DNA from: Denitrobaculum tricleocarpae
GTDB taxonomy: Bacteria; Pseudomonadota; Alphaproteobacteria; Kiloniellales; Kiloniellaceae
Direction of reading: 5' to 3'
Length of the DNA stretch: 64,000 nucleotides
Assembly: GCF_007004665.1 (NCBI RefSeq)
Contig: NZ_ML660053.1
Span: forward strand, 62,001-126,000
The notes beneath the pieces are model-generated. The model was not told the DNA's origin and searched no databases. It saw only the letters and a list, made by a program, of their open reading frames with translations. A program made the translations under genes and the position numbers. The first letter of the stretch is position 1. Each line of letters begins with the position of its first letter. Shown here one piece after another: positions 1-64,000 of this stretch.

Positions 1-2
1 GC

Positions 3-632
3 CTTGAACAAACCGATCAATCCAAGAAATTGCTCGAAGGTGCCGGTATCCCTGTCGCGCAGATCATGGATGTGGATGGCGACCTCATTGACATAAATGT
101 CGGCCTCTCGCACATCGATGCGGGCCGTGACATGGCGCGGGCGCTGATCAATCGCGGACGATCCAGGTTCGCCTACATCGGCAGCGCACTGGATAAAGAC
201 ATCCGGGCCCGAAAGCGCATGAAAGGCTTTCAAGAGGAACTAAGCGACGCGGGGCTGGAATTGATCACTATGCGCACCGACGCAGGTTTTTCGTCGCTCG
301 CCTTGGGGCGCCAGCTGACCGACGAGATTCTGGCATCCGGGTGTGAAATCGACTGCATCTACTATTCCAACGACGATCTGGCCGCTGGGGGGTTATTCGC
401 CGCCATGGCGGCTGGCCTAGAGGTTCCCAGGCAGCTCTTGATCGCCGGCTTCAATGGTCTTGAATTTCTCGAGGGCTTGCCGGTCCGTCTGGCAACGACG
501 CGTTCGCCACGGCGCAAGATAGGTTCCGAAGTCACGCGGGTTCTGCTTGAGGCCATGAAACGGTCCCTGACACCCGATGAACGAAGGCTCATATTCCGGC
601 CCGAGATCGATCTGGGGGACGCAGCACACTAA
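3..632 (+). CDS. LacI-family transcriptional regulator, 5' end cut off by window edge
   Basis: The frame is open to the left edge, so the N-terminal HTH and the start of the sensor domain are missing. The visible 209 residues match the periplasmic-binding-protein-like effector domain of LacI/GalR regulators: a GRDMAR segment followed by the FAYIG strand, the RKRMKGF helix, the YYSNDDLA motif and the IAGFNG strand near the C-terminus. The family represses sugar or sugar-acid genes and is released by a small ligand. The wording is closest to the gluconate-repressor (GntR of E. coli) branch, but the effector cannot be read from the sequence. The target operon probably lies left of the window. 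Confidence 0.88.
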   Translation, partial: LEQTDQSKKLLEGAGIPVAQIMDVDGDLIDINVGLSHIDAGRDMARALINRGRSRFAYIGSALDKDIRARKRMKGFQEELSDAGLELITMRTDAGFSSLALGRQLTDEILASGCEIDCIYYSNDDLAAGGLFAAMAAGLEVPRQLLIAGFNGLEFLEGLPVRLATTRSPRRKIGSEVTRVLLEAMKRSLTPDERRLIFRPEIDLGDAAH

Positions 633-745
633 GAAAGAGCTGTGGTGAATTGTCTGGCGGTAAAGGCACAGAGGTCACTATGCTGTCGATTCTCCAGACA
701 TACCGGCCCCTGCACGGGGCACAGATCATCAAGGAACGATAAGGC

Positions 746-1393
746 ATGGCGGCACTTGAGCTTATCATTGGAAATAAAAACTACTCTTCCTGGTCCTTTC
801 GGCCCTGGATCGCCATGAAAGTGAAGAACGTTGACTTCAAAGAGACCCTCAGTCTTTTTGATGAGGCGACCGATCAGGCGCATTTTCTCGAGTTCTCGCC
901 AACCAAGAAAGTGCCGGTTTTAAAGGATGGTGACCATACGATCTGGGAATCGATGGCGATCCTCGAGTATCTGGCGGATCTCTTTCCCGACCGTGGTTTC
1001 TGGCCGGAAGACCGGATGATGCGGGCACATGCGCGCTCGATTTCCAATGAAATGCATGCGGGCTTTGGGCCGCTGCGCAGCGAATGCTCTATGAATATGC
1101 GCCGTGAGGTGCGGGCGATCGGGGTTTCGGATGGCGTGCGCAAGGATGTTGCACGTATCGAGGCCATCTGGGAAGGCTGTCTGAAAAGCTACGGAGGTCC
1201 CTTCCTTTTCGGTGAGTTCAGCAATGCGGATGCCATGTTTGCGCCGGTCGTGAACCGGCTCGACCGCTATGAACTCAGCCGGACGCCTGCGGTGCTCGAT
1301 TACTCCCAGGCCATGACGGCACTGCCCGCCTGGCAGGAATGGGAGGCCGCAGGAAAAGCGGAGCCCTGGATTGTGGAGGCGGATGAAGCCTAG
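746..1393 (+). CDS. Glutathione S-transferase family protein
   Basis: This is a 215-residue cytosolic GST. The N-terminal thioredoxin-like domain (about residues 1-85) carries NKNYSSWSFRPW, where the Ser/Tyr near the N-terminus would activate glutathione, then the KVPVLKDGD cis-proline strand and WESMAILEYLA, the glutathione-binding Glu-Ser pair. The rest is the helical C-terminal domain. Length is normal for the family. The ATG has AAGGA about 10 nt upstream. It is a single gene between the LacI regulator and an AstE-type hydrolase; the substrate is not predictable. Confidence 0.9.
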   Translation: MAALELIIGNKNYSSWSFRPWIAMKVKNVDFKETLSLFDEATDQAHFLEFSPTKKVPVLKDGDHTIWESMAILEYLADLFPDRGFWPEDRMMRAHARSISNEMHAGFGPLRSECSMNMRREVRAIGVSDGVRKDVARIEAIWEGCLKSYGGPFLFGEFSNADAMFAPVVNRLDRYELSRTPAVLDYSQAMTALPAWQEWEAAGKAEPWIVEADEA

Positions 1394-1439
1394 TTAAGTG
1401 CGATTGTGCGCAGTTTGTTCAATATCGGCAGGACCTTTC

Positions 1440-2360
1440 ATGAAATTCGAAGAGTTGAAGCATGCGCTATCGGATATATCCGAGGCGGCAAATCAGGACG
1501 CTGTTCTCACGCTGGACTCCGGTCTCTCGGGTCCGACGGTCTCAGTCGTCGCCCTGACACACGGCAACGAGGTCACAGGCGTCGTGACGGCACGGCGGGT
1601 CCTGCAAGGCTTGCGGGATGGGGCGCTGAAGCAGCGGTCCGGCCGGTTGCAGATTGTGCTTGCCAACTATGAGATCCTGCAGGAAGCCGACGATTTCGAT
1701 GATCTCGTGCGCTTCAAGTTCGAAGACATGAACAGGATCTGGGCGAAGCCCGGTGGCGTCGAACATGAGCATCTCGCAAAAGAGCGCATACGCCCCTACA
1801 TCGAACAGTCCGATCACGTTATCGATCTCCATTCGACGAACCGGGCCTCGACGGCCATTGGTATTCTGATGGGATATGAGGCCGGACGGATCGACGCGAT
1901 GCGGCGCCATCTCGATACGCCCTACGTGCTGCTCGAGGCCGAGAAGTTTCTCAATGGCATGTCACTGGTTGAGTTCCATCAGAATACCCGCAAAAGCGGG
2001 CTGTCCCTGGTGATCGAGGCCGGTCAGCATTTTGACTTCACGACGATTGAGACAAACGTTGATAACACCGTCAACCTGCTGAAACACCTTGATATCCTTG
2101 AGGGGAGCCCAACGGATTTGGCGGAGCAACCCAAAGTCTTAAGGGTCTACGCATCCGGTATTGCCCAGACCGCCGGCAAGGCCATTTCCTGGAAATACAG
2201 CGACAATCCGGAAGGCTTCGATTTCGTAGAAAACGGGACTCATATCTGCGATCTCAATGGTGAAGCCGTGGTCGTCGATCGAGATACCTATATTGTGATG
2301 CAGCAGGTCGAAGCTCTGCATGCCGGCAAGGAAATGTATTACCTTGCGGCGGAGGTTTAG
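1440..2360 (+). CDS. Succinylglutamate desuccinylase/aspartoacylase-family zinc hydrolase
   Basis: A 306-residue protein of the M14-like AstE/AspA family, which removes an acyl group from an N-acyl amino acid. Zinc ligands are visible in THGNE (His and Glu, about residue 41) and in VIDLHST (about residue 130). The MNRIW segment matches the substrate-arginine region. I chose the ATG at 1440 (GGCAGGA just upstream) over an in-frame GTG at 1398 that lacks a ribosome site. It lies 46 nt after the GST and may be cotranscribed with it. The precise acyl-amino-acid substrate is unknown. Confidence 0.85.
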   Translation: MKFEELKHALSDISEAANQDAVLTLDSGLSGPTVSVVALTHGNEVTGVVTARRVLQGLRDGALKQRSGRLQIVLANYEILQEADDFDDLVRFKFEDMNRIWAKPGGVEHEHLAKERIRPYIEQSDHVIDLHSTNRASTAIGILMGYEAGRIDAMRRHLDTPYVLLEAEKFLNGMSLVEFHQNTRKSGLSLVIEAGQHFDFTTIETNVDNTVNLLKHLDILEGSPTDLAEQPKVLRVYASGIAQTAGKAISWKYSDNPEGFDFVENGTHICDLNGEAVVVDRDTYIVMQQVEALHAGKEMYYLAAEV

Positions 2361-2565
2361 CGGTCTTTGAGAGGCTCTCTGAAGCTTCTTTGGATGCCAG
2401 ACGGGTTTTCCTGCGTTTACAGCCGCCCGGTCAGGCGCTAAAAGCCGGAACAGAAGAGATTTGAGATCTTTGTTTCAGCTTGCCTGCCCGGCCTTCGCGG
2501 CAGTTTGGGAAATCCCTCCCTAGTGATCTGAAACAAGGCATCCAGCGCCGCATTGGAGTGACCCA

Positions 2566-3696
2566 GTGGTCAAGGCTATACCTTTCATCGACCTGGCCGC
2601 GCAGCGCGACCGTCTCCAGCCAAATCTGGACCGGGCCATCGGCCGCGTGCTTGAGCACGGCCAGTACATTCTGGGTCCGGAGGTGCGCGAGCTGGAGAGC
2701 CGCCTTGCGGACTTCAGCGGTGCGCGTCATGCGGTGGCCTGCGGAAATGGCACTGACGCCATCATGCTGGCGCTCATGGCGGAGGGCATAGGTCCAGGGG
2801 ATGCGGTCTTCGCGCCCGCCTTTACGTTCGTCGCCACCGCCGAGGCGCCTGCCATCCTGGGCGCCAGGGTTGTTCTGGTCGATATCGACGAGGATAGCTT
2901 CAACATCGATCCGGCCAGTCTGGAGCAAGCCATAGCCGGCCTGCGCGGCACCGACCTGAAGCCACGCGCGATTATCGCTGTTGATCTCTTCGGACAGCCC
3001 GCCAACTACAGCCTGCTCAAAGAGATCGCCGACAAGCATGGTCTTGTTTTGATTGCGGACGCGGCTCAGAGTTTCGGCGCAACCCGTGACGGCAGCCCGG
3101 TGGGCAGTCTCGGCGACTATACGACGACCAGTTTCTTTCCGGCCAAACCCCTGGGCTGCTACGGCGACGGCGGGGCCGTTTTCACCGACGATGACGAACG
3201 CGCGGACCTGCTGAAGTCCCTGCGTGTTCATGGTGAGGGCCGGGATCGCTACGAAAACGTCCGGATCGGTCTGAATAGTCGCCTGGACAGCATTCAGGCG
3301 GCGGTTTTGTTGGAAAAGCTTACGATCTTTCCGGACGAACTGGTCAAGCGGCAAGCTGTTGCCGATCGTTACGAGAGGGGGCTGGGGCAGGTCTGTAAGA
3401 CGCCCCGGCTTGCGCAAAATGCGACCTCATCCTGGGCGCAGTACACGCTTGTGGTCGAGAACCGCGAAGCGGTGCGCAGCCACTGTTCGGAAAACGGTGT
3501 TCCGACCGCGGTCTATTATCCCATTACGCTTGACCGCCAAACGGGCTACGAAGACTGTGTCGTCGGCGCTGGCGGTCTCCAGGTCTCGCATGCCTTGAGC
3601 GAACGTGTCGTGAGTCTGCCGATGCATCCTTATCTGGAACCTGTGTTACAAGACCGGATCATCGACTGCGTTGCGGCGGCGGTATCAGCTTCATAG
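2566..3696 (+). CDS. DegT/DnrJ/EryC1/StrS-family sugar aminotransferase
   Basis: A 376-residue PLP enzyme of the sugar 3-/4-aminotransferase family, cytosolic. The start AIPFIDLAAQRDRL and the pattern GNGTDAI, IIAVDLFGQPA, DAAQSFGA, then SFFPAKPLGCYGDGGAV (PLP lysine about K194) are diagnostic. It is most like WbpE/PseC-type enzymes that aminate UDP-3-keto sugars for surface glycans. The start is a GTG with GGAG about 8 nt upstream. The next gene encodes a UDP-uronate epimerase-like SDR, so both may serve lipopolysaccharide or capsule sugar synthesis; no glycosyltransferase cluster adjoins them. Confidence 0.92.
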   Translation: MVKAIPFIDLAAQRDRLQPNLDRAIGRVLEHGQYILGPEVRELESRLADFSGARHAVACGNGTDAIMLALMAEGIGPGDAVFAPAFTFVATAEAPAILGARVVLVDIDEDSFNIDPASLEQAIAGLRGTDLKPRAIIAVDLFGQPANYSLLKEIADKHGLVLIADAAQSFGATRDGSPVGSLGDYTTTSFFPAKPLGCYGDGGAVFTDDDERADLLKSLRVHGEGRDRYENVRIGLNSRLDSIQAAVLLEKLTIFPDELVKRQAVADRYERGLGQVCKTPRLAQNATSSWAQYTLVVENREAVRSHCSENGVPTAVYYPITLDRQTGYEDCVVGAGGLQVSHALSERVVSLPMHPYLEPVLQDRIIDCVAAAVSAS

Positions 3697-3938
3697 CAGC
3701 CGAAATCATCGCTTTGCCGAAGAATTCGGTTTAGTTTTGGCGGACTTCACGGTTGCTGATGTGACGATTTACGCTCTGCATAAGGAATCTTAACCACTTG
3801 TGTGCCAAGAATTCGTCATGCCTTCCTGCCTGTTCGGTCAGCTACAGTCTCCCGTCCTATTTTGGGCGCGACAAAGGCCGGATGAGCGTTTAAATTCTTG
3901 CGAAATTTGCCCCTCCACCCGTTAAGCAGTTGTCTGGT

Positions 3939-4949
3939 ATGAAATTTCTTGTCACTGGCCATGCTGGCTTCATCGGAAACCATGTCGCGATACAGTTGCT
4001 TGAGCGCGGCGATGAAGTCGTTGGCCTCGATAACTTAAACCCTTACTACGATGTGAAGCTGAAGCAGGCCCGGCTGGACAGGCTGACGCCTTACAAGGGC
4101 TTCACGCATTGCAAGCTGGACCTGGAAGATACCGCCGGCGTTGCGGAGCTTTTCAGCAGCCATAAACCTGATAAGGCGATCCATCTGGCGGCACAGGCCG
4201 GGGTTCGCTACAGCCTCGAAAATCCGCGCAGTTACATCGACAGTAATATCGTGGGCTTTTTGAATATACTGGAAGGCTGCCGGCACAACGGTGTCAAGCA
4301 CCTGGTTTATGCCTCATCAAGCTCGGTTTACGGTGCCAACGGCAACGCGCCCTTCTCGGTTCATCACAATGTTGACCATCCTTTAAGCCTCTACGCCGCA
4401 AGCAAGAAATCCAACGAGATGATGGCCCATACCTACAGCCATCTTTTCGGCCTTCCGGCGACGGGTTTACGTTTCTTCACGGTTTACGGACCTTGGGGAC
4501 GGCCCGATATGGCGTTGTTCCTTTTCACCAAGGCTATTCTGGAAGGACGTCCGATCGACGTCTTTAATCGCGGCCAGATGCAGCGTGATTTCACCTTTGT
4601 CGACGATATCGTCGAGGGTGTGATTGCCTGTGCCGACAACGTGGCAAAGGTAAACGAAGACTGGAGCGGTGAGTCCCCCGACCCAGGAACAAGTGGTGTC
4701 GCGCCTTACCGGGTCTACAACATCGGCAACAGTCAGCCGGTCGAACTGATGCGCTACATCGAAGTGCTCGAGCAGTGCATTGGAAAGACTGCCAAGAAGA
4801 ACATGCTGCCCATGCAGCCGGGTGACGTGCCCGCAACCTGGGCGGATGTCTCGGACCTGAAGAGGGATGTTGGTTACCAGCCGGCCACGACGGTTGAAAC
4901 CGGCGTCGCACGCTTTGTCGACTGGTACCGGGACTTCTATAAAGCCTGA
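3939..4949 (+). CDS. NAD-dependent UDP-glucuronate 4-epimerase-like protein
   Basis: A 336-residue extended SDR. The Rossmann motif TGHAGFIG is at the N-terminus, the Ser of ASSSSVYG and the YAASK pair (about Y152/K156) form the catalytic triad, and [15 protein letters not shown] plus [14 protein letters not shown] are signatures of UDP-GlcA 4-epimerases (CapI/LspL), which make UDP-galacturonate. The ATG at 3939 is preferred to a TTG nine bases earlier because it starts at the beta strand of the fold. A 240-bp gap separates it from the aminotransferase, with no clear promoter seen. The 3' end abuts a 140-bp palindromic repeat. Confidence 0.92.
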
Positions 4950-4962
4950 TAAACCCCAGCCT

Positions 4963-5102
4963 CTAGAGCAGATCCGGTTTAGATGGAATCGCCTTCGGCG
5001 ATCTGTCGTACCGGTGAATCTGCTCTTATTATAAGATGTAGAGCGGGTTCACATGTTTTAGCGAAAACACAGCGTGTTTCCGTTAAAACATGACGCGCTC
5101 TA
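4963..5102. repeat. 140-bp composite palindromic intergenic element, copy 1
   Basis: Two imperfect hairpins in series. The first runs from AGAGCAGATCCGG to CCGGTGAATCTGCTCT, with an inner ATCGCCTTCGGCGAT stem-loop. The second runs from GTAGAGCG to CGCGCTCTA with long CATGTTTTA/TAAAACATG arms. A copy of identical length and near-identical sequence is at 32525-32664, and a diverged inverted copy at 15021-15160. It fills the space between two convergent genes, and its last three bases (CTA) are the reverse complement of the TAG stop of potI. Confidence 0.9.
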
Positions 5103-5921
5103 GCGCTCCGCGGTTGCCAGCCTCTCATCACGGAGGCGGGCGGCCTCGCTGCGTCGTGAGATGATCGAAGCGACAAGCACGCCTGTGGCGACCAATCCGA
5201 CCAGGATGGTCGAAACGGCATTGATTTCGGGCGTGACGCCCAGGCGAACCTGGCTGTAAATCTTCATGGGCAGGGTTGTCGCGCCTGGACCGGTGGTGAA
5301 ACTCGCGATCACGAGATCGTCGAGCGAGAGGGTGAAGGAAAGCAGCCAGCCGGACACCACGGCCGGCAGGATGATCGGCAAGGTAATCGCAAAGAAGGTC
5401 TTGCCAGGCGGGCACCCCAGGTCCATCGCCGCTTCCTCGATGGAATGATCGAAGGTGGCCAGCCGCGATTGTACCACAACCGCCACATAACACATGGAAA
5501 AGGTGATGTGCGCGATGGTGACCGTTGCGAAACCGCGATCCCAGGAAATGGCCACAAACATCAGCAGCAGAGAGAGTCCCGTGATGACTTCAGGCATCAC
5601 CAGCGGCGCATAGATCATGCCCGAAAAGAGCGTGCGGCCGCGGAATTTTCCGAAGCGTGTGAGCATCACACCTGACATCGTGCCCAGCAGCGTCGCGACC
5701 GTCGACGAGACAAACGCGACCTTCAAGGTCACCCAGGCGGCATTCAGGAGTCCCTGGTTGTTGAAAAGCTCGACATACCACTTTGTCGAGAATCCGCCCC
5801 AGACCGTGACCAGTTTGGATTCGTTGAAGCTAAAGAGCACCAGAAGGATAATCGGCAGATAAAGGAAGCTGAAGCCGACAATGAGCGCGGACCAGGTAAA
5901 CCAGCTCAATCCCTTATTCAT
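5100..5921 (-). CDS. potI: Polyamine ABC transporter permease PotI
   Basis: A 273-residue inner-membrane permease of the PotC/PotI type with about six hydrophobic segments. The EAAMDLGC loop is the EAA motif that docks on the ATPase, followed by the ITLPIILPAVVSGWLLSF helix. TGPGATTLPMKIYSQVRLGVTPEINA matches putrescine/spermidine permeases. It is the last gene of potF-potG-potH-potI, 62 nt after potH. Its TAG stop lies inside the edge of the 140-bp repeat. With PotH it forms the membrane channel. Confidence 0.95.
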   Translation of the reverse strand: MNKGLSWFTWSALIVGFSFLYLPIILLVLFSFNESKLVTVWGGFSTKWYVELFNNQGLLNAAWVTLKVAFVSSTVATLLGTMSGVMLTRFGKFRGRTLFSGMIYAPLVMPEVITGLSLLLMFVAISWDRGFATVTIAHITFSMCYVAVVVQSRLATFDHSIEEAAMDLGCPPGKTFFAITLPIILPAVVSGWLLSFTLSLDDLVIASFTTGPGATTLPMKIYSQVRLGVTPEINAVSTILVGLVATGVLVASIISRRSEAARLRDERLATAER

Positions 5922-5983
5922 GGCGATCTCCCTCGCTTAAGGGGAGGCCGGTGCATCTGTTGCAGGCGTCGAGATCTCTCATA

Positions 5984-7015
5984 TCAGGCCGTCTTGTCCT
6001 TTTCCTGCATCTTCTGGAACGCGACAATCGGCACAACCAGGATCAACAGCAGCACAACGGCGACTGCTGACGACAATGGCCAATCGCGATTTGAGAAGAA
6101 CTCGGCCCAGAGTGTCTTGCCGATCATCAGAGTCCCCGAACCACCGAGCAGATCGGGAATCACGAATTCTCCAAGCGCCGGGATAAAGACCAGGAAACAG
6201 CCGGCGATGACACCGTAGATCGAAATGGGAAAGGTGATTTGCCAAAAGGCTTTTATCGGTCGGCAGCCCAGATCCGCCGCCGCTTCCAACAAGCTGTCAT
6301 CCATTTTTTCAAGGCTGGCATAGAGGGGCAGAACCATGAAGGGAAGGTAGGAGTAGATGATCCCGATATAGACCGCTGTATCGGTGTTCATAATCACCAG
6401 AGGCTGATCGATAACACCAAGGTTCAGCAGCAGGAGGTTGAGCAGACCTTCTTTTTTCAGGATGCCGATCCAGGCATAGACCCGGATCAGGAAAGAGGTC
6501 CAGAAAGGCAGGATAACCAGCATCAGCAAGGCAAGACGCCAGTGCCGTGGCGCGCGGGTCATGCCGTACGCCAGGGGATAACCAACCAAAAGCGTGAGAA
6601 AGGTCGAAATTCCAGCAATCTTGACGCTGTTCAGGTAAGCACGCCAGTAAAGATCGTCCTCGAAAAGCAGCTGGTAGTTTTCGAGATTCAGCCTGATCTG
6701 GATGAAGACATCGTCGACCCACGCAAAGAGAGCCGTATAGGGCGGCTGTGCGATGGCATATTCGGAAAAGCTGATTTTCAAGACGATCAGAAAGGGCGCG
6801 AGAAAAAAGAGCAGCAGCCACAAATAGGGTGTGGCGATCAGTATTCCTCTCGCACTCAGGCCGCTGCGGATGATGGCCTGACTGACCCAGCGATAAGGCG
6901 GCGCGAGCAGCAGTCTCTTGTGGAGTTCCTCGAGACTGCCCGCAGGCCCTTGAGCCGAGCGGGAGTCCAGGTACTCAACCGCCGGGATATCTGTGTCTCT
7001 GGGCTTTTGAGTCAT
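5984..7015 (-). CDS. potH: Polyamine ABC transporter permease PotH
   Basis: A 343-residue PotB/PotH-type permease. A cytoplasmic N-terminal stretch of about 60 residues precedes the first helix (TPYLWLLLFFLAPFLIVLKI). The binding-protein-dependent permease domain follows, with the EAAADLGC docking loop, then FWQITFPISIYG and IPALGEFVIPDLLGG. It starts 8 nt after the stop of potG, indicating one mRNA. It pairs with PotI to move putrescine or a related polyamine into the cytosol. Confidence 0.95.
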   Translation of the reverse strand: MTQKPRDTDIPAVEYLDSRSAQGPAGSLEELHKRLLLAPPYRWVSQAIIRSGLSARGILIATPYLWLLLFFLAPFLIVLKISFSEYAIAQPPYTALFAWVDDVFIQIRLNLENYQLLFEDDLYWRAYLNSVKIAGISTFLTLLVGYPLAYGMTRAPRHWRLALLMLVILPFWTSFLIRVYAWIGILKKEGLLNLLLLNLGVIDQPLVIMNTDTAVYIGIIYSYLPFMVLPLYASLEKMDDSLLEAAADLGCRPIKAFWQITFPISIYGVIAGCFLVFIPALGEFVIPDLLGGSGTLMIGKTLWAEFFSNRDWPLSSAVAVVLLLILVVPIVAFQKMQEKDKTA

Positions 7016-7022
7016 GGCCCGC

Positions 7023-8171
7023 TCATTGTCCCAGCACGATGCCGGCGTCCGGCGTCCAGGTCAGATACACGCGATCTTCCCAGGTGATCGGCTGTTCCGT
7101 ATCTCTCGTCCGGTTGGTCTTTGCGGTCGTGATCATGGCGCCGCTGTCGAGTTTCACGTGATAGATCGAGAGATTGCCGAGATAGCCGATGTCCCAGACT
7201 TCACCGGCCATGCAGTTGCTGCGGGTATCGGCCGGCGCCTCCATTGAGATTACCAGCTTCTCCGGGCGCAGGGCGATCCAGACGGCCGCGCCAACTGGTG
7301 CGTCTAGCGCGTGGCGCGCACGGATGCTGCAGCCCGAGTCTTCGCTGGCGATGGTCAGATGACCGTCGCCGACTTCCGCAACCCGGCCTTCGACGATGTT
7401 TACATCGCCGATGAAGCCGGCCACGTATCGTGAATTGGGGTACTCGTAGATCTCGGTGGGGGTCGCGACCTGCACGATCCGACCGTGATCCATCACCGCA
7501 ATCCGTGTCGATACGGTCATGGCTTCTTCCTGGTCATGCGTGACGATGACGAAGGTGATACCCAGCCTTTCTTGAATGTTCATCAGTTCGAACTGGGTCT
7601 GGGCGCGCAGTTTCTTGTCAAGCGCGCCCAGAGGCTCGTCGAGCAGGAGCATCTTGGGTTTCTTAACCAGCGCCCGTGCCAGAGCAACGCGCTGTCGCTG
7701 GCCGCCTGAGAGTTGATGTGGTTTGCGTTTCGCAAAGGCACCGAGTTCGACAAGCTCGATGACTTCCTCAACCCGTTGCGCAATCTCTAAATTAGGAATT
7801 TTATCCTGTTTCAGGCCGAAGGCGATGTTGCGTTCTACGGACATGTGAGGAAAGAGGGCATAGGACTGGAACATCATGTTGACCGGGCGGCGGTACGGCG
7901 GCACGCCCGACATGTCCGAGCCTTCGAGTAGAATCTGCCCCTGACTCGGTTGTTCAAACCCGGCCAGCATGCGCAAGAGAGTGGTTTTGCCGCAACCAGA
8001 CGGACCGAGGAGGGAAAAGAACTCGCCTTTGTAGATATCAAGCGAGATGTTATCTACGGCCGTGAATTCACCGAAGCGTTTGCTGACGCCAACCAGCTGG
8101 ACATGCGGCTTTTCCTGCGGATCATTCCAAGGCTCCCATTTCTTTCGAGCCTCTTGTCCGGATACGGCCAT
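7023..8171 (-). CDS. potG: Polyamine ABC transporter ATPase PotG
   Basis: A 382-residue ATPase that drives PotHI. Walker A GPSGCGKTT, Q-loop MMFQSYALFPHM, signature LSGGQRQRVALARAL, Walker B MLLLDEPLGALD and switch His VTHDQEEAM are all present. The C-terminal TOBE domain follows with LRPEK. I chose the ATG at 8171, which has AGGGGG 9 nt upstream; an in-frame GTG at 8198 would add nine residues and lacks a ribosome site. It lies 132 nt after potF, with a strong hairpin between them. Confidence 0.95.
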   Translation of the reverse strand: MAVSGQEARKKWEPWNDPQEKPHVQLVGVSKRFGEFTAVDNISLDIYKGEFFSLLGPSGCGKTTLLRMLAGFEQPSQGQILLEGSDMSGVPPYRRPVNMMFQSYALFPHMSVERNIAFGLKQDKIPNLEIAQRVEEVIELVELGAFAKRKPHQLSGGQRQRVALARALVKKPKMLLLDEPLGALDKKLRAQTQFELMNIQERLGITFVIVTHDQEEAMTVSTRIAVMDHGRIVQVATPTEIYEYPNSRYVAGFIGDVNIVEGRVAEVGDGHLTIASEDSGCSIRARHALDAPVGAAVWIALRPEKLVISMEAPADTRSNCMAGEVWDIGYLGNLSIYHVKLDSGAMITTAKTNRTRDTEQPITWEDRVYLTWTPDAGIVLGQ

Positions 8172-8258
8172 CGCCTCGATCCCCCTGCTTTTTTGCACGA
8201 TCCGCCGCCTTGCCCCTTGCGGTCAAATCAACGTCGTCGGCTGTTGTTCCCGCGCTCA

Positions 8259-8288
8259 GGCCCGACCGCCGATTAAGGCGTTCGGGCC
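8259..8288 (-). other. Intercistronic hairpin between potF and potG
   Basis: Inverted repeat with 12-bp arms (GGCCCGACCGCC and GGCGTTCGGGCC, one mismatch) and a GATTAA loop, beginning 15 bases past the potF stop and lacking a T tract in either direction. Such a stem after the binding-protein gene of an ABC operon usually protects the upstream mRNA from 3' decay, which would raise PotF over the membrane parts. That role is inferred. Confidence 0.65.
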
Positions 8289-8303
8289 CGGGTGCCTCTG
8301 GCG

Positions 8304-9398
8304 TTACTGGCCGCTTTTGACCTTGGTCCAGAGGCGGGTCACCTTACGCTGAACCCTGGGAGGGTAGGGGGTGGTGGTGTAGAGCGTTTTCAACGCTGCT
8401 TCAGAGGGGTAAATCGCCGGATCACCGATGACATCCGGCTCTAAAAGCGCTTGAGATGCTTCATTGCCGTTTGCGTAGTAGACGTAATTCGAAGCTTTCG
8501 CCATAACATCGGCGCGCATGATGTAGTCGATGAAGATGTGCGCGTTCTCGACGTTTTTCGCGTCCTTGGGGATGGCCATCTGGTCAAACCACATCAAGGC
8601 ACCTTCGATCGGAGTGGAGTAGTTTACAGTGACCCCATTGTCGGCCTCGGCAGCCCGGTCGCGCGCCTGGAGCACATCTCCGGACCATCCAACAGCTATG
8701 CAGATATCGCCGTTTGCTAGTGCGTTGATGTATTCCGAAGAATGGAACTTCTGGATGTAGGGACGGATGGACATCAAGAGATCCTCGGCCTTCGCGATGA
8801 CTTCAGGGTCGTGACTGTCGGGGTCCTCACCAAGGTAATTCAGGGCAGCAGGGATCATTTCATCCGAGGCATCCAGCATGAAAACGCCGCAGTCGGCGAA
8901 CTTCGACAGAACCGTTGGATCGAAGATCAGTTTCCAGGAATCGACCGGCGCATCCGCCATGCGCTCCTCGACCTGGTCCACGTTGTAACCAATGCCGGTC
9001 GTGCCCCACATGTAGTTGACCGAATGCGCGTTGTCCGGATCGTAGGTCGCGGTCCTCTCGCTGACCACGTTCCACATATTGCCGAGGTTGGAAAGTTTAG
9101 ATTTATCAAGTGGCTGGAAGACGCCTGCCTGGATCTGGCGAGAGAGAAACGTACCGCTGGGAACAACGACATCGTAACCCGTACCGCCCGCAAGCAGTTT
9201 GGTCTCCAGGATATCATTCGAGTCGAAGACGTCGTAGACGACCTTTATCCCCGTTTCTTTCTCGAAGTCCTGAAGAATGGTCTCATCTATGTAGTCCGAC
9301 CAGTTATACACATTCACGACGCCGTCCGCGCTCGAGCCCGGTGCAGCCGTACCCGCCAGCAAGACCGCGGCCAGCGCTGACTTTGCTAAGAATTTCAT
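8304..9398 (-). CDS. potF: Periplasmic polyamine-binding protein PotF
   Basis: A 364-residue extracellular solute-binding protein. An N-terminal signal peptide (MKFLAKSALAAVLLAGTAA, cleavage likely near SSA/D) precedes VVNVYNWSDYID, the standard start of PotD/PotF. Further family motifs are YDVVVPSG, MWGTTGIGYN, AVGWSGD and YSTPIEGALMWFDQMAIPK. It delivers putrescine or a related polyamine to PotGHI. It is the first gene of the operon, and the 402-bp gap upstream must hold its promoter. Confidence 0.95.
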   Translation of the reverse strand: MKFLAKSALAAVLLAGTAAPGSSADGVVNVYNWSDYIDETILQDFEKETGIKVVYDVFDSNDILETKLLAGGTGYDVVVPSGTFLSRQIQAGVFQPLDKSKLSNLGNMWNVVSERTATYDPDNAHSVNYMWGTTGIGYNVDQVEERMADAPVDSWKLIFDPTVLSKFADCGVFMLDASDEMIPAALNYLGEDPDSHDPEVIAKAEDLLMSIRPYIQKFHSSEYINALANGDICIAVGWSGDVLQARDRAAEADNGVTVNYSTPIEGALMWFDQMAIPKDAKNVENAHIFIDYIMRADVMAKASNYVYYANGNEASQALLEPDVIGDPAIYPSEAALKTLYTTTPYPPRVQRKVTRLWTKVKSGQ

Positions 9399-9800
9399 AC
9401 ATCGTCTCCCAGTATCATTGAGCTTTTGGACTAGCAGCCTAGTTCAGGGGTGTCTACCGCACTTACACCGATTTCAGGACGGGCACGCGTTCCTGTCAAT
9501 CATTGAGGTTAAATCCAGAGAATCCATGGGAGAATCTGTCGATTATTTGATTAAACTAAAACAAAATACGACATTTCCGCTCATCGGTCTCCCGTGCTAG
9601 TCTTAGTGCACGAACACAAATTGGTCACATCCAGACGGGTTTGCTTGCTTGTAGGGGTGAGGTATTGCTCCTAGGTGTTTCAGGTAGAAAATTCGGTGTT
9701 TAAGCCGGAACCAAGCAGCGGATACGGACGGGGATGTTGAATCAAAGTATAGACGGGCGACAAATTTAGGTCTTCAAGACCGATAGTCGAGAATTGCAAT
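9399..9800. other. Divergent intergenic region between potF and the lipoprotein-chvIG operon
   Basis: 402 bases without a supported gene. An AT-rich patch (about 9540-9575) could carry promoter elements for either side, but no consensus box stands out. A short open frame at 9418-9600 has no ribosome site or recognisable protein and was not called. Confidence 0.5.
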
Positions 9801-10490
9801 ATGATTCGTCCTTGGGCCGTAATGGGGCCGGTTTTCCTGCTGATATCCGGTTGTGCTCAGTTTGATCGGCAGGGTCCGGATCCGGAGGAAGTGCAAGCTT
9901 CGATCGAGTCCGATTCGACCGTGCCCATTGATCTGACTGAACCGGACGCAATGGAGCAGGCTCTTGTGACCCAAGGGCAGCCGCCGTTGCCGCGTCGTAA
10001 GCCCGAGACCCAACCTGCACCAACTCCGGCACCTGAAACGGTGGAGGAGGCCGATCCTGATATGTTGATCGGACTGGATTTTACGGTGACGCGGGCACTG
10101 CTTGGTGAGCCTGCTCAGCAGACCGAGCAGTCGCCGGCTAAGATTTGGACCTACAAGGGGCAGGAATGCATGTTGAACGTGTTTTTCTATCCCAGCGTGG
10201 AAGGCGGGGCGTTTCGTCTTCTGACCTACGAGGCGGAAGGCGGTGAAACACCGCCAGAGGAGGTCGCAGCGGACACGGATGCGGCAGCATCGCCGGCAGT
10301 GCCAACCACCGGTGAGGGGCAGGGCGCAGAGGAACAATCCGCGGAGGAGGTCTCTGCCTTCACTGCGACATGTTTCACTGCTTTGCTGCGTGAAGCCGAG
10401 CAAGAGCGCGAGTCGGAGCGTTTGAAGCAGGCACAGAGATCTTCGGAAAGCGGTCAATCACTAAACAAGGAGCCGCCACTGGCGGAATAG
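9801..10490 (+). CDS. Lipoprotein with acidic, proline-rich linker, upstream of chvI
   Basis: A 229-residue predicted lipoprotein. The signal peptide ends in the lipobox LISGC, with Cys about residue 17 as the lipidation site. A Pro/Glu-rich linker (about residues 25-85) leads to a compact block, LDFTVTRALLGEPAQQ ... IWTYKGQECMLNVFFYP, then an Ala/Glu/Thr-rich spacer and a short C-terminal block containing TCFTALLR. The start is the ATG of MIRPWAVMG. It is separated from chvI by 3 nt, so cotranscription is very likely. I cannot name the family. An envelope-side role linked to ChvG sensing is inferred from position only. Confidence 0.75.
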   Translation: MIRPWAVMGPVFLLISGCAQFDRQGPDPEEVQASIESDSTVPIDLTEPDAMEQALVTQGQPPLPRRKPETQPAPTPAPETVEEADPDMLIGLDFTVTRALLGEPAQQTEQSPAKIWTYKGQECMLNVFFYPSVEGGAFRLLTYEAEGGETPPEEVAADTDAAASPAVPTTGEGQGAEEQSAEEVSAFTATCFTALLREAEQERESERLKQAQRSSESGQSLNKEPPLAE

Positions 10491-10493
10491 TAA

Positions 10494-11288
10494 ATGGGGC
10501 AACCAATGGTTATTGAGGCAACTTACCCAAGAGTTGTCATCGTGGACGACGACGACCTGTTTCGTGAGTCCCTGGGGTTGAATCTCGCGGAAGAAGGCTA
10601 CGAAGTCGTTGATTTTCCGAGCGGCGATTCCGCCTTGAATTACCTGCTTAACGAGGAAGCGGCTGATGCGATCCTCCTGGACTGGCGTATGCCGGGTTTG
10701 GATGGTCTTGCCGTCTTGCGGCGACTCCGCGAGGCACGCCTTGAAACGCCGGTCATCTTCCTGACCATGCTCAGTGACGAGATTTACGAAGAAGCCGCTT
10801 TGAAATGGGGGGCGGTCGATTTTATCGATAAGTCCCGGCGTCTGCCGATTATCCTGCAGCGTCTCAAAATCATCACTGAGGGTGCAAAACCAACAGCAGT
10901 CCCGGGCGGAACCGACGCCGACGGTGGGGCTGCAGGCTTCAAACGCGGGCCGCTGGAGCTGCGTGACGATATTAACCGCGCTTTCTGGAACGATCACCAG
11001 ATCGATCTGACGCTGACGGAATTCGCAATCGTGCGTTTTTTGGCAACCCAAGCCGGTGGCGATGTGTCGTACCGTCAGATTTACGACATTGTCCACGGCA
11101 AAGACTTTGTTGCCGGCTACGGAACCGATGGCTTTAGAGCGAACGTCCGCTCCTTCATCAAACGGATCCGTAAGAAGTTCCGCGATGTTGACGATGGCTT
11201 CGACAGGATTGAGAACTATCCTGGGTTTGGCTACCGCTGGCGTGACGAGGAAGGCGAGACCACCTCTGGGGTTTACGGGGCCGGCTGA
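10494..11288 (+). CDS. chvI: ChvI-type response regulator
   Basis: A 264-residue OmpR-family regulator. The receiver domain has the acidic cluster VDDDD (residues 18-21), phospho-acceptor D63 in LLDWRMPGLDG and the Lys of FIDKSRR. The C-terminal winged helix (about residues 155-255) shows the ChvI-type LTEFAIVRFL, YRQIYDIVHG, RANVRSFIKRIRKKF and IENYPGFGYRW. ChvI regulates envelope, acid-stress and host-interaction genes in alphaproteobacteria. It is 3 nt after the lipoprotein gene and 2 nt before chvG. Confidence 0.93.
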   Translation: MGQPMVIEATYPRVVIVDDDDLFRESLGLNLAEEGYEVVDFPSGDSALNYLLNEEAADAILLDWRMPGLDGLAVLRRLREARLETPVIFLTMLSDEIYEEAALKWGAVDFIDKSRRLPIILQRLKIITEGAKPTAVPGGTDADGGAAGFKRGPLELRDDINRAFWNDHQIDLTLTEFAIVRFLATQAGGDVSYRQIYDIVHGKDFVAGYGTDGFRANVRSFIKRIRKKFRDVDDGFDRIENYPGFGYRWRDEEGETTSGVYGAG

Positions 11289-11290
11289 TC

Positions 11291-12889
11291 ATGGCGCGGG
11301 TGGAAGAGGCGCCCATGCTGCCGGGCGTCACGTCAAAGAGACCTTCGTCGCTGTGGCGCCTGTTCCATTCGATCGTTGGCAAATTCATTTTGCTGCTTAT
11401 CGTCTTCATCACCGTTCCCGTGATGCTCTATTCCGAATTTCGGCAGGCGGACCAGGATCGGCAGACACTGATCCTGAAAAGTGTGCGCGAGCAGGGCCGT
11501 ATCATCGCGGAGAGCCTGCGGCCCCTCATTGAGAGAGAAGGGCCGTCCCCCCTGCCGGCCCTGAACAGCGAGGTTAAGCGATATGCAACCTCGCAGAGCG
11601 GGGTGAAAGTGCTGTTTCGCCCCGCTGAGGAAGCGCGGGCACAGGCTTTCTACTTTGTGGCCGCCGAGCCCACACTGGCCGCCGCCGAGCTGGCGCGGGA
11701 GCGCGATAGCCTCGTTGAACGCGGTGTGTTTGATAATCTGGTGCAGAGTTGCCAGGTCGAATCGCCCATCGCCTTGCGGCATCAGCGGCCAAGCGGCAAG
11801 GAAGAGCTGCTGACATCGATCACGGCCATCACCACCAACGCTGGCTGCTGGGCGATTATCACGACCCACTCAACCGGTGAGTTTTTGGGAACTTCAATCG
11901 GTCAGCCTTACTGGAAGACTCTGGAAGTCCGGCTCGCCGGCATCATTTATCTCGTCATGGCCGCCATGACCATTGGCCTGTTTTTCAGTATTTGGCGCGG
12001 TTTGATGAGCTTCCGGGATCTCGCGCGCGATATTCGAATTGGACGCCTGGAGGGGGCGAACTTTTCCGTTCAGAACAAGGTGCCTGAACTCACTTTGGTT
12101 GCCGAAGAATTCGACCGGATGACGTCCTCGCTTCAAAACTCCGCTGACAGCATCAGGCTCGCGGCCGAAGACAACGCTCACGCTTTCAAGACGCCGATTG
12201 CCATTATGCGTCAGTCACTTGAGCCCCTGAAGCGCATCGTTCCGCCTGATAACCCCAGAGGCCAGCGCGCGTTGGACGTTATCGAAGAATCGGTTGACCG
12301 GCTCGATCATCTGGTCGCCAGTGCGCGGCGGCTTGACCAGGCCACGGCGGAGCTTTTGGATCCCCCGCGCCACGCGGTCGACCTCTCGCAATTGGTCGAG
12401 CGGATGCTGGCGGCCTATGTCAACACCTTCGACAGCCGCAGCATCGTGCTGGAGATGAAGATCGCCAAAGGCGTGATTGTCCGCGCCGGCGAGGACCTGT
12501 TGGAGACGGTGATCGAGAATGTGATAGACAATGCGATCGAAGCCTCGCCGCGCGGCACGACAGTGATCGTCGAGCTTGACCGGGAGCAATCCTGGGGCCG
12601 CCTGACCGTGAGCGACCGGGGGCCCGGCGTACCTTCAGGAGATCTGGAACGGATTTTCGAACGGTACGTCTCGCTGCGTCCACAGCAGCTGCCGCCGCCC
12701 GCGACTTCAAATAATGCAACCGGAGTGAGTAGGAATTCAACCCTGGGCGCCGAGGAGCAAAGCCCGCATTTGGGAATCGGTTTGTGGATCGTCCGCCGTA
12801 ACCTGCAGGCGATCGGGGGGGATGTTCGCGCTGAAAACCGCAAGGATGGCGGCCTTTCCATGATTTTGCGCTTACCCGTTGCGGGCTGA
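11291..12889 (+). CDS. chvG: ChvG-type sensor histidine kinase
   Basis: A 532-residue inner-membrane sensor. TM1 is near residues 22-45 (GKFILLLIVFITVPVMLY), a periplasmic sensor of about 170 residues follows, then TM2 near 215-235 (AGIIYLVMAAMTIGLFF), a HAMP linker and HisKA with H297 in NAHAFKTPIAIMRQ. The ATPase domain has N-box VIENVIDNAIEAS, G1 SDRGPGV, and a G2-like HLGIGLWIVRR near the end. A low-complexity insertion lies between G1 and G2, as is common in ChvG. Its partner is ChvI. Confidence 0.93.
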   Translation: MARVEEAPMLPGVTSKRPSSLWRLFHSIVGKFILLLIVFITVPVMLYSEFRQADQDRQTLILKSVREQGRIIAESLRPLIEREGPSPLPALNSEVKRYATSQSGVKVLFRPAEEARAQAFYFVAAEPTLAAAELARERDSLVERGVFDNLVQSCQVESPIALRHQRPSGKEELLTSITAITTNAGCWAIITTHSTGEFLGTSIGQPYWKTLEVRLAGIIYLVMAAMTIGLFFSIWRGLMSFRDLARDIRIGRLEGANFSVQNKVPELTLVAEEFDRMTSSLQNSADSIRLAAEDNAHAFKTPIAIMRQSLEPLKRIVPPDNPRGQRALDVIEESVDRLDHLVASARRLDQATAELLDPPRHAVDLSQLVERMLAAYVNTFDSRSIVLEMKIAKGVIVRAGEDLLETVIENVIDNAIEASPRGTTVIVELDREQSWGRLTVSDRGPGVPSGDLERIFERYVSLRPQQLPPPATSNNATGVSRNSTLGAEEQSPHLGIGLWIVRRNLQAIGGDVRAENRKDGGLSMILRLPVAG

Positions 12890-12916
12890 CACGCCTCGCC
12901 GGATACCTCCCGGGCG

Positions 12917-12932
12917 TTAAGGTTTTGTTAAC
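12917..12932 (+). promoter_or_regulatory. CtrA-type binding box
   Basis: Perfect TTAA-N7-TTAAC (TTAAGGTTTTGTTAAC), the full CtrA consensus of alphaproteobacteria. It lies 152 nt upstream of the small gene at 13084 and just after chvG. Confidence 0.6.
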
Positions 12933-13083
12933 CAAAATTAATCCATGTGCCAGCTCTGACACAGCTTGCGGATAAAGGGTGACACACAATTCGCACACCT
13001 ATCAATTTGTGACGAGGCTAGAGTTTATACACGGAGTCGGGACCGCTTCCGACAGGTAACCTGGTGTAGGGATTTTAGTCAGC

Positions 13084-13566
13084 ATGACGCTCGCATTCGC
13101 AGAAGCCATCAACTCAGAAACTGTCGATTTCACGGGTTACGATTACCCAGGGACTGGACTGTTTCTTTGCGATCTCGAGGCTACTTTGCGTCGTCTGCGA
13201 GGAATTCGGCTGCGTTTAACACTGTCACGGATCGATTTCCCGTTGGGACAGGAAGCCGCATTGGAACTTGCCACAGCGATTGACGACCACTCGGTGATCG
13301 CCGGTTATGACGCGAGCGGACGCCTGCTGATCCTCTACCTCGGTCCCCGTCCAGAAGGTCCGAGGGGTGACGCGGTTGCCTTCACAACCATCATGTCGAA
13401 GCTGCGCGAAGCGCTCGATCGTGAGGGACATGTCGGTATCGAGGGGGGGCGTATCGAAACCCTGCACGGCTGGTCAGACGCGCTGGCCGACTCCAAGTCG
13501 ATGCTGAGGGAGCTCGACCAGGTGCCGGCCATTCCACTTGCAGCCGTCATCGCCCACGCTGCCTGA
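13084..13566 (+). CDS. Unknown 160-residue protein downstream of a CtrA box
   Basis: A single gene between chvG and a convergent MATE exporter. The product has no signal peptide or membrane segment. Alternating strands and helices (RLRLTLSRIDFPLG, SGRLLILYLGPRP, AFTTIMSKLREAL) vaguely recall the alpha/beta layout of a degenerate GGDEF-type domain, but no GG(D/E)EF site is present, so I do not assign it. The ATG opens MTLAFAEAIN; an overlapping frame from 12966 is a shadow. Supporting evidence for a real gene is codon use like its neighbours and the upstream CtrA box. Confidence 0.65.
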   Translation: MTLAFAEAINSETVDFTGYDYPGTGLFLCDLEATLRRLRGIRLRLTLSRIDFPLGQEAALELATAIDDHSVIAGYDASGRLLILYLGPRPEGPRGDAVAFTTIMSKLREALDREGHVGIEGGRIETLHGWSDALADSKSMLRELDQVPAIPLAAVIAHAA

Positions 13567-13594
13567 CCTTCCATCTGCTCATGACAGAGTTGTG

Positions 13595-14938
13595 CTACTG
13601 GGCCGGAACCGCTTCCGGACGGGAAATGCTGCGCTCCAGAGCTGGATAGGCAATCCCGAGCGTCACAGCGCGCGCCACCATGAAAATCATCAGTGAAAGC
13701 CATAAGCCGTGGTTCCCGAGTGCCGGAACCAGGACGTAACAGGCGAGACCGAAGACCGCCAGCGAGACGACCATTGCATTGCGCATGGCTGCTGTCCGGG
13801 TCGCCCCGATAAAGAGCCCATCCAGAAGAAAGCTCGGTGCTGAGAGAAAAGGTGAGACGATCATCCACGGCAGGAACACGGCAGCGGCTTCGAGAACCTC
13901 CTCGATGTTCGTGAAGAGCCCAATGATCTCCGTCCCGAATACGGCATAGGCAATGGAGATGGCCAGCGTACTTGCGATTGTGAGGTAGGTGGCGGAGCGG
14001 ACAACGCGTTTGAAAGCGGAACGGTCTCTGGCGCCGACCGCGCCACCCCCCAGGATCTCCGCGGCGTGAGCAAAGCCGTCCAGCCCGTGTGACAAAAAGT
14101 GCTGCAGGTTGATCAGGATGGCATTCGCCGCCAAAAGCGCGTCGCTCATTGCGGCGCCCTGGGCGGTAAAGCTGCTGGTTGCCGCAATCAGGCAAAGATT
14201 CCGGATGAAGATATCGCGATTGACCCGGAACAGGGCCAGGAGGCGGTCGCGCCGCAAGATCTCGGGCCAATTCCAGGTGCCGCTCATACGGCGGACCGTG
14301 TGGTATACGATTGCCAACCCAAGAAGAGCGCCCGCAATCTCGGCCAGCAGAGTCGCGGCGGCCACGCCTTCCACGCCCCAACCGAACTCCAGGACAAAGA
14401 CAAGGTCCAGGACGATATTCACGCTGTTGACCATGATTTGCGTTGCCATGGCGGCCCAGGGCCGCTGCAATCCCAGCAGCCAGCCGATAACACCGTACTG
14501 GATCAGGGTGGCCGGTGCGCTCCAGATCCGGATGTCGTAATAGGCTTGCGCATTGGCTGTCACGCCTTCGCTGGCATCGATCAGCGGGAAAACGATTGCC
14601 GAGATGGGGGCTTGCAGCAGGATCAGAATCGCCCCAAGAAGCGCGCCAAGTGCCAGTGGGCGGACCAGGGTCGCCCGTACCTCAATGGGGTCGTCGGCGC
14701 CGTAGGCCTGCGCCGAGAAGCCTGTTGTGCCCATCCGCAGGAACCCGAGGCCCCAGAAGAGGAACGTGAAGATAATCGAGCCAATGGCCACGCCGCCAAT
14801 GAATTGCGGGCCCGGCAGGTGTCCCATCACGGCGGTATCAACCGCGCCCAGAAGCGGGCTCGTCAGATTGGTCAGAATGATCGGCCATGCCAGAGCCCAG
14901 ACCTTACGGGAGGTCTCCGACGCTTTGCTGTTCGACAA
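13595..14938 (-). CDS. MATE-family efflux transporter (DinF/NorM-like)
   Basis: A 447-residue integral membrane protein with about twelve hydrophobic segments in two similar halves. WALAWPIILTNLTSPLLGAVDTAVMGHL is the standard MATE first helix, and GFLRMGTTGFSAQAYGA the following motif. It resembles the DinF branch, which exports drugs or toxic metabolites using an H+ or Na+ gradient. It is transcribed towards the CtrA-box gene and divergent from the DgcN gene, with a diverged 140-bp repeat in the gap upstream. The substrate is unknown. Confidence 0.92.
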   Translation of the reverse strand: MSNSKASETSRKVWALAWPIILTNLTSPLLGAVDTAVMGHLPGPQFIGGVAIGSIIFTFLFWGLGFLRMGTTGFSAQAYGADDPIEVRATLVRPLALGALLGAILILLQAPISAIVFPLIDASEGVTANAQAYYDIRIWSAPATLIQYGVIGWLLGLQRPWAAMATQIMVNSVNIVLDLVFVLEFGWGVEGVAAATLLAEIAGALLGLAIVYHTVRRMSGTWNWPEILRRDRLLALFRVNRDIFIRNLCLIAATSSFTAQGAAMSDALLAANAILINLQHFLSHGLDGFAHAAEILGGGAVGARDRSAFKRVVRSATYLTIASTLAISIAYAVFGTEIIGLFTNIEEVLEAAAVFLPWMIVSPFLSAPSFLLDGLFIGATRTAAMRNAMVVSLAVFGLACYVLVPALGNHGLWLSLMIFMVARAVTLGIAYPALERSISRPEAVPAQ

Positions 14939-15020
14939 GGTGAAGTCCTGTTGGAATGCCCGCGGTCCGGTTCGGCGGCTCAGTATCGCAGTACCGGTGG
15001 CGCGATCCGTCCAGCCGATA

Positions 15021-15160
15021 CTAGAGCGGATTATGATCGGCCGGAACCGTTTTATGGTTTCGCCGGAACCTGTGCATATGATCCGGCTTTTCGAGTCAGA
15101 GCGAGATTCACCCGCATGACAGATCGCCTCTGGCGGTCTTGTCTAAGCTGGATCTGCTCG
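15021..15160. repeat. Diverged, inverted copy of the 140-bp composite element
   Basis: The reverse complement of 15098-15160 aligns with the first hairpin of copies 1 and 2 (shared blocks GAGCAGATCC, GGCGATCTGTC and GGTGAATC). The rest (15021-15097) ends in CTAGAGCGG like the outer edge of the second hairpin. Total length is the same 140 bp. Unlike the other copies it lies in the 5' gap between the divergent MATE and dgcN genes (14939-15307). That gap shows nothing else I can name. Confidence 0.6.
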
Positions 15161-15307
15161 CGTGATCTGAATTTGGCTCAGCATGAAAGCCCGCTTTGGC
15201 TTGCAAAGAGGGGGGTGTTTTCGGCAACATGCCGCGCCACCGGTCTTGGGCGATTTAATCTCCGGCCGGCTGGATCTCTACAACAGCTTACGCGCGGTAT
15301 CTTAAAA

Positions 15308-16306
15308 ATGGACATTCAGCATCCTTACCTCATGTTTCTCGGTGATGCGCCGGACCGGCTTGCGGCCAAAACTGCCCAGGGCGTCGCGGATTGGCGCCCG
15401 GAATGGTGTCTCGGTCAGTTCCGTATGGAGGGATGCAACGCGGATCTCCAGTTGCCCGATATGACCATGGAGGAGGCCGCGGCGGCCGGTGTGAAGACGG
15501 TTATTGTCGGGGTTGCGAACCGTGGCGGAGTCATCTCCAAACCCTGGATCGCCGTTCTGGAACGCGCGCTTGAGCTGGGCATGGATGTCGCTGCCGGTCT
15601 TCACAATCGCCTCAGCGATGTAGCGGTTCTGCGGGAAGTCGCGGCGCATCACGGACGCACGCTCTTCGACGTTCGCCATCCTCAGGAAGACTATGCGGTG
15701 GCGTCAGGCAAAAAACGCTCGGGAAAACGGGTTCTCGCAGTCGGAACGGACTGTTCCGTCGGTAAGATGTACACGACCCTCGCGATGGAAAAGGAAATGC
15801 GCACCCGAGGCTGGAATGCGGATTTCCGGGCGACCGGCCAGACCGGGATTTTCATTGCCGGAAGCGGCGTATCTATTGACGCGGTGGTCGCCGATTTTAT
15901 CTCCGGCGCGGTTGAAGCCATCAGCCCCGAGAATTCGGATGATCATTGGGATCTCATCGAAGGACAGGGCTCTCTCTTCCACGCCTCCTTCGCCGGGGTA
16001 AGCCTCGGTCTTCTGCACGGCGCTCAGGCCGATGCGCTGGTGCTCTGCCACGAGCCGACTCGCCCTCACATGCGCGGTCTGCCTGATTACAAATTGCCCA
16101 GCCTGGAAGACTGCATGTCAGCCAACCTCGCCGCGGCGCACTTGACCAACCCGGATGCCCGCTTTGTCGGAGTGGCGGTCAATACTTTCCACATGTCGCC
16201 TGAAGATGCCGGCAGCTACCTCCAGGAGGTCGAGAGCCGGCTCGGTCTTCCCGCCGTGGACCCCGTGCGCAACGGTGTCGGCCGCATTGTCGACCAGTTG
16301 AATTGA
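15308..16306 (+). CDS. dgcN: DUF1611 protein, DgcN-type D-glutamate N-acetyltransferase
   Basis: A 332-residue DUF1611 protein with a P-loop-like strand LAVGTDCSVGKMYT (about residues 139-152) and LIEGQGSLFHASFAGVSLGLLHGA. In the described DgcN-DgcA route DgcN acetylates D-glutamate to N-acetyl-D-glutamate. I take the ATG at 15308; the open frame extends far upstream but antisense to the MATE gene, so the longer form is not credible. It lies 22 nt before dgcA and the pair is followed by a glutamate-racemase gene, which supports a D-glutamate role. Confidence 0.85.
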   Translation: MDIQHPYLMFLGDAPDRLAAKTAQGVADWRPEWCLGQFRMEGCNADLQLPDMTMEEAAAAGVKTVIVGVANRGGVISKPWIAVLERALELGMDVAAGLHNRLSDVAVLREVAAHHGRTLFDVRHPQEDYAVASGKKRSGKRVLAVGTDCSVGKMYTTLAMEKEMRTRGWNADFRATGQTGIFIAGSGVSIDAVVADFISGAVEAISPENSDDHWDLIEGQGSLFHASFAGVSLGLLHGAQADALVLCHEPTRPHMRGLPDYKLPSLEDCMSANLAAAHLTNPDARFVGVAVNTFHMSPEDAGSYLQEVESRLGLPAVDPVRNGVGRIVDQLN

Positions 16307-16328
16307 AGCCGTTGGGAGTCCTCGATCT

Positions 16329-17321
16329 GTGAGCCTGGGAAATATCCAACTTGAGGTCCGGCAAGAGAGCTGGCCCATCGCCGGCAAGTTCACCATCTCG
16401 CGCGGCAGCAAGACGACGGCGGAGGTTGTGGTTGTCGAATTGACAGCCGGCGGCAAGACCGGGCGCGGCGAGTGCGTGCCCTACGCCCGTTATGGCGAGA
16501 CCATCGAGGGTGTGATCGGCCAGATCGAGAGCCAGCGTGATGCGCTGGCGGCTGGTCTCGACCGGATAGCCCTGCAGAAGGCTTTGCCGCCGGGAGCTGC
16601 GCGAAATGCGCTGGATTGCGCCTTTTGGGATCTGGAGGCCAAGAACAGTGGCAAACGGGTCTGGGAGCTTGCCGGCCTACCGGATCCGGCCCTTGTCAAG
16701 ACGGTCTATACTCTCTCACTGGACACGGCCGAGAACATGGGGGCTGCCGCCAGCCGAAATGCCGATCGTCCGCTGCTTAAACTGAAGCTTGCGGGTCCGG
16801 AGGATCTGGATCGGGTTCGGGCGGTCCGCAAAGCGGCGCCCGGTGCGAAGATTGTCGTGGATGCCAACGAAGGCTGGACGCTGGAACAATACGTCGCCTT
16901 CGCGCCTGAATTGGCCGAAATAGGCGTATCCATGATCGAACAACCGCTTCCGGCAGGCGAAGACGCAGGTCTGGCGGAAGTTGAACGCCCCGTGCCGGTC
17001 TGTGCGGACGAGTCCTGCCACGACGCCTCGACGCTCGCAGGACTGATCGACCGTTATGACATGATCAATATCAAACTAGACAAGACCGGTGGCCTGACCG
17101 AGGCCCTGCGCCTGAAGCAGGCGGCCGAGACGGCGGGTGTGGAGATTATGGTCGGTTGCATGATCGCGACATCTCTCTCAATGGCGCCGGCTATTTTAGT
17201 GGCGCAGAATGTGGCCATCGTCGACGTGGACGGTCCCTTACTGCTTGCGGAAGATCGCCCGGATGGTCTGTTTTTCGACGGCAGTCTGGTCTCGCCGTCC
17301 CAACCGTCGCTTTGGGGCTGA
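16329..17321 (+). CDS. dgcA: Enolase-superfamily N-acetyl-Glu racemase / dipeptide epimerase (DgcA-type)
   Basis: A 330-residue member of the muconate-lactonizing-enzyme subgroup. The N-terminal cap holds FTISRGSKTTAEVVVVEL. The barrel has LKLKLAG (general-base Lys of KxK), VVDANEGW and MIEQPLPAGED (metal Asp and Glu), CADESC (third metal ligand) and MINIKLDKTGG (second Lys). This matches both L-Ala-D/L-Glu epimerases and DgcA; adjacency to the DUF1611 gene favours racemising N-acetyl-Glu. The start is a GTG with GGGAG about 10 nt upstream. Confidence 0.87.
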   Translation: MSLGNIQLEVRQESWPIAGKFTISRGSKTTAEVVVVELTAGGKTGRGECVPYARYGETIEGVIGQIESQRDALAAGLDRIALQKALPPGAARNALDCAFWDLEAKNSGKRVWELAGLPDPALVKTVYTLSLDTAENMGAAASRNADRPLLKLKLAGPEDLDRVRAVRKAAPGAKIVVDANEGWTLEQYVAFAPELAEIGVSMIEQPLPAGEDAGLAEVERPVPVCADESCHDASTLAGLIDRYDMINIKLDKTGGLTEALRLKQAAETAGVEIMVGCMIATSLSMAPAILVAQNVAIVDVDGPLLLAEDRPDGLFFDGSLVSPSQPSLWG

Positions 17322-17372
17322 CGAGCTTCCACCTGGTTCGGGCAGCTGGAAGCTCCAGAGGGGTATCATTCA

Positions 17373-18254
17373 GTGATCGGTGTTTTCGACTCCGGCGATG
17401 GCGGCCTGACGGTGCTCAAAGCTCTGGTTCGGCGCCTGCCGGAACAGGATTTTCTGTATTTGGGTGATCATGCCAGGGCGCCGATCGGCGGGCGGGATCC
17501 GGAAGACATCTATAACCTGACCGTTGCGAACATCGATTACCTCTTTTCGCAGGGATGCCGTCTGGTGCTGCTCGCCTGTAACACGGCGTCCGCTGTGGCC
17601 CTGCGGCGGCTCCAGCAGACTTGGTTGCCGCAGCGCGATACGGAGCTGGGGCAGCCTGGACGGCGGGTGTTGGGAGTGCTTGTGCCGATGGTCGAGGCCA
17701 TCGCTAGGGTACCTTGGAACTCAGCAGGGCAGTCGATCGAGCAACAGGCGAACCCGACCCGATCCCGCGTTGCCATTTTCGCCACGCGCAGGACTGTGGA
17801 GACCGGCTCTTATCCTCTTGAGATCGGGCTTCGGGCGCCAAAGGTAGAGGTCGTTCAGCAGGCCTGTCCCGAGCTGGTTGCACGTATCGAAGCCGGTGCT
17901 TCCCGGGATGAACTTCGGGGAATGGTCGGGCGTTACGTGGAGGCCTTGTTGGCGCAAATGGAGGGCCGCATACCCGATACGGCGGTTTTGGGCTGCACGC
18001 ATTATCCGCTAGTTGCGCCCGCTTTTGCAGGCGCTTTGCCCCAGGGTGTCGAGCTGCTTGACCAACCCGGTCTGGTGGCTGAGAGCCTGGCGGACTATCT
18101 CTCGCGCCATCCTGCATTTGATAAAAAGGGCGGAGCGCAGCACGCGGGACCGCCAGTCCGCCGATTTATCACGACTGGTTCGGCGGAGTATGCCAGTGAG
18201 AAGGCAAGCCTCTTCTTCGGCGCGCCTGTCACATTTGAACACTGCGCGTTCTAA
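17373..18254 (+). CDS. murI: Glutamate racemase
   Basis: A 293-residue Asp/Glu racemase. FDSGDGGLTV opens the chain; the two catalytic cysteines are C69 in LACNTASA and C208 in LGCTHYPLV. It interconverts L- and D-glutamate to supply peptidoglycan. The third residue of the usual FDSG(V/I)GG is Asp. A hydrophilic insertion (about residues 85-125) makes it slightly longer than typical MurI. The start is a GTG after GAGGGG. It lies 51 nt after dgcA, so one cluster both makes and removes D-glutamate. Confidence 0.88.
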   Translation: MIGVFDSGDGGLTVLKALVRRLPEQDFLYLGDHARAPIGGRDPEDIYNLTVANIDYLFSQGCRLVLLACNTASAVALRRLQQTWLPQRDTELGQPGRRVLGVLVPMVEAIARVPWNSAGQSIEQQANPTRSRVAIFATRRTVETGSYPLEIGLRAPKVEVVQQACPELVARIEAGASRDELRGMVGRYVEALLAQMEGRIPDTAVLGCTHYPLVAPAFAGALPQGVELLDQPGLVAESLADYLSRHPAFDKKGGAQHAGPPVRRFITTGSAEYASEKASLFFGAPVTFEHCAF

Positions 18255-18281
18255 GCCAGACCTTACTCAGAAAGTGGGAGG

Positions 18282-18602
18282 TTAGCGCCGCCGGCGTCTT
18301 TTCGATCTGACCCGCAAAAGACGTTCGCGCGGATAGGCGGCCACTTCGGAGAGGAGGTTGAGCAGGCTGGGCATGGAGGCTTTGCGCCCTGTGCCTTCGT
18401 AATGCTCGACCAGATTTCCCGCTGCAACCGCAGGATCGTGATCCGGCGCAAGGCTGAGAAGCCAGGCGAAAACGAGCTGTTCGTCCGATGCTTTCATTCG
18501 CCTGTCCCCAGCCGTCATTGCGGCTGCAATAACGAGGGAAGGGTCGTCAAATTTCAGGTTAGCCGTGCGTGTGCGGCCATGAAGGCCCGAGATCTCTGCC
18601 AT
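18282..18602 (-). CDS. Unknown 106-residue protein behind a cobalamin riboswitch
   Basis: A small soluble protein without signal peptide or membrane helix, with a predicted helical middle (EQLVFAWLLSLAP, AVAAGNLVEHYEG) and a strongly basic tail (RVRSKRRRRR). The ATG has an excellent GGGGAGGA ribosome site 4 nt upstream. It is the only gene that can follow the B12 riboswitch, since the next gene (murI) is convergent. I recognise no family. Cobalamin control suggests a role in B12 uptake, assembly, sparing or a B12-independent substitute pathway, but the sequence does not say which. Confidence 0.75.
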   Translation of the reverse strand: MAEISGLHGRTRTANLKFDDPSLVIAAAMTAGDRRMKASDEQLVFAWLLSLAPDHDPAVAAGNLVEHYEGTGRKASMPSLLNLLSEVAAYPRERLLRVRSKRRRRR

Positions 18603-18647
18603 ACAATCCTCCCCGGCACACCCCGTCCGGTCAATGGTTGTTACAGG

Positions 18648-18836
18648 TGTTGGCAGGTCTCCTGGCTCACGGATCCTAGCGTCTCGCCGACCTTCCCAGA
18701 TGAATTCCAGTGGTCTTAACCTGGCGAACGCTCTCCGCTTACAGTTGCGGGGGCAGCTTCGGATTGGTTTTCTCAGGTTTCAGAGAGAAAACAACACCGA
18801 ATTCCCGTTTTAATCCCCAGCGAAGGGGAACCAACA
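18648..18836 (-). promoter_or_regulatory. Cobalamin (B12) riboswitch
   Basis: Read on the minus strand. The B12 box (GCTGCCCCCGCAACTGTAAG, within 18735-18757) is intact. The P1 stem is TGTTGG at the 5' end and CCAACA at the 3' end; CCACTGG, GGGAAGG and the GTGAGCCAGGAGACCTGCC closing segment are all in the expected order. It ends 45 nt before the ATG of the unknown gene at 18602, close enough to mask its ribosome site, so translational control is likely. Adenosylcobalamin binding would switch the gene off. Confidence 0.95.
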
Positions 18837-18880
18837 CAGCGAGCTTCCAGATTACGCTGCATTGCACAAATGTCAATCAA

Positions 18881-19570
18881 TCATGCTTTTCGAAGCAGGT
18901 TGAGACGGCTGGGTGAGGCGAAGCGGTAGGCGCCCTCTTCAAATTCTGCGGCGGATTCAAAGGCGATACGCAGATTGTCACCCTGCGCCTCGATGGCCGG
19001 ACGGCGGCTTTCATCCACCGCGATCATTTCATTCCGGCAGGCTTCGAAGCTTTCGTAACTCAGGGGCGCTTCGTAGCTCAGCTCCCTGTGTTCGCAGACC
19101 CCGGATGTGTTGGCTGCGTTCAGGAGCGCTTCGTAGGCGCTGGCTCGAACATCGGTTTCGTCCTCGATCGGGCGCATCATTTCGAAAAAGGCGCCTTCCG
19201 CCAGGGGTTCCAGGACATAAATCTCACCACCGGACCGCAGAACCCGCAGCGCTTCGCGCAGGGCCGTTGCCTGGTGCTCGACCGGTACATGATGCAGCGA
19301 GTTGAAGAAGACGACCGCGTCGAATATCCCGGCCTCGAAGGGTAGATCCTCTGCCACACCGGATATGTAGTCTTCGTCACCGGCGCCATCGGCGTCGCGG
19401 GCGCGCGCGAGTTGCTTCTCCGATGTGTCCAGACCGGTGACACGCGCACCCTCCCGCGTCATGAAGCGGACCAGTCCGCCGCTGCCGCAGCCGACATCAA
19501 GCACCCGCTGTTCCTTGAGAGGAAGGGTGCCGCGCATCACGGCCGTGTGTTTTCGGGGCGCATGTTTCAT
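18881..19570 (-). CDS. Class I SAM-dependent methyltransferase
   Basis: A 229-residue methyltransferase of the type 11 fold. Motif I is VLDVGCGSGGLVRF, the acidic end of strand 2 is VTGLDTSEKQL, motif II follows in VAEDLPF, and motif IV/V is FFNSLHHVP. It is soluble and small. It lies upstream of the cobalamin riboswitch on the same strand but ends 45 nt before it, so it is not itself under that switch. The substrate is unknown. Confidence 0.85.
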   Translation of the reverse strand: MKHAPRKHTAVMRGTLPLKEQRVLDVGCGSGGLVRFMTREGARVTGLDTSEKQLARARDADGAGDEDYISGVAEDLPFEAGIFDAVVFFNSLHHVPVEHQATALREALRVLRSGGEIYVLEPLAEGAFFEMMRPIEDETDVRASAYEALLNAANTSGVCEHRELSYEAPLSYESFEACRNEMIAVDESRRPAIEAQGDNLRIAFESAAEFEEGAYRFASPSRLNLLRKA

Positions 19571-19749
19571 AGGACGTCCATTCTTATCGGTCGCAGGGTC
19601 TGATCGAATGATCGCCGTGCGGACCTGCTGCCGTTCCGGAATAAGGTTTTAAAGTTGCCCGGCTCTTGCTGTAAAGCTGGGGTTGGTTGCCGGTTGCGCA
19701 AGACTTCGCCGCAGGCAATCTGGATGGAACCAGAAGGAACAGAACCGGC

Positions 19750-20622
19750 ATGACGAGCGAAAACGAACTTCCTTCTGATGGTGACACTGGCCTGGACGGC
19801 TGGATAGGGCGCAGTCAGACGCAAGATGACGTGATTGATGGCGCGCGTGCGCGCCGGCTACAGGCCACCTTGGACGATCCTTTCCCGCCATTGGAGCCGG
19901 GAGATGCCCTGCCGCCGCTCTGGCACTGGGCATATTTTTGGGAGCAGACCAGGAACTCTGAGCTCGGTCCGGACGGACTGGCGATCGGTGCCGGTATGCT
20001 TCCGCCCGTGGATCTGCCCCGGATCATGTGGGCCGGAAGCCGCATTTCCTTTCCGGCTGAGTTGCGGATCGGTGCAGAAGCAACCCGGCGTTCCACAATT
20101 CTCAAAATTTCGGAAAAGCAGGGACGGTCAGGGCGCCTTTGCTTTGTCACGCTGCGGCACGAAGTGTTTCAGAAGGATCAGCTTTGCGTCGACGAGGAAA
20201 TGGACGTGGTCTATCGGGAGGCTGCCAAAAGGGATGACGCGCTGCCTGAAGGCGGAACAGCACCTCAAGAAGCGGACTGGAGCCGGAAGCTAACACCGGA
20301 TCCTGTGCTGCTGTTCCGCTATTCCGCGTTGACCTGGAACAGTCATCGCATCCACTACGACCGGGACTATGTCATGGGTCAGGAGGGCTATCCGGGCCTT
20401 GTCGTGCATGGTCCGCTGCTGGCAACGCTGATGCTGGACCAAGTTCGGCGTCTGATGCCTGCCGCCAGGGTCACAGACTTTACCTTTGCCGCGCGACGTC
20501 CGGTCTTCGATACCTCTGCTTTCACAGTGGCCGGGGCACGTGAAGGAAGTGCCGCCGCGGTCTGGGTTGCCGATTCTGCCGGCATGCTTGCAATGGAGGG
20601 ATCGGCCGGCTTCGAAGTCTGA
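19750..20622 (+). CDS. MaoC-like acyl-CoA dehydratase (mesaconyl-C4-CoA hydratase-like)
   Basis: A 290-residue double-hotdog protein. The N-terminal half (FAS1-like dehydratase) has DALPPLWHWAYF and MWAGSRISFP. The C-terminal half carries the hydratase site in LTWNSHRIHYDRDY followed by YPGLVVHGPLLATLM. This layout matches HTD2/mesaconyl-C4-CoA hydratase relatives, which hydrate enoyl-CoA thioesters. I use the ATG at 19750; the frame opens 63 nt earlier without a better ribosome site. It is divergent from the methyltransferase. The physiological substrate is unknown. Confidence 0.85.
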   Translation: MTSENELPSDGDTGLDGWIGRSQTQDDVIDGARARRLQATLDDPFPPLEPGDALPPLWHWAYFWEQTRNSELGPDGLAIGAGMLPPVDLPRIMWAGSRISFPAELRIGAEATRRSTILKISEKQGRSGRLCFVTLRHEVFQKDQLCVDEEMDVVYREAAKRDDALPEGGTAPQEADWSRKLTPDPVLLFRYSALTWNSHRIHYDRDYVMGQEGYPGLVVHGPLLATLMLDQVRRLMPAARVTDFTFAARRPVFDTSAFTVAGAREGSAAAVWVADSAGMLAMEGSAGFEV

Positions 20623-20782
20623 AACCGGCAAAAAAAACGATGGATGCGCAGGGGAGCGCAACCATCGGCAAGTTCAGGGAGGATCTGGGTAAAATGCTTT
20701 GGTGAATATCGGCCTTGGCAATAGTCACCAGCGGATCTGCGGCGAAGTTTCTCGCCGCGCGCTGTAGACGGCAGCTATAGGG

Positions 20783-21028
20783 TCATTGCACCTTCAAAAT
20801 AGCCTTTGCTTCGGTCAGTTTGACCACGCAGTTTTCTTTGTTGCCTGCCGCCGCGTCTTCCGCGGCTTCGTTGCGGAGCTCTTGCACCCTCAAGAGCTCT
20901 TCCGTTTCGACGGCCGGGCTCGCGGCCAGAGCCGAGTCGACGATGGCTAAGTCGTCTTCACACTGTCCGGCCACTGCACCTCCAAGAGGTGCGAGTGAGA
21001 GGATCAGTGCCAGGCGCAGGGCTTTCAT
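20783..21028 (-). CDS. Small secreted protein of unknown function
   Basis: An 81-residue product with a clear signal peptide (MKALRLALILSLAPLGGAVAG) and a mature part of about 60 residues that looks helical and carries two cysteines (QCEDDL and ENCVVKL), which could form a disulfide. It is monocistronic between the MaoC gene and a class V aminotransferase. I know no function; a small periplasmic helical protein is all that can be said. Confidence 0.7.
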   Translation of the reverse strand: MKALRLALILSLAPLGGAVAGQCEDDLAIVDSALAASPAVETEELLRVQELRNEAAEDAAAGNKENCVVKLTEAKAILKVQ

Positions 21029-21285
21029 GACTTCACTCCGTCAGGCTTTAACTGACGTCACACTGCCCCAAACCCGGCCTGGATTGTTGTGCGATTATCG
21101 TGATGGAAAACAGTCAAATCCCGGCTGCGAATGTGGCTGAAACTTGGCGGTTTCGTGTCGTGGTTTTTGCGGTGTAGGCGGTCCACGGGAGCCGCCTGCG
21201 CTGCGCGGATTTAAGCTGGTCGGCGAAAGCCCACCGCGTTCAACAGCTTAGCCTCAAGGCAATCCCTTGACGCAGGACCCGAGAG

Positions 21286-22476
21286 TCATAAGGCGGCGAC
21301 TGCGGCGCAAAGGCGTTTGATCTCCTGATCGGTATTGTAATAGTGGACGCTGGCGCGAAGGATATCGCTCAGACCGCGCCGTTCCATATCGATCCGGGTT
21401 GATTTTACAGTTGAGTTGGAGACATTGATGTCCTGTTTTCGCAGCGCCGCGCAAACATCAGGGGCTTCCAGCCCATCCTTTGTGAAGGTTACGATTCCGC
21501 ATTTGCTTGCGCCGATGTCAGTGGTCGTAACGCCGGGAATTTCCTCGAGCGCGGTGCGCAGAGAGCCTGCCAGGGAGATCACACGTTCCTCGATGGCATC
21601 GAGACCCCAGGAGAGAGCGTAGTCCACAGCCGCGCCCAACCCGAGCACGGCGGCATAGTTGAACTCCCAGTTTTCAAAGCGCCGCGCGTCCGGACGCAGT
21701 TCAAAGCGGTCCCGGGCGGTCCAGACCGCCGCATGATTATCCAGCATCGGGGGCTCGATCGTCTCAAGCAGGGCTTTGCGGACGTATAGAAATCCGCTGC
21801 CCCGGGGGCCGCGCAGATATTTCCGGCCGGTGGCCGAGAGGAAATCGCAGCCGATCGCTTCCACATCCAAGGCGATCTGACCCGGTGACTGACAGGCGTC
21901 CAGCAGATAGAGGATGCCGTGGTTCCGCGCAATCCTGCCGACTTCGGCCGCCGGATTCACCAGTCCGCCATTGGTCGGCACATGCGTGATGGCGATCAGC
22001 TTGACCTTACCGTCAATCATCCGCTCCAAGGCTTCGATGTCGAGTTGCCCGCTGCCGTCACTCGGCACCACGTCGATCACTGCGCCCCTGTCACGAGCGA
22101 CCTTCAGGTAGTTGATGTAGTTGCTCGAATACTCCGCCTCAGTGGTCAGGATGCGGTCGCCTGCCTTTAGATCAACCGCATAAAAAGCGAGACACCAGCC
22201 CACGGTGGCGTTTTCCACCAGGGCAATTTCTGCGGAACTGCAGTTCAGAAGCCGCGCGATAGAGGTGTAACACGCGGCGACGCGGTCACGCGCCACCTCT
22301 GCCGCCTCGTAACCGCCAATCCGCGCTTCCAGCTGCAGGTGCTCGATTTGGGCATCGATCACCGCCTGGGGCATGAGGGCCGCGCCCGCGTTGTTGAAAT
22401 GAATGACTTCACTGCATCCCGGGGTTTCAGAACGTGCGCGGCTGATATCCATTTTATGCTCGCTTACTGACTGCAT
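21286..22476 (-). CDS. Class V aminotransferase-fold PLP enzyme
   Basis: A 396-residue protein of the cysteine desulfurase/isopenicillin-epimerase-like group. HFNNAGAALMP opens the fold, ITHVPTNGGLVNP and LLDACQSPGQIALDV contain the PLP Asp, and SATGRKYLRGPRGSGFLYVR contains the Schiff-base Lys. No conserved active-site Cys loop is evident, so desulfurase activity is doubtful. The start may be the ATG at 22476 or the ATG eight codons later; neither has a strong ribosome site. It stands alone with no pathway neighbours. Confidence 0.85.
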   Translation of the reverse strand: MQSVSEHKMDISRARSETPGCSEVIHFNNAGAALMPQAVIDAQIEHLQLEARIGGYEAAEVARDRVAACYTSIARLLNCSSAEIALVENATVGWCLAFYAVDLKAGDRILTTEAEYSSNYINYLKVARDRGAVIDVVPSDGSGQLDIEALERMIDGKVKLIAITHVPTNGGLVNPAAEVGRIARNHGILYLLDACQSPGQIALDVEAIGCDFLSATGRKYLRGPRGSGFLYVRKALLETIEPPMLDNHAAVWTARDRFELRPDARRFENWEFNYAAVLGLGAAVDYALSWGLDAIEERVISLAGSLRTALEEIPGVTTTDIGASKCGIVTFTKDGLEAPDVCAALRKQDINVSNSTVKSTRIDMERRGLSDILRASVHYYNTDQEIKRLCAAVAAL

Positions 22477-22583
22477 TGGCTGGCAGCGGTAATGACATAA
22501 AACGCGGCGCCGTTACAGACCGATCTTGTTCAGCTGCCTGCGCTGCAGGGAAGGGCAGGGTTTTGCGGCGAACAGCCGCCTAT

Positions 22584-23396
22584 TCATCGCCAGATGCCCG
22601 CGGACGAGGAAGCTGCGGAACCGGCGCTTTTTCCACCGGGTTCGCTTTGTCGGGCAGATAGAAGGCGCGCCGAGGCTTGCTGCCTCAGCCGTTTTTGGTG
22701 CTCGATTTGCTTCTTCCGGGCATCGCGCAGTCGCCTGTTTTCGGCGTGACGTTCAGCGCGCCAGGCTTTGAAGACCTTCAGGCGGTAAAGGCGGGCAAAG
22801 GAGATTGTTTTCGAATGGTAGTCACCGATCGCATGGGTCCAGGAGCCCGCGTTCCTGCGGAGTCGGCTCAGGAAGGAGGCAGCGTATGCCGTGTTGTGCT
22901 TTGGGTCAAAGGCCTGCTCCAGATTTTCAAAGGCGTCGGGGTGGTAGTGCAGATTGATCTGCATGCAGCCCACGTCGATGTTTTTGATTCCCCTGGCCTG
23001 CAGTTTCCGCACTTCGGCCAGCGCCGCCGTCTTGCTGGGCAGATATCGCCCTTTTCCCTCCGCCATGACCGTCCAGGGCCAGGCAAGATTTGCCTTGGTC
23101 TTGGGGTCCCAGTGGCCCGACTCGACTTTTGAGATTGCCGTCAGTAGATGCGGGGGTAACTGATGTCGCTGCTCTGCCGCGCGAATGTGCCTTGGACAGA
23201 GTGACCAGGCATCGTCGATTCGACCCGCGCCGGCGGCCTCTAGAGGGGCGGAATCCGTGATCCAAAGGGTCAGAACCAAAAGGACTGATCCGGCCAGCCC
23301 TGCGATATGTGACCGCAAGGGTCGGTCGCAGCGGTGGATTCGGTCTTCAGCTGGCCTGCTGCATAGCTGCTGTGCTTGGGTCACATGGCAATTCAT
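22584..23396 (-). CDS. Lytic transglycosylase (SLT domain)
   Basis: A 270-residue exported protein. A hydrophobic segment (about residues 31-47, HIAGLAGSVLLVLTLWI) serves as signal or anchor. The catalytic domain has E92 in LLTAISKVESGHW, then NIDVGCMQINLHYHP and AYAASFLSRLR, as in goose-lysozyme-like transglycosylases that cleave peptidoglycan. The C-terminus (from about 205) is very basic and helical, rich in Arg/Lys/Glu. The ATG at 23396 has AAGGAG about 8 nt upstream, better than a longer frame from 23435. Confidence 0.88.
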   Translation of the reverse strand: MNCHVTQAQQLCSRPAEDRIHRCDRPLRSHIAGLAGSVLLVLTLWITDSAPLEAAGAGRIDDAWSLCPRHIRAAEQRHQLPPHLLTAISKVESGHWDPKTKANLAWPWTVMAEGKGRYLPSKTAALAEVRKLQARGIKNIDVGCMQINLHYHPDAFENLEQAFDPKHNTAYAASFLSRLRRNAGSWTHAIGDYHSKTISFARLYRLKVFKAWRAERHAENRRLRDARKKQIEHQKRLRQQASARLLSARQSEPGGKSAGSAASSSAGIWR

Positions 23397-23602
23397 CACG
23401 GTCACTCCTTGTCGTGACTCACGAGCAATCCGCATGCCAGAAATTTTCTTTCAAAAAACCGTGTCTGCGTGAACGGAAAAATCGCGTTTCAGAGGAGATT
23501 TATTCAATGCGTGCGCTGCAATGGAGACTCGGTCAGATCGTTAAGATTGATTAACCTTATTGGAAATATCGTAATAAAATTCAATGAGATGGAAAATTAC
23601 CA

Positions 23603-23632
23603 TTGCATTTTTCGCCCGGATTATCATATTGT
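23603..23632 (+). promoter_or_regulatory. Candidate sigma70 promoter for the sRNA
   Basis: -35 TTGCAT (23603-23608), 18-bp spacer, -10 TATTGT (23627-23632). No coding gene follows on this strand; the next element is a strong terminator about 75 nt downstream. Match to consensus is moderate. Confidence 0.4.
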
Positions 23633-23638
23633 GCAGTG

Positions 23639-23735
23639 CGGCATGGATCGAGGGCGCCCGCTCTTGATCCCCCGCACGCCCATAGGGCGTTTCCTCCCTA
23701 AACTTGGGCCGTGCAATTGCACGGCCTTTTTTTTT
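23639..23735 (+). ncRNA. Candidate small RNA
   Basis: About 97 nt between a plausible promoter and a perfect rho-independent terminator, in a 401-bp gap (23397-23797) whose flanking genes are both on the minus strand. A CGCCCATAGGGCG hairpin and a single-stranded TTTCCTCCC tract (able to pair with ribosome binding sites) precede the terminator. Neither side shows a plausible protein. The sRNA call rests on promoter and terminator only. Confidence 0.5.
23707..23735 (+). terminator. Rho-independent terminator
   Basis: Perfect 20-bp palindrome GGCCGTGCAATTGCACGGCC followed by nine T on the plus strand. No plus-strand gene lies upstream within 1 kb, which is why a small RNA is proposed. Confidence 0.85.
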
Positions 23736-23797
23736 CGCCTGCTCGGTTCTGCGGCTTTGACCCCCGTTAATCGCGCGCTCTCGGTCAACAGATGACC

Positions 23798-24361
23798 TTA
23801 TGTGGGCTTGTCCCCTCGCTCACCCGGCAAGCTCTCGTCCCCCTCGCCAATGGGGCGCTGCATCGTGACGCTGTCGACCCAGCGGCCGAATTTGAAGCCG
23901 ATGGACTTGAGCAGTCCGGCGCGGGTGAAGCCGTGCTTTTCATGAAGACGGATAGAGGCGTGGTTGGCGCTGTCGCCGATGACCGCGATCAGCTGCCGGT
24001 AGCCGAGCTCCTCGCAGCGGCGGATCAATGCGGCCATTAAAGCTGAACCGACACCCTGTCCAACCGCTTCGGCGTCGACATAAACCGAATTCTCCAGGCA
24101 GAAGCGATAGGCCGGGCGGGGGCGGTAAGGGCCAGCATAGCTGTAACCGGTGATCTTACCGTCATTCTCCGCGACCAGGAATGGCAGGCCGCTTGCCTGG
24201 GTTGCTTCAAAGCGCCGGGTCATTTCAGCCAGATCAGGCGGGTTTTCCTCAAAGGAAGCCAGGCCGGTCAGGACGTGCCGGGCGTATATCTCCTGCACGC
24301 TTGGCAAGTCTTCCAACTTTGCGTCACGGACGACAGGCTGACGGGACGGTGCTTCGGACAT
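23798..24361 (-). CDS. GNAT N-acetyltransferase, phosphinothricin-acetyltransferase-like
   Basis: A 187-residue acetyltransferase. VRDAKLEDLPSVQEIYARHV opens the fold, FLVAENDGKITGYSYAGPYRPRPAY is the strand 4 region typical of the Pat/Bar group, and VYVDAEAVGQGVGSALMAALI is the acetyl-CoA-binding motif A (Q-G-x-G). HEKHGFTRAGLLKSIGFKFGRWVDSV completes it. The group acetylates phosphinothricin, methionine sulfone or similar amino acids. It lies 24 nt downstream of the N-formylglutamate amidohydrolase gene on the same strand. Confidence 0.88.
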   Translation of the reverse strand: MSEAPSRQPVVRDAKLEDLPSVQEIYARHVLTGLASFEENPPDLAEMTRRFEATQASGLPFLVAENDGKITGYSYAGPYRPRPAYRFCLENSVYVDAEAVGQGVGSALMAALIRRCEELGYRQLIAVIGDSANHASIRLHEKHGFTRAGLLKSIGFKFGRWVDSVTMQRPIGEGDESLPGERGDKPT

Positions 24362-24385
24362 TTTCGGCTTTCCGGAGGGATTGTG

Positions 24386-25312
24386 CTATTCGGCTGCAAG
24401 CACGGGGGTGAGCGAGCCTGGGTCAAGAGCGCCCAACCGCTGGATCAGGATTCGGATCTCAGCGGCCAGACGTTTCAGGCCGGGACCACGCTGCAGACTG
24501 GCCTCATCCATGTAGATGTCGCGCGAAATCTCAATCTGCAAAACGTGAACGCCATCGGCCGGGCGCCCATAGTGGGTGGTGATGAATCCCCCGGCATAGG
24601 GCTTGTTGAGGCCGACCTGATAGCCGCAGCTGCGGAGCAGGGCCGCTGCGGCTCCGGTTATGGCCGGGTCACAGCTCTCGCCATGGTGATCGCCCAGAAC
24701 AAAATCGATTCGATTTGCATTCCCCGGACCGCCGGTGAGTGTTGAGAGCGAGGGCATGGAGTGGCAATCGATCATAATGCAGTAGCCGAATCGGGCCAGG
24801 GTCTGCTCGATCAAGTATCGCAGTGCGGCATGATAGGGATAGTAGCATTGCTGAATACGCTGCTCGACCTCGGCGAAGGTCAGCTTGCCTCGGTAGATGT
24901 CAACGCCGCTGGCGACCACGCGGGCGATCGTGCCCAGACCTGCCGCGATGCGTGGAGAGTGTGTGTTGACAAAGGCGGGTAAAGCCTCATCGAACATGGC
25001 CGGGTCGAGCTCATAGGGCTCGCGGTTCACGTCCACATAAGCGCGGGGAAAATCTGCAGCAACAAGCGGCGCGCCGCACTCCGGCGCAGCGCTGAAGAGT
25101 TCGTCGACGAAGCTGTCTTCCGAACGGCGCAAAGTGGTGGGGTCCAGGCGCGACTTCGCAATAAAGTCGGTCGGGTAGTCGCAGCCGCTGTGCGGCGACG
25201 AGAAGACCAGAGGGAGTGTTTGCGTCTTGGGTGCCAGGATTCTATGCCGGCGCGCGACGTTCAAGTCATCCGAACGTGGGAGGAAGGTGTCTGATCTTGT
25301 ACGTCGAACCAA
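24386..25312 (-). CDS. N-formylglutamate amidohydrolase-family protein
   Basis: A 308-residue FGase-family zinc hydrolase. FSSPHSGCDYP and YCIMIDCHSMPS hold likely metal ligands, and PRAYVDVNREPYELDP is the family signature. HutG-type enzymes release formate from N-formylglutamate in histidine breakdown, but no hut genes are here. The start is a TTG at 25312; a later start is possible since the first 20 residues are not conserved in this family. Its place beside cpdR and tRNA-Val resembles an arrangement I recall from other alphaproteobacteria. A second FGase-like gene is at 39327. Confidence 0.85.
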   Translation of the reverse strand: MVRRTRSDTFLPRSDDLNVARRHRILAPKTQTLPLVFSSPHSGCDYPTDFIAKSRLDPTTLRRSEDSFVDELFSAAPECGAPLVAADFPRAYVDVNREPYELDPAMFDEALPAFVNTHSPRIAAGLGTIARVVASGVDIYRGKLTFAEVEQRIQQCYYPYHAALRYLIEQTLARFGYCIMIDCHSMPSLSTLTGGPGNANRIDFVLGDHHGESCDPAITGAAAALLRSCGYQVGLNKPYAGGFITTHYGRPADGVHVLQIEISRDIYMDEASLQRGPGLKRLAAEIRILIQRLGALDPGSLTPVLAAE

Positions 25313-25607
25313 TTTTCAGCCTGTGTATTGACGCCCGATTTTTATCAGTGTGGCCTGTCTGAACTTAAACTTTCTTAAGCAAAGGATTGCCAAGAAAGCC
25401 CTGTCCATGCTTATTCAGGCTCACCGGATAGCTTTGCGTTCCGGCCGTATGTTAAAGACTACTTAGCAGATATGACATAGGTTACGCTGACGTTGGTCTG
25501 TTGGTATGCTCACATCTTGAGGTGCCGCTTCAGCTTAACCCCGAGTTAACCACGTTCTGGCGGCTTCCGCCTAGGGCGACAAGAGATGGCGAACGACGCA
25601 GGGCACG
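25313..25607. other. Divergent intergenic region upstream of cpdR
   Basis: 295 bases between the FGase gene (minus) and cpdR (plus). It holds the perfect CtrA box at 25535-25550 and a second half-match (TTAA-N6-TTAA) near 25365 whose spacing is one base short. No gene is seen. Confidence 0.6.
25535..25550 (+). promoter_or_regulatory. CtrA-type binding box upstream of cpdR
   Basis: Perfect TTAA-N7-TTAAC (TTAACCCCGAGTTAAC) 58 nt before the cpdR start codon. CtrA and CpdR belong to the same cell-cycle circuit, so this is where such a box is expected. Confidence 0.7.
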
Positions 25608-25967
25608 ATGGCGCAGATTTTATTGGCAGAAGACGACGACTCCATGCGGGACTTTTTGGCGAAGGCTCTTCGGCGCGCCGGGCACGAGGTTGAGGCGGTC
25701 GGCGACGGTCTTGATGCCATGGAAAGCCTCACTCAATCGCCTGTCGATCTTTTGCTGGCAGACGTCGTCATGCCGGGACTCGATGGAATTGAGCTCGCGC
25801 GGCGCGCTGCTCAGGAACAACCTGGCATCAAGGTTATGTTCATTACGGGCTTTGCGGCGGTAGCTCTCAAGAATCGGGATCAGGCTCCCAAGGGCGCGCG
25901 TGTTTTGTCGAAGCCGTTCCATCTTCGCGAACTGGTCGACCAGATTGACGTCATGCTGAGTGCCTGA
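25608..25967 (+). CDS. cpdR: CpdR single-domain response regulator
   Basis: A 119-residue stand-alone receiver without output domain. E8/D9/D10 form the acidic pocket, D52 in LLLADVVMPGLDGIELARRA is the phosphorylation site, and FITGFAAVALKN plus VLSKPFHLRELVDQI are hallmarks of CpdR. When unphosphorylated, CpdR delivers substrates to the ClpXP protease at the pole and so drives degradation of CtrA in Caulobacter; phosphate comes through CckA-ChpT. The start is ATGGCGCAG. A perfect CtrA box lies 58 nt upstream, and tRNA-Val follows. Confidence 0.95.
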   Translation: MAQILLAEDDDSMRDFLAKALRRAGHEVEAVGDGLDAMESLTQSPVDLLLADVVMPGLDGIELARRAAQEQPGIKVMFITGFAAVALKNRDQAPKGARVLSKPFHLRELVDQIDVMLSA

Positions 25968-26290
25968 GCGCCCTCTGTCCCGGTTTTTTTGTCTCTCTCC
26001 TCCGAATACCAGCAGCTTTCGAATCGCGCCCGGAGAAACGCGCGCGGTTTCTCTCGACGGGGACAAAACGAGAGGATTCTCGTATCTCTTGCTGTGCATG
26101 GCCTGGATTGACTTGGGTGATAAATCGACTTGGTCGATTACGTCTGATTTGATCCGATCTAGGGCTTGCAAAAGCATTCTGAGGATGGTACTTCGCCGCC
26201 CATCAACGTTGCATAGCGGCGTTAGATCTTCAGAGGCGGCCCGATTTGGCGGGTCGAGGCGACGGATTGATCCGCGCCAGTCCTCGAAAA
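25968..26290. other. Gene-free region between cpdR and tRNA-Val
   Basis: 323 bases without a gene. Two small inverted repeats (GAGAAAC/GTTTCTC at 26033-26053 and ACGAGA/TCTCGT at 26068-26083) could be part of cpdR mRNA ending, but neither has a following T tract. The tRNA promoter must lie in the last 100 bases. Confidence 0.5.
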
Positions 26291-26365
26291 GGGCGTATAG
26301 CTCAGCGGGAGAGCGCCTCGTTGACATCGAGGAGGTCCCTGGTTCAATCCCAGGTACGCCCACCA
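26291..26365 (+). tRNA. tRNA-Val (anticodon GAC), CCA encoded
   Basis: 75 nt with full cloverleaf. Acceptor stem GGGCGTA/TACGCCC, D-arm GCTC-AGCGGGA-GAGC, anticodon stem CCTCG/CGAGG with loop TTGACAT (anticodon GAC, reading GUC and GUU), T-arm CCTGG-TTCAATC-CCAGG, discriminator A and genomic CCA. Confidence 0.98.
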
Positions 26366-26673
26366 TTATCCCGAAATCTTGTCGTTAGCGTCGAACCGAG
26401 TTGGTCGGCGCGGCGGCGGAAACTCCTCTCTATCAAGCGGTCCGGATTTCCCCGCCGACTGTGCGTGCACAAGTAGATGTGTCTTGATGCTGGAAGTAAA
26501 GGGCGCACGGCTGGAGTGCTTGTTTTTCAACAAGACTTAACTGCGCAACTCTGCCTTTAGTTGTAACTCTAATGATTAGTGTGCGGCTGCAGAAACATAC
26601 CGGCTTTTCAACCAGGAATTAACAACGTTTTTACTATATCCGCGTAAGTTAACCTTATTGCGAAGCCGGGGGA
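26366..26673. other. Gene-free region between tRNA-Val and a methyltransferase gene
   Basis: 308 bases, AT-richer towards the right end (TTAAC and GTTAACC half-sites near 26620 and 26650). These do not form a correctly spaced CtrA box. No gene or terminator is seen. Confidence 0.5.
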
Positions 26674-27639
26674 ATGAGCGCTCGGCTTGATTCGGGTATT
26701 TTAATGGTCGCTTCCGCCAGTCAATCTCCTAAGGCGAAAATTACGCTGTTCGCGCGGATAAAGGCGTGGTGGGAAGGCTATGAGCTGGCCGTCGTCCAGA
26801 AAGCCAAGGCGCCCACCGTCGCAAAGGAGCACGACGTCCGGGCCGATGAGCACGTTTGGGAATCCTCGCGGGTCCAACTGGTTCAAGACGTGTGGGGCGA
26901 GGGGTTTTCTTCCCCCGGTGACGCCGATTACATCATTGAGATGCTTAAGCCCTTCGCTTTGACGCCTGCCATGAGCGTTCTGGAGCTTGGCTCCGGCCTT
27001 GGCGGCGCAAGCCGGGTCATGGCAGAGCACTTCGGAGTGTGGGTAACGGCGTTTGAGGCCGACCGCGTGTTTGCCGAGGCGGGCATGGAACTCTCCACCA
27101 TGGCCGGTCTGGCGAAGAAAGCGCCGATCGCCACCTTTGACCCGGAAAACTTCGAATACAAAGAGATGTCCTGCGACTGCATCTACTCGAAGGAAAGCTT
27201 CTTTACGGTCAAAAAGAAGACCGAGCTTCTGGGCGTTATTGGTGATGCCTTGAAGGATCGCGGGCAGTTTCTTTTCACTGATTTCGTGAAGGCCGAGCAG
27301 GTCAAGGACCCCAAGGCGTTGAAAGCCTGGGCCGAAGCGGAGCCCGTCACACCTCACCTCTGGAGTGTCAAGGACTACGATACCGCGCTTTCGCGACAGA
27401 AGATCGAGATTCGGATTACCGAGGATATCACCGACAACTTTCGCGTGCTCGTGATGAAAGGCTGGGCCGATTATCTGGCCTCCGCTTCTCAGGAGGGTGT
27501 GAGCGAACAGATGGCGGCGACTGTGGTGACCGAGGCGGAATTGTGGGCCAGGCGCGTCAAGGCCTTCGAGAGCGGCGACTTGCGGGTTTGCCGGATCTAT
27601 GGCCTTAAGAAACAGGGTAATCTGCTTTCTGATTGGTAG
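26674..27639 (+). CDS. SAM-dependent methyltransferase
   Basis: A 321-residue class I methyltransferase. About 95 residues with a basic N-terminus and a segment WWEGYELAVVQKAKAP precede motif I, VLELGSGLGGASRVMA, then VTAFEADRVFAEAG and the CDCIYSKESFF strand. The layout recalls sarcosine/phosphoethanolamine-type methyltransferases, but the substrate cannot be set. The start could be the ATG at 26674 or the ATG at 26704; GGGGGA sits too close to the first ATG to be an ideal site. Confidence 0.8.
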   Translation: MSARLDSGILMVASASQSPKAKITLFARIKAWWEGYELAVVQKAKAPTVAKEHDVRADEHVWESSRVQLVQDVWGEGFSSPGDADYIIEMLKPFALTPAMSVLELGSGLGGASRVMAEHFGVWVTAFEADRVFAEAGMELSTMAGLAKKAPIATFDPENFEYKEMSCDCIYSKESFFTVKKKTELLGVIGDALKDRGQFLFTDFVKAEQVKDPKALKAWAEAEPVTPHLWSVKDYDTALSRQKIEIRITEDITDNFRVLVMKGWADYLASASQEGVSEQMAATVVTEAELWARRVKAFESGDLRVCRIYGLKKQGNLLSDW

Positions 27640-27686
27640 AATACAAAGAGATTCTGGCTTTATTGCATTCACAGTAACTCCAGTGG

Positions 27687-27715
27687 TTGACAGAGCGGGG
27701 GGCGTTCCGTACTTT
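27687..27715 (+). promoter_or_regulatory. Sigma70-type promoter for rpmJ
   Basis: -35 TTGACA (27687-27692), 17-bp spacer, -10 TACTTT (27710-27715), 56 nt before the rpmJ start. This is the best consensus promoter in the window. Confidence 0.7.
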
Positions 27716-27770
27716 CCCGGCGCTTTCCGGTGGCCCGAAACCACGGGCTCAATATGCCGAGGACAGGATT

Positions 27771-27896
27771 ATGAAAGTCGTTAATTCGTTGAAGACCGCA
27801 AAACTGCGGGAAAAGGGTTGCCGCGTTGTGCGCCGCCGTGGACGCGTCTACGTGATCAACAAAAAGAACCCGCGCTTTAAAGCTCGCCAGGGCTAA
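27771..27896 (+). CDS. rpmJ: Ribosomal protein bL36
   Basis: A 41-residue basic protein ending in the standard NPRFKARQG. It keeps a single Cys (about residue 17) instead of the zinc-binding Cys/His set, so it is the zinc-free (C-) type that is usual in alphaproteobacteria. It is part of the large subunit near the peptidyl-transferase region. The start ATG has AGGA upstream (GAGGACAGGATT). It is monocistronic, with its own promoter and a strong hairpin after it. Confidence 0.95.
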
Positions 27897-27942
27897 GGTC
27901 TTCTTAAGGCTGGCTGCTGTCTGCACCGGCCTTCTATCTTCC

Positions 27943-27978
27943 AGCAAAGCCGCGCTCTTATCAGAGCGCGGCTTTGCT
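27943..27978 (+). terminator. Hairpin terminator after rpmJ
   Basis: Perfect 16-bp arms (AGCAAAGCCGCGCTCT and AGAGCGCGGCTTTGCT) with a TATC loop, 46 nt past the rpmJ stop. The T tract after the stem is short, so it may also act as an mRNA 3' stabiliser. Confidence 0.75.
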
Positions 27979-28107
27979 TTGTGCTGCGCGGGTGACGGCG
28001 GCCGTGAGCCGTTTGTGCGCGACTCCCTCTCACATATCGCCTGAAATGCGGCCGCTTGAATCCGAGCTTGGGATTGACCCTCAGCTGGCCAGGTACCATA
28101 TTCAGAT

Positions 28108-28126
28108 AAATTGGTATTACCAATTT
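28108..28126. promoter_or_regulatory. FadR/GntR-type operator upstream of glcDEF
   Basis: Perfect 19-bp palindrome AAATTGGTATTACCAATTT, containing TGGT-N3-ACCA, the recognised site of the FadR subfamily (PdhR, LldR, GlcC relatives). It lies 217 nt before glcD in the 447-bp gap 27897-28343, where no other gene is seen. The regulator at 38217-39017 belongs to this subfamily and is a candidate binder. Confidence 0.65.
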
Positions 28127-28343
28127 AGGCGAACCGGTTTTTGAGTGCGCCGTTGCAGAATTCGGCTAGCATTCGAAAAGGCCCGTCGAATGGGTGCCAA
28201 ACGATCAGCCGTGAAGGGCTGGCAAAGGCTTTCAAAGCTGTGGTTCCCTCCGGGGTTTGAACGCATCATCTCGCTACAGATACCGCGCGAAGACCGGGAC
28301 AGGCAGCAGAAATAAAGTGTGAACTGGGGAGGAGACCGTTGCC

Positions 28344-29831
28344 ATGCTGATGCCCGATCCTGATCAGGCGATGATTTCGCGCAAGCGGGAACTCGTCACG
28401 AAGCTTCGTGAAATCGTGCCCGGCGAGGGTGTCATCGCGGATGAAGACGAGCTGAGGGTCTACGAGAGCGATGGCCTTACGGCCTATAAACAGCCACCAC
28501 TGATTGCTGTTTTGCCCGAGACAACGGAACAAGTCAGCCAAGTCCTGAAATTCTGCCACGAAGAGGGTATCAAGGTCGTGCCGCGCGGCGCAGGAACCTC
28601 GTTGTCAGGGGGCGCCCTTCCTCTGGCGGACGGCATCATTCTGGGCCTTGGAAAGTTCAATCAGATTCTTGAGGTCGATTTCGATAACCGCTGTGCGGTG
28701 GTCCAGCCGGGGGTCACCAACCTTGGCATTACCAAGGCGGTTGAAGACGAGGGTTTCTATTACGCACCAGATCCTTCCAGTCAGATTGCCTGTACAATCG
28801 GAGGGAACGTCGCTGAAAATTCAGGCGGCGTCCATTGCCTCAAATACGGGTTGACCACGAACAATCTGCTCGGCCTGGAGATGGTGCTGATCGATGGTAC
28901 GGTCCTGCGGATTGGTGGAAAACACTTAGATTCCGAGGGGTATGATCTTCTGGGTCTGATGACCGGGTCCGAGGGTTTGCTGGGCGTGGTCACGGAAGTC
29001 ACCGTTCGTCTGCTCAAGAAACCTGAAACGGCGCGGGCGCTCCTCCTCGGTTTTTCCAGCAGCGAAGCGGCGGGCGAACTGGTCGCTGCGATTATTGCTG
29101 CGGGAATTGTTCCGGGCGGTATGGAAATGATGGACCGGCCGGCCATCCACGCCGCGGAAGACTTTGTTCATGCGGGCTATCCTCTGGACGTCGAAGCCTT
29201 GCTGATCGTCGAGCTCGATGGTCCCAAGGCTGAGGTGGATCATCTGATCGAGACAGTTTCCGGGCTGGCCGACGCGAAAGGGGCGGTAACCAAGCGGGTC
29301 AGCGAATCGGAAGAGGAACGTATGCGGTTTTGGGCCGGGCGCAAGGCGGCCTTTCCGGCGGTTGGGCGGATTTCGCCCGATTACTACTGCATGGACGGCA
29401 CCATCCCAAGGAACCAGCTACCGCATGTTCTGCGCCGGATGCGCGAGATGAGCGAGCACTATCAACTCGGCGTGGCCAACGTCTTTCACGCGGGAGACGG
29501 CAACCTGCATCCCCTCATTCTCTATGACGCCAACAAAGAGGGGGAGTTGCAGAAAGCCGAGGACTTCGGATCTGACATTCTGCGCCTCTGTGTCGAGGTC
29601 GGCGGCGTGCTGACCGGCGAACATGGCGTCGGGGTCGAGAAGCGCGATCTCATGCCCGATATGTTCTCCGACATTGATCTCAAACAGCAGCAGCGCGTCA
29701 AATGCGCATTCGATCCCGATGCGTTGCTCAATCCCGGCAAAGTCTTTCCTCAGCTTCATCGCTGCGCCGAACTGGGGCGCATGCATATCTCTCGCGGACA
29801 GCTCCCTTTCCCAGAATTGCCGAGGTTCTGA
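28344..29831 (+). CDS. glcD: Glycolate oxidase subunit GlcD
   Basis: A 495-residue FAD-linked oxidase. The FAD_binding_4 domain (about residues 50-190) has VVPRGAGTSLSGGALPLADG and the NVAENSGGVHCLKYG loop; the C-terminal cap domain ends in VFHAGDGNLHPLILYD and GGVLTGEHGVGVEKRDLM. It oxidises glycolate (or D-lactate) to glyoxylate (or pyruvate) as part of membrane-associated GlcDEF. GGGAGGAG lies about 9 nt before the ATG. It is followed after 3 nt by glcE. Confidence 0.95.
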   Translation: MLMPDPDQAMISRKRELVTKLREIVPGEGVIADEDELRVYESDGLTAYKQPPLIAVLPETTEQVSQVLKFCHEEGIKVVPRGAGTSLSGGALPLADGIILGLGKFNQILEVDFDNRCAVVQPGVTNLGITKAVEDEGFYYAPDPSSQIACTIGGNVAENSGGVHCLKYGLTTNNLLGLEMVLIDGTVLRIGGKHLDSEGYDLLGLMTGSEGLLGVVTEVTVRLLKKPETARALLLGFSSSEAAGELVAAIIAAGIVPGGMEMMDRPAIHAAEDFVHAGYPLDVEALLIVELDGPKAEVDHLIETVSGLADAKGAVTKRVSESEEERMRFWAGRKAAFPAVGRISPDYYCMDGTIPRNQLPHVLRRMREMSEHYQLGVANVFHAGDGNLHPLILYDANKEGELQKAEDFGSDILRLCVEVGGVLTGEHGVGVEKRDLMPDMFSDIDLKQQQRVKCAFDPDALLNPGKVFPQLHRCAELGRMHISRGQLPFPELPRF

Positions 29832-29834
29832 GGG

Positions 29835-31100
29835 ATGGGCGATAGATTTAAACCCGACTCGATCGAGCAGGTCGGCGAGATCGTCAGTTGGGCTGCCGCA
29901 GAGAATACACCGATTGAAGTTCTGGGGCGGGGGAGTAAAGCCGTGCTGGGACGTCCCACTCAGACCGAGTACAGTCTGGATCTCTCGGCCCTGACCGGCA
30001 TCACGCTCTATGAACCCGATGAACTGGTCCTCTCCGCGAAAGCAGGGACACCGATGGCGGAAATCGAAGCGGCCCTGGCTGAGCAAAACCAATATCTCGC
30101 TTTCGAACCTGCCGACTACGGTCCGCTTCTGAGTGGCTTGGCCCGGGAAAGGGGACCGTCCGGCAGCTTGGGTGGGGTTGTATCCTGCAATCTGGCCGGC
30201 CCTCGGCGTATTAAATCCGGCGCGGCACGGGATCATTTCCTTGGATTAAAGGGTATTTCCGGGCGAGGGGAAATCTTTCAGGCCGGCGGTCGGGTTGTGA
30301 AGAATGTCACTGGATATGATCTGATGAAACTTCATGCGGGCGCTTACGGAACTCTGTCCGCGTTGACGGATGTCACCGTAAAAGTCCTGCCGGCGCCGGA
30401 AAAGACGCGCAGCGTCCTCCTCTTCGGACTGGACGATGCGCAGGCAGTGATTGCCATGACGCAAGCCATGGGGTCCTCGCATGAGGTCTCGGCGGCGGCA
30501 CACCTGCCCGCAGCAGTCGCGCAGGACTTCGGGTCCAGTCACTTCCCCGATGCGCAGTCCGTGACGGCGATCCGTGTCGAGGGGCCCGGGCCGTCGGTCA
30601 AGCACCGCTGCGCCGCCTTGCGCAAGGAGCTCTCCGGTCAGGCTGAGACGGAGGAGCTGCACAGTCATAACTCCCTGTCGCTTTGGGCCTTTATCCGGGA
30701 TGTAATTCCATTCGCTCTTACCGACCAGGATCTCTCGATCGAGCGTGACGCAGTCTGGCGGATATCGCTACCGCCTGCACGCGGGGCGGACTACATCACG
30801 TGTCTGAAAACGTCTCTGGGCGAGCATGCCGCAAGCGTGAAGTACTTCTTCGACTGGAGTGGAGGCCTGATCTGGTTGGCGCTGCCGGAACAAGACGAGG
30901 CCCGGCATGAAGCGGTGCGCAATGCGCTTGCCCCGTTCGGAGGGCACGCGACTCTCATCCGGGCGTCCGCCGATCTGCGCAACCGGATCGCGGTCTTCCA
31001 GCCACTCGATCTGGGCATTGCCGCGCTCAGCAGCCGGGTGAAAAAGAGCTTCGATCCGCACGGCATCATGAACCCGGGCCGCATGTATGCCGGGGTTTGA
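29835..31100 (+). CDS. glcE: Glycolate oxidase FAD-binding subunit GlcE
   Basis: A 421-residue paralogue of GlcD with the FAD half conserved: IEVLGRGSKAVLGRP, DELVLSAKAGTPMAEIEAAL, GSLGGVVSCNLAGPRRIKSGAARDHFLG, AGGRVVKNVTGYDLMKLHAGAYGTL. The C-terminus (FDPHGIMNPGRMYAG) is the family end. It starts 3 nt after glcD and sits before glcF, as in the usual glcDEF order. It is required for glycolate oxidase activity with GlcD and GlcF. Confidence 0.95.
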   Translation: MGDRFKPDSIEQVGEIVSWAAAENTPIEVLGRGSKAVLGRPTQTEYSLDLSALTGITLYEPDELVLSAKAGTPMAEIEAALAEQNQYLAFEPADYGPLLSGLARERGPSGSLGGVVSCNLAGPRRIKSGAARDHFLGLKGISGRGEIFQAGGRVVKNVTGYDLMKLHAGAYGTLSALTDVTVKVLPAPEKTRSVLLFGLDDAQAVIAMTQAMGSSHEVSAAAHLPAAVAQDFGSSHFPDAQSVTAIRVEGPGPSVKHRCAALRKELSGQAETEELHSHNSLSLWAFIRDVIPFALTDQDLSIERDAVWRISLPPARGADYITCLKTSLGEHAASVKYFFDWSGGLIWLALPEQDEARHEAVRNALAPFGGHATLIRASADLRNRIAVFQPLDLGIAALSSRVKKSFDPHGIMNPGRMYAGV

Positions 31101-31178
31101 GATTCGGGGCGCAAACACTTTCTTTACTTCACTTGATCCGGGCTGACGGCCTGTAGCGAAATAGGAACGGAACGCTAA

Positions 31179-32486
31179 GTGCAAACGAACTTTACTCTGG
31201 CTCAATTGGCCGACTCAGGCGTCGCCGAGTCGGAGAAAATTCTGCGCAACTGCGTGCATTGCGGCTTCTGTACCGCCACGTGTCCGACTTACACCCTGCT
31301 GGGGGATGAGCTGGATTCGCCCCGCGGGCGGATTTATCTGATCAAGGACATGCTGGAGAACGACCGCCCGGCTTCGGCGAAGGTTGCAAAGCATATCGAT
31401 CGCTGCCTCTCCTGCCTCTCCTGCATGACGACCTGCCCTTCGGGCGTTCACTACATGCATCTAGTCGACCATGCCCGTAAGCACATCGAGGAGACATACA
31501 GGCGGCCCTTGGGCGAGCGCTTGCTGCGCTCGATGCTGGCAACAACCCTGCCGTCACCAACGCTCTTTCGGCTCAGTTTGATCGGCGCCTGGTTTGCAAA
31601 ACCTTTTGCGGCTTTATTGCCCGGACGGCTTAAGGGCCTGGTCAAGGCTGCGCCGACGTCAATTCCCGCGCGCAGTTCGGTTGACCACCCACAGATCTTT
31701 CCCGCAGAGGGCACCCGCCGGGCCCGTGTCGCACTGCTGTCCGGCTGTGCCCAGCCGGTTCTTGATCCACAGATCAACGAGGCGACCATCCGCCTGCTGA
31801 CCCGGCATGGGGTCGAGGTTGTGGTGGCGAAGGGAGCCGGTTGTTGCGGATCTCTCACCCTGCATATGGGACGCGAGGCCCAGGCGCTTGTCGCCGCGCG
31901 CGCCAACGTGGAAGCCTGGATGCGAGAGATTGACGGTGAGGGGCTGGATGCGATTGTGATCAATGCATCCGGCTGCGGGACGACGGTAAAGGACTACGGC
32001 TTCATGCTACGGGACGATCCGGACTGGCGCGCGGCCGCAGAGACAATAGCCGGTCTGGCGAAAGATATCTCCGAGGTCATGCTCGATCTGGGACTGCAGA
32101 CACCTGAGCGCCAACCCAAGGCGAGGGTCGCCTACCACGCCGCCTGTTCCATGCAGCACGGGCAGAAGGTTGTGGAGCAGCCGAAGTCGCTGCTGAAAAC
32201 CGCGGGATTCGAAGTCACCGCGATCGGCGAATCCCATCTCTGCTGCGGCTGGGCGGGAACTTACAACGTGATGCAGCCGGAAATTTCTCAAAAACTCAAG
32301 GAACGCAAGATCGGCAATATCGAGCGCAGCAAACCCGACATTATCGCCGCCGGCAATCTCGGCTGTATCACACACATTGGTGGCGGCACCGATATCCCTA
32401 TCCTGCACACCGTTCAGCTCCTTGATTGGGCAACGGGTGGGCCTTTGCCCAAAGCGCTCGAGGGGCATGAAACGCTCCTCCACTAG
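31179..32486 (+). CDS. glcF: Glycolate oxidase iron-sulfur subunit GlcF
   Basis: A 435-residue protein with two 4Fe-4S sites near the N-terminus (CVHCGFCTATCP about residue 23, and CLSCLSCMTTCP about residue 73) followed by two CCG domains (GCCGSLTLHMG and LCCGWAGTYNV). It passes electrons from GlcD/E to the quinone pool. The start is a GTG with AGGAACGGAA upstream, 78 nt after glcE. The 140-bp palindromic repeat copy 2 begins 38 nt past its stop and may end the operon. Confidence 0.95.
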   Translation: MQTNFTLAQLADSGVAESEKILRNCVHCGFCTATCPTYTLLGDELDSPRGRIYLIKDMLENDRPASAKVAKHIDRCLSCLSCMTTCPSGVHYMHLVDHARKHIEETYRRPLGERLLRSMLATTLPSPTLFRLSLIGAWFAKPFAALLPGRLKGLVKAAPTSIPARSSVDHPQIFPAEGTRRARVALLSGCAQPVLDPQINEATIRLLTRHGVEVVVAKGAGCCGSLTLHMGREAQALVAARANVEAWMREIDGEGLDAIVINASGCGTTVKDYGFMLRDDPDWRAAAETIAGLAKDISEVMLDLGLQTPERQPKARVAYHAACSMQHGQKVVEQPKSLLKTAGFEVTAIGESHLCCGWAGTYNVMQPEISQKLKERKIGNIERSKPDIIAAGNLGCITHIGGGTDIPILHTVQLLDWATGGPLPKALEGHETLLH

Positions 32487-32524
32487 GTCTTCCAGTTGCT
32501 CGATCGGCTGTTTGCCGGCAGGGA

Positions 32525-32664
32525 CTAGAGCAGATCCGGTTTAGATGGAATCGCCTTCGGCGATCCGTCGTACCGGTGAATCTGCTCTTATTATATGATG
32601 TAGAGCGGGTTCACATGTTTTAGCGAAAACACGGAGTGTTTCCGTTAAAACATGACGCGCTCTA
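32525..32664. repeat. 140-bp composite palindromic intergenic element, copy 2
   Basis: Near-identical to 4963-5102 (only a handful of substitutions), same orientation and length. It sits between convergent glcF and the DUF2817 gene, and its last three bases are the reverse complement of the TAG stop of the minus-strand gene, as in copy 1. Confidence 0.9.
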
Positions 32665-33747
32665 CGTCCCGGACAGTCCCTCGAGCGCTAACCGCTGCGT
32701 CTCGACGGCACGGTTCCAGATATCGGACTTCCAGTCGTCGGCGTCCTGGTAAAAGGCGTCGCGGATCTGCCGCTTGATCCCACGACCCTTTGCTGAATTC
32801 AGGTCCCCGTAAAGATGCAGCCAGTTGTCGGCCCGCAGGGCCTGATTGACTTCTTGCGAAGACTGAGTCCCGTACTCCAGGGCAATCACCGTCAGATCCG
32901 CGTGCTTCAAATTGTCTTCCATACCGAAGACGTTGACGCCATGTAGTTCGACTGACGAGGAGGTTCCAAGGTAGGGCGAGGTGATGTCGTCCTTGTACCA
33001 GTCCGTTGCTCGCCTGAGATCCTGACTTTCGGGCTTGTGACAGCAGATCCGTTCGCCGTGTCCCCTGGGGCCAAGGCCCGTGTGGTAGTCGACGACAGCG
33101 ACTTTTTGAGCGTTCGAGAGCTTATCCGTAAAGATCTTCATCAGCGTTTCGTGAGACCAGGTGATCTGATTCCCGCCAAAAAAGAGTCCGTCCGCATGGC
33201 TATACTGACCGCCGGAGATTGCCGCTTGGAGAGCCTTTTCCCCATGGTTGTCCGCGTAGCTGCGCAGGGTTTTGTAGGTCTCGGCAATGGTTGCATCGTC
33301 CCATGTGGGCGGGCAGATGACATCCGCCAGTTCATCATAGGCGCTGTTTTGCGGATAGCTGCCGCCGTGGTCGACGAAATTCCGGTTGAGATCGATGTTG
33401 TCTTCCGTCACCCGGCGCAACCAGGCAAAGCCGTGCGGGTTTATCGCGTGGATCTGCATGAGCGCCAGGCCTTCGGGCAGATCGCGGTAGAGTCCGCTTT
33501 CTAACCATCCGGTCTGGACGCCGGAGCCGCAAAAACCCTCCGCGCCGTGAGTCGCGGAAATGGTCACCAGCACGCGTTCGGCATCCTGGTCGCCGTGCCA
33601 GGCGACGTCTGTGGTCAGCGTCTCGCCGTCTGGTCCTTTGCTTGGGCACTGGTATGACGAGAGGGTGGCGTCGGCCTGGCTACTGGCTTCAATGAAGCGT
33701 TCTCGAGCCTGCCCATAATCCTTCGAAAAGTAACCGCTGACGCTCAT
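32662..33747 (-). CDS. DUF2817 protein, M14-type metallocarboxypeptidase relative
   Basis: A 361-residue cytosolic protein. ATHGAEGFCGSGVQ contains the first zinc His/Glu pair, INPHGFAWLRR and DNIDLNRNF are the M14 substrate-side motifs, VVDYHTGLGPRG holds the later His, and VIALEYGTQ the catalytic-type Glu. Family DUF2817 lacks a known substrate. The start is ATGAGCGTCAGC. It is monocistronic and divergent from the TPR gene; its stop codon is formed by the 140-bp repeat. Confidence 0.85.
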   Translation of the reverse strand: MSVSGYFSKDYGQARERFIEASSQADATLSSYQCPSKGPDGETLTTDVAWHGDQDAERVLVTISATHGAEGFCGSGVQTGWLESGLYRDLPEGLALMQIHAINPHGFAWLRRVTEDNIDLNRNFVDHGGSYPQNSAYDELADVICPPTWDDATIAETYKTLRSYADNHGEKALQAAISGGQYSHADGLFFGGNQITWSHETLMKIFTDKLSNAQKVAVVDYHTGLGPRGHGERICCHKPESQDLRRATDWYKDDITSPYLGTSSSVELHGVNVFGMEDNLKHADLTVIALEYGTQSSQEVNQALRADNWLHLYGDLNSAKGRGIKRQIRDAFYQDADDWKSDIWNRAVETQRLALEGLSGT

Positions 33748-33830
33748 CTGTTAAAACCCTCATACATTTGTGATCACTTTTTTCTGCGTAACGCTTTGGT
33801 TTATCGATCGCATGGGTCATAATTAACAGC

Positions 33831-34397
33831 GTGAAAACACTATCGGCAACTGCGATTCTTCGAATATTTCTTCCCCTAATAGTTTTATTGGGTGCGCCTG
33901 CCTGGGCGGATCAGCGGGATTCCCGGCTGGATGATCTCTTTGACAAGCTCAAGAACGTCGAATCGATCAGCGACGCCAAGGGTGTAGAATTTGTTATCTG
34001 GAACATTTGGGTTCAATCCGGTGACAACGCTATCGATCTGCTGATGCGCGACGGCGTCGATTCCATGGGACGTCAGGACTACAAGCGGGCGCTGCGTTCC
34101 TTCGATCAGATTGTTACGATTGCTCCGGATTTTGCGGAGGGCTGGAACAAGCGCGCGACACTCTACTATCTCATGGGACAGTACGAGCAGTCACTGGCCG
34201 ACATTGAGAAGACACTCGCCCTTGAGCCCCGGCATTTTGGCGCGCTTGCCGGGCGTGGCCTGATCTATATTGAACTGGAAGATGACGCGCAGGCGCTGGA
34301 AGCTTTTGAGGATGCGCTCGTTATCAATCCTTTCCTGCCTGCGGCACGGCACAATGCCGAAGTCCTGCGGCAGCGCCTCGAGGATCGCGCCATCTAG
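33831..34397 (+). CDS. Secreted TPR-repeat protein
   Basis: A 188-residue protein with a signal peptide (about residues 1-25, ending PAWADQ) and about three TPR units from residue 75: QDYKRALRSFDQIVTIAPDF, GQYEQSLADIEKTLALEPRH, DDAQALEAFEDALVINPFLP. It is likely periplasmic and mediates protein contacts. The start is a GTG. Divergent from the DUF2817 gene and followed by 244 bases before rarD. No specific partner can be named. Confidence 0.85.
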   Translation: MKTLSATAILRIFLPLIVLLGAPAWADQRDSRLDDLFDKLKNVESISDAKGVEFVIWNIWVQSGDNAIDLLMRDGVDSMGRQDYKRALRSFDQIVTIAPDFAEGWNKRATLYYLMGQYEQSLADIEKTLALEPRHFGALAGRGLIYIELEDDAQALEAFEDALVINPFLPAARHNAEVLRQRLEDRAI

Positions 34398-34641
34398 GTC
34401 GAAGAATCTTGTGCCTTGAGTCGGGCCCGACCCCTTTGTCCTCACTATTGCAAGCCAAGCCCATCGTCGCTTTGCATGACGTACGTGCCCCTGACCGGCG
34501 CTTTATCAGAAGAAACCCCAGGCGCGGCCGGACATAGCTGCTATGCGGAACGAGGGCTGTGCGCTCCGCCATGCCAGGGATAGTATCTCGCCCGTGAAAA
34601 ATGGGGGTGACCGCTGAAATGGCGGCGTGTCGGGAAGCTTA

Positions 34642-35541
34642 ATGTCAAAAAAAGAGACGCGTTTGGGGGCTGCTTACGCGCTGGGTGCCTTTATTCTCTG
34701 GGGGATCAACCCGCTCTATTTCAAGGCAGTTGACACAATCCCGGTTTTTGAAGTTTTAGCCCACCGTGTTCTCTGGTCGGTCGTCTTTTTGGCAGTGCTG
34801 CTGACCGTCGCGCGGCGCTGGCGTCCGCTGAGGCAGGCGCTGCGCGACCGAAAAACACTCTACATGCTGTTGCTGAGCACTCTGTTCATCTCGATAAACT
34901 GGTTCTTTTTTATCTGGGCGGTTGCGGCAGAGCGGGTGCTGGAAACCAGCCTGGGCTACTACATCAATCCGCTGGTGAATGTCGTACTCGGCATGTTTTT
35001 CCTGCGCGAGCGCCTGAGCAGGTGGCAGGGCATTGCCGTTGGGCTAGCGGCCATAGGTGTTTTGAATCTTGCGTTGCAAAGTGGCAGCGTGCCTTGGGTT
35101 TCACTCCTCCTTGCATTTACCTTTGGATTCTACGGGCTGGTTCGCAAGACGATTAAAGTCGAATCGGTGGATGGTCTGTTTGCCGAGACTGCAATGGTCC
35201 TGCCTTTGGCACTTGGGTACATCCTATACCTGTCCATGAACGGGCAGGGGAGCCTGGGCAGGGTTGATCTCCAAACAGACCTACTGCTTGTGATGGCCGG
35301 AATTGTTACCGCCATGCCGCTGATCTGGTTTACGTCAGGTGCGCGCCGGCTGAACTATTCGACGATCGGGCTGTTTCAGTATCTCGCTCCGACCTGCCAG
35401 TTTGGATTGGCTATCCTGGTGTTTGGCGAGACTTTTACCTGGGCACATGTTGTGACCTTCAGCTGTATCTGGATGGCCCTGGTTATCTACTCTGCCCAGT
35501 CCTGGCTGCTGGCCCGGCGCAGACTGTCCTCGCCAGCCTAA
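34642..35541 (+). CDS. rarD: RarD, EamA-family permease
   Basis: A 299-residue ten-helix drug/metabolite-type permease. The first helix GAAYALGAFILWGINPLYFKAV and the motif EVLAHRVLWSVVFL, then INWFFFIWAV and SLGYYINPLVNVVLG are typical of RarD. In E. coli its absence confers chloramphenicol sensitivity, but the natural substrate is unknown. I chose the ATG at 34642 (GGGAAG upstream) over the GTG at 34627. Confidence 0.92.
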   Translation: MSKKETRLGAAYALGAFILWGINPLYFKAVDTIPVFEVLAHRVLWSVVFLAVLLTVARRWRPLRQALRDRKTLYMLLLSTLFISINWFFFIWAVAAERVLETSLGYYINPLVNVVLGMFFLRERLSRWQGIAVGLAAIGVLNLALQSGSVPWVSLLLAFTFGFYGLVRKTIKVESVDGLFAETAMVLPLALGYILYLSMNGQGSLGRVDLQTDLLLVMAGIVTAMPLIWFTSGARRLNYSTIGLFQYLAPTCQFGLAILVFGETFTWAHVVTFSCIWMALVIYSAQSWLLARRRLSSPA

Positions 35542-35597
35542 CGCCGGCCAGCATATGGGGATTCGAGCATCTCAAGCTCTCCTGCAGGGAGTTACGC

Positions 35598-36470
35598 TTA
35601 CTGCTGGTTTGCCGAGCCCGCTTCCTGAGCGAGTGTGTCTTTGTAACCACTGACCGGCAGATATCGGTCGCTTCTTTCAAGTTCCGCGAAACGCAGTGCA
35701 TTTGGATGCACACCGTCAGCCGTGGTCGAGTCCCGGCGACGATGAAAGAGATGCAGCACGGGCGAGGTATAGTCGCCGTCTTTCCGCTGCACACCCGTGC
35801 GGATCAATCGCAGTACGAAGTCCGAGTCTTCCAGCCCGTGACCGTGATAGCTGATGTCGAAACCGTCTGCCGCGACGAAGTCTTTGCGCCAAAGGCCCAG
35901 GTTACAGGTCTGGACCTTTTCCCAGGCCTTTGGGCGCCGCTTGCGCTTCTCCTCCGATACCGGCAAGGGCAGGAACTGAAAAGGGCGGTTGCAGCGTCCG
36001 GTCAGGGCGAGCAGGAACCACAACATCTTCGGCCAGCGGTAGATCTTCGAAGACTTGCGGAAAATCCGCTCCGTCGGTCCGGATCTGATGTAACAGCGCC
36101 GTCCCGCAACGAACCATCCTTCTTCAGCCAGCGCGAGATGGCTGTCGACAAAGTCGGGCAAAAGGCAGCAGTCGCCATCGATGAATATCAGGTATTTCCC
36201 GCTGGCAAGCTTGGCGGCACCGTTGCGGCTGCGGCTTGGCCGGTAGCCTTCATCTGCCTGCCAGAAGTGTTTGACGGGCAGACTGCTGCTCTCCCGAAAG
36301 CGCTCGACGAGATCTCTCGTTTCCTGGCGGGAGCCATCGTCCGCGATCACGATCTCAAAATCGCGGTTCGTCTGAAGGCGCAGCGACTCGAGGACCATCG
36401 CCAGTGCTTCAGGCCAGTTATAAGTTGTTACGATAACCGATGCTGCGGGTGATTCTGTGATTGCCCTCAT
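35598..36470 (-). CDS. Family 2 glycosyltransferase
   Basis: A 290-residue GT-A fold enzyme. ASVIVTTYNWPEALAMVLESL opens it, EIVIADDGSRQETRDLV binds the nucleotide, and LIFIDGDCCLLPDFV is the DXD metal site. GLEDSDFVLRLIRTG is the ED catalytic motif of galactosyltransferase-like GT2 proteins. It is soluble, with no membrane helix, and stands alone rather than in a glycan cluster. Acceptor and donor are unknown. Confidence 0.9.
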   Translation of the reverse strand: MRAITESPAASVIVTTYNWPEALAMVLESLRLQTNRDFEIVIADDGSRQETRDLVERFRESSSLPVKHFWQADEGYRPSRSRNGAAKLASGKYLIFIDGDCCLLPDFVDSHLALAEEGWFVAGRRCYIRSGPTERIFRKSSKIYRWPKMLWFLLALTGRCNRPFQFLPLPVSEEKRKRRPKAWEKVQTCNLGLWRKDFVAADGFDISYHGHGLEDSDFVLRLIRTGVQRKDGDYTSPVLHLFHRRRDSTTADGVHPNALRFAELERSDRYLPVSGYKDTLAQEAGSANQQ

Positions 36471-36640
36471 CCTCGAAAAATCCGGCCTTTGAGCGCGTTA
36501 GCATGCATTCACGAAACCACTGTGCCGTTCCGGTCAAGCATAACCCGCTGTGGCCAGTATTGGTGCCGAGAGGTGAATTACCTCAAGGCTTCAGGGACTG
36601 CAATGGGCACCTCAACAATCTGTGCCTTACGTGTAGTTCT

Positions 36641-36672
36641 AGAGCATATTCCGTATGATCGGAATATGCTCT
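36641..36672. repeat. Short palindrome, AGAGCATATTCCG type
   Basis: Perfect 13-bp arms (AGAGCATATTCCG and CGGAATATGCTCT) with a TATGAT loop, 21 bases downstream of the pyruvate kinase stop and 171 upstream of the glycosyltransferase start (both minus strand). The TAGAGCA edge matches that of the 140-bp elements, so it may be a solo hairpin of the same family. It could end pyk transcription. Confidence 0.65.
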
Positions 36673-36692
36673 AACTCTCAGCTTGATCTGAT

Positions 36693-38108
36693 CTAGCCGA
36701 CCCAGGCAATACGCAGGACGTTCGTCGCGCCCGGCGTTCCGAAGGGAACGCCCGCGGTGATGACCAGCTTGTTGCCGGTCACCGCAAACTCCTCGTGAAC
36801 GGCAATCCGGCAGGCCTTTTCGACCATCTCCTGGAAATTGTGGACGTCCGAAGTATGGACGCAATGCGCCCCCCAGGTGACCGCCAGCCGGCGTGCGGTA
36901 TGAATATTCTCAGTGAGAACAAGGATCGGAACATCGGGCCGTTCCCGCGCCGCCCGCTTGGCGGTTGAGCCAGAAGTCGTGTAGCTGACGATGGCTGCTG
37001 CCGAAATCGTGTTGGCGACCTGGGCTGCCGCGACCGAGATTGCATCGGGCGCCGTTGCCTCGGGCTCCGGAGTCAGAGCGTGGATCACCTTCTTGTAGGA
37101 GGGGTCCGCTTCAGTGCGCTCGATGATCCGCCCCATCATCCCGACGGCTTCAAGCGGATAGTCGCCTGCCGCCGATTCCGCGGACAGCATTACCGCGTCG
37201 GCGCCATCGTAGACTGCCGTAGCCACGTCCGAGGCCTCCGCCCGCGTCGGCGCAGGCGCATGGACCATCGAATCGAGCATCTGTGTCGCGACCACGACCG
37301 GCTTGCCCGCCAATCGGCAGGTTTGGATAATCTGCTTCTGCCGGCTGGGGACCTCCTCAGGCGGCATCTCGACGCCCAGGTCTCCGCGCGCCACCATGAT
37401 TGCATCTGAAAGCTCAACCAGTTCAGACAGGGCTTCGACAGCAGCCGGCTTTTCGATCTTTGACATAATGGCGGCGCGGCCGGCGATCAGACGGCGTGCT
37501 TCCGCAACGTCTTCAGGGCGCTGAACGAAGGACAGCCCAACATAGTCGACACCAAGATCAAGCCCGAAACGCAGGTCCTTGCGGTCTTTCTCCGTGAGCG
37601 GTGAGATCGGGAGTATGACGCCCGGGACGTTCACGCCTTTCCGGTCCGAGAGACTGCCACCGGTCTCGACGACTGTCTCGGCAAAATCCTTACCGCATTC
37701 GGTGACGCGAAGCCTGAGTTTACCGTCGTCCAGCAGAAGATCCGTGCCCACCTCCAAAGCCGCGAAGACCTCCGGGTGGGGCAGGGGCGCACGGGTCGAG
37801 TCACCTGGCGCATCATCAAGATCGATCCGAAACGGGCGACCGGCTACGAGCGTGGCAGCGCCGTCTTTCATTTTGCCGACCCGCAGCTTCGGGCCTTGCA
37901 AATCCATGAGAATCCCGATGGGGCGGTCGGTTGCCTTCTCCAGATCCCGGATGATTTTGACATTTCGCTGATGGTCTGCGTGTGAACCATGGCTGAAATT
38001 TAAACGGAACACATCCGCCCCTGCCTCGAACAGGGAGCGGATCATCTCGGGGCTCGAACTGCTTGGTCCGAGCGTCGCAAGAATCTTGGCTTTTCTTTGT
38101 CTTCTCAT
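36693..38108 (-). CDS. pyk: Pyruvate kinase
   Basis: A 471-residue enzyme converting phosphoenolpyruvate and ADP to pyruvate and ATP. AKILATLGPSSSSPEMI opens the barrel, VFRLNFSHGSHADH binds K+ and phosphate, GILMDLQGPKLRVG follows, IMSKIEKPAAVE contains the catalytic Lys, and DAIMVARGDLGVEMPPEEV binds Mg2+. The C-terminal allosteric domain starts near residue 345 (AISVAAAQVAN). Length is normal. A GntR/FadR regulator gene lies 108 nt upstream on the same strand. Confidence 0.96.
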   Translation of the reverse strand: MRRQRKAKILATLGPSSSSPEMIRSLFEAGADVFRLNFSHGSHADHQRNVKIIRDLEKATDRPIGILMDLQGPKLRVGKMKDGAATLVAGRPFRIDLDDAPGDSTRAPLPHPEVFAALEVGTDLLLDDGKLRLRVTECGKDFAETVVETGGSLSDRKGVNVPGVILPISPLTEKDRKDLRFGLDLGVDYVGLSFVQRPEDVAEARRLIAGRAAIMSKIEKPAAVEALSELVELSDAIMVARGDLGVEMPPEEVPSRQKQIIQTCRLAGKPVVVATQMLDSMVHAPAPTRAEASDVATAVYDGADAVMLSAESAAGDYPLEAVGMMGRIIERTEADPSYKKVIHALTPEPEATAPDAISVAAAQVANTISAAAIVSYTTSGSTAKRAARERPDVPILVLTENIHTARRLAVTWGAHCVHTSDVHNFQEMVEKACRIAVHEEFAVTGNKLVITAGVPFGTPGATNVLRIAWVG

Positions 38109-38216
38109 GGCGCAGAGAATAACTTTATTTCGGGGATGCGAAAGTTAAATATAGATTATTGCGCGCTGAATTTGGGGAAAAGTTCCCATCAGGCGCCTGC
38201 GGTTGGAGTGCGTAAT

Positions 38217-39017
38217 CTAAAGCTGGCCGCTTAACGCCAGCCCGGATGCATCCTCATCCAGGATGGATCTTTCAAGCTCTTGCGGGTCGGAGTACGCGGA
38301 CAGCGCGCGCTTTACATGCACGGTCATTGCCTGCGCAGCGGCATCACCGTCCCCATCTTGAATCGCTTCAAAGATCTTGCGGTGCTGCTGTAGAAAAACG
38401 CGGTCGTCTGCCGGAGTCGCCAGAAGTTTGTAGCGATGGTAATCAAGCGTCTCGCGCAAGATATCTCCCATGCCGCTCATCAGGTGCATGTAAACGACAC
38501 TGTCTGCGGCTTTGGCGACGGCCATGTGAAAAGCGACGTCATCCTCTGCTTTGTATTCTTCCGGCCGCTTTGGGTCGGTCATGACGTCGAGTGCATGCTT
38601 GATTTCGGCAATCTGCTCGTCAGTCGCGTTTTCAGCCGCCTGACGGGCCGCCCAGGCCTCGATCGCGACACGGATCTGGGCGAAGTCGCGCAGGTTCTTG
38701 CGATTTTCGCGAACAAGCGCGGCCAGGGCTGAGTCCTGATCGTCGGAAGCAGCAATCACCCGGGTTCCGCCGCCCTGAACCGCAATGACGAAGCCCTTGG
38801 CTTTTAACTGTTGCAGAGCGGCACGCACGGAAACCCGGCTCACGTTCATCATTTCTGCCAGTTGCCGCTCACCGGGAAGTCGTTCACCGGGCATGAGCTT
38901 GCCCGTGGCGATCAGCTTCATCAGCTCCTGAGCGACCCTGTCGGCGACCCGCTCACGCGGGATTTCCTGAAACCGGGCGTCATTGTCCGGCGGATTGCTC
39001 TCATCTCTGTTCTGCAC
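38217..39017 (-). CDS. FadR-subfamily GntR transcriptional regulator
   Basis: A 266-residue regulator. The N-terminal winged helix (about residues 18-88) has ERVADRVAQELMKLIATGKLMPGERLPGERQLAEMM and VSRVSVRAALQQLKAKGFV. The C-terminal FCD domain has the metal-type acidic/His residues in DDVAFHMAVAKAA and LQQHRKIFEAI. This subfamily binds TGGT-N3-ACCA palindromes in response to carboxylates such as pyruvate, lactate or glycolate. A perfect site of that form precedes glcDEF about 10 kb away; none is visible before this gene. Confidence 0.9.
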   Translation of the reverse strand: MQNRDESNPPDNDARFQEIPRERVADRVAQELMKLIATGKLMPGERLPGERQLAEMMNVSRVSVRAALQQLKAKGFVIAVQGGGTRVIAASDDQDSALAALVRENRKNLRDFAQIRVAIEAWAARQAAENATDEQIAEIKHALDVMTDPKRPEEYKAEDDVAFHMAVAKAADSVVYMHLMSGMGDILRETLDYHRYKLLATPADDRVFLQQHRKIFEAIQDGDGDAAAQAMTVHVKRALSAYSDPQELERSILDEDASGLALSGQL

Positions 39018-39326
39018 GGACTTACTTCCTGTATTACCGCTGGGAGATCTGCATAAGCAACGCGGAGGTGAACCCGCGGCCGTTTTATGAGTGCAGTTGT
39101 AAGAAAGGTCAAGCAGTGCCCGGCGGCGTTACACAACTCTAATTAGCTTGTAATCTGTGACCATTCTTCGTCAAATCAATCGCTTTGCTATATTTGGCCG
39201 GATTCAGGCCTTTTTGCTTCGAGGGTGTTGCGGGAGTGTTGAAGGCATGAAGAGAGCGTTCCAGATGTGCCGAAAGATCTTCTTGTTCTGGAAAATCGCC
39301 GAGTCTCAAGGGTTTCACACAGTTTG
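39018..39326. other. Divergent intergenic region between the FadR-type regulator and the FGase-like gene
   Basis: 309 bases without a supported gene. A weak palindrome CTAATTAG lies near 39138. No TGGT-N3-ACCA site and no consensus promoter is obvious. Confidence 0.5.
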
Positions 39327-40142
39327 ATGGATGCTCCGATGCAAAGGGACGGATCGCAGGCCGGACTACTGGCGCAGGATGAACCCGCGCCCTTTGAAAT
39401 TCTTCGTGAAGATGGAACCGCGCCTGTTGTTCTGGTGTGCGACCATGCCACCCGTTTTATTCCACGGGCTCTCAGCAGGCTGGGCCTCGATGAGACTGAT
39501 CTGGCACGCCACATTGCGTGGGATATCGGCGCTGCCGATGTTACGCGGCATTTGTCCGGCATCCTGAATGCGCCTGCCGTAATCAGTCATTTTTCCCGTC
39601 TGGTTGTTGATCCAAATCGGAAGCTGGACCACGATTCCTCGATTCCGGATATCAGTGATGGCGTCACGATCCCCGGGAACCGGGCAATCTCCGCAACCGA
39701 TCGTCAGGCGCGGCTTGAGACCTTTTTTTATCCTTATCAAAACGCAATCGCCCGCACTCTCGATGAGCGCGCTGAGGCCACCGGCGTCGAACCCGTCCTG
39801 ATCTCACTCCATAGTTTTACCCCTGTAATGGAAGGGGTGGAGCGGCCCTGGAAAATTGGCGTGCTTTGGAACGAGGACGGTCGTCTGGCCCAGCCGCTGA
39901 TCGATCGCCTCCGCGCTTCCGGGATTATGGTCGGCGACAATGAGCCTTATTCCGGCCGGATTGGGTTCGGTTACACGACCGAGGCCCATGGCGATGCCCG
40001 TGGCCTTGCGAACGTGTTGATCGAGGTGCGTCAGGACCTGATCGACACACACCACGGTGCGCGGGAGTGGGCGGCAACACTGGGGCAGGTCTTGCGCGAG
40101 ACCTTGAAGAACCCCGAACTTTACAAGAAGCCTCACCTCTAG
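39327..40142 (+). CDS. N-formylglutamate amidohydrolase-like protein
   Basis: A 271-residue FGase-family protein. VVLVCDHATRFIPRAL and HIAWDIGAADVTRHLS, then SRLVVDPNRKLDHDSSIP, mark the group; EVRQDLIDTHHGAREWA near the C-terminus holds further likely metal ligands. The frame runs 60 nt further to a GTG at 39267, but the ATG at 39327 better matches the family. It lies 32 nt before a YbdK-type ligase gene; the two may act on the same gamma-glutamyl or acyl-glutamyl compound (inference). Confidence 0.82.
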   Translation: MDAPMQRDGSQAGLLAQDEPAPFEILREDGTAPVVLVCDHATRFIPRALSRLGLDETDLARHIAWDIGAADVTRHLSGILNAPAVISHFSRLVVDPNRKLDHDSSIPDISDGVTIPGNRAISATDRQARLETFFYPYQNAIARTLDERAEATGVEPVLISLHSFTPVMEGVERPWKIGVLWNEDGRLAQPLIDRLRASGIMVGDNEPYSGRIGFGYTTEAHGDARGLANVLIEVRQDLIDTHHGAREWAATLGQVLRETLKNPELYKKPHL

Positions 40143-40174
40143 AGAGGAACGGCCAATAACGGGAGAGTTTCGCC

Positions 40175-41311
40175 ATGGAGCATGTGGAACCCAGCTTTAC
40201 CATCGGGATTGAAGAAGAGTATCTCCTGGTCGATCGTGAGAGCCGGGATCTGGTGATCGAAGCGCCTGACGGCTTGATGGATGAATGCGAGCGGCGGCTC
40301 GATCAACGCGTGAGCCGGGAATTCCTGCAGTCGCAAATCGAAGTCGGCACCAGTAAATGCAATACGATCAAGGAAGCTGCATCGGAACTTGCATTCCTGC
40401 GCAAAAACATCTCGGAGGTTGCCGGCGAATACGGCCTGGCGCCCATCGCTGCCTCGACCCATCCCTTCGCCGCCTGGGGCGCTCAAAAGCACACGCCGCG
40501 TGAGCGCTACGACGATCTCGCGCGGGATATGCAGGGCGTGGTGCGGCGCCTGCTGATTTGCGGCATGCATGTCCATGTCGGCCTGGACGATGATGATCTG
40601 CGCAACGATCTGACCGGACAGATTGCCTATTTTCTGCCACACCTGCTGGCGTTGACAACCTCGTCGCCTTTCTGGAAGGGGGAAGACACAGGCCTGAAGT
40701 CCTATCGTCTCTCCGTGTTCAACGAGCTTCCGCGCACCGGTTTGCCCGAGACTTTCGATAGTTTTGATGAGTATGAGCGACACCTGAACGCCCTGGTGAG
40801 AGCGGGCGTGATTGAGGATGGCAGCAAGCTCTGGTGGGATGTCAGGCCTTCAGCGCGCTTCCCGACGCTGGAGATGCGGATCGCAGACGCCTGTACAAAC
40901 ATTGCCGACAGCGTGACTGTCGCGGCCATCTACGTCAGCCTCTTACGGATGCTCTACACACTGAAGCGGTCGAACCAGCGCTGGCGGCGCTACGCCAATA
41001 TGCTGATCCAGGAAAACCGCTGGCGGGCGCAGCGTTACGGCCTAGACGAAGGTCTGATCGATTTCGGCAAGGGCGAGATCTTTCCATACGCCGAGCTGCT
41101 GGAGGAAATCCTCGGTTTGATCGAGGAACACGCGAAAGCGCTCGACTGCTGGGACGAGGCCGCTCACGCCCGCCAGATTATCGCCCGGGGGACTTCGGCA
41201 CACCGGCAAGTGGCTATTTTCAACGCGGCCGTGGAAAACGGCGCCGAAAAGCCGGAAGCCTTGCGGCAGGTCGTAGATTTCCTGATCGAGGAGACGGTAA
41301 GCGGCCTCTGA
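40175..41311 (+). CDS. Carboxylate-amine ligase, YbdK / GCS2 family
   Basis: A 378-residue ATP-grasp-like glutamate-cysteine ligase relative. FTIGIEEEYLLVD is the N-terminal signature, SQIEVGTSKC and ICGMHVHVGL hold metal and substrate residues, and VRPSARFPTLEMRIADACTNI the conserved strand. YbdK makes gamma-glutamylcysteine only weakly; the true product of most homologues is unknown. A ribosome site GGGAGAG lies upstream of the ATG. It follows the FGase-like gene by 32 nt. Confidence 0.9.
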   Translation: MEHVEPSFTIGIEEEYLLVDRESRDLVIEAPDGLMDECERRLDQRVSREFLQSQIEVGTSKCNTIKEAASELAFLRKNISEVAGEYGLAPIAASTHPFAAWGAQKHTPRERYDDLARDMQGVVRRLLICGMHVHVGLDDDDLRNDLTGQIAYFLPHLLALTTSSPFWKGEDTGLKSYRLSVFNELPRTGLPETFDSFDEYERHLNALVRAGVIEDGSKLWWDVRPSARFPTLEMRIADACTNIADSVTVAAIYVSLLRMLYTLKRSNQRWRRYANMLIQENRWRAQRYGLDEGLIDFGKGEIFPYAELLEEILGLIEEHAKALDCWDEAAHARQIIARGTSAHRQVAIFNAAVENGAEKPEALRQVVDFLIEETVSGL

Positions 41312-41443
41312 CTTGTTTCCTGGCCGTGAAAGCCTCAAGTAGAGTTGATGTCATCCGGGCAAACGGCGTTTCCCTCTGGCCCGGTCGCTGTATTAAAATG
41401 TCTGAGAAATTAAGTTTCCAGGACGGATGGGAGCCAGTTAACC

Positions 41444-41749
41444 ATGTCGATCGATCAGAAAACACAAACCGAACTCGAGGCCGCTGCTTTTCGCCGCCTG
41501 GTATCGCACCTGCGCGAGAGAACCGACGTTCAGAACATTGACCTTATGAACCTGAGTGGGTTCTGCAGAAACTGTCTCTCCAAATGGTATCTGGCCGCCG
41601 CTGAGGAGCGCGGGCTTGATCTTGATTACGATGCGGCACGCGAAACCGTGTACGGCATGCCTTACTCCGAGTGGAAGAGCAAACACCAGACAGAGGCCAC
41701 GCCAGAGCAAAAAGCGGCTTTCGAAGTGTCACACAAACACCACAGCTAA
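41444..41749 (+). CDS. DUF1244 family protein
   Basis: A 101-residue soluble helical protein. AFRRLVSHLRERTDVQNIDLMNLSGFCRNCLSKWY is the family core with a paired CRNC motif, and MPYSEWKSKHQ follows. DUF1244 proteins are widespread in alphaproteobacteria; structures exist but no function is firmly known. Monocistronic, between the YbdK-type gene and gapR, with a T-rich tract after the stop. Confidence 0.9.
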   Translation: MSIDQKTQTELEAAAFRRLVSHLRERTDVQNIDLMNLSGFCRNCLSKWYLAAAEERGLDLDYDAARETVYGMPYSEWKSKHQTEATPEQKAAFEVSHKHHS

Positions 41750-41912
41750 TTTTTTTCCTTTTTTGTTCCCAGTCCCGTTGCCTGAGCCGGGCGGCGGAGA
41801 TAGTCTGCGCCGCTATTTTACGGAAGGTCGCCGCAGTGATAAGACCTGCGCGCCTGCAACTTAAAAGGGCCACCGGTCAGCACCGGAGCGGCTGGGAGAC
41901 AGGAGAGATTGA

Positions 41913-42170
41913 ATGGCGGATGTCGGTGGTATCGGTGCGGATCAGCTAAAGTCCTACATCGAGCGAATCGAAAGGCTCGAAGAGGAAAAAGCTGCGACGG
42001 CAACGGATATTCGCGAAGTCTATGCCGAGGCCAAAGGCAACGGTTACGACAGCAAAATCATGCGGCAGATCGTGCGGCTGCGTAAAATGGACGAGCAGGA
42101 CCGCCAGGAGCAGGAAGCAATCCTGGAGCTATACAAGCACGCCCTGGGGTTGACGGAGTCGGCCGAATAA
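41913..42170 (+). CDS. gapR: GapR-type nucleoid-associated protein (DUF2312)
   Basis: An 85-residue coiled protein. ADQLKSYIERIERLEEEKAATATDIREVYAEAKGNGYDSKIMRQIVRLRKMDEQDR is the DUF2312 signature almost end to end. In Caulobacter GapR clamps overtwisted DNA ahead of transcription and replication and stimulates topoisomerases. The start ATG has AGGAGA about 8 nt upstream. Length is normal. Confidence 0.95.
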   Translation: MADVGGIGADQLKSYIERIERLEEEKAATATDIREVYAEAKGNGYDSKIMRQIVRLRKMDEQDRQEQEAILELYKHALGLTESAE

Positions 42171-42212
42171 GCCGGCGTCGCCCGGGATTCGAAACTTGAG
42201 ACTTGTAACTTG

Positions 42213-42250
42213 TTTTTGATCGAACGCCTGGTTTTTGGTCGAACGCCTGG
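42213..42250. repeat. Tandem duplication of a 19-bp unit
   Basis: Two adjacent copies of TTTTTGRTCGAACGCCTGG differing at one base, in the 121-bp gap between gapR and the convergent tag gene. No function is apparent. Confidence 0.7.
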
Positions 42251-42291
42251 CTTGATGAGAGACTTGGCACTGTTTGAACAGGCGGCTGCTT

Positions 42292-42936
42292 TCATTCGGG
42301 CCTGTTAAAGGCTGCACGCTCAGCCTCCAACGCGTCGCGGCGAAAACATCCTTCCAGGTGATCGTTGACCAGGCCCATGGCCTGCATGAAGGCGTAGATG
42401 GTCGTCGGTCCCACGAAGCTCCATCCGCGTTTCTTGAGGTCTTTGGACAAGGTAGTGGAGTGCTCGGTCGCGGGCATGGCGAGGAGGACTTCCTTCGTCA
42501 GGCGCTGTGGACGCGCGTCGCTCGGCGGCTCGAACTGCCAGAAATACGCGGCCAGCGAACCGAACTCATCCCGTAAGGCGCGCGCCCGGCGGGCATTGTT
42601 GATGGCCGATTCGATCTTTTTCCGGTTTCTGATGATGTCTGCATTTGCGGTCAGGCGCGCGATGTCCGTTTCGCCGAAATCAGCCAGGCGCTCGAAGTCG
42701 AAGCCGGCCATCGCAGCCCGGAAGCTCTCGCGCTTTCGCAGGATTGTGAGCCAGGATAGACCGACCTGGAAGCCTTCCAGGCAAACCTTTTCGAAAAGAC
42801 GCCTGTCGTCCCCGACGGGCTGGCCCCACTCGCTGTCGTGATAGGCCAGATAGTCCTTGTGGCCCCCGTGCCACCAGCAGCGGCAATGTCCGTCATCGCC
42901 TCTGACCAGACCTTCAATTTCTGTCGTTTCCGTCAC
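42292..42936 (-). CDS. tag: DNA-3-methyladenine glycosylase I
   Basis: A 214-residue HhH-type glycosylase. The zinc site is conserved: Cys in CRCWWHGGH, His in YLAYHDSEWGQPVGDD, and the His and Cys of NDHLEGCF. VGLSWLTILRKRESFRAAMAGFD and FVGPTTIYAFMQAMGLVNDH are family motifs. It removes 3-methyladenine from DNA in base excision repair. A short glycine-rich N-terminal extension of about 15 residues precedes the usual start. Convergent with gapR. Confidence 0.94.
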   Translation of the reverse strand: MTETTEIEGLVRGDDGHCRCWWHGGHKDYLAYHDSEWGQPVGDDRRLFEKVCLEGFQVGLSWLTILRKRESFRAAMAGFDFERLADFGETDIARLTANADIIRNRKKIESAINNARRARALRDEFGSLAAYFWQFEPPSDARPQRLTKEVLLAMPATEHSTTLSKDLKKRGWSFVGPTTIYAFMQAMGLVNDHLEGCFRRDALEAERAAFNRPE

Positions 42937-43104
42937 GTGATGACCAGCCTCAAGACACGGGTTTAGCTCCGACCAATATCAGAGCGAGTAAGTTTTTTTC
43001 TCAGCCAAACAAAGCGTTAGGCAACTCTATTGGAGGGGGAATGGGGGATAAAGGGGCTTTACCCCACGTGCGGAATAAAAATTCAATTAGTCCTTCCGAA
43101 GCCG

Positions 43105-43133
43105 TTGACAGACTCGACAAAACACTCTTTACT
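43105..43133 (+). promoter_or_regulatory. Sigma70-type promoter of the iron-type cluster
   Basis: -35 TTGACA (43105-43110), 17-bp spacer, -10 TTTACT (43128-43133), 39 nt before the ATG at 43172. It directly abuts the Fur-like box. Confidence 0.65.
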
Positions 43134-43152
43134 GCAAATGCAAATCATTCTT
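43134..43152. promoter_or_regulatory. Fur-like operator
   Basis: GCAAATGCAAATCATTCTT matches the 19-bp Fur consensus at 13 positions, including the AATCATT core. It begins one base after the -10 box and covers the expected transcription start, so a bound repressor would block initiation. The downstream imelysin genes are iron-linked, which supports the call. Confidence 0.6.
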
Positions 43153-43171
43153 ATTAACTTTGACGAATACG

Positions 43172-43666
43172 ATGACCCACCCGCAAGACGCAGGTAAAGC
43201 TTGGATGAGCGAATTGAGCGACGGACAACAGCTTGTTGTCTGGTCATTCCGTCGCTGGCTGAGCGGTGAGCAGAACTGGTCGACCGTATGGAACGAGTTC
43301 GCCGTGCGTTTCGGTGCGGAGCCGGCGCGGCCGATCCTGACGAGCTTTATCCGGCTGGTCGATGCCATTCGTTCAGGCGCGCGCCGGGCTGTTCACTATC
43401 ATCAGCCCTGCTGCCCCTGTGTCGGTGCCGATGAAGCGCTCCTGACGTCTCTCGTCGGAGCGGCCCAGGCCGGGCGGCGTGACCTCGTGCGCAGTTATGC
43501 CCTAGAGATGGTCCAGGATCCGATGGCGGATGCACTGGTGGAACGGGCGCTCGATCTCGCGACCGTGCTTTCCGAGCGTGGGGTGGAGGTGCCACACCAG
43601 CGGGAATGGAAGTCTTTCTCCGGCGCGCAGCCCGTGCCAAAGGATGAGCAGGTAACGCTGCACTAA
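43172..43666 (+). CDS. Unknown 164-residue protein with a CCPC cysteine cluster
   Basis: A soluble protein without signal peptide. The first half is helical (GQQLVVWSFRRWLSG, RPILTSFIRLVDAI). The centre carries RRAVHYHQPCCPCVGADEALL, where His-x-Gln-Pro-Cys-Cys-Pro-Cys could bind a metal or Fe-S cluster. The second half is helical (AQAGRRDLVRSYALEMV). The start is the ATG after a TTG at 43160. It lies 39 nt from a Fur-overlapped promoter and 79 nt ahead of the imelysin gene, so it is probably iron-repressed and cotranscribed. I do not recognise the family. Confidence 0.75.
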   Translation: MTHPQDAGKAWMSELSDGQQLVVWSFRRWLSGEQNWSTVWNEFAVRFGAEPARPILTSFIRLVDAIRSGARRAVHYHQPCCPCVGADEALLTSLVGAAQAGRRDLVRSYALEMVQDPMADALVERALDLATVLSERGVEVPHQREWKSFSGAQPVPKDEQVTLH

Positions 43667-43745
43667 GCATTTGTAGAACGCAGACCGGCAAAGTTCGGTC
43701 CAAGGTTTGAACACTCGAACGAAAAAACTTAAGGCGGAAAAGAAC

Positions 43746-45029
43746 ATGACAAATAAGATCGGTCTCGTGGTGGCGGCAGGTCTTGTGGCGGCGTCTCAGA
43801 TGGCGTTGCCCGCAGTGGCGCAGGCGGCGCCCTCCAAAGCAGACGTGCTGCGGACGTACGGGGACATTGCACTTGCCGGCTATGAAGACTCGCTGATCAC
43901 GGCACAAACCCTGAAGTCTGCTGTTGATGCCCTTGTTGCCGCGCCGTCGGATAGAACACTGTTGCAAGCCCGTGCGGCGTGGCTTGCCGCGCGCGAACCC
44001 TATCAGCAGACAGAGGTTTACCGTTTTGGCAATGCCATCGTTGATGACTGGGAAGGCCGGGTAAATGCCTGGCCGCTCGATGAGGGCCTGATCGATTACG
44101 TCGCGACCAGCTATGGCACCGAGTCCGACGAGAACGCCTTCTATACTGTCAATGTGATTGCCAATCCCAAGCTGAAAGTGGCCGGTCAGGAGATTGACGC
44201 CAGCCAGATTACTCCGGCTCTTCTGGCGGAGGAATTACAGGAGGCCGGCGAGGTTGAGGCCAATGTCGCGACCGGCTACCACGCCATCGAGTTTCTGCTC
44301 TGGGGGCAGGACCTGAATGGCACCGGCGCCGGCGCGGGCAATCGTCCCGCGACGGACTTCGATCCCGCCAACTGTACGGGTGGGAACTGTGATCGCCGTG
44401 TTTCCTACCTGACGGCTGCGACGAACCTTCTGATCGCAGATCTGGAGGAAATGGTCGCCAACTGGCAGCCCGGTGCCGCTGCACGTGTTGCTTTGGCCCA
44501 GAACGGCGAAGACACCGGACTTGCGACGATCCTGACCGGTATGGGCTCACTCTCTTACGGTGAACTGGCCGGCGAGCGTATGAAGCTGGGCCTGTTGCTC
44601 AATGATCCGGAAGAAGAACACGATTGCTTCGCCGACAACACGCACAATTCGCACTATTACAACGTTGTGGGTATTCTAAACGTCTATAACGGACGCTATC
44701 GCCGGATCGACGGCTCGGTCGTCGAGGGACCCAGCATTGGTGATCTTGTCTCCGCTGCCGACAGCGGGGTTGACGCAGAACTGAGCGGTAAGCTCAACCA
44801 GACCCTGATCGCTGCCGAGAGCATGGTGCGCCGGGCGGAGACCATCGAGGCTTACGATCAGATGATCGGCGAGGGTAACGAAAAAGGAAATGCCGCGGTG
44901 CAAGGCGTCATCGACGCCCTAGTCTCGCAGACCACCTCGATCGAGCGCGCTGTTGCGGCCCTGAAGCTGAACAACATTGCCTTCGAAGGCTCCGACAGCC
45001 TGGATGATCCTTCCGCGGTCTTCCAGTAA
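43746..45029 (+). CDS. Imelysin-family iron-regulated protein (IrpA-like)
   Basis: A 427-residue secreted protein. The signal peptide ends near AVAQA/A. The mature protein is the two-bundle imelysin (M75) fold with the conserved GYHAIEFLLWGQ site (H179, E182), WPLDEGLIDYV and NSHYYNVVGILNVY. Imelysins are iron-repressed periplasmic or outer-membrane-linked proteins thought to assist iron uptake; peptidase activity is disputed. The ATG at 43746 has AAGGCGGAAAAG upstream. A terminator follows. Confidence 0.92.
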   Translation: MTNKIGLVVAAGLVAASQMALPAVAQAAPSKADVLRTYGDIALAGYEDSLITAQTLKSAVDALVAAPSDRTLLQARAAWLAAREPYQQTEVYRFGNAIVDDWEGRVNAWPLDEGLIDYVATSYGTESDENAFYTVNVIANPKLKVAGQEIDASQITPALLAEELQEAGEVEANVATGYHAIEFLLWGQDLNGTGAGAGNRPATDFDPANCTGGNCDRRVSYLTAATNLLIADLEEMVANWQPGAAARVALAQNGEDTGLATILTGMGSLSYGELAGERMKLGLLLNDPEEEHDCFADNTHNSHYYNVVGILNVYNGRYRRIDGSVVEGPSIGDLVSAADSGVDAELSGKLNQTLIAAESMVRRAETIEAYDQMIGEGNEKGNAAVQGVIDALVSQTTSIERAVAALKLNNIAFEGSDSLDDPSAVFQ

Positions 45030-45057
45030 GCCAGGCCTCTCCACCCTCTCCGCGGGC

Positions 45058-45115
45058 GGGGGGACAGACACAGTGATCCACCTCTCACTGACTTTGTCTG
45101 TCCCCCCAATTTTTT
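45058..45115 (+). terminator. Rho-independent terminator after the first imelysin gene
   Basis: 13-bp arms GGGGGGACAGACA and TGTCTGTCCCCCC around a 24-nt loop, followed by AATTTTTT. It lies in the 330-bp gap 45030-45359, which holds no gene. It should separate, or attenuate into, the di-heme gene downstream. Confidence 0.8.
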
Positions 45116-45359
45116 GCCTGATCGGTCGAGCGCTCAAACGCAGTCCAGCAAGCTAGCGAACGGACCTTGTGCACCGTCGCGGTTACTCTACCAGCGCGGT
45201 TGACCTCAAAAATGTCATAGACAGGACTTTAAGCTTTGCAAGACCGGTGCTAAGCTAGCGCGCGTGTGGCGAAGTCTTTCCACTCAAAGGCGGGAAGACG
45301 ACAGGGCGGAGTGAGTGTCCCCCGTCTATCTTATTGAGAAGTAAGAAAGTTAATCGGCG

Positions 45360-46874
45360 ATGCATTTGCCATCTGTGATCACAGGCGCAGCTCTTTTTTG
45401 CGCTGTCACAGCTGCCGCTGCCGCAGCGGTACTCGCCCATCGCGATGATCTAAATAGCGCGGATAGGTTGAAAATCGAATCTGTCACAGCTTTGACAGAT
45501 GACTTTTCGAAAGCGGAAAAGTTCGAGCGCTGGCCAGCGGGTGCGGGGACCTCCAAGAAGCATTTCAACGCCGACGCCTTTTCGCATTTCCTGAGCAATC
45601 TCTCCTTCGAAGAAGAGCAGCTGGCAAAAGTCGGAAACGGTATTTTCAAGAAAATCTGGGTTTCCTCACCTGCCTCGACACGGGCCTCGGATGGTCTGGG
45701 GCCGCTGTTCAACGCGCGCGCCTGTCAGCATTGCCATTTGAAAGACGGCCGCGGCCGTCCGCCTGCCGAGGGTGACGATGCAGTTTCCATGTTCTTGCGT
45801 CTGTCCGTGCCGCCGGGGACCGAAGCGCAGGAGGCGGCACTGCGGGCGGGGGAGATCGGTCTTATCCCTGAACCGACCTACGGAACACAGCTCCAGAATT
45901 TTGCGGTCCCGGGTCACAGTGCCGAAGGCAGAATGGTCATTCGTTACGAGGAACTGCCCGTCACGCTCAACGGCGGAGAGACGATCTATCTGCGTAAGCC
46001 GAGCTATTCGATCGATGAGCTCGCCTATGGCCCCCTAAGCCCCGACACCCTGCTAAGTCCCCGTGTTGCCAATCAAATGATCGGTCTTGGGCTGCTGGAA
46101 GCAATCCACGAGGGGGATCTTCTGGCGCTTGCGGACCCGGAGGATGCCGATGGCGACGGCATCTCGGGGCGCCCCAACTGGGTGCGCGACGATGAGAGCG
46201 GCAAGATGCTTGTCGGGCGTTTTGGCTGGAAAGCGGGTAATCCGACAGTTCGCCAACAATCGGCGCACGCCTTTACCGGCGATATCGGGATCTCGACCAG
46301 TATGACACCAGCACATTGGGGGGAGTGCACGGAGCAGCAGGAAGACTGCCGCAGTGCGCCCGATGGGGTGCAATTGGCGTTCGGCGAGGTGGAAGCGCCC
46401 GACAATGTGCTTGACCTCGTGACCTTCTACGCCCGAAATCTTGCGGTCCCGGCACGGCGCGATCCGGATGATCCCGATGTCCTGGCGGGCAAGGCGCTTT
46501 TCTACGACGCCGGATGCGTTTCCTGTCATACACCGAAATTCGTGACCCGGCGCGATGCCCAGCCCGAGGCTCATGCTTTTCAGCTGATCTGGCCCTACAG
46601 CGATTTGCTGCTGCACGATATGGGCGAGGGGCTGGCCGACAACCGGCCCGAGTGGAAGGCCAATGGCCGGGAGTGGCGCACAGCGCCGCTTTGGGGAATA
46701 GGTTTGACCGAGACGGTCAATGGCCATACGAAGTTCCTCCACGACGGCCGGGCCCGGAATCTGCTTGAAGCAATTCTCTGGCACGGCGGCGAAGCGGAGC
46801 AGTCTCGGCAAAAAGTTGTCGACATGACCCCTGGGGAACGAGAAGCCCTTTTGGCTTTCGTTGGATCACTGTAA
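45360..46874 (+). CDS. Di-heme oxidoreductase family protein
   Basis: A 504-residue exported c-type cytochrome. Two CXXCH heme sites: C122-QHCH within LFNARACQHCHLKDG, and C389-H390 within DAGCVSCHTPKF. GPLFNARACQ and RPNWVRDDESGKMLVGRFGWKAGNPTVRQQSAHAF are hallmarks of the family that accompanies imelysins. The N-terminal signal is a hydrophobic Ala-rich segment (about residues 3-22). It lies between the two imelysin genes and is 14 nt from the second. It likely changes the redox state of periplasmic iron (inference). Confidence 0.92.
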   Translation: MHLPSVITGAALFCAVTAAAAAAVLAHRDDLNSADRLKIESVTALTDDFSKAEKFERWPAGAGTSKKHFNADAFSHFLSNLSFEEEQLAKVGNGIFKKIWVSSPASTRASDGLGPLFNARACQHCHLKDGRGRPPAEGDDAVSMFLRLSVPPGTEAQEAALRAGEIGLIPEPTYGTQLQNFAVPGHSAEGRMVIRYEELPVTLNGGETIYLRKPSYSIDELAYGPLSPDTLLSPRVANQMIGLGLLEAIHEGDLLALADPEDADGDGISGRPNWVRDDESGKMLVGRFGWKAGNPTVRQQSAHAFTGDIGISTSMTPAHWGECTEQQEDCRSAPDGVQLAFGEVEAPDNVLDLVTFYARNLAVPARRDPDDPDVLAGKALFYDAGCVSCHTPKFVTRRDAQPEAHAFQLIWPYSDLLLHDMGEGLADNRPEWKANGREWRTAPLWGIGLTETVNGHTKFLHDGRARNLLEAILWHGGEAEQSRQKVVDMTPGEREALLAFVGSL

Positions 46875-46888
46875 CAGGATCTCGGCAG

Positions 46889-47989
46889 ATGCGCGGATAT
46901 AAGGTTCTGATTTTTAGTCTTTTTGCGACCGGCGCGGTCAACATTGGACCCGGCGTCGCGGCAGAGGCGGAGGGTGACGGCGCAAAGCCGGATTATGCGG
47001 CCATCGTTCAGGCGACAGTGACGGGACATATCCGTCCCGCCTACAGCCGGATGGCGAAGGCCAGCAAAAATCTGGCACTGATCATGAAGGCCGCCTGCCG
47101 GACCGACGAGGGCGTAACGACGCCCACGATCACAAAGTCCTTCATGGATGTGGCGTCAGCCTGGGTGTCTGTTCAACATATTCGGTTCGGCCCGGTGAAA
47201 GATGAAAACCGCTATGAGCGTATTTCCTTTTGGCCCGATCCCAAAAACCTCACGTCCCGTCAAATGTCCGCGGTTCTGGTAAAGCGTGATGCAACCGTGA
47301 TCAACGCGGAGACCTTGGCGAAAAAATCTATTGCATTGCAGGGGCTGACGGCCCTTGAACGCCTCATGACAATGGCTCCTGCGGAAGACCGGGAAGAAGC
47401 GGTCTTTCGCTGCGAATACGCCCAGGCCATCACCGATAATCTGGTGCAAATCTCGAGCTCCGTCGAGGCTGACTGGGCGGCAGATAAGGACTTTCCGCGC
47501 CTGCTTGGAACGCCGGGACCCGAGAACCCGCTGTATCGGGATCATCGCGAAGCTGCTCTGGAGGTCATGAAATCCCTGAGTGCAGGCCTGCAGTTCCTGC
47601 ACGAGCGTAAACTGGTGGCACCACTTGGCGAAACGCTTGAGAAGGCCCGTCCCAAGCGCGCCGAATTCTGGCGGTCCGGGACCACGCTGGATGCCCTGGA
47701 TGCGAACTTCGAGACGCTGATGGAGCTCTACACAAAGAGCGGCATCTCGGCTTACGTCAAGTCGGTGGATGAGGGGCTCGATAAGACCCTGATGACCTCT
47801 TACGAGCAGGCACTTGTGACCCTCAAAGGGATCGAAAAACCCTTCGTTGAAGCAGCGACGGATAAGGCGCTACGCCCGAAAATGGATTACCTGCGGTTTC
47901 TTGCCGAGGATCTTCAACTTCGATCATCCGGTAACCTCGCCAACACCCTTGGTCTCTCGTTGGGCTTCAATGCGTTGGACGGCGACTGA
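46889..47989 (+). CDS. Second imelysin-family protein
   Basis: A 366-residue secreted protein with a signal peptide ending near VAA/E. It is shorter and more diverged than the first imelysin: the site reads LQGLTALERLMT, keeping G-x-x-A-L-E but with Thr/Ala where the first protein has GYHAIE, so the His is missing. This is common in the lipoprotein-like partner of the di-heme gene. It is 14 nt downstream of that gene and 2 nt before the DUF1513 gene. Confidence 0.88.
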   Translation: MRGYKVLIFSLFATGAVNIGPGVAAEAEGDGAKPDYAAIVQATVTGHIRPAYSRMAKASKNLALIMKAACRTDEGVTTPTITKSFMDVASAWVSVQHIRFGPVKDENRYERISFWPDPKNLTSRQMSAVLVKRDATVINAETLAKKSIALQGLTALERLMTMAPAEDREEAVFRCEYAQAITDNLVQISSSVEADWAADKDFPRLLGTPGPENPLYRDHREAALEVMKSLSAGLQFLHERKLVAPLGETLEKARPKRAEFWRSGTTLDALDANFETLMELYTKSGISAYVKSVDEGLDKTLMTSYEQALVTLKGIEKPFVEAATDKALRPKMDYLRFLAEDLQLRSSGNLANTLGLSLGFNALDGD

Positions 47990-47991
47990 AC

Positions 47992-49095
47992 TTGAAACTC
48001 CTGACCCGCAGGCATGCGCTTGGTTTGTGTGGCGGCAGTATCCTCTCGTCCCTTGCAGCTCAAGGCGCCTTAGCTCACTCCCGACGTGAAGAGGGACCTC
48101 TGTTTCTGACATCCGCTACGCGTGATGGGGGGCAACACGGGGGAGCGATTCTGAGTAGTGACGGCGAGTTGCTCGCCGAGTTTGCGCTTCCGGAGCGTGG
48201 TCACGGTGCTGCCTTGAGGCCGGGAACGCGGGATGCCGTGATATTTGCCCGCCGCCCGGGTACCTTTGCCCTGGTCTTGGATACCGGGACAGGAATGACG
48301 CGCCAGCTGATACCGTCCCGTCGAGACCGGCATTTTTACGGCCACGGCTGCTATTCGCGTGATGGCGCTATCCTCTTCGCGACGGAGAATGATTTCGACG
48401 GCGAGCGCGGTGTTATCGGCCTTTACGATGCCCGAGACGGCTACCGGCGCGTCGGTGAGTTTCCATGCCACGGCATTGGCCCTCACGAGATGGCTCTCAT
48501 GCCTGATGGGAGAACGCTCGTCGTGGCCAATGGCGGTATTCTGACCCATCCCGATGCGCCGCGCATGAAGCTCAATCTGGCCGAGATGGCGCCTTCCATT
48601 GCGTTCATAGACGCAACGAGCGGAGACTTGCTCCTGCGACACACGCCACCTGACGAGCTCCGTCAGCTTTCGTTGCGCCATCTTTCTGTGCGCGGGGATG
48701 GCTGTGTCGCTGCCGTTGCGCAGTGGGAAGGGGCCGTGCTGGAGCAGCCGCCGCTGATCGCCTTACTGGACAGGGATACCGGGCTGCGCTTCCAGGTCGC
48801 CCCGCCAGCGGTTGCGCCCAGAATGCGGAACTACTGTGGGTCAGTCGCCTTTTCGAAAGACGGCGAGAGATTCGCCGTGTCTTCGCCACGCGGCGGACTG
48901 ATTACGATCTGGGGTGGCGATGGAAACTATCGTGAAGCCATCGCGCTTGAAGACGGCTGTGGACTTGCGGCAGGTGCTGGAGGCTTTGTTTTTACGTCTG
49001 GGCGGGGCGTGGTCACGTCAGATGGTTCTCGCGAGATGCGCCGGCACGAAGAGATCGCCTTCGACAATCATCTGATTGCGCTTAACAGACCCTAA
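47992..49095 (+). CDS. DUF1513 protein, Tat-type secreted beta-propeller
   Basis: A 367-residue protein. The N-terminus KLLTRRHALGLCGGSILSSLAAQGALA is a twin-arginine signal. The body has beta-propeller-type repeats (GHGAALRPGTRDAVIFARRPGTFA, YSRDGAILFATENDFDGERGVIGLYDAR, GPHEMALMPDGRTLVVANGG). DUF1513 proteins sit at the end of imelysin/di-heme operons and have no assigned activity. The start is a TTG 2 nt after the previous stop. Export folded suggests a cofactor or a metal. Confidence 0.88.
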   Translation: MKLLTRRHALGLCGGSILSSLAAQGALAHSRREEGPLFLTSATRDGGQHGGAILSSDGELLAEFALPERGHGAALRPGTRDAVIFARRPGTFALVLDTGTGMTRQLIPSRRDRHFYGHGCYSRDGAILFATENDFDGERGVIGLYDARDGYRRVGEFPCHGIGPHEMALMPDGRTLVVANGGILTHPDAPRMKLNLAEMAPSIAFIDATSGDLLLRHTPPDELRQLSLRHLSVRGDGCVAAVAQWEGAVLEQPPLIALLDRDTGLRFQVAPPAVAPRMRNYCGSVAFSKDGERFAVSSPRGGLITIWGGDGNYREAIALEDGCGLAAGAGGFVFTSGRGVVTSDGSREMRRHEEIAFDNHLIALNRP

Positions 49096-49709
49096 GACGG
49101 GTTTTTCGGCCTCCGGAAGGATGAAGGCGGGCGGCCATAGGTCGCGCGAAAGGCGTCGTTGAAACGCCGGACGCTGTTGAAACCGGCTTCGAACGCAATA
49201 TCCGCCAGCGGCCGGCCGCTGCTGTCGATCAGGCGTTTGGCGACCTGTACCCGATGGGTGGCGGCGATGGCGCTGGGGCTCGCACCCACGTGTTGCATGA
49301 AAAGGCGCGAGAGGTGCCTTGCGCCGATCCCCAGTTTATCCGCTAAGGTCTCCACGCTTTCCTGATCCAGGAAACCCTCTTCAATCAGACGCATAGCCCG
49401 GGCAACTGTGGTTGCCGTTCCGCGCCATGCGGGGCTGCCCGGCGCGGTCTCCGGGCGGCATCTCAGGCAGGGCCGGAAACCGGCCCGTTCCGCGGCGGCG
49501 GCGGAGGGATAGAAAGTCACGTTTTTGGAATGGGCGCAGCGCACCGGGCAGATCGGCCGGCAATAGATCTTGGTCGTCCGCACACCGGTGAAAAAGAAAC
49601 CGTCATACCGCCGGTCCCTCGCAATGCGCGCACGGTCGCAGGCCTCCCAGTCGCGCCAGATCTCCGGATCGATGTGTAGGTTCGGGATCAGGTCCGTTTG
49701 TGTATTCAT
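49092..49709 (-). CDS. Ada-type DNA methyl-phosphotriester receptor / AraC regulator
   Basis: A 205-residue two-domain protein. The Ada metal-binding domain (about residues 12-85) has IYCRPICP, with the first Cys as methyl acceptor, then VTFYPSAAAAERAGFRPCLRCRP. The AraC HTH follows (LADIAFEAGFNSVRRFNDAFRATYG). There is no C-terminal O6-alkylguanine or AlkA domain, so it matches the AdaA form rather than full Ada. I use the ATG at 49709. It overlaps the DUF1513 stop by 4 nt (convergent). A MITE lies just upstream. Confidence 0.88.
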   Translation of the reverse strand: MNTQTDLIPNLHIDPEIWRDWEACDRARIARDRRYDGFFFTGVRTTKIYCRPICPVRCAHSKNVTFYPSAAAAERAGFRPCLRCRPETAPGSPAWRGTATTVARAMRLIEEGFLDQESVETLADKLGIGARHLSRLFMQHVGASPSAIAATHRVQVAKRLIDSSGRPLADIAFEAGFNSVRRFNDAFRATYGRPPSSFRRPKNPS

Positions 49710-49743
49710 GATACGCCTATTATGCCTCGGGCGCGGCCCGATA

Positions 49744-50013
49744 CTAGTGTGGTGGAACTGAAGTTCGTGTCCTTTATGACGTCTTTGCAAGTTACACGGT
49801 TAGGCGCGAGGTCTGCAGTGATGTGGAGCATCACAAGGTCCTCGCAACGACATCCGCGGGACTTGCAAAGGCGCCGGAAAGGTCGCTTTTGCGGTTCTCT
49901 GAAGGGCGTCACCGCCGCTCGCCGATGCTTTGGCATCGCCAGCGCGACGCTTCCTGCTCAGAAAACCGCAGAAGCGATCATAAATGATACGAACTTCAGT
50001 TCCACCACACTAG
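49744..50013. mobile_element. MITE-like element, 270 bp
   Basis: Perfect 25-bp terminal inverted repeats (49744-49768 and 49989-50013) beginning CTAGTGTGGTGGAACTGAAG. The match continues inward with few mismatches to about 36 bp. The CTAG ends suit target choice by IS630- or IS5-type transposases. No transposase fits inside; open frames crossing it end in the same FSSTTL-like peptide from the repeat ends and are not genes. It lies between the divergent ada-type and PLP-decarboxylase genes. Confidence 0.8.
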
Positions 50014-50127
50014 CTGAAATCGGACTCGGTCCCGCGCTGTGCCGGGACGGAGTCCGATCCCGGCCAGACAGAGGCCTGTCCCCATCGTCTTTTAGCAGCC
50101 TCAGGGAAACGAATTTGGGAGCTATGA

Positions 50128-51531
50128 ATGTCGGCAAGTTCAGTTCTTCAGCAGGCGGCACAGCACGCCGTCGATTATCTGCAGGCGATCGACAAGCAGC
50201 CGATTAGGACCTCGGCGAGCCTATCCGAATTGAGGAGGCGGCTGGGACGGGAGTTACCTGAACACGGCGTGCCGGCCATAGAAGTCATCGATGATCTGGT
50301 TGCGGATGCTGCCGGCGGCATTCTCGGGTCCGGCAGTGGCCGCTTCTATGGATGGGTGATCGGGGGCAGCCTTCCGGTTGCCCTGGCGGCTGACTGGCTG
50401 ACCTCGACCTGGGATCAAAATGCCGCCTCGAACGTCACGGCGCCCGCGGAAGCCGTGGTGGAAGAGATCGCCGGTGCCTGGTTGAAGCACATTCTTAATC
50501 TGCCGGACGAGGCCTCATTCGCCTTCGTCACCGGTTGCCAGATGGCGCATACCACAGCCTTTGCGGCAGCCCGGCATCACTTGCTTCAGCAGCGCGGATG
50601 GGATGTCGAGGTCAAGGGGCTGCAGGGCGCGCCGAACATCCGTGTTCTGACCAGTGAAAACCGTCACGAGTCGATCCTGCGCGCCGTCCGTCTGCTCGGA
50701 CTCGGAACCGAAGCGGTCACCTATGTCGCAAGCGATAGCGAGGGCCGTATGGATCCGGGAGCGCTGGATGCCGCGTTGAGTGGCCCGGCGGATCGCGCCA
50801 CGATCGTTTCCCTTCAGGCCGGAGATCTCAACACTGGGGTATTTGACGTCTTCAAGGCGCTTTGCCCGATCGCGCGCAAGCATGAAGCCTGGGTCCATGT
50901 GGACGGCGCCTTCGGACTCTGGGCGGCTGCCAGTCCCCGCTACCGGCATCTGCTCGAGGGTGTGGAACAGGCCAATTCCTGGGCCACCGACGGTCACAAG
51001 TGGCTCAATCTGCCGTTTGATTCAGGCTTCGTTTTCGTTGCGGAGCCAGCGGCACACCGGGCCGCCTTTTCCCAAGCGACCAGCTATGCCGTGCCGCTTG
51101 AGGATCTTCGCAATCAAAAGGATTGGAATCCGGAATGGTCACGCCGTGGCCGGGGCTTTGCCGCTTACGCCGCTCTTCGTCATCTGGGCAGGTTGGGGGT
51201 CCAGGATCTTGTCGAACGCTGCTGCGACCATGCCTGCCGTCTTGTAGAGAGTATTGCGGCGCTGGAAGGTGCGGAAGCACTTGCGCACCCGGTAATCAAC
51301 CAGGGCCTGGTCCGGTTCCTATCCCCGGACGGCGATCACGACCGGCGTACGGACGAGGTGATCGCGGCCCTCCAGAGCAGCGGTGACGTATGGTTCGGCG
51401 GTGTTACCTGGCAGGGGAAGCGTGCGATGCGCATCTCGGTCTGCAATTGGCTGACGACCGATGCGGATATTGATCGAACAATAGAGGTTGTCCGGCGCGT
51501 TTTGCGGGAAATGTCCCGCCCTTCGATATGA
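50128..51531 (+). CDS. Group II PLP-dependent decarboxylase family protein
   Basis: A 467-residue enzyme. SGRFYGWVIGGSLPVALAADWL, the FVTGCQMAHTTAFAAARHHL cofactor region, VHVDGAFGLWAAASPRYRHL (PLP Asp) and NSWATDGHKWLNLPFDSGFVFV (Schiff-base Lys) are typical of glutamate/tyrosine-type decarboxylases. It would decarboxylate an amino acid, though some relatives act as transaminases. The start ATG gives MSASSVLQQ; no clear ribosome site. Substrate unknown. Confidence 0.88.
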   Translation: MSASSVLQQAAQHAVDYLQAIDKQPIRTSASLSELRRRLGRELPEHGVPAIEVIDDLVADAAGGILGSGSGRFYGWVIGGSLPVALAADWLTSTWDQNAASNVTAPAEAVVEEIAGAWLKHILNLPDEASFAFVTGCQMAHTTAFAAARHHLLQQRGWDVEVKGLQGAPNIRVLTSENRHESILRAVRLLGLGTEAVTYVASDSEGRMDPGALDAALSGPADRATIVSLQAGDLNTGVFDVFKALCPIARKHEAWVHVDGAFGLWAAASPRYRHLLEGVEQANSWATDGHKWLNLPFDSGFVFVAEPAAHRAAFSQATSYAVPLEDLRNQKDWNPEWSRRGRGFAAYAALRHLGRLGVQDLVERCCDHACRLVESIAALEGAEALAHPVINQGLVRFLSPDGDHDRRTDEVIAALQSSGDVWFGGVTWQGKRAMRISVCNWLTTDADIDRTIEVVRRVLREMSRPSI

Positions 51532-51564
51532 CGGGCTGTGGCATCTGCCGACAACAAGCAGGCG

Positions 51565-52281
51565 CTAACGTGTCTTGAGGGCATTCTGATAAGCACCACC
51601 GATCAACTGCGGCACGGCCTTACTGGTGTTTTGCGCGATTGCATAGCTTACATCCTCTGCGTAGCCGGCGTCCGTGAGCTCCTGACCGGACGCGCAGGCC
51701 CGGATCGCTTCCGCGCAGTTGTCCCGCATGGTCAGGTAAGCCGCGCGGGTCGCTTCGGCGTCGGGTGTCAATTCCCCTTCCATGGCGGACAGAATGGCGC
51801 CTGCGCCAAGCAAGTCTTCCAGTGCCGGGCGCAGAGTTCCGTCCGGCCACTTCTCACCCGCGGCGATGACGCCGACTCGTTCACCGACCTGGCCCACAGC
51901 TTTCGCGACGGCCCTTGCGTTCCGCAAACATCCGGCGAAGGTCGGGCAATCACCGGTCAACTCCGAGAGCGCCGAACCGTTGGGAGAGGGCAAGACAATG
52001 CGCTCGCCGGGTGCGACGTTTGAGAGCGACCCGGGCGAAAGGCTCAGTTGTCCGCCGGACGCGGATCTGGGCTGTGCGAGCGTCGCGCTATGCCGTTCGG
52101 CCTGTGCCGCGGCACCTTCACGGCCGTAGGCATAGGGGAACACGAGCGCGCCCCGGCCAACGGCCACATCGACCGCTGTCGAAAAGGATAGGACGTCGAC
52201 AATGACGACCGCGTCGGAAATCGGCAGCAGAGCGCGTAGGCCGTTTTGACCCCAGGCAAAGGAGAGCAGGCGTTTTCCCAT
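51565..52281 (-). CDS. comB: ComB-like 2-phosphosulfolactate phosphatase
   Basis: A 238-residue Mg-dependent phosphatase. VVIVDVLSFSTAVDVAVGRG is the family N-terminal motif, GERIVLPSPNGSALS and TFAGCLRNARAVAKAV the phosphate-binding region, and LRPALEDLLGAGAI the helix that follows. In methanogens ComB makes sulfolactate for coenzyme M; in bacteria the gene is widespread with an unclear role. No other sulfolactate gene is near. It follows the LysR gene by 26 nt on the same strand. Confidence 0.86.
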   Translation of the reverse strand: MGKRLLSFAWGQNGLRALLPISDAVVIVDVLSFSTAVDVAVGRGALVFPYAYGREGAAAQAERHSATLAQPRSASGGQLSLSPGSLSNVAPGERIVLPSPNGSALSELTGDCPTFAGCLRNARAVAKAVGQVGERVGVIAAGEKWPDGTLRPALEDLLGAGAILSAMEGELTPDAEATRAAYLTMRDNCAEAIRACASGQELTDAGYAEDVSYAIAQNTSKAVPQLIGGAYQNALKTR

Positions 52282-52307
52282 GATCTCAAACCCTCACTGC
52301 CGCCGGG

Positions 52308-53204
52308 CTATTCATCGATGGCGGCGATCAGAAAGTCGCGGAAGCGGCTTTCCGCAGGATCAAAGCGGTAGCCATGGCGCCAGGCGATGCCCACGTCCAT
52401 GCTCGGCACAGCATCGCTGATCGGACGACGCTCCACTCGTCCGCCATCGAGCGACCAGGGGCGATAGACCAGATCCGAGAGAATGGTGACGGCGTGGCCG
52501 GTCGCGACCATGCTGCGGACCGCTTCCAGAGAGCCGGTCTCGAACACCACGTTGGGTTCATGCCCGAAGTCCTGCCAATAGCGCCGGCCGGCTTTATCCG
52601 ATTCGTCGACTTTGAAAAAGACATAGGGCTCCGCAGCGACCTCGGCCATGCTCACGGTCTCCTGCCTGATCAGGGGGTGAGTATTGGCGAGCCAGAGCCT
52701 GCGGGGTGACTTTTTCAGGACCTTGCTGTGAAATCGGTCGGGACTGGAGAGATTGGAAACCAGCATAAAGGCAATATCGATCTCTTCGCGCGCCAGCATG
52801 GTTTCCAACTCTTCGCGCGACGCCTCCACCAGATCGAAATCGATCGAAGGATTTCTACGCCGAAACCGCGAGAGGAGCGGAAAGAGAGCGTAGCCAGAGG
52901 CCGTATAGGTCACGCCCAAGCGTATTTTGCCGCTCAGGTCGGGCAGTTTCTGCTGCATCGAAGCAACCGCGTCATCCACGACGAATTCGATGTTCTCGGC
53001 ATGCGTCCTGAAGTTCTGCCCTTCTTGGGTCAGGGATACCCCGCCCGAGCGGCGGGTGAAGAGCGTGACACCCAGTGTCGCCTCGAGATCCTTGATGGCG
53101 AGAGTGACCGCGGACTGAGAGATGCCGAGCTGGGTCGCGGCGGCGGAGACCTTCTCGGTATCGGCGACGGCAATGAAGTAGCGGACCTGGCGGAGACTCA
53201 GCAT
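52308..53204 (-). CDS. LysR-family transcriptional regulator
   Basis: A 298-residue LTTR. The N-terminal winged helix (MLSLRQVRYFIAVADTEKVSAAATQLGISQSAVTLAIKDLE) and the periplasmic-type effector domain (IRLGVTYTASGYALFPLLSRFRRRNPSIDFDLVEASREEL, VTILSDLVYRPW) are complete. It is divergent from a 62-aa gene, and a T-N11-A palindrome lies between them (53255-53271). The ComB gene follows 26 nt downstream and may be cotranscribed with it. Confidence 0.93.
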   Translation of the reverse strand: MLSLRQVRYFIAVADTEKVSAAATQLGISQSAVTLAIKDLEATLGVTLFTRRSGGVSLTQEGQNFRTHAENIEFVVDDAVASMQQKLPDLSGKIRLGVTYTASGYALFPLLSRFRRRNPSIDFDLVEASREELETMLAREEIDIAFMLVSNLSSPDRFHSKVLKKSPRRLWLANTHPLIRQETVSMAEVAAEPYVFFKVDESDKAGRRYWQDFGHEPNVVFETGSLEAVRSMVATGHAVTILSDLVYRPWSLDGGRVERRPISDAVPSMDVGIAWRHGYRFDPAESRFRDFLIAAIDE

Positions 53205-53254
53205 CTGTAGGGCTTACGGGCCTATTATGAGTTTTTCTAAATTTAATATTATAA

Positions 53255-53271
53255 AATTTGAATTTCAAATT
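53255..53271. promoter_or_regulatory. LysR-type operator in a divergent promoter
   Basis: AATTTGAATTTCAAATT, a 17-bp palindrome that contains T-N11-A (T at 53257, A at 53269), the LTTR box form. It lies 50 nt from the LysR start and 67 nt from the start of the divergent small gene. Confidence 0.6.
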
Positions 53272-53337
53272 CCACGGAAAAGCTGACACCCTTTGTTTAC
53301 GTCAATCGGATCCACGGCAAACTCACAGGAGCGACAG

Positions 53338-53526
53338 ATGACAAGTTTGACCATCGATGACCGCATTCTTCCCTCTTCGGGTTTGGATCTTGCGGTCCTG
53401 CGGGACGCCAAACCGGCGGAGCGCGCGGCGATGCAGCGGGAAACTGCCGCTTCGCGCGATGCACAGGCGCAGACGCCTGTCGATCAGACCGGTCAGGGAC
53501 AGTGGCGGGTTCTGCGCTACCTGTAA
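53338..53526 (+). CDS. Unknown 62-residue protein, divergent from LysR
   Basis: A short soluble, mostly polar protein (PAERAAMQRETAASRDAQAQTPVDQTGQGQW) with a hydrophobic start. The ATG has CAGGAG 6 nt upstream, a good ribosome site that makes it likely real; a longer frame from 53293 lacks one. It is opposite the LysR gene with the candidate operator between them, and convergent with the ICL/PEP-mutase gene. No family recognised. Confidence 0.6.
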   Translation: MTSLTIDDRILPSSGLDLAVLRDAKPAERAAMQRETAASRDAQAQTPVDQTGQGQWRVLRYL

Positions 53527-53551
53527 AAACAGTGTGGACTTGGCAGGTTGG

Positions 53552-54382
53552 CTATTGCTCGTATCCGCGGAAGATGTCTTCCAACTGAGCGAAGCCTGCG
53601 GCGTCTTTGGTAAAGGTGAAGGTGCCCTGGTCCAGGATCTCGCGCACGGCTGCGATGACCGCACCGAAGGCAAGGCGGGAAAAAGCCGAACCGACGCTGA
53701 TCCGTCTCACGCCAGCCATAGCAAGGTCTTCTATCCCGAAGGTCGCGCCGGGTAAACCCATGACCACGTTGACGGGCTTGCCGACGGAGGAACAGAGCGA
53801 CCTGATGTCGTCGAGTTTGTTGAGACCTGGTGCATAAAGCACGTCCGCACCGGCTTCTTCGAAAGCCTGCAAGCGCTTGATCGTGTCGTCCAGATCACGG
53901 CGGCCATGCAGAAAGTTCTCGGCGCGGGCGGTCAGGATAAAATCGCCGGGCAGGGCGCGGGCGGCTTCGACGGCGGCCGTGACCCGTTCCACGGTCAGGC
54001 CGAAATCGTAGATCGGCTTGTCGCTGTCGCCGCTGAAGTCTTCGATGGAGCAACCGGCCAGCCCGGTCGCCGCAGCCTGCGGAATGGCCTTGGCGACACC
54101 AGCCGGAGCGTCGGCGAAGCCGTTCTCCATGTCAGCAGAGACCGGCAGGTCCGTTGCCGAGACGATGCTTCTGCAGTGTGCGAGGACGTTCTCCAGGTTG
54201 ATGCGGCCTTCGGGAAGACCGAGCGAGAAGGCCATCCCGGCACTGGTCGTGGCCAGGGCCTTGAAGCCGAGCGATGCCAGCACGCGCGCCGTTCCTGCAT
54301 CCCAGGGATTGGGGATGACGAAGATGCCGTCCTCCTCGTGAAGGGCACGAAACCTGGCGATCTTTTCCGCTTGAGACAGCAT
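53552..54382 (-). CDS. Isocitrate lyase / PEP mutase family protein
   Basis: A 276-residue TIM-barrel enzyme. IPNPWDAGTARVLASLGFKALATTSAGMA binds the substrate end, VSADMENGFAD is the metal-binding strand that in PEP mutase reads D-x-D-x-G-[FY]-G, and AGCSIEDFSGD plus FILTARAENFLHG the next metal ligands. It lacks the KKCGH loop of isocitrate lyase, so C-C bond cleavage of an oxaloacetate- or methylisocitrate-like acid is more likely than classic activity. AAGGGAG lies 7 nt before the ATG. Divergent from the ArsR gene. Confidence 0.86.
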   Translation of the reverse strand: MLSQAEKIARFRALHEEDGIFVIPNPWDAGTARVLASLGFKALATTSAGMAFSLGLPEGRINLENVLAHCRSIVSATDLPVSADMENGFADAPAGVAKAIPQAAATGLAGCSIEDFSGDSDKPIYDFGLTVERVTAAVEAARALPGDFILTARAENFLHGRRDLDDTIKRLQAFEEAGADVLYAPGLNKLDDIRSLCSSVGKPVNVVMGLPGATFGIEDLAMAGVRRISVGSAFSRLAFGAVIAAVREILDQGTFTFTKDAAGFAQLEDIFRGYEQ

Positions 54383-54406
54383 CACAGACTCCCTTTTACG
54401 TTCATA

Positions 54407-54460
54407 GTTCGATGATAGTTGATCAATGTATTGAGTCAACAGGCATTGTTCGATATACAT
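54407..54460. promoter_or_regulatory. Candidate ArsR operator region
   Basis: In the 142-bp gap between the ICL/PEP-mutase gene (minus) and the ArsR gene (plus), TTCGATGATA is repeated as TTCGATATA about 40 nt on. An imperfect inverted repeat GTTGATCAA/TTGAGTCAAC sits between them (54418-54440). Position and symmetry suit a dimeric ArsR regulator controlling both genes; no direct proof. Confidence 0.4.
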
Positions 54461-54524
54461 GAGCGTGTAACTGCACCAAGGCATCTGTCTTGGCAAGAGA
54501 GTACTATTCGGTCAAGGTCGAACA

Positions 54525-55289
54525 ATGCCTGCAAAGCCCGCAACAGCTACACACTTTGACGTCTCCAAGATCGGCAAACTCCTCGGAGATTCCTCAAGGG
54601 TCGAGATGATCTCGTCTCTGATAGACGGACGGTCCCTGACGGCGCGGGAGCTCGCGCATGGGGCCGGTATCTCGGCTTCCACCGCGAGCTTTCATCTGGC
54701 CAAGCTCGTTGATGCCGGGTTGCTGATGGTCCTGAGCCAGGGACGTCATCACTTTTACCGGGTGGCCTCACCTGAAGTGGGGGCTGCCATACAGGCGCTG
54801 CTGAGACTTGCGCCCAGCGGAAAAGCAGAGCCGGCGGCCCGGCGCAAAACGCAAGTCTGTTTCGCGCGCACCTGCTACGGCCATCTCGCCGGGGTGCTGG
54901 GCCTTGCCGTCGCGGAAGCGCTACAGGCTAAGGGCTTGATCGAAGCGTGCGGCGAGGAAGATTTTCTTCTAACCCGAAAGGGCGAACGCTTTTTCAAGAA
55001 ACTCGAAATAGACCTCGATGGTCTCCACGCAGGCCGGCGGCTCTTTGCCAGACAGTGCCTGGATTGGAGTGAACGGAAGCCTCATCTCGGCGGTGCGCTG
55101 GGCCAAGCCTTTACCGAAAGCCTGATAAAGCGAAAATGGTTGCGCAAGAAAACGGGTAGCCGGGAGATTCATGTGACCAAGGACGGGCAGGCGGCTCTGC
55201 GCAAACTGCTCGGCATCAGGACCGAGGCGCTGTCATCCGCTTTCTTCACTGCGGACCCGGCCAAGAATGCAACTAAGAGGAGGGAGTGA
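54525..55289 (+). CDS. ArsR-family transcriptional regulator
   Basis: A 254-residue regulator. The N-terminal winged helix (residues about 10-95) has KIGKLLGDSSRVEMISSLIDGRSLTARELAHGAGISASTASFHLAKLVDAGLLMVLSQGRHHFYRV. A C-terminal domain of about 150 residues (CYGHLAGVLGLAVAEALQ, LDWSERKPHLGGALGQAF) is found in the longer ArsR proteins. No cysteine metal site of the classic type is visible. The RidA gene starts 1 nt after its stop (TGATATG) and is cotranscribed. Confidence 0.88.
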   Translation: MPAKPATATHFDVSKIGKLLGDSSRVEMISSLIDGRSLTARELAHGAGISASTASFHLAKLVDAGLLMVLSQGRHHFYRVASPEVGAAIQALLRLAPSGKAEPAARRKTQVCFARTCYGHLAGVLGLAVAEALQAKGLIEACGEEDFLLTRKGERFFKKLEIDLDGLHAGRRLFARQCLDWSERKPHLGGALGQAFTESLIKRKWLRKKTGSREIHVTKDGQAALRKLLGIRTEALSSAFFTADPAKNATKRRE

Positions 55290-55290
55290 T

Positions 55291-55710
55291 ATGGCGCAGG
55301 GATTCAACCCGCCGGGAACCTGGCAGCCACGGGAGCGTGGTTTCAGCATGGGCGTGGTCCAGCATCCTGGCCATTTCATTCACTTCACCGGACAGGTGGC
55401 CTGGAACGAGGCTGAAGAGATCGTCGGTCTCGGTGATGTGGCGGAACAGACCCGGCAGTGCTTCCGGAATATCGAAGCGGTGTTGGGAGCGGTCGGCGGT
55501 CGTCTGGAGGATATCGTCTCCGTGACCACCTACTTCACCGACCGGTCACAATTGCCGGAGATTCAGGAAGTCCGGACGGCTTATTTCGATCCGCAAACAG
55601 CACCTGCAAGCACGTCGGTGATGGTGGCCGGGCTGGGGCATCCTGACTTTCTGGTCGAGCTGGCGCCCATTGCGGTTATCCCCCCGGAGCGTTTCAAACC
55701 GGTGGATTAG
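55291..55710 (+). CDS. RidA-family protein
   Basis: A 139-residue protein of the YjgF/YER057c/UK114 fold. HFTGQVAWN, VAEQTRQCFRNIEAVLGAVGGRLEDIVSVTTYFTDR and PASTSVMVAGLGHPDFLVELAPIAVI match the family. RidA proper deaminates reactive enamines made by PLP enzymes; the Arg that binds the carboxylate in RidA (R-x-x-x-E near the end) appears replaced, so it may be a RidA subgroup member with another substrate. GAGGAGGGAG precedes the ATG. It overlaps closely with the ArsR stop. Confidence 0.87.
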   Translation: MAQGFNPPGTWQPRERGFSMGVVQHPGHFIHFTGQVAWNEAEEIVGLGDVAEQTRQCFRNIEAVLGAVGGRLEDIVSVTTYFTDRSQLPEIQEVRTAYFDPQTAPASTSVMVAGLGHPDFLVELAPIAVIPPERFKPVD

Positions 55711-55718
55711 CCTTTGAT

Positions 55719-56930
55719 CTATTCGGCGGCTGCTGCGGTTTCAGGCGACGTGCGCCGCCATGACGGCAGCATCGCGGCGCTCACCAGGACGATCGCGGCG
55801 GAGACCGCAAGGAAGAGGTACTGACTGTCGAATCCGTATCCCAGGCTGTGCAGGCCGGCGATCAAAGGAACGATGGCCGAACTCATGCCAAGCGAGAAGA
55901 CGTATTGCACGGCAAAGGCGCGCGAGCGCCAGGCTTGCGGAACATAGCGCCCCATCAGCCAACCTGTGACCGGCAACTCGGCGAACATCAACAATACCAG
56001 GAATAGCGCGGCAGGCACGACCAGTAAGCCCGAGGTCGTCGAGACAAGCGTCAGGGCGGCAACCTGAAAGACGAGAAGCGATAGCAGGATGGGTTTCGCG
56101 CCAAAACGGTCGAGCAGATCGCCGACGGGCAATTGGGCAAAGGCCGCGACTGCGAAGACCAGGGCCGTGTAGCTGCCGATGACGGAGAGGTCGCTTGTGA
56201 TGTCGGCCAGACGTTCCTCGAAGAGTTTCGGCAATGAAATGCTGACGCCGTTAAAGACGGCGCCGCCGAACAGCGCGGCGACCAGAATGACCGCGAAGAC
56301 TCTGATTTGTGTGTTGCGCGTTGCCGGAACCACCGGCTGGGTGACTTTCTCCGGGTTCTTTTGTCCGCCCGCGGCAGCCCGGCGGGTCATGGACAAATAG
56401 GCGACGCCAACCCCGATGGAGATCAGACCGGGCAAAAGGAATGCGCTGCGCCAGCCGAAAGCTTCGGCCAGAAACCCGGTCAAAAGCGTGGCGCCCGCGA
56501 GCCCCATGTTGCCGTATACGCCATTGACCGCGAGCGCCCTGCCGGGCCTGTCCGACATCTGGGTCACCATGGAGAGGCCGACCGGGTGATAGATCGAAGC
56601 AAAGAGGCCCATCGCGGCAAAGCTGATCATCAGAAGCAGGGGGCCATTCGAGAGGGCAGCCAGCACGCTCGAGGCACCACAGCCGATGAAGAGCATCGCG
56701 ACCAGCCATTCCCGGCGCCAGCGGTCGCCGAGCCAGCCGGCGGGCAGAGTCCCAAGTGCGAAGGCCACGTAGATCGGTGTGCCGAGCGCAAGCGCCGCGC
56801 CGTAATCGAGCTGCCAGTCGCGCTCGATCGCGATCACGGCTGTCGGAAAGATCAGCAAAAAGAAGTGATCGAAAAAGTGTCCCAGGTTGAGAAAATTAAG
56901 GGTGGTCTTGGGACTCATACGGCTTTCCAT
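55719..56930 (-). CDS. MFS transporter
   Basis: A 403-residue twelve-helix major facilitator. TLNFLNLGHFFDHFFLLIFPTAVIAI is the first helix, LPAGWLGDRWRREWLVAM is the loop 2-3 motif and NGVYGNMGLAGATLLTGFLAEAFGWRSAFLLPGLISIGV the helix 5 region. It resembles carriers for organic acids or drug-type compounds. It is divergent from an AraC-type regulator, a common local control arrangement. Start ATG at 56930; the second Met four codons later is also possible. Confidence 0.9.
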   Translation of the reverse strand: MESRMSPKTTLNFLNLGHFFDHFFLLIFPTAVIAIERDWQLDYGAALALGTPIYVAFALGTLPAGWLGDRWRREWLVAMLFIGCGASSVLAALSNGPLLLMISFAAMGLFASIYHPVGLSMVTQMSDRPGRALAVNGVYGNMGLAGATLLTGFLAEAFGWRSAFLLPGLISIGVGVAYLSMTRRAAAGGQKNPEKVTQPVVPATRNTQIRVFAVILVAALFGGAVFNGVSISLPKLFEERLADITSDLSVIGSYTALVFAVAAFAQLPVGDLLDRFGAKPILLSLLVFQVAALTLVSTTSGLLVVPAALFLVLLMFAELPVTGWLMGRYVPQAWRSRAFAVQYVFSLGMSSAIVPLIAGLHSLGYGFDSQYLFLAVSAAIVLVSAAMLPSWRRTSPETAAAAE

Positions 56931-57035
56931 CTGTACACGCGATTGTCTGCAGGCTTGAGAATAAGCAGAGATGAAAAAGCATTCTATCCATGGTATGCCA
57001 ATATTTATCGCTTAAATGACAAAACGAGTTGTCTT

Positions 57036-57806
57036 TTGCAGTTTTCAGGTCTCGCCAGCAGCTACGATAAGGGAACCAGGATCGAGCCGCACCGGCATGT
57101 CGGTCATCAGATCGTACATGCCCGTTCGGGCGTGATGCGGGTGACGACGTCCGACGGCAGTTGGGTTTTGCCCCCTGGCCGCGCCCTTTGGGTGCCGGCG
57201 GGCTGTACACACGAAATCCTGTGCCGTGATGCGGTCGAGATGCGCACCGTCTATCTGGCGCCCACACCTAACGCCACGCCATCAGGCTATGCGCGTGCTT
57301 CTGCGGCGGTCCCTTTGACGCTACCGGGGACGCTGCCTGAAAACTGCGTTGTCTGGCGCTTATCCGCCCTGATGCGGGAGGTGATCCTGCGCATTGCATC
57401 CGAACATGACGAGCGCCTGGACGAGCATCTTCTTGCTTTGCTCCTGGCCGAGATTAAGGTGATGGATGCCTTGCCGCTTTATCTTCCCGAACCTGCGGAT
57501 CCGAAGATCAAGGTCATCACGAGCACACTGTTCTCAGCACCGGCTGACGATCGCACTCTGGAGGATTGGGCGGCTGAATTGAACCTTTCGCCGCGCACCT
57601 TGATCCGGCGGTTTCAAGCCGAGACCGGCATGACCTTTCGCCAATGGCGGCGGCAGGCCCGGTTGCTGGTGGCTCTGGAACGCCTGGCCGCGAAGGAACC
57701 GGTTACCTCGGTAGCCTACGATGTCGGATATGACGGGTTGAGCGCGTTCATCGAAGCCTTTCGCGAAGCCTTTGGCGTCACGCCGGGGCAGTACTTCCGG
57801 GATTGA
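57036..57806 (+). CDS. AraC-family regulator with N-terminal cupin
   Basis: About 256 residues. The N-terminal cupin domain (EPHRHVGHQIVHARSGVMRVTTSDGSWVLPPGRALWVPAGCTHEI) senses a small ligand and the C-terminal double HTH (LEDWAAELNLSPRTLIRRFQAETGMTFRQWRRQARLL and VTSVAYDVGYDGLSAFIEAFREAFGVTPGQYFR) binds DNA. The frame is open leftwards into the MFS gene, and only TTG codons are available: 57036 is my choice, 56955 or 56943 are possible. It is divergent from the MFS gene and probably controls it. Confidence 0.85.
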   Translation: MQFSGLASSYDKGTRIEPHRHVGHQIVHARSGVMRVTTSDGSWVLPPGRALWVPAGCTHEILCRDAVEMRTVYLAPTPNATPSGYARASAAVPLTLPGTLPENCVVWRLSALMREVILRIASEHDERLDEHLLALLLAEIKVMDALPLYLPEPADPKIKVITSTLFSAPADDRTLEDWAAELNLSPRTLIRRFQAETGMTFRQWRRQARLLVALERLAAKEPVTSVAYDVGYDGLSAFIEAFREAFGVTPGQYFRD

Positions 57807-57883
57807 GCCGCAAGCCCATCTGAGCTGTTTGCTTATCGCGTTGTTTCTCAGGTAGCCTTAGACAAAACCGGAGTCGTCGTGAA

Positions 57884-58414
57884 ATGACCAGAGTGGCAGT
57901 AATCGGAAATGCGGGTGGCGGCAAGTCTACGCTTTGCCGGGCGATAAGCGATGCGTTGGGCCTGCCGTACCATTCCATCGACAAGATCCAGTGGCTGCCC
58001 GGTTGGGAGATGATGCCTGAAGCTGAGTTTCACATCAGACATGAAAGCCTGATTGCTGGGGAGCGCTGGATCATTGACGGCTTCGGGCCCTGGCAGGATA
58101 TCGAGCGTCGCTTCGATGCCGCCGATACGATCGTCTTTATCGACCTGCCTCTCTGGCGGCACCTGCTTTGGGCGACGAAACGGCAAATCCGGTCAGTGTT
58201 TTTGGGCAGAACCGATGGTCCAGAAGGCTGTCCGATGTGGCAGGTGACCTTTAAGCTCTATCGGATGATGTGGTGGCTGCATCGTAAGGTCCGTCCGAAA
58301 CTGATCGCGGCAATGGATGCATATCGCGCTGATCGGGATATCATCCACCTTCGGTCGCCGCGCGACATCGAAGGCTTCCGCAAGGCTTGTCTGAAGCTGC
58401 AGCCTCACCACTAG
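57884..58414 (+). CDS. P-loop NTPase, adenylate-kinase-like (FlaR/topology-modulation type)
   Basis: A 176-residue protein. Walker A VIGNAGGGKSTL is at residues 6-17, followed by LGLPYHSIDKIQWLPGWEMM (the FlaR-type substrate-binding loop), RWIIDGFGPW and DTIVFIDLPLWRHL (Walker B-like). It resembles small nucleotide-type kinases annotated as DNA topology modulation proteins, though their substrate is unknown. Monocistronic after the AraC gene. Confidence 0.82.
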   Translation: MTRVAVIGNAGGGKSTLCRAISDALGLPYHSIDKIQWLPGWEMMPEAEFHIRHESLIAGERWIIDGFGPWQDIERRFDAADTIVFIDLPLWRHLLWATKRQIRSVFLGRTDGPEGCPMWQVTFKLYRMMWWLHRKVRPKLIAAMDAYRADRDIIHLRSPRDIEGFRKACLKLQPHH

Positions 58415-58421
58415 ACGAATT

Positions 58422-58925
58422 TCAGCTGTAGACTGCCACGATCCAGATAGTCCGGATGTCGTTCTGATCCTCCGACAGGGGCATCTCTATGGCTTCGAAA
58501 GACTGGAAGTGCTTTTGAGCAAAGTCGGATTTTCCGTAACAGCGGATTGGCCGTCTGTAAGTCTGGATCAGTTCGACGCCCCGTTTGAAGGACTGGAGCG
58601 TGCTGTCTACATAAAGCTGGTCCCAATACTTGCCGGTCGAATCACGTCCAAGCGCACTGGTGATGTGGGTCCCGATCAGTCGCCAGCGGTAGCGTATCGG
58701 TGGTCCTGGCTCAATGTCGAGAAGCTGCATGTGCGGCAGCATCGCCGCTGGAACTTGAACCGGATCCAGATCGCCGCGGGAAGGCAGCTCACGCTCTCCG
58801 CGGAGCTTTTGCCACAGTGAGTAAGCGTCTTTGAGAAGGTCGTGTTCGAAGTTCAGATCGGGATCGTATTGCAGCGGACTCCAATCGTCCGATATCCGCG
58901 CGCCAGGATGCTGAACAGAATCCAT
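58422..58925 (-). CDS. PAS_5-domain protein
   Basis: A 167-residue single-domain protein. LWQKLRGERELPSRGDLDPVQVPAAMLPHMQLLDIEPGPPIRYRWRLIGTHITSALGRDSTGKYW is the PAS_5 signature seen in many Rhodospirillales. No output domain is attached, so it probably senses and acts through a partner. Use the ATG at 58925, not the TTG before it. It lies just after the convergent P-loop gene (7 nt between stops). Confidence 0.85.
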   Translation of the reverse strand: MDSVQHPGARISDDWSPLQYDPDLNFEHDLLKDAYSLWQKLRGERELPSRGDLDPVQVPAAMLPHMQLLDIEPGPPIRYRWRLIGTHITSALGRDSTGKYWDQLYVDSTLQSFKRGVELIQTYRRPIRCYGKSDFAQKHFQSFEAIEMPLSEDQNDIRTIWIVAVYS

Positions 58926-59414
58926 CAATTCAAAACTCTCAGATTGCCTTGGCGCATTATTTCGTAAAGCCGATCTTCAGCTCGCCTTACTTCGAAACGC
59001 AGATCTATCCCGACATTTTCTATAACGTCTGTTATTTAACAAGTGATTATTGAATTATGTTTGCCTTGCCCGTGCTGGACGAGTGATTTCGAATAAATGC
59101 ACTCAAGCCTGTGGCGCTTGTCGTTCTTTTGTGCTGTCGGGATCAGAGCAGCCCGGGTGACCGGGAGTCCGCGCAAATTCGACCCAAGCCGGGTTTGAGA
59201 AGGGGCGAGCGGGGCAAGACAAACGGTCACTCCGTCTGAGACTTGTATAACACTGCACAAAAGCAGGATCACGACCGGCGGGCTCCGCCCTTCGCAATCC
59301 TGCTAAGTGGGATACGGTCGTTCGCGCCGGGGATCGGGGGCAGCGGGGCGCGCGACGACAATTCTCTTCGAACCGGTTCTGATGCCGGCATGGCTTTGAA
59401 CGCTCCGCTTTTCA
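58926..59414. other. Gene-free region upstream of the PAS_5 gene
   Basis: 489 bases without a supported gene. Short frames here have no ribosome site or recognisable protein. A GGGCTCC-type hairpin (GGCGGGCTCCGCCC near 59278) is the only structure. It could hold the end of a decayed gene, but I see no alignment to any family. Confidence 0.5.
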
Positions 59415-60020
59415 TCAGGCCGCCTGGTTGACGTCGGCGCTGTAGGGGGGTGACGGGAAGTACTCGACGTAAGCCTGGACTTCGCGTGCGAAGGCGGGGG
59501 AGGTCAACTGGCCCAGGAGCCAAAGTGTCATATCGATCCCCGCCGAGACGCCCGCCGATGTGACCAGGTTTCCATCCTGCACATAGCGGACGTCATCCAG
59601 TACGTCCGCCGCGCGGCCTGCGGCCCGCAATTCTGGTATCGCATCGTGAAAGGTCGTGATCCGTTTGCCGTCGATCAATCCGGCAGCCTGCAGAATACGG
59701 GCGCCCGTGCACACCGACGTGACCCATTTCGCGCCCGCCGCCTGTTTCTGGATCCAGGCGATCATCTCGCCGTTTTCAGCGGCCAGTCTGCTGCCGTTGC
59801 CGCCCGGAACCAGCATTACGTCAAGCTGAGGTGCATCGGCACAAAGCGCATGGGCCACGACCTTCATGCGCTTGTTACATGTGACCTCAAGTTGGTCCAG
59901 TGCGTAGGTCTTGACCTGGATGTCCTCGGGACGGCGATCTTCGGCGGCGGCCAGGATCTCGTAGGGACCAACAAAATCGAGTTCCTCGACCCGATCAAAA
60001 AGTAGGATTCCAATCTGCAT
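59415..60020 (-). CDS. DJ-1/PfpI family protein
   Basis: A 201-residue protein. IGILLFDRVEELDFVGPYEILAAA starts the fold, VMLVPGGNGSRL and WVTSVCTGARILQAAGLIDGKRITTFHDAIPELR hold the nucleophilic Cys in the elbow, and NLVTSAGVSAGIDMTLWLL completes it. Members are isocyanide hydratases, deglycases or chaperones; Ser/Thr next to the Cys suits the isocyanide-hydratase-like group. It is divergent from the GlxA-type regulator at 60118, which carries the same fold. Confidence 0.87.
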   Translation of the reverse strand: MQIGILLFDRVEELDFVGPYEILAAAEDRRPEDIQVKTYALDQLEVTCNKRMKVVAHALCADAPQLDVMLVPGGNGSRLAAENGEMIAWIQKQAAGAKWVTSVCTGARILQAAGLIDGKRITTFHDAIPELRAAGRAADVLDDVRYVQDGNLVTSAGVSAGIDMTLWLLGQLTSPAFAREVQAYVEYFPSPPYSADVNQAA

Positions 60021-60037
60021 AGCGACTCTCTCTTGTT

Positions 60038-60055
60038 AATTCAGTGTTCTGAATT
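60038..60055. promoter_or_regulatory. Candidate operator between PfpI and GlxA-type genes
   Basis: Perfect inverted repeat AATTCAG-TGTT-CTGAATT in the 97-bp divergent gap, 18 nt from the PfpI start. A dimeric AraC-type binding site for the regulator is plausible. Confidence 0.4.
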
Positions 60056-60117
60056 CGAAATTTAACATGTGTATTTGTTTGACTTAGAGAGCATAATGCG
60101 GCTTTGTTTTGACCGAT

Positions 60118-61116
60118 ATGACAATATGCAGTCAAAATCAGACAGAACCGACGTCCGGCGAAGTTCCAGTCACGATGATTCTTTTCCCGGATGTGATGAT
60201 GCTCGACGTTGTCGGTCCGCTTCAGGTCTTCAGCACGGCTAACCGTTTTCTTGAGCAGCCCTTTTACCGGGTTCGCACCATCAGTGAGGACGGCGCTCCC
60301 GTTGAAGGGGAATCCGGCCTGGCGCTTCTGGCCGATGCCGGCTTCGACGCCGATCTTCCTTCCGGTGATCTTTTTACACCCGGCGGACCCGGAGTCGACC
60401 GACAGTGCCGGAACCCGGTTCTGATCGATTTCCTGCGGCAGGCGGCTCCCCAGCAGCGCCGGGTCGCGTCGGTTTGCTCGGGCAGTCTTTTACTCGCGGA
60501 GGCGGGTTTGCTGGATAACCGGCAAGCGACCTGTCACTGGAGTCGGACGCCTGACCTTTGGCGGCGTTATCCGGCGGTGCGATGGCTGCCCGATGAAATC
60601 TATACCCGGGATGGCAAGGTTTTCACCTCGGCCGGCGTCACCGCAGGTATCGACTTGGCGTTGGCCATGGTGGAGGAGGATCTGGGCAGCGATATCGCAC
60701 TTGAGGTGGCGCGGGAACTGGTGGTTTACATGCGCCGCTCCGGCGGTCAGAGCCAGTATTCGCGGCCGTTGCGGGCACAGAGTGCAAGTGCGCCAGGTCT
60801 CCGCAGGTTGTGCGAAGCCATCGCGGCGGAGCCTGCGGCGGATTGGCGGGTGACGCGCATGAGCGCCTTCGCCAATCTGACGGAACGCAGCCTGCACCGG
60901 CTCTTTATCAAGGAGTTCGGCGAGAGTCCCTCGCGCTTCGTCGAGGGCCTGCGCGTGGACTTTGCCCGCAGTGCCCTCGAGCAAACAGCGGCGTCTTTCG
61001 ACCAGGTGGCGGCCTTATCAGGCCTCAGGGATGCGCAAACCCTCCGCAGGGCCTTTGCCAAACATCTTGGATTGACGCCCGGTGCCTACCGCAGCCGTTT
61101 CAGGTCGACGGCCTGA
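60118..61116 (+). CDS. GlxA-type regulator (DJ-1 domain plus AraC HTH)
   Basis: A 332-residue protein. The N-terminal DJ-1/PfpI domain (about residues 15-185) has ILFPDVMMLDVVGPLQVFSTANRF, DLFTPGGPGVDRQ and VASVCSGSLLLAEAGLLDNRQATCHWSRTPDL. The C-terminal AraC HTH has FANLTERSLHRLFIKEFGESPSRFVEGLRVDFARSAL and FDQVAALSGLRDAQTLRRAFAKHLGLTPGAYR. Relatives respond to arginine, choline or similar compounds. Divergent from the stand-alone PfpI gene, probably its target. A TTG nine bases earlier is possible. Confidence 0.9.
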   Translation: MTICSQNQTEPTSGEVPVTMILFPDVMMLDVVGPLQVFSTANRFLEQPFYRVRTISEDGAPVEGESGLALLADAGFDADLPSGDLFTPGGPGVDRQCRNPVLIDFLRQAAPQQRRVASVCSGSLLLAEAGLLDNRQATCHWSRTPDLWRRYPAVRWLPDEIYTRDGKVFTSAGVTAGIDLALAMVEEDLGSDIALEVARELVVYMRRSGGQSQYSRPLRAQSASAPGLRRLCEAIAAEPAADWRVTRMSAFANLTERSLHRLFIKEFGESPSRFVEGLRVDFARSALEQTAASFDQVAALSGLRDAQTLRRAFAKHLGLTPGAYRSRFRSTA

Positions 61117-61140
61117 CGCCGGCAGCCGGTTAGAGGTTGC

Positions 61141-61428
61141 TCAGAGTCCCTCGACAACAATAAAATTGCCTTCAGATACAGGCTGGCGGATTTTGACCGC
61201 TTCCTGATAGGCGTCGGAATTGTAGAAGGCCCTGGCGGTCTCCACATCCGCGAATTCGACGATCACCAGCCGTGCGCCGCTGTCTTCGCCCTCGAGCACC
61301 TCCAGGGCGCCGCCACGCGCCAGATAGCGTCCGCCGTGCGCTTCGATCGCTGCTGAGGCCTTCGTTTTGTAGGCTTCGTAGCCCTCCGGATCGTGAACCT
61401 TCACACGTGCGATCATGTAAGCTGGCAT
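61141..61428 (-). CDS. DUF1330 family protein
   Basis: A 95-residue protein of the dimeric alpha/beta-barrel fold. PAYMIARVKVHDPEGYEAYKTKASAAIEAHGGRYLARGGALEVLEG and VIVEFADVETARAFYNSDAYQEAVKIRQ match DUF1330 throughout. No function is established for the family. It lies convergent with the GlxA-type gene and downstream of the indolepyruvate oxidoreductase on the same strand, about 115 nt apart. Confidence 0.9.
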   Translation of the reverse strand: MPAYMIARVKVHDPEGYEAYKTKASAAIEAHGGRYLARGGALEVLEGEDSGARLVIVEFADVETARAFYNSDAYQEAVKIRQPVSEGNFIVVEGL

Positions 61429-61543
61429 AGGTCGTCAAGTCTCCACTGTCTGGTTGCGCCAAGAAATCCTTGCTCTTGGGTCACCCATTCTGACGGAGCT
61501 TCGCCACGGCACAAGGACGAAGGAGGCCCTTGCCGGAGTCTGA

Positions 61544-64000
61544 CTACTCTGCGGCGTTGCGCGAAGGCTCCGGGTTACGGAAAGACTGCAAGAGAGCTGC
61601 CTCACGCGCCTTGGCCTCGGTGATGTGGCGTTCCTTCACATGGCCATAGCCCCGGATGTGTTCGGGCACCGATGCCAGATCGACCGCAACGGCGTGCGTA
61701 TCATGAGACAGGCCCGCAATAAGCTCATCAAGCATTGATTCGTAATCGGCGATGAGCTGCCGCTCCATCTTGCGTTCGTCCGTGTGTCCGAAGATGTCGA
61801 ACCTGCTGCCGCGCAGGCCTTTGAATTTTGAAAGCAACTTGAAGGCCTGCAAAATCCAGGGGCCGAATTCCCGTTTCTTGAGGTGGCCGCTTTCCGGGTC
61901 CCGCGCCGCCATAATAGGCGGGGCAAGATGGACACTCAGTTTGAAATCGCCCTCGAACTGTTGATGCAGTTTCTGCGTAAACTCCTCTGTGGAATAAAGC
62001 CGCGCAACCTCGTACTCATCCTTAATGGCGAGCAGTTTGAAGTAGTAGCGTGCGACCGCTTCTGTGAGCTCTGTCGAGCCTGACAGCTTGGACGCTTCCG
62101 CTTTTTGGACCCTGTCCACAAGAGACCGGTAGCGCGCGGCATAGGCCGCGTCCTGATAGTCCGTCAGAAAGGCGACTCTGCGCTCGACAAGCTCGTCCAG
62201 GCTCTCCGAGAAATGATGGCTCACCGGCTCTTTTGGTGGTGCCGCAAATTCCTTTACGGCATTCAGATCGTGGGCGGCGCGCCGGCCCCAGCGGAAGGCG
62301 CGCGTGTTGGCTTCGACAGCGACCCCGTTCAGCACAATGGCTTGATCAATTGCGTCGAGGCTGAGCGGGATGAGGCCTTTTTGCCAGGCGTAGCCCAGCA
62401 TAAAGAGGTTGGTCGCGATCGAATCGCCCAGGATGGCTGTGGCCATCTGCGTGGCGTCCAGGAAATCGGCGTGATCTGCGCCGACTTCTTCCTCGATGCG
62501 TTCCTGAAGACGCTGGGAGGGGAAGAGAAGGTCCGGGTTGCGGGTGAATTCACCGGTGACCGCCTCGTGACTGTTGATAACGGCGCGGCCACGGCCATGT
62601 TCGATTTTTGACAAGGCGTCCGCGCCCGCGGCGACCACGAGATCGCACCCGAGCAAAAGCTTTGCGCCGCCTGCCGAGACCCGCACCGCATGGATATCTT
62701 CGGGCTTGCTCGAGATGCGCACGTGGCTGACCACGGCGCCGCCTTTCTGCGCCAGGCCCGCCATGTCCAGCACCGAGCAGCCTTTGCCTTCGATATGTGC
62801 GGCCATGCCGATCAACGCGCCGATGGTCACGACGCCGGTACCGCCGACACCCGTAATGACGATGCTGTAGGGCTCGTTCAGCGAGGGCAGGGTGGGATCG
62901 GAAAGCTCGTCCCACTGAGACGCCTGTTGATCCGCGTTCTCGCCGTTGATGGCTTTTGTGATCGGCTTTTTCTTGCGCAGGGCACCGCCATGTACGGTCA
63001 CAAAGCTGGGACAGAACCCCTTAACGCAGGAGAAATCCTTGTTGCAGGATGACTGGTCGATGACGCGCTTGCGCCCGAACTCGGTCTCCAGGGGGGCGAC
63101 GGAGACACAGTTCGACTGAACCGAGCAATCTCCGCAGCCTTCACAGACGGCGTCGTTGATGAAGACCCGCTTGGGCGGATCGGGGAAGAGCCCACGCTTC
63201 CGCCGTCGGCGTTTTTCCGCCGCGCAGGTCTGGTCATAGAGAATGACCGACACCCCTTCGATCTCGCGCATGTCCCGTTGAACCCGGTCCAGCTCGTCCC
63301 GGTGTTCGATGGTGATGCCGTGTGCCCAATCGGTACCCAGGGGGTATTTGTCCGGCTCGTCCGTGACCACGACGATGCGCTTGACGCCCTCGGCCTCGAG
63401 TTGCCGGGTGATCATGGCCGGATCCAAGGGGCCGTCGTGGGGCTGGCCGCCGGTCATGGCGACAGCGTCGTTGTAAAGAACTTTGTAGGTGATGTTGACC
63501 TTGGCCGCGACGGCGGCCCGCACCGCCATGATGCCTGAGTGGAAATAGGTCCCATCGCCCAGGTTTGCGAAGACATGCTTGGTTTTGCTGAAAGGCGCCT
63601 GTCCGACCCAGGGCACACCTTCGCCGCCCATCTGGGTGAAGGTTTCCGTATCCCGGTCCATCCAGATCGCCATGTAGTGGCAACCGATACCGGCCATGGC
63701 ACGGCTGCCTTCCGGCACCTTGGTCGAGGTGTTGTGCGGACAACCGGAGCAGAAATAGGGGATGCGGGCAATCGGAGCCGCCTCGCTGTTCAGTGCTTTT
63801 TCCTTTTGCTCCAGGAAAGCCAGGCGCTGATCGATATGCTCGCTGCTGTAAAAGCGGCTGATGCGCTGCGCCAGGACGCGGGCGATACGCGCCGGTGTGA
63901 TCTCGTCGATTGATGGCAGGATCCACTCGCCGTCTTCGTCGTACTTGCCGATCACCCGGGGGCGCACATCGGGGCGCCAGTTGTAGAGCTGCTCTTTGAG
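61544..64000 (-). CDS. Indolepyruvate ferredoxin oxidoreductase, fused form, N-terminus beyond window
   Basis: The last 818 residues are visible; the frame runs off the right edge and the N-terminal POR_N domain (roughly 340 residues) is missing. Visible in order: linker; TPP domain (YFCSGCPHNTSTKVPEGS, GIGCHYMAIWMDRDTETFTQMGGEG, YKVLYNDAVAMTGGQPHDG); 4Fe-4S region (NDAVCEGCGDCSVQSNCVSV, SCNKDFSCVKGFCPS); gamma domain (VITGVGGTGVVTIGALIGMAAH); and a C-terminal DUF6537-type region. The enzyme oxidatively decarboxylates aryl 2-oxoacids (from Trp, Phe, Tyr), with ferredoxin as acceptor. Confidence 0.92.
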   Translation of the reverse strand, partial: LKEQLYNWRPDVRPRVIGKYDEDGEWILPSIDEITPARIARVLAQRISRFYSSEHIDQRLAFLEQKEKALNSEAAPIARIPYFCSGCPHNTSTKVPEGSRAMAGIGCHYMAIWMDRDTETFTQMGGEGVPWVGQAPFSKTKHVFANLGDGTYFHSGIMAVRAAVAAKVNITYKVLYNDAVAMTGGQPHDGPLDPAMITRQLEAEGVKRIVVVTDEPDKYPLGTDWAHGITIEHRDELDRVQRDMREIEGVSVILYDQTCAAEKRRRRKRGLFPDPPKRVFINDAVCEGCGDCSVQSNCVSVAPLETEFGRKRVIDQSSCNKDFSCVKGFCPSFVTVHGGALRKKKPITKAINGENADQQASQWDELSDPTLPSLNEPYSIVITGVGGTGVVTIGALIGMAAHIEGKGCSVLDMAGLAQKGGAVVSHVRISSKPEDIHAVRVSAGGAKLLLGCDLVVAAGADALSKIEHGRGRAVINSHEAVTGEFTRNPDLLFPSQRLQERIEEEVGADHADFLDATQMATAILGDSIATNLFMLGYAWQKGLIPLSLDAIDQAIVLNGVAVEANTRAFRWGRRAAHDLNAVKEFAAPPKEPVSHHFSESLDELVERRVAFLTDYQDAAYAARYRSLVDRVQKAEASKLSGSTELTEAVARYYFKLLAIKDEYEVARLYSTEEFTQKLHQQFEGDFKLSVHLAPPIMAARDPESGHLKKREFGPWILQAFKLLSKFKGLRGSRFDIFGHTDERKMERQLIADYESMLDELIAGLSHDTHAVAVDLASVPEHIRGYGHVKERHITEAKAREAALLQSFRNPEPSRNAAE

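Follow-up and report, generated by a model that had tools for sequence, protein, structure and literature searches.

The window, a stretch of 64,000 nucleotides from Denitrobaculum tricleocarpae, harbours a gene for a 106-residue protein which belongs to a real, recurrent and so far unnamed, probably B12-controlled gene family. Its riboswitch RNA is ordinary while the target is new. Its members recur as targets of cobalamin riboswitches in several families of the Alphaproteobacteria, often without any other gene in the unit, which points towards a component, not yet described, of the way these organisms deal with a lack of B12. Our favoured, albeit tentative, reading is that of a self-contained B12-OFF gene in which a promoter, an adenosylcobalamin riboswitch, a ribosome site and one single ORF would serve the production of a small trans-acting factor adjusting the cell to cobalamin shortage. 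Knowledge of the role of this small protein would show which further measures these bacteria take at low B12. The question lends itself to direct testing, as the unit is small and self-contained and the family exists in two forms, with the riboswitch and without it.

Layout of the riboswitch unit

The elements of the unit and the genes on either side of it are arranged as follows (positions refer to the window):

18881..19570, minus strand: Class I SAM methyltransferase gene (PF08241, 86 bits), upstream of the small ORF and on the same strand
18849..18876, minus strand: promoter-like element between methyltransferase stop and aptamer (TTGACA at 18876-18871, 16 nt, TAATCT at 18854-18849)
18635..18850, minus strand: cobalamin riboswitch aptamer (RF00174, 121.7 bits, complete model)
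18603..18634, minus strand: expression platform, CCGGACGGGGTGTGCCGG, then the Shine-Dalgarno sequence GGAGG at 18612-18608
18282..18602, minus strand: ORF of 106 codons with ATG start, the riboswitch target; predicted acidic helical core and Arg-rich tail
17373..18254, plus strand: Asp/Glu racemase-family gene (PF01177, 36.6 bits), convergent and bounding the unit downstream

The match of the aptamer found by cmscan (E 5.2e-30, gathering score 31.5) covers model positions 1-189, which bears out the preliminary description of the riboswitch as complete in every element; the range of 18282-18836 assigned there, however, ends 14 nt short of the 5' end of the aptamer. The good ribosome site which had been ascribed to the ATG is present as well, with GGAGG located five bases before the start codon, whereas the distance from the aptamer end to the ATG amounts to 32 nt instead of 45 nt. 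At the other end of the unit, 27 nt separate the ORF from the convergent racemase-family gene. This gene is the last of a convergent three-gene run (14099-18254, plus strand) which begins with a 735-residue ORF call, whose start may be placed too far upstream, and continues with an enolase-superfamily gene (MR_MLE); the first two genes look like DgcN and DgcA, which we take to belong to D-glutamate use. Apart from this unit, a sequence at 23671-23742 on the plus strand of the window matches suhB/mmgR (RF00519, 59.9 bits), a family of small RNAs.

Since the TTGACA element fills the 30-nt gap between the methyltransferase stop and the aptamer, riboswitch and small gene probably form a transcription unit of their own; read-through of transcription from the methyltransferase gene into the small gene is possible. 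The -10 element is poor, as TAATCT matches TATAAT at three of six positions only, and a strict promoter scan reported no promoter.

Recurrence of the riboswitch-gene pair and its putative control

We read 66 family members, one per genome and the window included, together with about 1.5 kb of flank. In 38 of them a cobalamin riboswitch above gathering score is located directly upstream of the gene, and in the flank of the other 28 none is found. Three further members lacking a riboswitch (L057-L059) were read late and stand outside the 66. Two candidates, L178 (G210) and L060 (G023), were judged false upon reading and dropped; L152 (G474), located near a contig end, was dropped with its small frame unread, and no riboswitch was found there.

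A profile built from 45 members matched at least 26 of 387 genomes in an even sample of the class, one of these matches (L178) being false. Among the at least 25 true members, 15 carry the riboswitch upstream (G000, G006, G009, G096, G166, G215, G255, G272, G295, G330, G362, G394, G404, G414 and G455), and each listed positive genome yields one family match. The family spans many families of the class. The phylum search of 199 genomes gave at least 13 matches, all within the same class, although this says little on wider spread as the composition of that sample is not given. The genome counts of both searches are lower bounds because 6-24 candidates per genome were scored. Some cobalamin riboswitch occurs in at least 277 of the 387 class genomes. 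As the listed genomes contain one to six each, chance adjacency to one small gene should be rare. The recurrence of the pairing across the class (15 of 25) makes a B12-linked role likely. It thereby speaks for the undescribed B12-related function suggested in the preliminary description, whereas the homologues found without any riboswitch (28 of 66 and the three read late) speak in part against it and imply that the job of the protein is not B12-specific everywhere.

A putative promoter precedes the aptamer in many relatives, too. TTGAC is present before the aptamer in 18 of the 38 riboswitch loci, compared with 4.6% in mononucleotide shuffles; the 38 comprise L080, whose contig starts too near the aptamer for a judgement. 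In family f1, all 13 riboswitch loci have TTGACA with its first base 26-28 nt ahead of the aptamer. In family f112 (L072, L073 and L132-L134) another shared block, GTCAAGTGACGG followed by GTCGnTTTT, replaces TTGACA about 70 nt before the aptamer and is perhaps another promoter or operator.

The distance from the aptamer end to the start codon amounts to 31-46 nt in 34 of the 38 riboswitch loci, the remaining four containing a leader ORF in between. The platform motif CCGGRCGGGGTG..CCGG recurs in other riboswitch loci with variants, part of family f44 having CGGCGGG or CGGTGGG instead. In the window, CGGGG of the platform is complementary to the conserved aptamer loop CCCCG (18752-18748), and we take this pairing for the kissing loop that characterises class I switches. 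The same complementarity is found in 29 of 37 loci and, with GCGGG, in four more, counts for which no control set gives the chance rate; it is missing or incomplete in L030, L071, L076 and L141. Folded alone, the platform of the window is no better than shuffled sequences (z 0.66). Translational repression by adenosylcobalamin fits this anatomy, and B12-OFF control appears well supported by anatomy together with recurrence. The four leader ORFs, 25-29 codons in length, follow the Shine-Dalgarno sequence and precede the small gene in L146, L148, L151 and L177. In the first three, the leader comprises 28-29 codons and its stop overlaps the start codon of the small gene, which is TTG, TTG and ATG, respectively, while in L177 the small ORF starts 4 nt past the stop of a 25-codon leader. 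This proximity of leader stop and small-gene start suggests that the small gene is translated by termination-reinitiation in these four loci.

A tree built from 115 alignment columns of the 66 members, with many unresolved forks, requires four changes of riboswitch state, be they gains or losses, and bootstrap trees require four to six, compared with a mean of 21.4 in shuffles; well-supported branches force two changes only. The states are thus strongly clustered, with near-copies contributing to this. Family f44 contains both forms, in separate groups. These data bear on the possibility that the protein is a general small regulator whose chemistry is not tied to B12 and which was put under riboswitch control in those lineages that need more of it at low B12. 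The 28 members without riboswitch, which occur in varied settings, and the repeated change of state are in line with it. Yet 15 riboswitch-bearing members among the 25 of the class sample are too many for casual capture, and the strong clustering of states argues in the same direction, for which reasons we consider this explanation rather doubtful compared with that of a dedicated trans-acting factor for cobalamin shortage.

The small protein and its genomic neighbours

The closest named relatives of the 106-residue protein are found in an uncultured Kiloniellaceae bacterium (98% identity), Kiloniellaceae being an alphaproteobacterial family, and in Pelagibius sp. (61%). The ORF is under purifying selection. 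Within the genus of the window, four of the six pairs have a dN/dS of 0.03-0.14 and the remaining two a saturated dS; values of 0.03-0.09 are obtained for pairs in genus g4 and of 0.06-0.31 for riboswitch-less pairs in genus g2, all of these ratios being rough since several dS values are high. The four same-genus pairs uphold the initial interpretation of the ORF as a protein gene, against which a dN/dS near 1 would have counted.

AF2 run on 45 sequences gave a mean pLDDT of 80.6 and a pTM of 0.68, with main helices at 24-31, 40-50, 57-70, 78-88 and 92-100 and with loose N-terminus and tail. Besides M1, the residues D20, W47, L51, A60, A61 and A88 are invariant or nearly so in the family alignment. 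The last 18 residues bear a mean net charge of +5.6 in the 38 riboswitch members and of +6.2 in the 28 others, while the rest of the protein averages -4.3 and -5.9, respectively. Hence, the product of about 100 residues is predicted to consist of an acidic five-helix domain and an Arg-rich tail.

The window protein has no match below E 0.05 in Pfam, NCBIfam or PHROGs, and the A1 and A2 members gave stray Pfam matches only (E 0.086 or worse), which agrees with its initial assignment as a small protein of no known family. Searches of the predicted structure returned no convincing fold match. The best hits of Foldseek have E-values of 4.7 and 2.7, and the best hit of VIA-align, to MxiC (Z 5.2, 78 residues, 3.5 Å), is within the noise range which the tool describes; consequently, an enzyme and a transporter are both still compatible with the structure. 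A PDB profile search produced two weak matches, the better one (E 0.0015) to chain C6HR1_4r over 36 positions, which we took for a chance helical match. No annotated plasmid-borne relatives emerged from tblastn of a plasmid collection. Likewise, a full-text literature search, judged by title and start of abstract and with most subscription papers and all supplements beyond its reach, yielded no paper on such a protein.

The genome of the window contains four cobalamin riboswitch matches. A tandem pair (G000:C14:92247-93018, L002; 129.9 and 37.5 bits) precedes a DUF1636 gene followed by that of an ABC ATPase, and another one precedes a CbiM-type gene. That the other riboswitches of this genome precede genes of cobalt or B12 transport type would suit a small protein which acts as a helper of cobalamin or cobalt economy, i.e. 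a chaperone or scavenger holding or passing on corrinoid or cobalt in B12 shortage. Such a helper would also match the usual content of cobalamin regulons, which, according to PMC3766115, comprises B12 synthesis, transport of B12 and cobalt, and B12-independent isozymes. The target, however, shows no sequence match to the families of these regulons (transport, synthesis, isozymes), nor to any corrinoid or metal family, and no corrinoid-binding motif is evident by eye. As members without riboswitch exist as well, we regard a helper function as quite improbable.

The arrangement of neighbouring genes raises the further possibility that the protein assists the adjacent SAM methyltransferase as an accessory subunit or activator. 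In this case an old operon would have been modified in the lineage of the window such that the riboswitch puts partner and activity under B12 control. Indeed, in riboswitch-less members the small gene starts at a distance of -1 to 17 nt from the methyltransferase stop, as measured in 11 of the 13 loci tried, and the riboswitch occupies this very junction in the four loci of the window's genus, 30-55 nt past the methyltransferase stop, and in G044, about 25 nt past it. Strong relatives of the methyltransferase over its full length, at E 1.8e-28 or better, however, occur in no more than 9 of the 28 riboswitch-type genomes searched and in 4 of 8 genomes of the other type, and other members follow different genes: L153, without riboswitch, comes after a DUF3047 gene, and in five riboswitch-less members of family f30 the gene immediately before is glnE, identified by Pfam in L079 and by eye in L081, L181, L182 and L183. 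A role as accessory subunit or activator of the methyltransferase therefore seems still less probable than a helper function. As an obligate partner the enzyme is ruled out by the total of 13 in 36 small-protein genomes, all of which contain weaker generic matches. Its surroundings, where fetched elsewhere (six genomes), gave no lead.

The preliminary description had considered the small protein as the sole target of the riboswitch, with a convergent gene next to it. This holds true for the window but not for some relatives. A rough gene caller, applied to 18 riboswitch loci, places the gene that follows on the opposite strand in ten of them and on the same strand in eight, the latter including a MATE gene in two loci of genus g4 and an IspA-like gene in G394. 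In G414, metE starts 28 nt past the small gene. In this locus (L177, 1129-3238) the riboswitch is followed by the 25-codon leader ORF, the gene of the small protein and metE, which together look like a single operon. MetE is the classical B12-independent isozyme and is B12-controlled. Its family (PF08267) is matched at E 2.3e-30 or better in 40 of the 387 class genomes and at any level in 86. Of the 15 riboswitch-type genomes G414 alone is among these 86, which rules out both a general link to methionine and metE as a general partner. The genome of the window has no metE match and may thus depend on B12 for methionine.

Although leader ORFs precede the small gene in four relatives, the notion that the 106-codon frame itself arose by chance or is a leader ORF, translated merely for the sake of regulation in cis, is most improbable in view of the purifying selection on the protein, its conservation across many families and the convergent gene downstream in the window, which leaves nothing to be regulated in cis.

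Proposed mode of action and comparison with known systems

According to our favoured reading of a self-contained B12-OFF gene, plentiful cobalamin would cause the CCCCG loop of the aptamer to pair with CGGGG of the platform and thereby close the ribosome site, and the small protein would be made when cobalamin is scarce. With less certainty, we suppose the protein to be neither enzyme nor transporter and to bind RNA, the ribosome or a partner protein instead. The basic tail is a weak hint at such binding, and the biochemical function as an RNA-, ribosome- or partner-binding regulator is accordingly weakly inferred from sequence. Members that lack the riboswitch would serve the same purpose under a different control. 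A more far-reaching version, which we deem unlikely, envisages a second, protein-based layer of B12 control. Here, the protein would bind RNA or the ribosome, act as a regulator in trans and be produced solely under scarcity of adenosylcobalamin, and it would relay the signal of the riboswitch to genes without riboswitch, for instance those of B12-dependent enzymes in cells lacking metE.

Compared with the cobalamin riboswitches of RF00174, the RNA of the window is ordinary in that it combines a complete aptamer with a platform immediately before the Shine-Dalgarno sequence, as found in translation-controlling switches; novelty is confined to the target. Rli55 and EutX are riboswitch-controlled RNAs which act in trans. 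They share with the present unit the proposed logic of a B12 riboswitch whose output acts in trans, the output there being an RNA and here a protein without known target. Riboswitch-controlled leader ORFs like those of L146, L148, L151 and L177 have a counterpart in the B12 riboswitches of metE and ppe2 from M. tuberculosis with their upstream ORFs, and termination-reinitiation is treated for ppe2 in PMC11260477. In contrast, the riboswitch class and the target proteins differ there, and the window gene has no leader ORF. With the known cobalamin regulons (PMC3766115), the unit has the regulator in common and, in G414, metE directly downstream of the small gene, whereas its small-protein target fits by sequence none of the groups which these regulons comprise.
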